Shown one piece after another: positions 1 to 25,491 of a DNA stretch of 25,491 nucleotides. Each line of letters begins with the position of its first letter. The stretch's first letter is position 1. Both the position numbers and the translations under genes were made by a program. Source of the stretch: a virus; the IMG/VR virus record IMGVR_UViG_3300042988_001038, positions 1-25,491 of that record; one strand, written 5' to 3'. Under the pieces are notes generated by a model. The model saw nothing but the letters and a program-made list of their open reading frames with translations. It was not told the origin of the DNA and made no database searches.

Positions 1-150
1 GTCGACCTGTCCGCAGCGGTCAAGCTGGCCGAAGCGTTCCCCATCGAGTTTTTCACCGTCACCAACACGATCACCGAGCTGACCGGGCAAGGCGCGGAGG
101 CTGCCGACCTGGGAAAGCCCGAAGCCGCCTCGCAAACGACCCCGGGCTAA
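1..150 (+). CDS. Tail assembly chaperone, G-like (5' end outside window)
   Basis: The reading frame is open from base 1 and ends with TAA at 148-150, leaving the last 49 residues. The family is inferred from position and architecture rather than similarity: it is the gene just before the tape measure, and it contains an in-frame G GGA AAG heptamer at 111-117, the same as the lambda G/T frameshift site. In lambda the G protein and its G-T fusion coat the tape measure during tail assembly and are absent from the virion. The -1 frame is open throughout and leads into the next ORF, as the frameshift model needs. The N-terminal part is missing, so domain content cannot be judged. Confidence 0.65.
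   Translation, partial: VDLSAAVKLAEAFPIEFFTVTNTITELTGQGAEAADLGKPEAASQTTPG
111..117 (+). promoter_or_regulatory. Programmed -1 frameshift slippery heptamer GGGAAAG
   Basis: In the upstream frame the codons are GGA (112-114) and AAG (115-117), preceded by G111. Slipping back one base re-pairs them as GGG and AAA. Reading then resumes at 117 with GCC and runs open to the TAA at 303-305. Lambda uses this same heptamer for its G-T tail chaperone. Position, phase and an open downstream frame all fit. Confidence 0.75.
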
Positions 151-305
151 TGCTTTCCATGCAGGTCCTGGAAATGCGCGGCGGCTACCTCTACCAACAC
201 CGGCCCGACGTGATGCCGCACGGCTACCTGACAGACGAGGAAGTCTCGCTGTGGGCCGCCTACTGGGAACGGCGCGGCAACGAACAACGCGCCAGCAGGC
301 GCTAA
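150..305 (+). CDS. T-domain half of the tail assembly chaperone (frameshift extension)
   Basis: This 51-residue ORF can start on its own at an ATG that shares one base with the upstream stop (TAATG). It is more likely made mainly as the C-terminal extension of the upstream protein after -1 slippage at 111-117. The shifted frame adds 11 codons (117-149) before this ATG, giving a 62-residue extension. The sequence has several aromatic residues and an acidic-then-basic end (LTDEEVSLWAAYWERRG). In lambda the T part contacts the tape measure and recruits the tail tube protein. There is no good ribosome binding site for independent initiation. Function is inferred from context. Confidence 0.65.
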   Translation: MLSMQVLEMRGGYLYQHRPDVMPHGYLTDEEVSLWAAYWERRGNEQRASRR

Positions 306-311
306 AGCACC

Positions 312-2288
312 ATGGCCGACCTGAAACGCTCCATCGAAATCATCTTCGAGGGCAACGACCAGGCGTCGCGCAAGGCTGCCGACGTGCTCGCCAAGGTGCG
401 CGAACTGGAGCAGGCCAGCACCGGCGCCAGCACGGCAGGCGGGAAGCTCGCCAACGAACTGGACAACGTTGGCAAGAAAGCCGAGGGCGTCAACCTCCTG
501 AACACGGCCCTAGGCGCCCTGGCCACAAAGCTGGTGGTTGACCGCTTCATTGAGGCCAACGTTCAGATCGAGCAGTTCGACAAGGCCATCAAGGCAGTCA
601 AGGGCACCAGCGCCGACACCGGGAAGGAACTCGACTACCTGCGCGGCCTTGCCGGCCGCTTTGGCGTCGAACTGGGCGCGCTGACGAAGACCTACACGTC
701 GCTGACCGCGGCCACCGTTGGCACCAACCTCGAAGGCCAGGCGACCCGGAACATCTTCGAGGCCGTCACCAAGGCCATGGCGGCCACTGGCAAGAGCAGC
801 GAGGAAACAGGCGGCGCCCTGCGAGCGATTGAACAGATCGCGGGCAAGGGCAAGGTGCAGATGGAAGAACTGCGCGGCCAGCTGGGCGACCGGCTGCCGG
901 GTGCGATGCAGATCGCCGCGCGAGCCATGGGCACCACCACTGCGGGCCTGGAGGACATCGTGAAGGGCGGGCTATCCGCCTCCGAGTTCCTGCCCCGCTT
1001 TGCCGCCGAGATCGAACGCACCTTCAACGGCGCCACGTTTGACGGCTACGTCAACAGCATGGCCCGCCTGCGCAATGCAGTGGACGAGGCCCTCGTCGAC
1101 ATCGGCAATACGGGCGCCTTCGAGGGATTGACACGCGGGGTCAACGCTGTCACGGCGATCCTGACGGGCGCCACGTCCACGGTCAAACTGTTCGGCGAAC
1201 AGCTGGCCGCCATTGCCGTCTTCTTCGAGCAAGGGTTGACGGGCAAAGGCTTTGACCTGAGCGCCCTCGGGTTCAACACCACGGAGTCATTGAACAAGGC
1301 CGCCAGCAGCACCCGCAGCCTTGTAGACGCCCTCACAGGCGCCAAGCCGGCCGCACAGGAGGCCGCACAAGCGGTTAACGAATTCAGCGCCGAGACGAAG
1401 CTCCTGCAGGCACAGAACGACGCCGCCAGCAAGGCTACGGCCGAGCTTGACGGGCTGTTGAAGCGCCTGGGCGTCAACCCGAAGAAGTTTCAAAGCGGCA
1501 TCGAGGAAATCGTCCGCGACCTGGAAGCGCTGGCGAACAACCCCGCCGTGACCGGCGACAAGTTCCTCGCTGGCTTCGAGGCCGCGTTGAAGCGCGTCCG
1601 CAGCAATGACGACATCAACCAGCTAGGCGCGCAGCTGACGAAGGCGTTTCTTGACGGCAAGATCGGAAGCGACGCCTTCAACATCGCGACCGTTGACCTC
1701 GCCAAAGCTACCGCAGGAGTCGCCAAGGCATCCGGCGAGGCCACCAAGAGCGTAGACGCGCAGGCAAAGGCCCTGGCAGCCGCCGAGAAGGCCGCACAGC
1801 GCGCCGAGGAACGCCAGCAGCAGTTCCGGCTGGAGCTGGAGAAGCTCGCCAGCAATGAGCGGATCAAGAACATTGAGGCCAAAGTCTCGCTGAACATCGC
1901 GGATCTGCAGGAGCAGACGAAGCGCGTTCAGGCGCTGATCGGCAGCATTGACAACACGGTCAACAACACCGGCGACCTGTTGAAGTCGCTTTTCGGCCAG
2001 CTCCAGAACTTCGGCACCCTGGACTGGGGCGCCCGCCGCCTGGTCGAGGAACAGATCAACCTCGAAAACCAGCGCCGCCAGCAGGCCCTGAACCTACAGA
2101 AGTCGCTGACCGAGGCGCAGGTCAAGTACCTGAACGCGCAGGCTTCCTCGCTTGAGCGTGGCGATGCTGTCATCAAGGTCGACGGCGCAGGGCTGCAGCC
2201 GCACCTTGAAGCGTTCATGTGGGAGATCCTGCGCACGATCCAAATCCGGACGAACGCAGACGGTCTGCAGATGCTGCTGGGGGTGTGA
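312..2288 (+). CDS. Tape measure protein
   Basis: A 658-residue protein, the longest in the window, directly after the chaperone pair. It is rich in Ala, Lys, Glu and Gln, with long helical stretches: an N-terminal helical segment at about 20-60 and a predicted coiled coil near 480-600. A conserved tape-measure signature of tailed phages is present near residue 190 (MEELRGQLGDRLPGA). Tape measure proteins fill the tail tube and set its length. By the usual rule of about 1.5 angstrom per residue this would give a tail near 100 nm, which is inference. The start ATG lies 7 bases after the preceding stop, with only a weak Shine-Dalgarno. Confidence 0.9.
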   Translation: MADLKRSIEIIFEGNDQASRKAADVLAKVRELEQASTGASTAGGKLANELDNVGKKAEGVNLLNTALGALATKLVVDRFIEANVQIEQFDKAIKAVKGTSADTGKELDYLRGLAGRFGVELGALTKTYTSLTAATVGTNLEGQATRNIFEAVTKAMAATGKSSEETGGALRAIEQIAGKGKVQMEELRGQLGDRLPGAMQIAARAMGTTTAGLEDIVKGGLSASEFLPRFAAEIERTFNGATFDGYVNSMARLRNAVDEALVDIGNTGAFEGLTRGVNAVTAILTGATSTVKLFGEQLAAIAVFFEQGLTGKGFDLSALGFNTTESLNKAASSTRSLVDALTGAKPAAQEAAQAVNEFSAETKLLQAQNDAASKATAELDGLLKRLGVNPKKFQSGIEEIVRDLEALANNPAVTGDKFLAGFEAALKRVRSNDDINQLGAQLTKAFLDGKIGSDAFNIATVDLAKATAGVAKASGEATKSVDAQAKALAAAEKAAQRAEERQQQFRLELEKLASNERIKNIEAKVSLNIADLQEQTKRVQALIGSIDNTVNNTGDLLKSLFGQLQNFGTLDWGARRLVEEQINLENQRRQQALNLQKSLTEAQVKYLNAQASSLERGDAVIKVDGAGLQPHLEAFMWEILRTIQIRTNADGLQMLLGV

Positions 2289-2289
2289 C

Positions 2290-2643
2290 GTGCTGGCTAC
2301 TCTGTCCGCGCCGACCTTTGACCTGAGCGGGTACGTCGAAATCGACGTACTGCCCGAAGCGTCATTCACCGATGCGCCGCGCCGGGTCAACCGGGTCAAG
2401 ACGCTGGATGGCGGGGCGGTCATCAATGACGGCGGGTTCAGCGATGCCGACCGCACCATCACCCTGCGATGGCGCCCAACGTCCGAGACGCAGGAGTCGG
2501 CCGTCGAGCGGATGCTGCGGCTGTACTCGCTGATCACCGTCAGCGTGCGCGCTGGCGTCTTCGAGGCTGCGCCGGAGCTGTACAGCCCTGGCCCCAACGA
2601 ATCGACGCTGCGCCTGCTGGTGCTCTCCAAACTCTCCGACTGA
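2290..2643 (+). CDS. Small tail protein following the tape measure
   Basis: A GTG start two bases after the tape measure stop, with a G-rich ribosome binding stretch just upstream, gives 117 residues. An in-frame ATG further upstream (2152) lies inside the tape measure gene and is not needed. The protein looks beta-rich, begins LATLSAPTFDLSGYVEI, and has no signal peptide or membrane segment. Lambda has gpM at this position, but I see no gpM-like sequence. A role in the distal tail or tail tip is inferred from order only. Confidence 0.75.
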   Translation: MLATLSAPTFDLSGYVEIDVLPEASFTDAPRRVNRVKTLDGGAVINDGGFSDADRTITLRWRPTSETQESAVERMLRLYSLITVSVRAGVFEAAPELYSPGPNESTLRLLVLSKLSD

Positions 2644-2655
2644 GGACGACACGCC

Positions 2656-3048
2656 ATGCCGGCCCCATCATCTGCTACGTACTCCGTCACGGCCCTGGTG
2701 GCCGCACATAACTCGCTGGTGACGACCATCGACAGCGGCAGCGGTGCGGGCTTCATCCGCTTGCGCAGTAGCGCCGACGTGCTGCTCGCCCAGATCCCGC
2801 TCGATGACCCTTGCGGAACCGTCAACGGCACCACGGGCCAACTGACGCTGACCATGGACGGACGCGACGAGTCGGCCAACGCCACGGGGACGGTGGCCTA
2901 TGGCGAGATCTGCGACAGTGACGGCGACGTGCACCTCTCCCTGCCTGCACAGTCGGGATCGACGCCAGTCTCCGGAAAACTGGTGATGACCACGCTGTCG
3001 CTGATCGCCGGTGCGCCCGTCGAAGTCCTGAGCGCCACCATCGGCTAG
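2656..3048 (+). CDS. Tail-associated structural protein, unknown role
   Basis: A 130-residue protein with a TGAGGA ribosome binding site 8-9 bases before its ATG. It is Ser/Thr/Gly/Ala-rich and probably all-beta (for example TGQLTLTMDGRDESANATG), like many virion surface or tail-tip proteins. It has no membrane segment, and its two cysteines are not arranged as a metal site. It lies in the + strand tail operon between two other unassigned tail proteins. I do not recognise the family. Confidence 0.75.
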   Translation: MPAPSSATYSVTALVAAHNSLVTTIDSGSGAGFIRLRSSADVLLAQIPLDDPCGTVNGTTGQLTLTMDGRDESANATGTVAYGEICDSDGDVHLSLPAQSGSTPVSGKLVMTTLSLIAGAPVEVLSATIG

Positions 3049-3055
3049 GCCCGCC

Positions 3056-4402
3056 GTGTCGGTTACTTTCGTCGCCGGCACCGAACTCGTCCACGGCGAG
3101 TCATTCGGGGCGCCGCTGACTGCGGCACTGCCGACCGGGCTCGCCAACGGCGACACGGTGCTGGCGTTCGTCTTCACCCGAGACGTGCTCACGGTGCCGT
3201 CAGGGTGGACGCTGGTGTCCGAGTCGGCATCGCACACCCAGGCTAGCGGGCTGAACCCGCAGACGATTGCGGTCTACACCAAAGACACAGTGCTAGCGAC
3301 CGACAGCGGCACCGATGTGGACTGGGAACAGGCGGACTGGGATCTGCGCCTAGGCGTGGCCTACGGGGCATTCCGTGGCGTCGACACGATCTCTGCATCC
3401 AGCAGCGTATCGAGCAACGTCACCACCTGGACGCGCACGCCGCCGACCGTTACCGCGACGGGCAATGGTCAAATGTTGGTGGCCATCGGGTCGACGATCT
3501 ATGCCACTCTGACCGGCGTCAGCCCGAGCTTTCCGACCAGCTTTACCCGCTTCACCGGCGACAGCCTCGATAACTACCGGATTGCCGCCGCCTATCGGTC
3601 GGTCAACACGGGCGACGCGAACTCGGGCGACCTCAACATGGCCCCGGGCGAGACGTTCCCGGGCGGCGGGGCATCAAACGGCCTCGGGTCTATGGTGCTG
3701 CTGCTCACGGCATCCGGCACCGTGGCCGAACCTGTGTGGATCGCAGCCGCCAGCCCGCTCGGTGCTCCGGCCATTCAGGCGCAGACACTGCCGGCCGGGC
3801 GCATCAGCGCGCCGTCGCCGCTGGGGTCGCCGGCCATCCTGGGCTACTTCGACTTAGCGCCCTACGTCGTCGACACGCCGCCGACGCGGTTTGTGATGGA
3901 CCTTGAGACACCCTCGGGCCTTGTGCGGGTGCCGATTTCTAGCTGGCAGGCGACGCTACAGCTTGACCAGGCGCAGTACGTCGGCTGCGTGATCCCGTCG
4001 CCCGGCGACTATGTGGACGACATCGCCTCGGCGACGCGGTTTCACATCTACGGCCTGTTGTCGCTGACCACGGGCGCCACCGTGGAATTCACCCTTGCAT
4101 CCGCGCCCCTGGACTCCGTGCAGTACGCGCAAGGCGCCACGAACTACAGCGCCACGATCAGCGGCTACGAAGACGCCGCGCCCGATGTGATCTGGCCCGA
4201 GAGCACGACACGCACCCTGCAGGGCGTGCGGGCCAGCTACACCACGTCATCCGCGGGCCGCCGTGTGCAATGCTCGATTGACTGGTCGTTGCGCCCCGGG
4301 CAGCTTGCGACGCTGGATGAAGTCGATTTCACGGTCGGCTACATCAATTACAGCGTGAGCGACGGCGACCAGTCGATGACGGTCGGCGAGGCAGAGGCTT
4401 AG
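3056..4402 (+). CDS. Large tail/tail-tip protein, unknown family
   Basis: A 448-residue protein with a GTG start seven bases after the upstream stop. The N-terminal half is Ser/Thr/Gly-rich with repeated beta-strand character. Near residues 228-265 a short motif occurs twice (ASPLGAPAIQAQTLPAGRI, then SPLGSPAILGY), joining an N-terminal domain to a C-terminal one. The layout of beta domains with a short repeated linker suits a tail-tip or adhesin-like virion protein. It is not similar to lambda L, K, I or J as far as I can see. The next gene follows after two bases, so the two are probably co-translated. Confidence 0.75.
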   Translation: MSVTFVAGTELVHGESFGAPLTAALPTGLANGDTVLAFVFTRDVLTVPSGWTLVSESASHTQASGLNPQTIAVYTKDTVLATDSGTDVDWEQADWDLRLGVAYGAFRGVDTISASSSVSSNVTTWTRTPPTVTATGNGQMLVAIGSTIYATLTGVSPSFPTSFTRFTGDSLDNYRIAAAYRSVNTGDANSGDLNMAPGETFPGGGASNGLGSMVLLLTASGTVAEPVWIAAASPLGAPAIQAQTLPAGRISAPSPLGSPAILGYFDLAPYVVDTPPTRFVMDLETPSGLVRVPISSWQATLQLDQAQYVGCVIPSPGDYVDDIASATRFHIYGLLSLTTGATVEFTLASAPLDSVQYAQGATNYSATISGYEDAAPDVIWPESTTRTLQGVRASYTTSSAGRRVQCSIDWSLRPGQLATLDEVDFTVGYINYSVSDGDQSMTVGEAEA

Positions 4403-4404
4403 CC

Positions 4405-5970
4405 GTGGGCTTTGCGCGCATCATCAGCGGCGGGGAAGGCGGGCGCTACACCGTAGCCCTCGACTGGGGCCAGGCCACAAAGGATGCCGTGCTGGCCGCG
4501 CTGTCGGTGCAGCTGGCGGGCCTGCAGGTTCAGCTAGGCCAGGCGCAGGCGAAGCTAGAGACGCAAGACGACCGCGTAACCGCGCTCAATGTGCGGATCC
4601 AAGCCGAGATCGCCGCCATCGTTGCCCGCCAGAACACGCTACCGGCCGGGACGCCGGAGGGCCGCGATGATCGGGTACTGCGGCCACTGCTCGAAGAAGC
4701 CCGAGCCCTGCAGATCGCCCGCGCGCCGCTGCGGTTCAACGTCGAGCGGATCAAGTTTGAGATTGCCAAGTGTCAGAAGTCAATCGCCTACTGGAACAAC
4801 TTTGACGCCGAGGAAACGCGCGAAGTCTGGTGCACCGACCTGACGGAAGACAAGGCAGCCGGCACCTACGCCGCGACGATGGACATCCCCGGGGATTCCT
4901 CGCTGCTGGTGCTGGCCCCTGGCGCACGCACGCCCACCGATGCAGACGGGCAGCTAGTCGCGCGGCAGATGATGGCCCCGCATCAAGCGTTCTTCAACGC
5001 CGCAATCCTGCCGGGCTGGGCAAAGTTCAAGCCGACATACCGATGGGGGACCATCGTCGGCCTGAACTTCGACGCGGACACCGCAGACGTTCAGCTCGCC
5101 ACGGCCACACTTACGCAGCAGGGGCTGGACGTGAATCAGGCGCAGCTGCTGACCGGCGTCCCCGTCGCCTACATGACGTGCGACTGCCGGGCATTCCGGA
5201 TTGATGATCGCGTCGTTGTCGCCTTCGATGGCCAGGACTGGGCATCGCCGCGGGTCGTTGGGTTTCTGGACAACCCGCGAGGCTGCCACGAGCTGGCCTA
5301 TTCGATTTCCGTCGAACACAGCAAGCCGAGCGTGAGCGAAACATGGTTCACAGATCCAAATTACGGATACAGCGACAGCGGGACGATCTGGGATTCTGAG
5401 TTTGTGCCTGGATACACCGCGACCGCACCAAGCCAGCCGCATGCGTGGCTAGGATGGTCGATCCGCTGGCTGTCTGGCGAGACGGCCGACCAGTACACCT
5501 ACCAATATGCCCGCGCTCTTGCATCGGCGGAATGGTTGCATGAAGACCACCCGTTTACGCAGTTCTTCGCCGTCGCGCACTATTACACCCCGTCCGCCTG
5601 TCATGCCTATGTGGTGCAGACCGAGCTGAGCCGCACGACAACCGGCACGCCGCCAGACCAGTTCGTCTACGGCACTTATCGCGTTCAGGTCTACGTGCAC
5701 GGTGCGCCGGGCGGGACGACAACCGGCTATCTGTACCTGTACGAATCGACCAACGACGCCGCCAGCGTGCCCGTGGGTGAGTTTGACGACCCCGATGAAA
5801 TGTCGATTCCGAATGTCGTTTTCGACCCTTCGGACTGGTATCCGTCTTTCACCCGCGTTGTGTCTGGCACGCTCAATGGAGCGCTGCCCTACAGCGTGAC
5901 GGTGACCTATGAACCGTGGACGGCCACGACGTGGAAGCCGGCCAGCGTTTCGCCCCTGGAGGCCGCATGA
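4405..5970 (+). CDS. Large tail protein with N-terminal coiled coil
   Basis: A 521-residue protein with a GTG start two bases after the previous stop. Residues about 25-75 form a Leu/Gln/Ala-rich heptad stretch typical of a coiled coil (SVQLAGLQVQLGQAQAKLE). A second helical part runs to about 135. The rest is mixed and beta-rich, with many aromatic and Thr residues. Length, coiled coil and a beta C-terminus suit a tail tip, central hub or fibre-like protein, but I recognise no family. Its stop overlaps the next start as ATGA, so the two genes are translationally coupled. Confidence 0.75.
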   Translation: MGFARIISGGEGGRYTVALDWGQATKDAVLAALSVQLAGLQVQLGQAQAKLETQDDRVTALNVRIQAEIAAIVARQNTLPAGTPEGRDDRVLRPLLEEARALQIARAPLRFNVERIKFEIAKCQKSIAYWNNFDAEETREVWCTDLTEDKAAGTYAATMDIPGDSSLLVLAPGARTPTDADGQLVARQMMAPHQAFFNAAILPGWAKFKPTYRWGTIVGLNFDADTADVQLATATLTQQGLDVNQAQLLTGVPVAYMTCDCRAFRIDDRVVVAFDGQDWASPRVVGFLDNPRGCHELAYSISVEHSKPSVSETWFTDPNYGYSDSGTIWDSEFVPGYTATAPSQPHAWLGWSIRWLSGETADQYTYQYARALASAEWLHEDHPFTQFFAVAHYYTPSACHAYVVQTELSRTTTGTPPDQFVYGTYRVQVYVHGAPGGTTTGYLYLYESTNDAASVPVGEFDDPDEMSIPNVVFDPSDWYPSFTRVVSGTLNGALPYSVTVTYEPWTATTWKPASVSPLEAA

Positions 5971-6410
5971 TCACCGCACGAATCGTAGGCGTCGAAGGCG
6001 TGCTCAATCTGTTTGGGCAACTCGGGCCGACCCTGGAGAAACACACCATCCTAGGGCTGTCGCAGGCGACCTACGATGGTGCGCAGGCGGGCGCGGGGCG
6101 CCACACAAAGACCGGGGCGCTGTTTCAGTCTCTGTACAACCGGCCGATTCCTACCGGCCGCGCTGTCGGCCACGACCCGCAGCGGGCGCCGCATGCCGTG
6201 TTCGTTAACTTCGGCACCAAGCCGCACGACATCCGGCCGAAGACGAAGAAGTCGCTTCGCTGGCCGTCGGGCGGGAAATTCGTTTTTGCCCGCGCTGTCA
6301 AGCACCCGGGCACGGCAGCAGATCCGTACATGTTCCGCAGCGCGGACGAGGCTATCGCCAAGATGGGCGCCATCGTCGACGCCGCGCTCCGCAAAGCCGA
6401 CAACCGCTGA
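5967..6410 (+). CDS. HK97 gp10-like tail completion protein
   Basis: A 147-residue protein. The ATG at 5967 overlaps the upstream TGA (ATGA); a longer in-frame start at 5916 would lie well inside the previous gene and is less likely. The sequence fits the HK97 gp10-like family: a helical N-terminus, a TGALFQSLY segment, AVFVNFGTKPHDIRPK, a V-K-HPGTAADPYMF stretch and a C-terminal helix. Family members act at the head-tail or tail-terminator interface. They usually lie upstream of the major tail protein and tape measure. Here the gene follows the tail-tip genes, which is unusual. Confidence 0.7.
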   Translation: MITARIVGVEGVLNLFGQLGPTLEKHTILGLSQATYDGAQAGAGRHTKTGALFQSLYNRPIPTGRAVGHDPQRAPHAVFVNFGTKPHDIRPKTKKSLRWPSGGKFVFARAVKHPGTAADPYMFRSADEAIAKMGAIVDAALRKADNR

Positions 6411-6422
6411 AAGGGCCGCACC

Positions 6423-6740
6423 ATGGCAACCGCCTACACCTACGAAGACGCATTTCTGGCGCCGCGCTGCACCGAGGAACGCGAGGATCGCGCCGTTGCC
6501 GATGTGGCCCTGCTAGGCGCGTTCAGCGCCGCATGGACCGAGCGCCTCGTCAAGACGCAGACCTACATCCTCGCGTGCCGCGAGAACCAGTCGGACGCGG
6601 AAGACCTCTACGGCGTGAAGCTCAAGACGTACTCCGCAGCCATGGCGGCCCTGTTGCCGCAGGCCCAGCGCGCCGCAGCGGAAGCCGCCGACGAGATCAG
6701 CGGGACGGGCTTCTTCTCCGTGCCGCTTGAACGCGCCTAG
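6423..6740 (+). CDS. Conserved phage protein, possible head-tail connector
   Basis: A 105-residue, mostly helical, Ala/Glu-rich protein. The AAAGGG upstream of its ATG is a good ribosome binding site. It sits between an HK97 gp10-like gene and a tail-terminator-like gene, the neighbourhood usually held by head-tail adaptor proteins. I cannot assign a family from sequence. It has two cysteines, which do not form a metal site, and no membrane segment. Confidence 0.7.
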   Translation: MATAYTYEDAFLAPRCTEEREDRAVADVALLGAFSAAWTERLVKTQTYILACRENQSDAEDLYGVKLKTYSAAMAALLPQAQRAAAEAADEISGTGFFSVPLERA

Positions 6741-6751
6741 GGGTCGCCGCC

Positions 6752-7123
6752 ATGATGACCACCCTCGAAGCGCTGCGCGACGACCTGGCCGCTATCTCAG
6801 GCGTCCTGTCGTGCAAGATCGGACGCGAACCCGGCGTCAGCCCGGCTGACTTCCCTCTGATCCGACTGGTGCCGGAGCGTGTCACGCCGGGCAAGCCCTA
6901 CGGACGCCGCACGGTCGAAACGCTGATCTTCTTCGGCGTCAAACTGGACGCGGCCGATGGGCTGGAGTCTGTATATGAGGCGCTGTTCACGCTCGAAGCC
7001 AGCATCATTGCAGCGGTGCGCGACATCGGCGGGGTGTATGTGGAAACTATCACCGACCGCGACGAGATAGAGCTTCCCTATAAGCTCATGGCAATCCGGT
7101 GCAACCTGACCGGCGCCGAGTGA
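6752..7123 (+). CDS. Tail terminator-like / minor tail U-like protein
   Basis: A 123-residue protein with the general layout of small tail-terminator proteins: an N-terminal helix (LEALRDDLAAI), a strand with PLIRLVPE, an FFGVKLDA strand, a long helix (YEALFTLEASIIAAV) and a C-terminal strand (YKLMAIRCNLTG). These proteins cap the tail tube and contact the head. It is the last gene of the + strand tail operon. Its stop lies three bases from the stop of the convergent MuF gene with no visible terminator between. The family call is moderate and rests on pattern and position. Confidence 0.6.
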   Translation: MMTTLEALRDDLAAISGVLSCKIGREPGVSPADFPLIRLVPERVTPGKPYGRRTVETLIFFGVKLDAADGLESVYEALFTLEASIIAAVRDIGGVYVETITDRDEIELPYKLMAIRCNLTGAE

Positions 7124-7126
7124 GCG

Positions 7127-8215
7127 TCAGCCGCCGACCGTGCGGATTCGATACGCCGGATCGCGCCCAGCGTTTGCAACAGCCTCGGCTGATTCGCCGC
7201 GTAGCACGCGATCCCGCCTCGCCGCGCTGCCCATGATGCGCGCCGCAACAGACTCCCCGACCCGCGTCAGAAAGTAGCGGTCCGCGCCGTCTACCTCGTC
7301 AGGCACAGGCGATCCGGTCAGATCCAAGCGCGGCGCCACGACGCATCTGCAGAACGGATGCAGCGGCGGGCGCGGCGCCTGCGCCTTCGGGTAGACACCC
7401 GGCCCGAGTCCGTATCGGTCGCGCTGGGTGACGAGCGAGCAGATGCAAGGGATCTGCCGGCCAGGCGCCCGGCGAACCTGCACGAACTCGACATCCACAT
7501 CCGCCATCAGAAGATCCGCCTCGCGGTCCATGTATGCGCGATGCAGTTCGGTGATGGCGATCCGCTTTGCAAAATAGCGCATACGCTCGAAGAACGCCAC
7601 TTCTAGGCGTTTTTCCAGGGCTGTAGCACCCTTACCCCTGGCGATGTCGTCCAAAGCGCCCAGAAGGCCCGTGTAGGCCGCGCGCAGGGCTTGCGTGCTC
7701 AGTCCGTCCGCCTGCATGCGCGCGAACGCGCCTTCAATCTCCGCGGCCAGCTCGGGCGCCCGCACCAACTCGCGCAGGTAGCGCGGAAGGCGATCCTCGC
7801 GCGGGTTGAACTGCAACGGTTCCGCATCTGCCGGCCGGAAGCCGTAGCCCTCGAACAGCTGCAGCGCCAGGGATCGCGCGTCCTGAAAGCCCCGGGCGTG
7901 CTCCTGCACGATGCCCCGCACGTTGGCCCCGACCGCTTCGGCCTCGACGTACAGCCGCCGCGAGAGGCTGACCGGGCCGACCTGAATCGGCACGGATGAC
8001 GCCTCGCCAAGCGACTGCACCAAGATCCGCGACAGAGCAGCAGCCATCGCCGCCTGCAGGTCTTCGCCCAGATCCTGCGTTACCCGCCGCACGGCCTCCA
8101 GAGGGTCGACGCCGGAGCGGATGAGTTGAATCAGGTCAACCTGCGCAAGCCGCGCCGCTTCCTCGATTGCGGCCTCTGCGCCGGCCAGAACTGCAGCCTC
8201 TTCTGCCGGCGTCAT
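7127..8215 (-). CDS. MuF / SPP1 gp7-like head morphogenesis protein
   Basis: A 362-residue, mostly helical protein with the MuF C-terminal domain: an ITELHRAYMDREADL helix near 221-235, VQVRRAPGRQIPCICS with C257 and C259, and the closing HPFCRC motif at 286-291. MuF proteins are minor capsid proteins that bind the portal and, in SPP1, enter the cell with DNA. The ATG overlaps the previous gene's stop (ATGA). A portal gene normally lies between terL and MuF; here there is only an 88-residue protein, so the portal must be encoded elsewhere. This is the last gene of the long - strand transcript. Confidence 0.85.
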   Translation of the reverse strand: MTPAEEAAVLAGAEAAIEEAARLAQVDLIQLIRSGVDPLEAVRRVTQDLGEDLQAAMAAALSRILVQSLGEASSVPIQVGPVSLSRRLYVEAEAVGANVRGIVQEHARGFQDARSLALQLFEGYGFRPADAEPLQFNPREDRLPRYLRELVRAPELAAEIEGAFARMQADGLSTQALRAAYTGLLGALDDIARGKGATALEKRLEVAFFERMRYFAKRIAITELHRAYMDREADLLMADVDVEFVQVRRAPGRQIPCICSLVTQRDRYGLGPGVYPKAQAPRPPLHPFCRCVVAPRLDLTGSPVPDEVDGADRYFLTRVGESVAARIMGSAARRDRVLRGESAEAVANAGRDPAYRIRTVGG

Positions 8216-8478
8216 GCGCAGACCCCTTCACGCTCGGCTGCTGTCTTCGCTGGCGGAGCAGGCTTTGCGACCGGCCCGGCCATGTCCAGGGCCATTTCGA
8301 CCAGGCGCCACGCCTCGACCTTCTGGCAGCCTGAGCGGCGCTGCAGCAACGCGCGGGCCTCCTTCGGCGTGTGGCCGGTTCGGAGCATGGTGATAGCCAT
8401 GACAAGGCGTTTCGCACGCTGCATCGCGCCGGGATTCAATGCGGCAATGCACTCTAGGAGTTCGTCTGTCTGGGTCAT
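8212..8478 (-). CDS. Small helical protein between terL and MuF
   Basis: An 88-residue protein with ATGA overlaps at both ends, to terL upstream and the MuF gene downstream. It is therefore tightly coupled to packaging and head genes. It is helical, with a basic central part (KEARALLQRRSGCQKVEAWR) and an Ala/Pro-rich tail. No family is recognised. The position suggests a head or packaging accessory factor. It is far too short to be a portal protein. Confidence 0.7.
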   Translation of the reverse strand: MTQTDELLECIAALNPGAMQRAKRLVMAITMLRTGHTPKEARALLQRRSGCQKVEAWRLVEMALDMAGPVAKPAPPAKTAAEREGVCA

Positions 8479-9710
8479 AGGCCCGCCACGGTGACGCCGA
8501 GCGACCGAGAGTCACCTTGGTGCGCGCCGGCCCAAGCAATGGCCAAGGCCATGACTCCATCGTCATGCCCGCCCGGGGGGGCGCCGTAGCGCATCAGCCC
8601 GCTCGGCAGCCGGGTCTGATCGTAGGCCAGCAATTCGTCGATCAGCCACTGCACCGGAGGGATGCGAAGCGCCCCCTGCTCGAAAGCCAGCGAAAGCGCC
8701 TCGATAGCCTGCGCCTTGCTAGCCTGCGTGGTCTGGAAAGCCCGCACCGGAAGGCGCATGCGCTGCAGTTGTTCCACCAGCGGCCCGCCCATGCTGTTGC
8801 CCTCGGCCACGATGGGCGCCCGCGGGAATCGCTGGTGCAGAGCCTGCAGCCGGGCCAGCTGGATGGCGTAGTCGATCTGCGTGAAGCGGTCAACGGCCAC
8901 CACTGAGCCAGCGCGCACATCCAGCACCACGTAAACGGTGAAATCGTTGTGCCGGCCCCAGTCGGCCGCGATGACGTATGGCCGACCGTCGTCCGCGGCC
9001 TTCGCCATGTGCGGATCAGCCTGGAGCGTGGTGTCGACCGCGGCCGTGACGCGCCGGAACACGCCGCCGCCATCCTCCAGAAACTGCGCCAAGTACTCCT
9101 GAGCGAAGATGCGCTCAGGCAGATCCTTGCGCGCGGCCTCGATTTCGCCGGCCGCAATGAACGGGTTCGCGGACGTGGGCGCGTGATGGTGCGCCCAGTC
9201 GGCATCGGCCTCAGACTTGCGGCTAAGGGTGTGGAAGTCGTTCCACCCCTTGGGCGTGCCTAGGAACCATGCGCCGCCTGCGTGGTCCGTCAAGGTCGGC
9301 CGGATGGCTGACTGCCAGATGTGCAGCAGATTGCGCGAAAGCCCGGCCTCGTCGACCAAGACTAGCCCGTACTTGCGCCCCCGGCCCGCGTCTTCATCGT
9401 CCAGGGTCCAGAAGTCCATGCTGCCGCCCGTTGCCAGCTCCATGCGGTGCTGCTGGGCATCGGTGCGGGTAATCAGGCCCTGCCGGCTATAGGCCAGCTT
9501 TGCTGTCCGCCATGCCTCGTCGAGATACTTGTAATTGGGCGCAAACCAACCCACGTCGAAGCCGCGAAACAAGCCTTGTTGACACGCGGGCCAGCCAAGT
9601 GCGGTGATGGCCAGCGCCATTGCCGTCTTCCCGAACCGGCGCCCACAGGCCGCGGTGTTGAACCGCCGCGCCCTGCGCAGGATCTCGACCTGGCCGGAGT
9701 GGAACGACAC
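8475..9710 (-). CDS. terL: Terminase large subunit
   Basis: A 411-residue DNA packaging motor with both domains. The ATPase has a Walker A-like GRRFGKT at 23-29, Walker B LVLVDEA ending D120-E121, and a coupling motif WFLGTPKG at 148-155. The RNase H-fold nuclease has acidic residues at D250 (AADWGRHND), E303 (IVAEGNS) and D383-D384 (GGHDDGVMAL). It cuts and pumps DNA into the procapsid through the portal. The GTG start lies just after the terS stop. The protein begins close to the Walker A, so it lacks a long N-terminal adaptor region. Its stop overlaps the next start (ATGA). Confidence 0.95.
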   Translation of the reverse strand: MSFHSGQVEILRRARRFNTAACGRRFGKTAMALAITALGWPACQQGLFRGFDVGWFAPNYKYLDEAWRTAKLAYSRQGLITRTDAQQHRMELATGGSMDFWTLDDEDAGRGRKYGLVLVDEAGLSRNLLHIWQSAIRPTLTDHAGGAWFLGTPKGWNDFHTLSRKSEADADWAHHHAPTSANPFIAAGEIEAARKDLPERIFAQEYLAQFLEDGGGVFRRVTAAVDTTLQADPHMAKAADDGRPYVIAADWGRHNDFTVYVVLDVRAGSVVAVDRFTQIDYAIQLARLQALHQRFPRAPIVAEGNSMGGPLVEQLQRMRLPVRAFQTTQASKAQAIEALSLAFEQGALRIPPVQWLIDELLAYDQTRLPSGLMRYGAPPGGHDDGVMALAIAWAGAHQGDSRSLGVTVAGL

Positions 9711-9712
9711 CG

Positions 9713-10252
9713 CTAGGGCTCCTGGGGCTTGCGGAACAGGTCGGAGAAGAACCGGCCGGGATCGAAAGACCCGAGGGGGTTGCGCTGGCGGTTGTCGGTT
9801 TCAAACGCGCCGACGTGCCGGCCCAGCAGTTCAAGGGCTTTCACCTTGTCATGCCGCTTGACCTTGAGCGAGCCGCCGTCTTTGCTCACGGTCTGGCTGA
9901 CCTCTGCCACGGTTGCAGCGTCCTTTTCGTCCAGTGCCTCCGAGTCGCGCAGGGCCATTCCAGACGGCCCCCACGTCATCACCTGGCGCAGATCACCGAA
10001 AGCAACCTTCACCAGCTCCGAAACGATGCGCTCCACGGTGACGCCGTTCGCTGCAGCGGCCGACTTCATCAGTTCGTCAACCCTTGCCCGCACCTTCACG
10101 TCTGCCGCGAGCGTGGAAGCCTTCTGCCAAACGCTCTCATCCTTCCATGCCAGCGACCTCGGGTAAGCCCGGCGATACGCCTCGGACTGGCTTAAGCCCG
10201 CAGCAAGCCCGGTCGCGAAGACCTCTTGCATCGGGGTGAGAATCACTGCCAT
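9713..10252 (-). CDS. terS: Terminase small subunit
   Basis: A 179-residue protein of the terminase_2 type. The N-terminus is LTPMQEVFATGLAAGLSQ followed by EAYRRAYP, a helix-turn-helix-like DNA-recognition region, then helical oligomerisation segments and a region ending DKVKALELLGRHVGAF. It recognises the packaging start site and hands it to TerL. The ATG at 10252 has a strong AGGGGG ribosome binding site; a longer TTG start at 10372 gives an Arg-rich extension unlike the family. A 116-base gap separates it from the preceding gene, the largest break in this operon. Confidence 0.88.
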   Translation of the reverse strand: MAVILTPMQEVFATGLAAGLSQSEAYRRAYPRSLAWKDESVWQKASTLAADVKVRARVDELMKSAAAANGVTVERIVSELVKVAFGDLRQVMTWGPSGMALRDSEALDEKDAATVAEVSQTVSKDGGSLKVKRHDKVKALELLGRHVGAFETDNRQRNPLGSFDPGRFFSDLFRKPQEP

Positions 10253-10368
10253 GACGCCCCCTGACTGGTCAGCGCGCAAGGTGGCCGACGCCACCCGCCA
10301 ACCCACCGAAGTCGAATCCCGCCGCCTGCGCATGCGCGACGCGGTGCTGAACGCCTTTCGGCTTACCT

Positions 10369-10674
10369 TCAACGGCCATGAGATCCCCCTTCAACCGGTG
10401 ATTCCGCCTGAGTTGCAGGCTCCCCCATCTGCGCCCTCAGTCTCCGCAGATACCAGCCCTTCACCCGCTGATGCAGCCGCTCGCGGTCTTTCTTATCCTC
10501 CCCCGCGATAACCTTCAGCAACGCCTGCCAGCGATCAGTCATCCGCTGCAGCGACATGACCTCGGAAAACTGCACGGATCCAGACAGCGACCGAGCGTCG
10601 CATTCGTCGCAGCCGCTGCAGTATTCGGCGGTCAGCGGGTCGGACTGGGCTGCGGTGCAGGCGGGGCAGTTCAT
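10369..10674 (-). CDS. Zinc-ribbon protein just before the terminase genes
   Basis: A 101-residue protein whose ATG overlaps the RuvC-like gene's stop. The N-terminus carries a likely metal site (CPAC at 3-6, then CSGCDEC at about 19-25). A basic helical part follows (KKDRERLHQRVKGWYLRRLRAQ). Small zinc-finger proteins at the junction between replication and late genes can be late regulators in lambdoid phages, but nothing here proves that role. It is the last gene before the 116-base gap that precedes terS. Confidence 0.72.
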   Translation of the reverse strand: MNCPACTAAQSDPLTAEYCSGCDECDARSLSGSVQFSEVMSLQRMTDRWQALLKVIAGEDKKDRERLHQRVKGWYLRRLRAQMGEPATQAESPVEGGSHGR

Positions 10675-11138
10675 GCGGCCTCCAATCGCTTCGGCGTCGC
10701 GCACGTATCCGCGACAACCACCGCCACAGCCAGCGCCGGCCAGGCGTGTGACGAAACCCCGTAAGTAGGCCCTGGCGCTTTCTTGGTGCCCCGCGGCCCC
10801 AGCCGGTCAATCAGCGCCTGCCTGATGTTCGCGTCTTTGGCGCGCGGCGACTGGCACAGATGCAGCTTGACCTTGTGCCTGTGCACGAGGATGACCGACT
10901 CAGGATCTGCCCAAGCCTGCTGAAACCGGCCGATCCATCTGACCGTTTCAAACACCTCGCGGCCGACTGGCATGCCGAACGACTCGATCATTTCGATCCC
11001 CAGCAGCTGCGCCCCTTGACCAGCCTGCACCCATCGCAGCAGGTCGTAGTTATCGGCCACGCCTGAGTCACCGATGCGCCCATCGGAGTACAGCTCCCAG
11101 CCGGACTTCTGGGGGCCGGGGTCGATGCCGAAGATCAT
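10671..11138 (-). CDS. RuvC-like Holliday junction resolvase
   Basis: A 155-residue RNase H-fold protein. It opens MIFGIDPGPQKSGW, the first catalytic Asp strand of RuvC-like nucleases. A second acidic strand follows (LLGIEMIESFG), then a C-terminal helix with KDANIRQALIDRLG and SHAWPALAVAV, where the last acidic or His ligands are expected. Phage enzymes of this kind resolve branched replication and recombination intermediates before packaging. It is coupled by ATGA overlaps on both sides, within the replication part of the - strand operon. Confidence 0.75.
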   Translation of the reverse strand: MIFGIDPGPQKSGWELYSDGRIGDSGVADNYDLLRWVQAGQGAQLLGIEMIESFGMPVGREVFETVRWIGRFQQAWADPESVILVHRHKVKLHLCQSPRAKDANIRQALIDRLGPRGTKKAPGPTYGVSSHAWPALAVAVVVADTCATPKRLEAA

Positions 11139-11833
11139 GCGGCCCTCACCTCAGCCAACTTCCGAACCTCGCGCCCGAAGCGCAACGGCGCCGACTGCTT
11201 GCCCGCGATCAGATGCGTCAGCACTGCCCCCGCGCGCCTCTTGGCGCGGCGCTGCCTGTGGTCGCGCTGAATCTCCGCTCTGGTCTTCACCGCGGGCTTA
11301 GGCACGTTCGGACCGCGCCCCATGCGATAGACGGCAGCCGGACATCCAGACGTGGCCTGCTGCCACCCGGAAACGCGCACCAAGTCAAACCGCAGCATCG
11401 CCCGCATCAGGTGACCAAGATTGCACTTGCTGGTGCCGGCGTCTTCATGGAGCATCGCAAGCGTCGCTCCGTCCCGCAGTGCACGGACGATCATGGCAAA
11501 CGCGATCATTTCGGCGTTCGGCCGGTACGTCGTGCATGCCAGTGAGCGCCGGACCTCTGGTGCGTCGCAATGTGGCTTGTCGCCGGCCGCGAACACCGGT
11601 TGCCGGCACCCTTTCGGCTGCAGCGGCGGGGCCATGCGCACGACGTGAATCAACCCCATGCGGGCCATGCGCCACATGACGGCTCGCACGCTCTCCGCGG
11701 TGCCGTTGATGGCCTCCGCTACCTGATACGGGGTCTTCTGATCGCGCGTGACCTGGGCTAGTACCCGGGCATAGCCGCGCAGGCCGCGGGCGCTGTAGCG
11801 GGCTTTGCTGGGGGTGCCGGGCTTATGCGGCAT
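11135..11833 (-). CDS. Putative DNA-binding protein with two winged-helix-like segments
   Basis: A 232-residue basic protein. One winged-helix-like segment lies near residues 34-65 (YQVAEAINGTAESVRAVMWR). A second lies near 115-155 (LHEDAGTSKCNLGHLMRAML). An Arg/Lys-rich stretch follows (RAEIQRDHRQRRAKRRAG). The ATG at 11833 lies inside the end of the helicase gene, an 11-base overlap. The longer frame reading into that gene is a shadow. A role in replication or gene control is inferred from the fold and from its place between the DnaB-like and RuvC-like genes. No specific family is recognised. Confidence 0.7.
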   Translation of the reverse strand: MPHKPGTPSKARYSARGLRGYARVLAQVTRDQKTPYQVAEAINGTAESVRAVMWRMARMGLIHVVRMAPPLQPKGCRQPVFAAGDKPHCDAPEVRRSLACTTYRPNAEMIAFAMIVRALRDGATLAMLHEDAGTSKCNLGHLMRAMLRFDLVRVSGWQQATSGCPAAVYRMGRGPNVPKPAVKTRAEIQRDHRQRRAKRRAGAVLTHLIAGKQSAPLRFGREVRKLAEVRAA

Positions 11834-12746
11834 GGCTCTCGACTCCCGTGAATCTCTTGATCGGATAGGGCTCGACATGCGCGCCGAGCTTGTCAACAAA
11901 GCGCATCGACGGCGCGTGCCACCACAGCGCGCAGCGGCCTTCAAACTCGCCGTTTCGTTGCTTCTCGACCGTCACCAGCGCATCCGGCCGGTCATAGTCG
12001 TCGGGCTTCTTCGCCTTGTCGGCCCACACCGTGATGACGTTGTGGCACTGGTCGCTGATCGCCGCAGACCCCCGAAGGTCATACTTCGACGGTGGCTTGT
12101 CTTCGCCGCTCTGAGGCTTGCGGCAGTGGCAGATCAGGTGCACATGCAGCCCGGTTTCCTGGGCGACACGGACCAGATCCGTGACAAGCTGCTTTTGCTC
12201 GTCAAGGTGTTCCTCGCTGGCGCAAACCATCATCAGAGAATCGACGAACACTTGCCGGCCTTGAAGCTTGTCGGCGAAGTAGCGCAGCGCGGCAATGCAC
12301 GTCGCAGGGCTGATGCGGCCGACGTGATCAAACAGCCACAACCTGCCATCGGTCCATCGAGAAAAGTCGGCCAGGTAGCTGCGCGACATCTCGTTGTGGC
12401 CGTAGGCTTGACGCGACATTCGCAGAAGCGTGCGCTCCGGCTGCATCTCCAGACTGGCGATCAGCGTGCGCTGCTGTAGCGCGCACATGTCCAGCGCTAC
12501 CTGCGTCGTAAACATCGACTTTTTGTGGCCGTTGTACCCGGCCCATGCCGTGACTTCCCCGGGCCGAAAGCGCATCACGCCGCGCAGTTTCGTCGAGCCC
12601 ATGTCGGGATCTGCAGGCACGTCGCGCCGGGGGAATGCGAGTTCCTCCAGGTCTTCGGCAAAGTCGCTGGCGGCCCTGACCTTCGCCTTGAATTCCGTCG
12701 CGTTCAGGTACTCCGCGAAGTCCTGCGGTTCGATCATGCCGGCCAT
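11823..12746 (-). CDS. DnaB-like replicative helicase / RecA-fold ATPase
   Basis: A 307-residue RecA-fold ATPase. The P-loop is GYNGHKKS at 70-77, a DnaB-like variant of GxxxxGKS. The catalytic Glu lies in SLEM (E100), Walker B is VFVDS (D169), LICHCRKP is at 204-211, and DLRGSAAISDQCHNVI is the helicase motif near 223-238. The N-terminal primase-interacting domain of full DnaB is absent, so this is a short phage form that may rely on the neighbouring initiator. The ATG at 12746 is chosen for its AGGAGG ribosome binding site; reading further upstream only gives a shadow of the preceding genes. Confidence 0.85.
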   Translation of the reverse strand: MAGMIEPQDFAEYLNATEFKAKVRAASDFAEDLEELAFPRRDVPADPDMGSTKLRGVMRFRPGEVTAWAGYNGHKKSMFTTQVALDMCALQQRTLIASLEMQPERTLLRMSRQAYGHNEMSRSYLADFSRWTDGRLWLFDHVGRISPATCIAALRYFADKLQGRQVFVDSLMMVCASEEHLDEQKQLVTDLVRVAQETGLHVHLICHCRKPQSGEDKPPSKYDLRGSAAISDQCHNVITVWADKAKKPDDYDRPDALVTVEKQRNGEFEGRCALWWHAPSMRFVDKLGAHVEPYPIKRFTGVESHAA

Positions 12747-13126
12747 GCTTCCTCCTGCTCCTGCGCAGCCTTCTCGGGCGCCGTCTCGGCCTCCCGGATG
12801 ACCATCTCCACGCAGCGCAATTCCTCGCCGCGCCATGCGTGCACAGCGCCGACAACTCGCACGGCGCCGGCCGCCAGGAACGCATCCGAAAGCTCGCGCA
12901 TCCGCTGCGAATCCTCCGCGTCCAGGTGCACCGTCAGGCCCGCAGCGAAGCGCAGATCCAGGCGCCGAACGCGGTCCTTCGCCTCCAGCTCGACATGGGC
13001 ATGCATCGCCCACGACGGCCAATCCCGCCAGCATCCGGCCTTGTCGTGGCCGACATCCGCGACGAACACGGCATCGGTTCGCCAGCCAGCCAAACGCCGC
13101 TCGATCAGGGGTTGATGTCCGCGCAT
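12734..13126 (-). CDS. Conserved phage protein of the replication cluster
   Basis: A 130-residue protein starting MRGHQPLIERRLAGWR. Its ATG shares one base with the replication gene's stop (TGATG), and its end overlaps the helicase start by 13 bases. It is a soluble alpha/beta-type sequence with a C-terminal acidic tail (EKAAQEQEEAWPA). I do not recognise a catalytic motif. Tight coupling between the initiator and the helicase suggests a replication accessory role, which is inference only. Confidence 0.72.
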   Translation of the reverse strand: MRGHQPLIERRLAGWRTDAVFVADVGHDKAGCWRDWPSWAMHAHVELEAKDRVRRLDLRFAAGLTVHLDAEDSQRMRELSDAFLAAGAVRVVGAVHAWRGEELRCVEMVIREAETAPEKAAQEQEEAWPA

Positions 13127-13875
13127 CAGAGCACCTCGTAATGCCGGCCGCTGTCGGCCTTTGTGCCCGCGGCAGGAGGGGCAATTTCGACGGCTTTTCG
13201 CACCCAGTTGCGCCACGTCGCCAGCCAATCGGCCTTGGTCGCGTCCTTGCCGGACTTTGCCGTCCAAAAGTCGCGGAAGCGGTCAAGCTCCGTCGCCGCT
13301 CGGCCGTTCGCCAAGCCCAGGCCAGCAGCGAAAGCCATGCCCTCAGGGCCGGGCTCCCAGTCGGCCGGAAGGCGCATTGCCCGGGTCGCCGCTTGCGGCG
13401 GCCTACCAACATCCGAAGATGAAGAAGAAGAAGAAGAAGAAGAAGGGGGGGGTTCTATGGGGGGTTCAGAAACCCCCCTTCCTTTCGGCGGTCTACCCCC
13501 CTTCGCGCCGTGCTCCGCGCCTTTTATGCCGTGCTCAGAACCGGCCTTCCCGCCTTCCGCGCGACGGTTCCTAAGGTCTTCATCGCGGACCATTCGACGG
13601 CTGAACAATGCCCCTTCATCAGACACAGACGAAACGCCGGCATCGCGCAACTCGGCCAACAGCTTCTCGCAGTCCTTCACCGTAAGGCCGACAAGGCGCG
13701 AAATCTGCGCAACGGTCATCGGACGGCCGTTGATCGTCATGTGACCGTATGGCTCGCACTCGTGGGCGATGCACAGCAAGTTGACCCACAGCCCCTGGGC
13801 AGCCAAGCTGCACGACTGCAGGGCAGCATCCTTGCGCCAGTCGGCCGGGTAGAACTGAAACGATGGACGCTTCAC
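13126..13875 (-). CDS. Replication initiator-like protein (DUF1376/O-like)
   Basis: A 249-residue protein. The N-terminal domain (about 1-90) resembles phage replication proteins: FQFYPADWRKDAALQSCSL and a winged-helix part with MTVAQISRLVGLTVKDCEKLL. A low-complexity linker follows (about 115-160), rich in Gly, Lys and Pro with a run of ten serines. The C-terminal part has the phage replication pattern DFWTAKSGKDATKADWLATW. The GTG at 13875 overlaps the previous stop (GTGA) and follows a G-rich ribosome binding stretch. It probably opens the origin and loads the DnaB-like protein, by analogy with lambda O. The ten-serine run is encoded by a trinucleotide repeat that could vary in length. Confidence 0.78.
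   Translation of the reverse strand: MKRPSFQFYPADWRKDAALQSCSLAAQGLWVNLLCIAHECEPYGHMTINGRPMTVAQISRLVGLTVKDCEKLLAELRDAGVSSVSDEGALFSRRMVRDEDLRNRRAEGGKAGSEHGIKGAEHGAKGGRPPKGRGVSEPPIEPPPSSSSSSSSSSDVGRPPQAATRAMRLPADWEPGPEGMAFAAGLGLANGRAATELDRFRDFWTAKSGKDATKADWLATWRNWVRKAVEIAPPAAGTKADSGRHYEVL
13421..13452. repeat. Polypurine tract (GAA)8 G8
   Basis: Thirty-two uninterrupted purines on the + strand: eight GAA units at 13421-13444, then eight G at 13445-13452. On the - strand it encodes prolines followed by serines in the linker of the replication protein. Both parts are prone to slippage. Confidence 0.95.
13459..13478. other. Perfect 8-bp hairpin inside the replication gene
   Basis: GGGGGGTT (13459-13466) and AACCCCCC (13471-13478) are exact complements around the four-base loop CAGA. 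The hairpin lies six bases from the polypurine tract, in the part of the gene that encodes the unstructured linker. Lambda-like phages often carry their origin inside the initiator gene, so this may belong to an origin. Confidence 0.8.
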
Positions 13876-14060
13876 GCCGCACACCCCCTGCAAACGTACT
13901 GCCGCAGCCCCTTGACCTTCCGCATACGCCGGCCAGCAATCGAGCGGAACAACCCGCATTTGTTGCATGCGAAGGTCGCGCCGACATCGCCAATGCCGCG
14001 CTGCACGAACGGGCGATCCTGGGAGCGGCGGGCGCGGTCGGTGAATGAATCGTTGCTCAT
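13872..14060 (-). CDS. Small zinc-finger protein
   Basis: A 62-residue basic protein with two Cys pairs, CNKC near residue 32 and CRGC near residue 57, typical of a treble-clef or zinc-ribbon. The ATG at 14060 overlaps the preceding stop (ATGA) and the end overlaps the replication gene start (GTGA). Probably a nucleic acid-binding accessory of the replication operon; the specific function is unknown. Confidence 0.7.
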   Translation of the reverse strand: MSNDSFTDRARRSQDRPFVQRGIGDVGATFACNKCGLFRSIAGRRMRKVKGLRQYVCRGCAA

Positions 14061-14350
14061 GCGTCCGGCGCCTTCCACAGCTGGCGGACCTTCCCCCATT
14101 CGGCGCGGTCGCAGTCATCGCCCAGCGGCATCCATGTGCCGTCAGCGCGCGCGGCATCGTCCTGCCTAAATGCGGCGTCAACGTCCTCGCCTATGACCGC
14201 CTGCGCGCTCGGCTGCAGGTATGGCCACATCGAGATGAGCCACGCAGCACACTCGCTGACGATGTACGTCCTGCGGCCGAGGCAATAACGCACAGCTGCA
14301 ATAGCCATCAGGTCGCCGCGCCCCCAGGGTGCCAAAGGTTCTTTGCTCAT
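14057..14350 (-). CDS. Conserved phage hypothetical protein
   Basis: A 97-residue protein with ATGA overlaps at both ends. It contains WGRGDLMAIAAVRYCLGRR and, near the C-terminus, LGDDCDRAEWGKVRQLW. I believe this pattern is shared by hypothetical proteins in replication regions of proteobacterial phages, but I cannot verify it here. It has no membrane segment and no catalytic motif I can name. Confidence 0.7.
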   Translation of the reverse strand: MSKEPLAPWGRGDLMAIAAVRYCLGRRTYIVSECAAWLISMWPYLQPSAQAVIGEDVDAAFRQDDAARADGTWMPLGDDCDRAEWGKVRQLWKAPDA

Positions 14351-14598
14351 GCGTTACCCGCAGCACGCACACCACGCCATTGCAGCAGCGCGCGCTGCAC
14401 AAGCGCATGGTCTACCGGGTGCTTGCGCTTAAACAGATGGGCATGATCTTTGGCGCTATAGCAGCCATACCGCCATTGCTTCCCGTCCCATTCGTTGAAC
14501 CAGCGCCCGCCCATGAACTGGATCGGACGCCATTGGCATTCATAGACGCCGGGCCGGTATGGCTTCACTTCGCCAGGGAACCATGGCGTGAGCTTCAT
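14347..14598 (-). CDS. Conserved phage hypothetical protein
   Basis: An 83-residue protein, Trp- and Tyr-rich (PWFPGEVKPYRPGVYECQW, then WFNEWDGKQWRYGCY). The ATG at 14598 overlaps the upstream methyltransferase-like gene's stop (ATGA); an alternative TTG at 14607 is less likely. There is no clear ribosome binding site, so translation probably depends on coupling from the upstream gene. The terminator-like hairpin at 14626-14649 lies just before it. Function unknown. Confidence 0.68.
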   Translation of the reverse strand: MKLTPWFPGEVKPYRPGVYECQWRPIQFMGGRWFNEWDGKQWRYGCYSAKDHAHLFKRKHPVDHALVQRALLQWRGVRAAGNA

Positions 14599-15323
14599 CG
14601 TTTGCAACTACCTAGGAAGAAAGAAGCCCCGAGGCTTACGCCCCGGGGCAAAAGCCGGAGGCTTTCGCACTGGGCCCAACCAGTGCGCGCAACTTGCCGG
14701 CTAGAGGAGACTCGTGTTTGCCGGCTGCAACGGCCAGCAAGATCCACCAGCCACGCGGCCAGCGCGGGCGGTGTGTGTTCGCGTTCGGCTTTGCCCATGA
14801 TCTCGACGGTCCTGCATTCGGGCATTCGCACCACGACAGCTGTGTGTTGCCGCGAAGGAGGCATTGCAGGCAGGTCGTCAGGGCCAGCGCCAACGATGTA
14901 AAGCCATGTCCGCTTTTGCGCTCGGTGGCCCCAATCGCATTGGCGAATCTCGACGGTCCAACCGCCAAACTTGTCGGGTGTGCGTCCGCGCTGCGGCAAT
15001 CCAAAGTGGCGCCATGCTCTGCTGCCCGCCGGATGCTCAAGCACGCCGCCGCATCTACGTACGGTGTCCAGCGCAAACTGAAACGTCCCGCCGTCATTGC
15101 CCCAAGCAAACTCTTTTGCTTTGTGCGGGTAGCGCGACAGCACAACGCCATTGATCAATGACCAACGTGTGCAAGGCGGATGCGCCACCACGGGCCACGG
15201 GCCATCGTAGGTGCGCGCGTCGCGCTCCATGTCATACACGTCCACACCTGGCAGCGTCTTGTAAACGCTGTCGGCCCGCGCAAACAGCACGGCCACGCGG
15301 GATTGAGCCTGCTGCTCGATCAA
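14595..15323 (-). CDS. Phage methyltransferase-like protein with PPC motif
   Basis: A 242-residue protein. The core (about 1-200) has VAHPPCTRWS near 48-57, like the Pro-Cys catalytic motif of cytosine-5 methyltransferases. It also has GGVLEHPAGSRAW near 91-103, in the place of their ENV-type motif. I see no clear SAM-binding FxGxG motif, so a full enzyme is doubtful. The final 40 or so residues after LAAWLVDLAGRC look unlike a folded domain and are read through three hairpins before the stop. It starts with an ATGA overlap to the cII-like gene and ends with one to the next gene. It could modify phage DNA or be a degenerate relative. Confidence 0.6.
   Translation of the reverse strand: MIEQQAQSRVAVLFARADSVYKTLPGVDVYDMERDARTYDGPWPVVAHPPCTRWSLINGVVLSRYPHKAKEFAWGNDGGTFQFALDTVRRCGGVLEHPAGSRAWRHFGLPQRGRTPDKFGGWTVEIRQCDWGHRAQKRTWLYIVGAGPDDLPAMPPSRQHTAVVVRMPECRTVEIMGKAEREHTPPALAAWLVDLAGRCSRQTRVSSSRQVARTGWAQCESLRLLPRGVSLGASFFLGSCKR
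14615..14649 (-). terminator. Intrinsic terminator-like hairpin on the - strand
   Basis: On the - strand, two 10-base arms (14640-14649 and 14626-14635) pair fully with one G-U wobble around a GUAA tetraloop, followed by UUCUUUCUU. The stem is very GC-rich. It lies inside the end of the methyltransferase-like gene and before the replication genes, so it may act as an attenuator rather than a full stop. Confidence 0.65.
14651..14687 (-). other. Two further hairpins stacked before the terminator
   Basis: An 8-bp stem (14666-14673 with 14680-14687, loop of six) is followed on the - strand by a 6-bp stem (14660-14665 with 14651-14656, loop of three) that ends in four U. With the terminator they form three consecutive hairpins within about 62 bases. 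Confidence 0.7.
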
Positions 15324-15628
15324 GATTCCTCCTGATCCCAGATGAGTTCGGGCGCGCGCTGCATGACGCGCTGGTGCGTGGCCGTGAGGAACGCATAGGC
15401 GGCCGGGTCAACGCACTTGAATTCAGAGGGGACCAGCTTTAGCCCCAGGTGCGACAGCAGCGCCACAACCTCGTCAAGCCGCTCCGTCTTGATGCGCGAA
15501 ACCGTCGATTCGCTGACCCCCATCGCCGCCGCTACGGCAATGGCCGTGCCGGGGGCTTGCATCCGCCGCATGACAAGGGCAACGCCCTTTCTAGCGGTTT
15601 CAGCAGGGATGGACGACAGTGCAGGCAT
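15320..15628 (-). CDS. CII-like transcriptional regulator
   Basis: A 102-residue protein with a helix-turn-helix near residues 28-46 (IAVAAAMGVSESTVSRIK), then RLDEVVALLSHLGLKLV, the pattern of the lambda CII family. CII activates establishment promoters for repressor and integrase and biases the phage to lysogeny. The gene lies right after cro, as in lambda. The ATG at 15628 begins the conserved part; a longer frame reaching 15694 overlaps cro and is not favoured. Its stop overlaps the next start (ATGA). Confidence 0.72.
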   Translation of the reverse strand: MPALSSIPAETARKGVALVMRRMQAPGTAIAVAAAMGVSESTVSRIKTERLDEVVALLSHLGLKLVPSEFKCVDPAAYAFLTATHQRVMQRAPELIWDQEES

Positions 15629-15647
15629 GGACAAGCCAAACAGCCAG

Positions 15648-15896
15648 CTAGGCCGCTTCGCGGGACTGAGCCCGAAGAACGTCCCAGGCCACATCTGGCC
15701 GGAGTTCTTCGCAACGAACCGCGCCGCCAGTGACGCGCTCGATCAGCGGGCAATGCTCGGCCGGGACGCGGCCACGCTTGCGCCACATGCTCGGCAAGCT
15801 GGGCGGAACGCCCAAGGCGGAAGCCAGGGCAACCACCCCGCCGCGCGCCTCGACAGCCCGCGCCAGGGCATCAATGGGGGTTTGTTCGGGTATCAC
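15648..15896 (-). CDS. cro: Cro-like repressor (YdaS type)
   Basis: An 82-residue protein starting at GTG 15896 and followed by IPEQTPIDALARAVEARGG. It contains a Cro/YdaS-type helix-turn-helix (ALASALGVPPSLPSMWRKRG) and the family ending (AVRCEELRPDVAWDVLR). It is divergent from cI and first in the - strand operon, the place of lambda cro. The GTG falls inside the 15892-15905 operator and has no Shine-Dalgarno. The candidate -10 at 15904-15909 would start the mRNA almost at the GTG, so the message may be leaderless. A longer ATG start at 15932 would run through the candidate promoter. Confidence 0.78.
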   Translation of the reverse strand: MIPEQTPIDALARAVEARGGVVALASALGVPPSLPSMWRKRGRVPAEHCPLIERVTGGAVRCEELRPDVAWDVLRAQSREAA

Positions 15897-15928
15897 GATC
15901 GTGATGATCGCACACCAACCAACGTGAT
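15892..15928. promoter_or_regulatory. Immunity operators between cro and cI
   Basis: 15892-15905 is a perfect 14-bp palindrome, ATCACGATCGTGAT. A second site centred 23 bp away has one exact half, CGTGAT at 15923-15928, and a degenerate partner. The same ATCACG-NN-CGTGAT pattern recurs at the 17213 promoter. These are probably the CI/Cro operators. Confidence 0.75.
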
Positions 15929-15932
15929 GCAA
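15904..15932 (-). promoter_or_regulatory. Candidate cro promoter
   Basis: On the - strand, TTGCAT (15932-15927), 17 bases, then GATCAT (15909-15904). The match is moderate (3 and 4 of 6). Operator sequence flanks both elements, and transcription would start at or next to the cro GTG. Confidence 0.45.
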
Positions 15933-15953
15933 GTCCCTGCGGTAATCGTCGCC

Positions 15954-16487
15954 ATGCGAACCATTGCCGAACGACTCAAGCAGGCGCGGGAAGACCGCGG
16001 GCTGACGCAGGAACAGCTAGCCAAGGCTGCTGGCGTGTCTCAAGGCACGATTGCCAACCTTGAAGCGGGCCTAAGAAACTCGCCCCGCAAGCTCTTGAAC
16101 ATCGCAGAGGCGCTCAAGGTGTCCCCGCGCTGGCTAGAGTCAGGGGGCGCACAACCTGCGGCGCCCGCCGTGGCAGCAGAGCCGCGCCCAGAGTACGGCG
16201 CCAAGCCGGCGCTACCCGAAGCGCTGCCCGTGGTGCTAGACGCTATGGCATCAAGCCAGGACCGCGACAAGCTCCGCGCCGTCCTGTTGGCGCTGCTGGC
16301 CGACGATGCGCCCGCATACCGTCACCGGCTGGCCGAACTACTCGAACACGCCCAGGCGCCCGGGGAGCCGGCCCGGCCGGATCTTGCCGCGCACAGGCAA
16401 CACGCTGCGCCGCGAGCCTTCACGCCGCCCCCGCTGCCCGGCGATCAAGCGCCGCAGCCACGCACGCGCAACCGCACCGAGTCATGA
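15954..16487 (+). CDS. cI: CI-type repressor without peptidase domain
   Basis: A 177-residue protein. Its N-terminal XRE helix-turn-helix covers about 5-62 (LTQEQLAKAAGVSQGTIANL, with PRKLLNIAEALKVSPRWLE). A Pro/Ala linker and a helical region (KLRAVLLALLADDAPAYRHR) follow, with a Pro-rich tail. No S24/LexA-type peptidase with Ser-Lys catalytic residues is present, unlike lambda CI. The ATG at 15954 begins the conserved helix; an alternative ATG at 15927 lies in an operator half-site. A GGTAAT (15941-15946) seven bases before the ATG would give a leaderless message, as for lambda PRM. It should repress both the cro and 17213 promoters. Confidence 0.82.
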   Translation: MRTIAERLKQAREDRGLTQEQLAKAAGVSQGTIANLEAGLRNSPRKLLNIAEALKVSPRWLESGGAQPAAPAVAAEPRPEYGAKPALPEALPVVLDAMASSQDRDKLRAVLLALLADDAPAYRHRLAELLEHAQAPGEPARPDLAAHRQHAAPRAFTPPPLPGDQAPQPRTRNRTES

Positions 16488-16791
16488 TCGCGCAGTACTC
16501 CAACGCCCAGGCTAGGCGCGTGCACGGCACACAGACCGTGACTCGCCCCGACAACTCTGCAGGCGCCCCGCGTAACGCAGCATCGGCAGCGCTGCGCATG
16601 GTGAGCGTCAGCATCGCGTCATGGTCTAGCACCAGGTCGACCCGCTCCGCATGCAGGCCCGCGATCCTGCAATGCGTCGCTTCCACTACGGGCGCGGTAA
16701 CGACGCCCTGCAGGCGCACCCGCGCCGTTCGCACGTCTACGCTGACAACAGCGATAGCGGGGCCGAGCGGCCAAGTTGCCACAGTGTCCAT
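16420..16791 (-). CDS. Possible small phage protein opposite the cI end
   Basis: A 123-residue ORF whose last 22-23 codons overlap the end of cI on the other strand. The first 100 residues look protein-like, with balanced strands and charges (RVRLQGVVTAPVVEATHCRI, ERVDLVLDHDAMLTLTM). The competing + frame at 16484-16822 is Ser/Thr/Arg-rich and less convincing. No ribosome binding site is seen. If this ORF is not real, 16488-16842 holds only a dyad and no gene. Function unknown. Confidence 0.42.
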   Translation of the reverse strand: MDTVATWPLGPAIAVVSVDVRTARVRLQGVVTAPVVEATHCRIAGLHAERVDLVLDHDAMLTLTMRSAADAALRGAPAELSGRVTVCVPCTRLAWALEYCAIMTRCGCACVAAALDRRAAGAA

Positions 16792-16812
16792 AGGCGCATG
16801 GTCCAATGTCAG

Positions 16813-16831
16813 TAGCTCATGACTTGAGCTA
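16813..16831. promoter_or_regulatory. Inverted repeat TAGCTCA-N5-TGAGCTA
   Basis: Perfect 7-bp arms (16813-16819 and 16825-16831) around TGACT lie in the 51-base gap between the - ORF ending upstream at 16791 and the + gene at 16843, directly before the latter's GAGGG ribosome binding site. It may be an operator or a hairpin that controls translation. It is unlike the immunity operator. Confidence 0.55.
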
Positions 16832-16842
16832 GAGGGTTGACG

Positions 16843-17163
16843 ATGGCGACGACTGCAACGACAAAGGCAATGGCCGGCCTGCTCGCGCTGGCCGCGGGGA
16901 TCGCTGCATGGGACTACGAACCGGAGCGGGCGCCTCCGCAATGCCCGCCAATAGGTCCAGGTGCTCTCTGGCTGCCCTCCAGTCACTCGGAGGCTATGCC
17001 GGACCTACGCGCCTTTGCGGAACGCCTAAACGCCGCTGGCGACTGTGTTATTGAAGGCGCGTTCGGGACCGAGCACGGGCGCTTTTACCTGACGGTCAAG
17101 CGACCCGGCGCCCCTGCGCCAGTCATCCAACGCTACACCCGCGCAGACCTGCGCGCCCGCTAG
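16843..17163 (+). CDS. Small membrane-anchored or exported protein
   Basis: A 106-residue protein with an N-terminal hydrophobic segment at about 9-25 (AMAGLLALAAGIAAW) that looks like a signal anchor. A Pro-rich linker follows, then a soluble domain with two cysteines. GAGGG lies six bases before the ATG at 16843. It lies between cI and the 17213 promoter, the place where lambdoid phages keep lysogeny-expressed genes such as superinfection exclusion factors. That role is a guess; the family is not recognised. Its TAG stop is part of a repeated CTAGGA motif. Confidence 0.7.
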   Translation: MATTATTKAMAGLLALAAGIAAWDYEPERAPPQCPPIGPGALWLPSSHSEAMPDLRAFAERLNAAGDCVIEGAFGTEHGRFYLTVKRPGAPAPVIQRYTRADLRAR

Positions 17164-17194
17164 GAAAAACACGGTCCTAGGGTTAACGCTAGGA
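17160..17194. repeat. Three CTAGGA motifs in alternating orientation
   Basis: CTAGGA at 17160-17165 and 17189-17194, with its complement TCCTAG at 17175-17180, spaced 14-15 bp. The outer copies extend as CTAGGA followed by a run of A. The array ends 18 bases before the -35 of the 17213 promoter and could be an activator site or UP-like region. Confidence 0.6.
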
Positions 17195-17200
17195 AAAAAC

Positions 17201-17241
17201 ATCACAAACGTGTTGACACGGTAAATCACGCTCGTGATAAT
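17201..17241 (+). promoter_or_regulatory. PL-like early promoter with two immunity operators
   Basis: TTGACA (17213-17218, consensus), 17-base spacer, GATAAT (17236-17241, 5 of 6). The operator ATCACG-CT-CGTGAT at 17225-17238 fills the spacer. A second site, ATCACA-AA-CGTGTT at 17201-17214, is centred 24 bp upstream over the -35. The same operator at cro/cI argues that CI represses this promoter. Confidence 0.82.
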
Positions 17242-17278
17242 GCTCTCACACGCCACCCACGGCGGAAGGAGAGCCCAG

Positions 17279-17719
17279 ATGTCCTACGCAGCCCAGGAAG
17301 CCGCCTTCAACCGCGCACAACGCGCCTACGAAGCGCGCACCGAGCCAGAACCCGACTGGGACGACGACGCGCCGCAGCGCGACGACGCCGAAGACGACCT
17401 CATGCGCACGCACATCGTGCTGCTGCAGGCTCTGTGCGAACTGGTGCCGAACACGGACACCGTGCACGACGTGGCCGTCATGTCTTGCAGCGCTTACGAC
17501 CCGTCCGGGAAGTGCCCCGGCGAACTGCTGGCCGTGGTCATCAACAGCAACCATCCGCACTGCATCAAAGCCGCCGCCTACGAACTGCGCGAGCGCATCC
17601 GCGCCCACATTCAGCGCGACGTTGACCAGCTGCACCGCGAGCGCGAGCAGATGCACGCCGAAGCCCTGCAGCAGCGCATGGGCGGGTATGCCGATGACTG
17701 CGACTTTGGGGGCTACTGA
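17279..17719 (+). CDS. First gene of the PL-like operon, unknown function
   Basis: A 146-residue protein. The ATG at 17279 follows a strong GGAAGGAGAG ribosome binding site and lies 38 bases after the -10, so the upstream in-frame ATG is not needed. It has an acidic N-terminal part (EPDWDDDAPQRDDAEDD), a central alpha/beta part with two cysteines, and a C-terminal charged helix (RDVDQLHREREQMHAEALQQ) ending in GGY. As the first protein made from an early promoter, it may act on the host or on phage regulation. No family is recognised. Confidence 0.75.
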   Translation: MSYAAQEAAFNRAQRAYEARTEPEPDWDDDAPQRDDAEDDLMRTHIVLLQALCELVPNTDTVHDVAVMSCSAYDPSGKCPGELLAVVINSNHPHCIKAAAYELRERIRAHIQRDVDQLHREREQMHAEALQQRMGGYADDCDFGGY

Positions 17720-17720
17720 C

Positions 17721-17912
17721 ATGAGCGCCCGCAAGATCCTCGACGACGAGTGGGCCGCCGCCCCCACGATGCCGCCTTTCGAGGCAGCGCACGCCGCGTC
17801 CGAGCTTGACGACCACGCCAACTTCGACGGCATCGAATACGGCGTGATCCTCTGGCCCCTGGTCGCCCTGGTGCTCGTGATCATCGGCGCTGCCGTGGCG
17901 GTGCTGCTGTGA
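17721..17912 (+). CDS. Small single-pass membrane protein
   Basis: A 63-residue protein. A soluble acidic N-terminus (SARKILDDEWAAAPTMPPF) is followed by one strongly hydrophobic C-terminal segment at about 40-63 (ILWPLVALVLVIIGAAVAVL). The ATG at 17721 has a GGGGG ribosome binding stretch. The stop overlaps the next GTG (GTGA), so the two tiny membrane proteins are probably made together. A tail-anchored inner-membrane protein of unknown function. Confidence 0.72.
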   Translation: MSARKILDDEWAAAPTMPPFEAAHAASELDDHANFDGIEYGVILWPLVALVLVIIGAAVAVLL

Positions 17913-18097
17913 GCCCGCGCCGGAGCTTTCTCGAATCGCCCGAGGCGTGGACCAGGGCGGCCCGTGGCGCGCAAGACCGCGCGCAGTGGGCGGGCATTGA
18001 ACGCGATCCCCGGCCGAGCGGTAATCAGTGGCACGACTGGGCCATCTTGGCAGCGCTGTGCGCTGCGCTGGTCGGCATGTGGGCGGGGGTGTTGTGA
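17909..18097 (+). CDS. Small single-pass membrane protein
   Basis: A 62-residue protein beginning at a GTG inside the previous stop. It has a basic soluble N-terminus (RRSFLESPEAWTRAARGAQ) and a C-terminal hydrophobic segment (WAILAALCAALVGMWAGVL). Its topology mirrors its neighbour's, and the pair may work together. Its stop overlaps the RecE-like gene's GTG start (GTGA). Function unknown. Confidence 0.72.
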   Translation: MSPRRSFLESPEAWTRAARGAQDRAQWAGIERDPRPSGNQWHDWAILAALCAALVGMWAGVL

Positions 18098-18915
18098 AGC
18101 TCGGACTACACCCAACCATGCCGGCCGCGGAATACCACGCCGTGCAGGCATTAGGCGCGACCGGGCTGAAAGCCCTGCGCAAGAGCCCTGCGCATTTCTA
18201 CGGCCAGCACATGGCACCGAACCGGCCGCAGCCGCAGCAAACAGCGGCGATGGCGAATGGCTCGCTTGTGCACTGCGCTCTATTCGAGCCGCAGGAACTG
18301 CGCCGCCGCTACGTCGTCAAGCCGGAGGGCATGAACTTCGCTACCAAGACCGGCCGCGAATGGCGCGACGCACAGACCCTGCAGATAGTGGACGCAGAAG
18401 CCCTGCAAAGCGCCCAGGCGCAGGCGTGGACCGTGCGCGCTGTGCATGACCTTCACTCGCTGCTGTCGGAAGGCTACGCGGAAGCCTCGGCTTTCTGGCG
18501 CGACTCCGAGACTGGCGCCCTGTGCAAGTGCCGGCCCGACTGGGTGCGGCCGACAGGGGATGGCGTCATTCTCGTTGACGGCAAGACCACGCAGGACGCA
18601 AGCCCTGACGGGTTTGGCCGCGCGATCTGGACTTACAGCTATCACCTGCAGGCCGCGTGGTACTCGGACGGCTTTGAGGCTGCCACAGGCAAGCGCGTGC
18701 ACGGATTTGTCTTTGCCGCCGTCGAGTCCGCATGGCCCCACGTCGCGGGCGCCTACATGCTTGCCGACGATGTGTTGGATGCCGCGCGCCGCGAGAACCG
18801 GCGCCTCTTGAACCTCTACGCGAAGTGCCTGGAGTCCGGCGACTGGCCCGGATACGCAAGCCGCGTGCAACTTGTCAACCTGCCCAAGTGGGCACAACTG
18901 GAGAACAACCCATGA
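18094..18915 (+). CDS. RecE-like exonuclease (PD-(D/E)XK)
   Basis: A 273-residue nuclease of the RecE C-terminal/YqaJ type. An N-terminal patch, LGATGLKALRKSPAHFY, and GSLVHCALFEPQEL (H60) resemble the family's first motifs. Catalytic residues fit CRPDW (D149), VDGKTT (D162, K164) and YHLQAAWY (Q186). It would chew 5' ends of double-stranded DNA to make 3' single strands for annealing by the next gene's product. The GTG at 18094 overlaps the preceding stop; the upstream ATG at 18028 lies inside the preceding gene. Its stop overlaps the recT-like ATG. Confidence 0.82.
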   Translation: MKLGLHPTMPAAEYHAVQALGATGLKALRKSPAHFYGQHMAPNRPQPQQTAAMANGSLVHCALFEPQELRRRYVVKPEGMNFATKTGREWRDAQTLQIVDAEALQSAQAQAWTVRAVHDLHSLLSEGYAEASAFWRDSETGALCKCRPDWVRPTGDGVILVDGKTTQDASPDGFGRAIWTYSYHLQAAWYSDGFEAATGKRVHGFVFAAVESAWPHVAGAYMLADDVLDAARRENRRLLNLYAKCLESGDWPGYASRVQLVNLPKWAQLENNP

Positions 18916-19724
18916 CCGCCGAAACCGTCGAACAGACCCAAGCCCTGACCCTGGCCGAGCCGCGCGACAACGCGGTCATGCCGGGATTCAATTCGGAATC
19001 CAGCTGGCGCCTTGCCAACCGCATCGGCCAGGCGTTCGCCGCCTCGTCGCTGGTGCCTGCGCAGTATCAGGGCAACGTGGCGAACTGCATCGTCGCCCTT
19101 GAGATGGCCAACCGCATGGGGGCATCGCCGCTCATGGTGATGCAAAACCTCTACATCGTCCACGGCAACCCGGGATGGTCATCGAAGTTCCTCGTCGCGT
19201 GCTTCAACCAGTGCGGCCGGTTCTCGTCGCTGCGCTACGAATGGAGCAAAGACCGCACCGAGTGCCGCGCCTGGGCCGTCGAGAAGGCTACCGGCGAACG
19301 CATCGAAGGCCCGAAGGTAACGATGGCGATGGCGCAGGCGGAAGGGTGGTCTACCAAGAGCGGCAGCAAGTGGAAGACGATGCCGGAATTGATGCTGATG
19401 TACCGCAGCGCCGCGTTCCTGATCCGCACCTACGCGCCTGAAATCAGCATGGGCCTGCAGACCGACGACGAGATCATCGACGTGACGCCGCAGCCGTCGC
19501 AGCAAGGGCAATCGTCCGTTGACGCGGTGCGCGATCTGCTGGCGGGAAAGTCGCAGGCACCGGCCGTAGACGAACCAGCAATCGAGGCACGCATGCGCGC
19601 CTGCACAGACCGCGACGCCCTGGCGCTGCTGGGCGACGAGTTGCGCGAGATCCAAGACAAGGGAGCGCGGGATCGGCTGTTTGCGGTGTGGACGGAGTGC
19701 GACTCGGCGCTGGAGCGTGGTTAA
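18912..19724 (+). CDS. RecT/Red-beta-like single-strand annealing protein
   Basis: A 270-residue protein coupled to the exonuclease by ATGA. The core (about 30-200) includes IVALEMANRMGASPLMVMQ and LYIVHGNPGWSSKFLVACF, then MPELMLMYRSAAFLIRTYAP and GLQTDDEIIDV, where annealing proteins of RecT type commonly end their core. The C-terminal tail is Gln/Ala-rich with a final helical part. Exonuclease plus annealing protein is the standard phage recombination pair, as in lambda exo-bet. The sequence differs from E. coli RecT and lambda Bet, so the family assignment leans on context. The long frame starting at 18732 is a shadow of the exonuclease gene. Confidence 0.68.
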   Translation: MTAETVEQTQALTLAEPRDNAVMPGFNSESSWRLANRIGQAFAASSLVPAQYQGNVANCIVALEMANRMGASPLMVMQNLYIVHGNPGWSSKFLVACFNQCGRFSSLRYEWSKDRTECRAWAVEKATGERIEGPKVTMAMAQAEGWSTKSGSKWKTMPELMLMYRSAAFLIRTYAPEISMGLQTDDEIIDVTPQPSQQGQSSVDAVRDLLAGKSQAPAVDEPAIEARMRACTDRDALALLGDELREIQDKGARDRLFAVWTECDSALERG

Positions 19725-19750
19725 CGTGAAAGCTGAACGGGAGCCCACCC

Positions 19751-20014
19751 ATGACCAAGCCTGAAGACGCACCCACCGCCGCCGTGGGCTCTCCGTTCGA
19801 GCGCCCTGTTGGGCGGCCGGAGCCGGAGCGCGCGCACCCCAGCGCGCGGCCATTTAAGTGCCCCGTGTGCGGGAGCCACTACTTCGGCCCGATATTCGAG
19901 AAGCAGGAGCACGTCGGTCGCTACTGCAAAGGGTGGCCGAGTGGCCACGACAGAAGCTACATCCCGTGCAGGGGGCGGCACGAGGAAAGATTCGAGACGC
20001 CCAACGCTAGTTGA
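19751..20014 (+). CDS. Small zinc-binding protein
   Basis: An 87-residue protein with CPVCGSHYFG near residue 37 and further cysteines (C59, C73) with nearby histidines, which suggests a zinc finger after a disordered Pro-rich N-terminus. GGGAG lies about eight bases before the ATG. It follows the recombination genes after a 26-base gap. Function unknown; it may bind nucleic acid. Confidence 0.65.
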   Translation: MTKPEDAPTAAVGSPFERPVGRPEPERAHPSARPFKCPVCGSHYFGPIFEKQEHVGRYCKGWPSGHDRSYIPCRGRHEERFETPNAS

Positions 20015-20036
20015 TGGACAAGGTGTCCGCTAACCC

Positions 20037-20246
20037 ATGAACTACCTATCCACCTCCGCACTAGCCGCCCGCTGGTCGTGCACCAGAAAGCACGTCACAG
20101 ACCGCATCGTGACGCGGCCGGATTTCCCTCCGCCTGATCGGATGATCAGCGCGCGGCTGCGCTGGTGGCGGGAATCGACAATCGAGGCTTGGGAGGGGAG
20201 GGGGGCGAGGCGCGTAGGCGGGAAGCCAGAAGGAGTCAGGACATGA
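20037..20246 (+). CDS. AlpA-like helix-turn-helix protein, candidate excisionase
   Basis: A 69-residue protein with the small HTH layout of AlpA and phage excisionases: YLSTSALAARWSCTRKHVTD, a PDFPPPDRM turn and LRWWRESTIEAW. Such proteins bind and bend attachment-site DNA or act as small regulators. It lies about 530 bases from the integrase gene end, on the other strand, which makes Xis a reasonable but unproven call. Its stop overlaps the next ATG. Confidence 0.65.
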   Translation: MNYLSTSALAARWSCTRKHVTDRIVTRPDFPPPDRMISARLRWWRESTIEAWEGRGARRVGGKPEGVRT

Positions 20247-20419
20247 CCATGCATCGTAAGCACTCGCCGCGCATCCGGCTGGTGAACGGCGAGTGGTACG
20301 CCTTCGGCAAGTCCGGCCGCTTGGGCCGTCTGGCTCTGGTGCCGGCGATCAACTTTGTTCGGCTTCGGAACGCGAGCGAACGCCGCTGCGATGGCGGGCA
20401 AGCAGGAGTGAAGACATGA
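20243..20419 (+). CDS. Small conserved phage protein
   Basis: A 58-residue basic protein. The ATG at 20243 overlaps the previous stop and follows AGGAG by seven bases, which decides it over an upstream in-frame ATG at 20165. A beta-type central segment, IRLVNGEWYAFGKSGRLGRL, is followed by a basic tail. Function unknown. Its stop overlaps a 12-codon ORF that also has a good ribosome binding site. Confidence 0.62.
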   Translation: MTMHRKHSPRIRLVNGEWYAFGKSGRLGRLALVPAINFVRLRNASERRCDGGQAGVKT

Positions 20420-20454
20420 GCGACAAGACCGAGGGCCGTAGCAGGTCAGCTTGA
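20416..20454 (+). CDS. Micro-ORF of 12 codons (MSDKTEGRSRSA)
   Basis: The ATG overlaps the preceding stop (ATGA) and follows AGGAG by eight bases. It may be a leader peptide, a decayed gene remnant or noise. Nothing but the initiation signals supports it. Confidence 0.25.
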   Translation: MSDKTEGRSRSA

Positions 20455-20496
20455 GTGACGGGCTAGGCCCCTGCAACAACGAAGCAAAAGACAGAC

Positions 20497-20742
20497 ATGA
20501 ACCAAGACAACTTTTCATTTGGCGCACCGGACCCGCTGACCACAGCAGAGGGCGCTGAATTAGCGAACACGCTGCCGGCGACGCCAGAGGAAGCCTACGC
20601 AGAAGGCCGCGCCGACCAACTGGAAGACGCCCGGCGCCTGCTTGCGTGGGCCTATCGCAAGCTGCTGCCGTACTCCTTCAGCAAGCAGGAAGACGCGCTT
20701 GCGATGGACGAAATCAAGATGATGCTGATGGGCGCTTCGTGA
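20497..20742 (+). CDS. Small acidic phage protein
   Basis: An 81-residue acidic, helical protein (TPEEAYAEGRADQLEDARRL, then KQEDALAMDEIKMMLM). No good ribosome binding site is visible before the ATG. It is the last gene of the + strand early operon and converges on integrase after a 31-base gap with no convincing terminator. Function unknown. Confidence 0.6.
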   Translation: MNQDNFSFGAPDPLTTAEGAELANTLPATPEEAYAEGRADQLEDARRLLAWAYRKLLPYSFSKQEDALAMDEIKMMLMGAS

Positions 20743-20773
20743 GCCACAAGTGCGGCCAAGTGGCCTATGCGCC

Positions 20774-21763
20774 CTACAGCCGCGCCGCAATCTCCCTCCC
20801 GGTAGCCCTGTAGTAACTCTGCAGCTGCCTAAGGTCCGCGTGCCCTGAAACCCGCGCAAGCGCCAGGATGTCCATCCTGCGCGCCAGCAGTGTGAGCGCC
20901 GTAGCGCGCGAGTCGTGAAAGGTCAAGCCGTCCGCCAGCACCTGCGCGCGGGCCTTGCGAAACAGCGCATCCCTCGACCTTGACGACACGCTAAACAGCG
21001 CCCCCGGCCGGTGCAGCACGGCCAGCACCCGCGCCGCCTGGCGCGTAATCGGCACCTCCCGCACGCCCACTCTGGCCGCAGTCTTGTGCGTCCGCAGCGT
21101 CACAACGCGGTGCACCAGATCGACCGACTCGCCCGTCAACGCAAGCACCTCGCCGGCCCGCAGCGCCGTGCGCAGCGCCACGAGCCACGCCCAGGCTACC
21201 TGTTGGCCGACCGTGATGGGCGGGGCCGCGCTGACGTAGCCCAGGCGCCGCAGAATCCGCCGTATCTCCTGCCAGCGCAGGAGCCTAGTCCTAGGTGGCG
21301 CCGGAGGCGGTAGCCGAACCGCCCGCCAGGGCGATTCCCGCGGGCACCATCCCCATTCAGCCGCAGCAGACCACACCGCGCGCAGAAGGTGTGCATAGCG
21401 GTGCACCGTGCTCGCGCTGACAGCCTGTAGCCGCGCGTCGCGCCATGCCGCGATGTCCGATGGCTGCAGGGTGTGCAGTGGCTTTGCCAACATAGCCGCG
21501 TGCTCGCGCCGCATCAGGCGCATGGCGCTGGCCTCGAAGACCTTCGCGCCTTTGCCCGGCGTCACTTCGCGTTCGTACCGGGCCAGCGCATCGGCGTAGG
21601 TTTTCGCCGGCCAGCGCGATGCTGTGCCGTCCAGTATTTCGGCTTCGCGCTGCACAGCCCAGGCCCTGGCGGCGCCCTTGGTGGCAAAGGTTCTGGACTC
21701 GCGGATGCCGCGTAGCTCGATCTGCGCGCGCCAGCGGCCGGAGGGGAGTTGGTAGAGGTACAC
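20774..21763 (-). CDS. int: Tyrosine recombinase integrase
   Basis: A 329-residue integrase. The N-terminal arm-binding part starts YLYQLPSGRWRAQIELRG and the core-binding region covers about 55-150. Catalytic residues are R202 (TALRAGEVL), K227 (THKTAARVG), H283-x-x-R286 (FHDSRATAL), H308 (VSGHADLRQL) and Y317 or Y318 (QSYYRATG). It joins phage and host DNA at the attachment site. The start is a GTG at 21763 with a weak ribosome binding site. A tRNA-derived core lies 140 bases upstream, on the usual side for attP. Confidence 0.92.
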   Translation of the reverse strand: MYLYQLPSGRWRAQIELRGIRESRTFATKGAARAWAVQREAEILDGTASRWPAKTYADALARYEREVTPGKGAKVFEASAMRLMRREHAAMLAKPLHTLQPSDIAAWRDARLQAVSASTVHRYAHLLRAVWSAAAEWGWCPRESPWRAVRLPPPAPPRTRLLRWQEIRRILRRLGYVSAAPPITVGQQVAWAWLVALRTALRAGEVLALTGESVDLVHRVVTLRTHKTAARVGVREVPITRQAARVLAVLHRPGALFSVSSRSRDALFRKARAQVLADGLTFHDSRATALTLLARRMDILALARVSGHADLRQLQSYYRATGREIAARL

Positions 21764-21767
21764 CGCA

Positions 21768-21778
21768 GCGTGGGGGAT
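21768..21778 (+). repeat. Possible integrase arm site, copy 1 (GCGTGGGGGAT)
   Basis: An exact 11-bp direct repeat with 21947-21957. The two copies flank the candidate attP core at 126 and 21 bases, as arm-type sites do in lambda-like attP. Their function is not shown. Confidence 0.5.
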
Positions 21779-21903
21779 CGCGTGTGGCCGTGATGGGGGA
21801 CCACGGCGCTACTCACGGCAATTCTGTGCGGTGCAGCGTCTATCAGGCAGGAGGGTTTGCGCTATGGCCGACAGCGCTGTGCGGCGCTATGCGGTCGGTT
21901 TTA

Positions 21904-21926
21904 TGGCCCCCCCGGCGGGAATCGAA
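21904..21926 (-). other. Candidate attP core matching a tRNA 3' end
   Basis: On the - strand the 23 bases read TTCGATT, CCCGC, CGGGGGG, G, CCA. That is exactly a T loop (7), T-stem 3' arm (5), acceptor 3' arm (7), discriminator base and CCA. No other tRNA half is present. Integrases of this class often use tRNA 3' ends, and int starts 140 bases away. Confidence 0.75.
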
Positions 21927-21934
21927 ATCAGCTA

Positions 21935-22117
21935 TCAGCCGTGGGGGCGTGGGGGATAGGTGCGAGGCTTGGCACGCTTACGCGCCAGCTTGTCCGCGTA
22001 CTCGGCCAGCGCCGGCACGTCATCCGGGTGCACCCAGCGCGCCCACCGGACACGGCCTGCGGCAAGCTCGCGGGCTTTGCGGGCTGCTTGGCGTTCGGCG
22101 GGGGTTTTGGCGGTCAT
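21935..22117 (-). CDS. Small basic phage protein next to attP
   Basis: A 60-residue very basic protein (TPAERQAARKARELAAG, VHPDDVPALAEYADKLARKR). It ends nine bases before the attP core. ATG start at 22117. The helical, charged sequence suggests nucleic acid binding, but no family is certain. It shares the - strand with, and lies downstream of, the promoter at 22440-22468. It would be separated from int when the phage integrates. Confidence 0.62.
   Translation of the reverse strand: MTAKTPAERQAARKARELAAGRVRWARWVHPDDVPALAEYADKLARKRAKPRTYPPRPHG
21947..21957 (+). repeat. Possible integrase arm site, copy 2 (GCGTGGGGGAT)
   Basis: Second exact copy of the 11-bp repeat, on the other side of the core. 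It overlaps the end of a small - strand gene, and a related CCGTGGGGG lies just before it. Confidence 0.5.
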
Positions 22118-22122
22118 GCGGT

Positions 22123-22404
22123 TTAGCCCACCAGCTTGATTGCGGATGGCTTCAGCGCGAAGGAAAACATCGTGCTGTGGATGGTGTTTCCGTTGCCGGA
22201 CCAGTGCATGTCCTTAACGCGGCTGGTGATGGTGATCAGCCCGGCAGCTTCCAGCCCGAACATCGCCGCCCGCTCGCGGTTGCCGTAACTGATGCGGCCG
22301 CCCTTGGCTCCGCGACCGCTGCCGCACTCGATTCCCCAATGGCCGCCTCGCTTGGAGGCCTCGGCAATCAGTAATTGCTGCGTCTTGTTCAGGTTGGCTT
22401 GCAT
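22123..22404 (-). CDS. Conserved phage protein, unknown
   Basis: A 93-residue protein. The ATG at 22404 follows GGAGAG, which decides it over an upstream in-frame ATG. It has an N-terminal helix (NLNKTQQLLIAEASKRGG) and a Gly-rich middle (GIECGSGRGAKGGRISYGNR). The winged-helix-like ERAAMFGLEAAGLITIT and a beta C-terminus follow. It could bind DNA. It is the first gene after the promoter at 22440-22468. Confidence 0.65.
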   Translation of the reverse strand: MQANLNKTQQLLIAEASKRGGHWGIECGSGRGAKGGRISYGNRERAAMFGLEAAGLITITSRVKDMHWSGNGNTIHSTMFSFALKPSAIKLVG

Positions 22405-22439
22405 GTTGGGCTCTCCGGGTTGCGTGTTGCGATGTGTGA

Positions 22440-22468
22440 ATACTAGGGCATCGTGAGCGCTCACGCAA
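22440..22468 (-). promoter_or_regulatory. Candidate - strand promoter with palindromic operator
   Basis: TTGCGT (22468-22463), 17 bases, TAGTAT (22445-22440) on the - strand. A perfect 14-bp palindrome CGTGAGCGCTCACG (22452-22465) fills the spacer and overlaps the -35. It differs from the immunity operator, so another regulator is likely. It would drive 22404 and the genes below. Confidence 0.6.
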
Positions 22469-22491
22469 GCACATTTTTAGACTGTTACATT

Positions 22492-22704
22492 TCAGCCCGT
22501 CGCGCCCCTCTCCACCACCAGCGGCACCAGCACCGCGCGCTGTTGCACGGCGAACCGATCCCGCTGCGCAGCGTCCGCAAACCTCATCGGCGGGGACACC
22601 CAGCCGTCAGGATGAATCACGAGATACGCGCGGACTTCGCCAGACTGCAGCGCGTCTAGCGCTTGGCGCTGTGCGGGGGTGCAGCCGTCGCGAAGTGCCG
22701 TCAT
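22492..22704 (-). CDS. Small phage protein of the lysis region
   Basis: A 70-residue protein (TPAQRQALDALQSGEVRAYL, then IHPDGWVSPPMRFADAAQRD). ATG start, two bases after the upstream stop. A soluble alpha/beta sequence with no membrane segment. Last gene of the lysis-side operon before the promoter at 22440-22468. Function unknown. Confidence 0.6.
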   Translation of the reverse strand: MTALRDGCTPAQRQALDALQSGEVRAYLVIHPDGWVSPPMRFADAAQRDRFAVQQRAVLVPLVVERGATG

Positions 22705-22706
22705 GC

Positions 22707-22949
22707 CTAGCCCTTTGACCGCCTCGGGTCGCTGCTGCGCGGGTAGGTGTCGCGCCGCTTGATCGAGCCGTCCTTGCCGTGGATGAACACCTCGGAATGC
22801 CCGCCGCCGACCAGGTGCTCGATGGCCAGCAGCTTGGCCTTCATCGCCGCGTCGAACTGCGTGCGGTGCACAAGCTCAAGCCCGCCGATGCGCACCCACC
22901 AGCCCCCGCGCCCCTCGCGCCGCTGCACGCGGATCGTGATTCGCTTCAC
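22707..22949 (-). CDS. Small phage protein downstream of the spanins
   Basis: An 80-residue basic protein with a GTG start that overlaps the Rz stop (GTGA). The first half is beta-like (KRITIRVQRREGRGGWWVRI), then a helix (TQFDAAMKAKLLAIEHL) and an Arg/Lys tail. It has no signal peptide and is unlikely to be a lysis protein. Function unknown. Confidence 0.62.
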   Translation of the reverse strand: MKRITIRVQRREGRGGWWVRIGGLELVHRTQFDAAMKAKLLAIEHLVGGGHSEVFIHGKDGSIKRRDTYPRSSDPRRSKG

Positions 22950-23470
22950 GGCTTCACCTCCCCGCGAGGCCAGGCCCTGAGCAGCGCCCGAACGTCGGCA
23001 GCGTGGTCCTCAGCTGCGCCGACAGCCGCTCGATAGTCGCGCAGTACGCCGTCCAATACGTCCCCGAGGCTGGCGGATCCTGCACCGGAGGCGGCGCCGG
23101 TATCGCTGGCGGGGCCACTGGAGGCGGTGCAGGTGTAGGCGTTGAGCTGGTTGCGCAGCCGGCCAGCATCGCCAGCAGCAGCAGCAGCGCGGGCAGCAAG
23201 CGCCGCGCGGTCCTTTGTGAGCACATCGGTAGCCTCCTGCATGCGGCGAGTCCACGCCGCCTCGGTTTGTCGGTGCGCCTCAGACTGCGCCAGCGCCGCG
23301 CTGGCAGCGCGCGAGACTGCGGATGCATGGTCGGCCTTCGCCGTCGCCAGATCGGCCCGCAGCGCCTCGATCTGCGCGCCAGCGCGCCATCCTCGCAGCG
23401 TCCAGCCAGATGCGGCGCCGATGGCTGCGGCTGCCAGGGCGGCGATGACGGGCAGTGGAATCGGGATCAC
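22946..23470 (-). CDS. Rz: Rz-like inner-membrane spanin
   Basis: A 174-residue protein. The GTG at 23470 overlaps the holin-like gene's stop. An N-terminal membrane anchor at about 4-25 (PLPVIAALAAAAIGAASGWT) is followed by a long Ala-rich coiled coil (QIEALRADLATAKADHASAV to about 110) and a C-terminal domain ending in a helix (YRAAVGAAEDHAADVRALLR). This is the i-spanin layout: it spans the periplasm, binds the outer-membrane spanin and fuses the membranes at the last lysis step. A second spanin gene is nested in another frame inside it. The longer frame up to 23791 reads through holin and HNH genes and is rejected. Confidence 0.85.
   Translation of the reverse strand: MIPIPLPVIAALAAAAIGAASGWTLRGWRAGAQIEALRADLATAKADHASAVSRAASAALAQSEAHRQTEAAWTRRMQEATDVLTKDRAALAARAAAAAGDAGRLRNQLNAYTCTASSGPASDTGAASGAGSASLGDVLDGVLRDYRAAVGAAEDHAADVRALLRAWPRGEVKP
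22954..23226 (-). CDS. Rz1: Rz1-like outer-membrane spanin lipoprotein (nested)
   Basis: A 90-residue lipoprotein encoded wholly inside Rz in a different frame. The ATG at 23226 has a strong AGGAGG seven bases upstream. It has a basic N-terminus, a hydrophobic stretch (LLPALLLLLAM) and the lipobox LAGC with C24 as the lipidated residue. A Pro-rich segment follows (PTPAPPPVAPPAIPAPPP), typical of Rz1. The mature protein would be about 67 residues. It anchors in the outer membrane and pairs with Rz across the periplasm. Confidence 0.88.
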   Translation of the reverse strand: MCSQRTARRLLPALLLLLAMLAGCATSSTPTPAPPPVAPPAIPAPPPVQDPPASGTYWTAYCATIERLSAQLRTTLPTFGRCSGPGLAGR

Positions 23471-23649
23471 GGCTGTTTGCCCTCCAAAGCCTTCTGCGTC
23501 ACGTTCGCTGCCGGGTAGCCCAGCAGCGCCGCCAGCATCACGGATTCCCAGGCCCCATCGGCGATCAGCCCGCGCCAGCGAAGAAAGCAGGCGAGCAGCA
23601 TGCCTAGCACGGCGACGATGAGTTTTCGGGAGAGGTAGCGGTCGGTCAT
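23467..23649 (-). CDS. Holin-like small membrane protein
   Basis: A 60-residue protein with two hydrophobic segments (KLIVAVLGMLLACFL at about 9-23, SVMLAALLGYPAANV at about 36-50) and charged ends, the size and shape of a small holin. It lies between endolysin/HNH and the spanins, where a holin is expected. With a SAR endolysin it may act as a pinholin that depolarises the membrane. The ATG overlaps the HNH gene's stop (ATGA), and its own stop overlaps the Rz start. Confidence 0.68.
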   Translation of the reverse strand: MTDRYLSRKLIVAVLGMLLACFLRWRGLIADGAWESVMLAALLGYPAANVTQKALEGKQP

Positions 23650-24140
23650 GGGGGTGGGTCGGTGTTTTTGGACCGAATAGCCCGCCTACCTGCGAGCATT
23701 GCTTCCAGCTGTTTCTTGGATGGGCGCCACCCGCTAGCCCTTCTGGCGGCAGAAATTTTGGCAATTGTCTCTGGCGACCTTTTCTTGCCAAGCATCCCGT
23801 GCCGTTTCTTGTTGTTCATGTCCGCTATGTTTTCCCGGTTGGTGCCAAGAAACAGATGCGCCGGGTTTATGCAAGCGCGTACATCACACCTATGGCAGAC
23901 AAACAAGCCGCGCGGGATGTCGCCCACATGTAGCGCATACGAAAAACGATGCGCTGTTACTAGCTTGTTGTCTATATTGAGTACGCCATAGCCACTTTTG
24001 GCAATGGCTCTTCCCCAAATCCAGCACTCTCCAGACTTGTCTACTTTGTGCATCAGTTTGCACATACTGGAGCAAAAACGTTGATGCTCTGGCTTTGCCG
24101 GGCTAAACGGCAACTTGCAATTGCGGCATAGATACTTCAC
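23646..24140 (-). CDS. HNH homing-type endonuclease inserted in the lysis cassette
   Basis: A 164-residue protein. The N-terminal zinc finger has C5, C8, C23 and C27 (CRNC, then CSSMC). The HNH core has CWIWGRAIAKSGYG, AHRFSYALHVG, VCHRCDVRACINPAHLFLGT and NRENIADMNNKKRHG. The tail (RSPETIAKISAARRASG, KKQLEAMLAG) resembles NUMOD-type DNA-binding repeats. Free-standing phage HNH genes of this sort are mobile and spread by cutting genomes that lack them. The base composition is foreign: 23941-24000 has 25 G+C of 60, far below neighbouring genes. GTG start; the stop overlaps the holin ATG. Confidence 0.85.
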   Translation of the reverse strand: MKYLCRNCKLPFSPAKPEHQRFCSSMCKLMHKVDKSGECWIWGRAIAKSGYGVLNIDNKLVTAHRFSYALHVGDIPRGLFVCHRCDVRACINPAHLFLGTNRENIADMNNKKRHGMLGKKRSPETIAKISAARRASGWRPSKKQLEAMLAGRRAIRSKNTDPPP

Positions 24141-24149
24141 ACGCCAATT

Positions 24150-24623
24150 TTAACGTAGGCTCTGGCTTTCGCAAAGCTCTCTTTCTGCTTTGCGGCGTTT
24201 TACTAGGCCGTTTACAACTTTGCCGCCGGCCATAGTCCACCTTGATATTTCTGCGCACGCCCCTGCAGTATCTCCAGCGTTCAGTTTTCTTATGGCTGTA
24301 GATTTACACGCCGCGTCGCTCCCGATGTTGTACGCAAGGCTTAAAAACGCCGCCCGCACATGCACCGGCACATCGGGCCGGGTGATGCAGCGCGACAACT
24401 CGCCATCGAACTGCGCGAGGCGCTGCATCAGCATGGCCGAGCATTCCGCGTCGCTGTAGCGCCGCATCTGGACGCCGTGTGTCTCGCCGTAGCAAACGGT
24501 TTTCACTCCGACAAGATCGACATAGGGGTCGTTCTCCTTCCCCTCCCACCACATCACCACGGGCGCCGCCAGCGCGATGACGCCAACGGCTGCGCCTGTG
24601 GCAACGCGCGGATTGACCTTCAA
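24150..24623 (-). CDS. SAR endolysin (lysozyme, GH24 type)
   Basis: A 157-residue lysozyme. The catalytic triad E27, D36 and T42 has the T4 lysozyme spacing (WEGKENDPYVDLVGVKTVCYG). Residues about 7-24 (VATGAAVGVIALAAPVVM) form a weakly hydrophobic signal-arrest-release segment, so the enzyme is exported by Sec, held in the inner membrane and released when the membrane is depolarised. The SAR segment has no Cys; six cysteines lie in the rest. The start is a TTG that overlaps the methyltransferase stop (TTGA) and follows GGAGG by seven bases. The 3' third is more A+T-rich than the 5' part. Confidence 0.87.
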   Translation of the reverse strand: MKVNPRVATGAAVGVIALAAPVVMWWEGKENDPYVDLVGVKTVCYGETHGVQMRRYSDAECSAMLMQRLAQFDGELSRCITRPDVPVHVRAAFLSLAYNIGSDAACKSTAIRKLNAGDTAGACAEISRWTMAGGKVVNGLVKRRKAERELCESQSLR

Positions 24624-25279
24624 AGAAGCGCCTCCTGCACTGCTTGGCGCGGTTCTTCGGGGTGCAGTAGCGACCCCTGCGCCTGGGCGCGGGCTATGCG
24701 ATCGCAGGCGATGTCGAAGTACTTTCGCTCGCGCTCGATGCCGATGAACGCCTTGCCAAGCTGGGCGCAGGCAACGCCGGTTGTTCCGCTTCCCATGAAT
24801 GGGTCGAGCACTCGCGCTGGGTTCCCTGCCTGCTCAATCGTCCACAGCATCAAGTCCAACGGCTTCTGTGTCGGGTGCCCATACTCAACGCGCCCCACCA
24901 AGCCACGAAAACGCTTCGCAGGCCGGTCTAGGTTCGTCCAGGCCAGTTCCACGTCGGCCATGGTTGGTACTGCGTTTGCCTTGTCCCACACCAGCCAGCC
25001 ACGCGAAGCAGGAAGCCCGAAGTAATTTCCGCCCCACATCACGGTGCGCGGCGCCATGCTGGCAATCTTCAGCAGCAGTTCAACGCTTGGCGCCTCTGCG
25101 TCCCATTCCAGCATTTCCTTAAAGCCAACTTTCGCGCCCCAGGTGCCGCCTTGCATCTTGTCGCCCAGGCCGAACGGCGGGTCGGTAATCACCGCGTCCA
25201 CCTGCGGCAGCAACGGCAGCACCTCCCGGCAGTCCCCGTGCCACAGCTCCGCATTGCCGATCACCACCTTTTCAGCCAT
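24620..25279 (-). CDS. DNA methyltransferase, beta class (N6-adenine or N4-cytosine)
   Basis: A 219-residue enzyme. Catalytic motif IV is TDPPF at 32-36. Motif X is HPTQKPLDL near 135-143. SAM-binding motif I is DPFMGSGTTGVA at 159-170. Having DPPF before the SAM motif defines the beta class. No separate target-recognition domain or restriction partner is adjacent, so it is an orphan enzyme. It may protect phage DNA from host restriction or mark it for packaging or control. The ATG has a GGGGGC ribosome binding stretch. Its stop overlaps the endolysin TTG, so it is coupled to lysis genes. Confidence 0.88.
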   Translation of the reverse strand: MAEKVVIGNAELWHGDCREVLPLLPQVDAVITDPPFGLGDKMQGGTWGAKVGFKEMLEWDAEAPSVELLLKIASMAPRTVMWGGNYFGLPASRGWLVWDKANAVPTMADVELAWTNLDRPAKRFRGLVGRVEYGHPTQKPLDLMLWTIEQAGNPARVLDPFMGSGTTGVACAQLGKAFIGIERERKYFDIACDRIARAQAQGSLLHPEEPRQAVQEALL

Positions 25280-25291
25280 CGCTGCCCCCTG

Positions 25292-25491
25292 TCACGGCGC
25301 CGGCCCCACGCCGCCACCAGGCGGCCCGCGGAACAGCCCGACCAGCTGCCACAGACCCACGATGCCCGCGCCCAGGCCCCCGAGCCAGACAACGATGCTT
25401 CTGATCGTGCGGCCGGTGGTTTTCAGGCGCGCGATGTCCTCGGTGATGGCCGTGTTGTCGTCCACCTTGCGCTCGATCTGCGCCGCCCTGG
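25292..25491 (-). CDS. Membrane protein, 5' end outside window
   Basis: The - strand frame is open to the right edge, leaving 65 residues and a TGA stop. It has a charged helical part (AAQIERKVDDNTAITEDIAR), a hydrophobic segment (SIVVWLGGLGAGIVGLWQLV) and a Gly/Pro tail. A helix followed by one membrane segment resembles XhlA-like holin accessory proteins and other small phage membrane proteins. It is the first visible gene of the - strand lysis cluster. The family is uncertain because the N-terminus is missing. Confidence 0.6.
   Translation of the reverse strand, partial: RAAQIERKVDDNTAITEDIARLKTTGRTIRSIVVWLGGLGAGIVGLWQLVGLFRGPPGGGVGPAP

Follow-up and report, generated by a model that had tools for sequence, protein, structure and literature searches.

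Does the short tRNA-like stretch upstream of the integrase gene in this viral DNA belong to a working attachment site, and in which bacteria would such a site be used? We addressed this question in a linear virus record of 25,491 bp, analysed over its whole length and hereafter called the window, which is likely a fragment.

A tRNA-Arg(CCT) 3' end lies upstream of the integrase gene

The locus is organised around three features:

20774..21763, minus strand: tyrosine integrase, 329 aa, GTG start (PF00589, E=3e-11; phrog_1 integrase, E=8e-44)
21904..21926, minus strand: predicted attP core, 23 bp, identical to tRNA-Arg(CCT) positions 54-76, with 12 exact genome matches
21935..22117, minus strand: small ORF, 60 aa by translation (MTAKTPAERQAARKARELAAG...)

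The integrase carries the motifs LRAGE (R202), K227, HDSR (H283, R286), H308 and YY (317/318), its catalytic residues being assigned by motif and not via alignment to a solved structure. Separated by 140 bases from its GTG start codon at 21763 is the 23-mer TTCGATTCCCGCCGGGGGGGCCA, read on the minus strand from 21926 to 21904. A first-pass annotation had proposed that this 23-mer is the core of an attP, that it corresponds to positions 54-76 of a tRNA, and that phage genes lie on both sides of it. We therefore looked for host tRNAs ending in the 23-mer by scanning about 85,000 bacterial and archaeal species genomes, and found it in 12 of them, all Burkholderiales. In every case, it forms the last 23 bases (positions 54-76) of a tRNA-Arg with anticodon CCT, covering the T loop, the 3' strand of the T stem, the 3' strand of the acceptor stem, G73 and CCA. 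Since all 12 matches are tRNA-Arg(CCT) 3' ends, the 23-mer does not stem from chance. The proposed core and its distance from the integrase gene are thus confirmed, as is the phage character of both flanks: the integrase lies on one side, and on the other, beyond the 60-aa ORF (no PHROG match), follow a 113-aa ORF without a match, an Rz-like spanin, an HNH endonuclease and a phage endolysin. No similar sequence was retrieved when DNA of the att region was searched against annotated phage records.

Identity between the window and the host genomes begins at T54 and runs no further than the CCA end. Given these limits, host positions 1-53 joined to the phage core would rebuild the same tRNA, the core restoring 23 of 23 bases up to the CCA end, which bears out the earlier expectation that integration would leave the host tRNA 3' end intact. 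ARAGORN detected no complete tRNA in the window.

Direct repeats flank the core

The exact repeat GCGTGGGGGAT occurs at 21768-21778 and again at 21947-21957, and these two copies had been read as arm-like sites. Closer inspection places both in a larger array of predicted arm-type sites:

21770..21777, minus strand: P' arm-type site 3, TCCCCCAC, inside the right repeat 21768-21778 of the first-pass annotation
21782..21789, minus strand: P' arm-type site 2 (degenerate), GGCCACAC, 12 bp from site 3
21793..21800, minus strand: P' arm-type site 1, TCCCCCAT, 11 bp from site 2
21941..21948, minus strand: possible second P arm-type site, GCCCCCAC, from a CCCCCAY scan
21949..21956, minus strand: P arm-type site, TCCCCCAC, inside the left repeat 21947-21957, overlapping the 3' end of the 60-aa ORF

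P' site 3 ends 6 bp before the integrase start codon, and the last codons of the 60-aa ORF contain the P-arm sites. P' site 2, weak on its own, was placed by the commonest spacing among relatives (11+12), while the possible second P site lies 8 bp from the first, where relatives usually have 11 bp.

The exact pair, although present as described, is weak by itself: 14-31 of 1000 dinucleotide shuffles matched it, a modest significance that reflects the C-rich DNA. The triple TCCCCCAT / GGCCACAC / TCCCCCAC with its poor middle copy likewise gave only p=0.095 when spacing was left free. With spacing set to 11+12 and a copy in the P arm also counted, however, 0 of 1000 shuffles matched the window. 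Related integrases, collected from two samples of about 400 genomes each, provided a further comparison. A triple direct repeat with 10-12 bp spacing was significant in 40 of 60 integrase upstream regions, and 23 of these 40 arrays have the 11+12 bp spacing just before the integrase gene, a share whose binomial test treats kin phages as independent and nine spacings as equiprobable and is to be read loosely. The motif itself varies among relatives (TGTCCATG, CCCGCACA, TACGCCA, ATCCCGCG and others), and in several of them it recurs in the P arm. The window repeats gain weight from these triples of matching 11+12 geometry, and the predicted direct-repeat arm sites lie on both sides of the core, as for a lambda-type bivalent integrase. 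By eye, the P-arm sites of two relatives, G508 and G692, likewise appear to run into the end of an ORF, though not the same one.

Related integrases sit beside tRNA genes

Among the related Burkholderiales integrases, 34 of 59 are preceded by a tRNA gene on the same strand, mostly tRNA-Leu. Three use tRNA-Arg(CCT), at distances of 181 bp (L027, in G151), 115 bp (L135, in G508) and 115 bp (L136, in G692). We mapped the ends of 13 prophages by direct attL/attR repeats, all of which end at or past CCA. For the tRNA-Arg(CCT) users these repeats measure 18 bp in G151, 16 bp in G508 and 23 bp in G692, where the two copies are 38.8 kb apart and cover exactly positions 54-76. The G692 prophage, from the same bacterial family as the Rubrivivax hosts predicted below, is thus like the window in its tRNA and its 23-bp repeat; its integrase lies 115 bp downstream and is accompanied by CGCACA-type arm repeats, a different motif from that of the window. 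It also differs in carrying A73 against G73 in the window, and in an integrase that is 39% identical and belongs to another subclade. In G039 and G687 (L091-L093, L154-L156), the repeats reach 66-71 bp past the tRNA-Leu CCA, for 80-85 bp in total, and are far longer than those of other relatives.

The exact tRNA-Arg(CCT) core, the tRNA-adjacent integrases of relatives and the attL/attR pair of G692 together support reading 21768-21957 as what is, by all these signs, a complete predicted attP of a tyrosine-integrase phage.

The mapped prophages also bear on where strands would be exchanged. Positions 63-76 are included in the repeat of all 13, some repeats starting by position 53 and four only at 63. 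A general rule of crossover confined to the T loop was rejected for the family, as these four relatives are identical only from position 63. If the place of crossover is common to the family, the window integrase would exchange strands within positions 63-76; it may alternatively act at the T loop, as suggested for mycobacteriophage Ms6 (PMC1762012). The Islander database places the T-stem/acceptor side and the T loop together in its class J (PMC4383910).

The tRNA match points to hosts in the Burkholderiales

The genomes that contain the 23-mer belong to Rubrivivax, Caldimonas, Methylibium and unnamed relatives. Because the end of one host arginine-tRNA gene is copied exactly in the phage, the Rubrivivax-Methylibium-Caldimonas group most likely includes its hosts, an assignment made from the tRNA match alone. 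GC content (65% in the window, 66-72% at the host loci) neither adds nor removes much.

The acceptor arm of the host tRNA had been predicted to be close to CCCCCCG. The observed arms approach this sequence without reproducing it: 11 of 12 have CCCGCCG, whose pairing with CGGGGGG includes a G4-G69 mismatch, and the remaining one has CTCCCCG. The mismatch carriers are the tRNA-Arg(CCT) loci L002-L009 and L011-L013, and a 4-69 mismatch is also seen in L055, L060, L062 and L068. As the mismatch is common to 11 hosts and a few other tRNA-Arg(CCT) genes, vertical inheritance is a simpler reading than spread by phage-borne 3' ends.

Prophages with related integrases do lie beside tRNA-Arg(CCT), but no lysogen of the window phage itself came to light: in the 12 genomes that carry the 23-mer, no close relative of the integrase lies closer than about 3 kb to the tRNA, and in 2 of the 12 the locus examined has less than 250 bp of sequence downstream of it. 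The sole integrase found near a matching tRNA, in Methylibium (L012/L019), was not counted as a lysogen of this type, since it shares 26% identity, is located 5' of the tRNA and faces away from it. The Methylibium rhizosphaerae contig of 18,173 bp with tRNA-Arg(CCT) (L012/L014) also exists as a virus record, which includes this distant integrase. Viral contigs with terminase relatives (at most 70% identity over most of the protein) contained neither a copy of the window integrase nor a match to the tRNA 3'-end pattern.

Alternative readings of the locus

Fragments of tRNA 3' ends often mark the ends of islands (PMC4383910), and the 23-mer could accordingly be a dead relic of some earlier event, an attR scar that another element left behind when it integrated. 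The missing lysogen would agree with this. Yet the 23-mer is still identical at 23 of 23 positions to live host tRNAs, and the integrase gene 140 bp downstream of it is intact, with orientation and distance like those seen at the attL of relatives (115-181 bp among Arg users). It is moreover surrounded by an arm-site array that fits the family geometry and by phage genes on both sides, and we regard a relic as very improbable. Overlap of the core with a tRNA gene also calls to mind tRNA-dependent lysogeny, in which integration disrupts the host tRNA and a phage tRNA compensates. The known system of this kind combines a core of about 10 bp with a phage tRNA (PMC10865867), whereas the window core rebuilds the tRNA in full and the window, which may be incomplete, has no tRNA gene; we rejected this reading, which is close to negligible in probability.

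Somewhat more room is left for the view that only the core is real, the GCGTGGGGGAT repeats being chance words in C-rich DNA or repressor operators. How easily shuffled DNA reproduces the exact pair, the poor middle P' copy and the location of the P-arm copies inside coding sequence all speak for it. They are outweighed, in our judgement, by the position, direct orientation and 11+12 bp spacing shared with the triples of many relatives, by the P-arm copies that several relatives also have, and by the failure of any shuffle to match at fixed spacing, so that this view appears unlikely.

A model for integration and its known counterparts

We are highly confident that the site is the attP of a temperate tailed phage of Burkholderiales, whose tyrosine integrase would carry out recombination between the 23-bp core and its exact counterpart at the 3' end of a host tRNA-Arg(CCU) gene. 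In the general lambda-type scheme, the integrase occupies its arm sites, synapsis with the target follows, and strands are exchanged. Here, the integrase would bind predicted arm-type direct repeats, with a consensus of about TCCCCCAY, that flank the core: three spaced 11+12 bp just before its own gene, together with a single P-arm site or a pair of them. Positions 54-76 of the tRNA would then be swapped for the identical copy of the phage, leaving the tRNA functional. The integrase gene would come to lie some 140 bp beyond the restored tRNA, and the opposite end of the prophage would carry a 23-bp 3' fragment of the tRNA. The integrase gene is also likely to be repressed by its own product, given that the P' sites end so close to its start codon.

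Several described systems resemble this arrangement. In E. coli K-12, the KplE1 (CPS-53) prophage uses IntS to integrate at the tRNA-Arg 3' end of argW and, as predicted for the window phage, restores the tRNA; its attL arm sites overlap the int promoter (PMC2951348). KplE1 differs in its 16-bp core, CTGCAGGGGACACCAT, and in its host, and autoregulation is demonstrated for IntS (PMC2951348) but inferred for the window integrase. Mycobacteriophage Ms6 has a core of similar size (26 bases) over a tRNA T loop and needs attP-attB identity, but uses tRNA-Ala in another host, and the T-loop exchange suggested for it contrasts with positions 63-76, to which the relatives of the window point (PMC1762012). 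Acinetobacter phage vB_AbaS_TRS1 (KX268652), whose integrase is 37.5% identical to that of the window, shares the order endolysin, small ORF, attP, int and has repeats on both sides of attP, of the TTACGCCA type. It differs in host and in its 29-bp putative attP of other sequence, which, according to its authors, recurs at the boundaries of prophages in other strains (PMC5064099), and two P' copies are seen against three in the window. This kind of site is well known; the useful additions are the host prediction and the arm-site pattern at the family level.

A proposed constant layout with changing targets in the integrase clade

The integrases closest to that of the window, at 50% identity, use tRNA-Leu and not tRNA-Arg. 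In the tree, the window integrase groups with tRNA-Leu users in a clade of 8 rows (support 100/99) that excludes the other tRNA-Arg(CCT) users, and the Arg label, taken for the window from its core and not from a mapped lysogen, needs at least three changes. This placement suggests that use of tRNA-Arg(CCU) arose repeatedly, or that labels changed back and forth. We tentatively propose, at a little short of even confidence, that the clade keeps its arm-site geometry fixed (three P' sites at 11+12 with P-arm partners) while the arm motif changes and integration switches its target among tRNA-Leu isoacceptors and tRNA-Arg(CCU), the window representing one of at least three independent jumps.

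For a virus known from sequence alone, a 23-base signature thus names a likely host group. If the proposal for the clade is true, these integrases would form a natural series for the co-evolution of arm-binding domains and arm motifs. The locus also offers a worked case, within a large integrase clade, of target tRNA and arm motif varying under a constant layout, and could so help to predict attP sites and arm-binding specificity across integrases.
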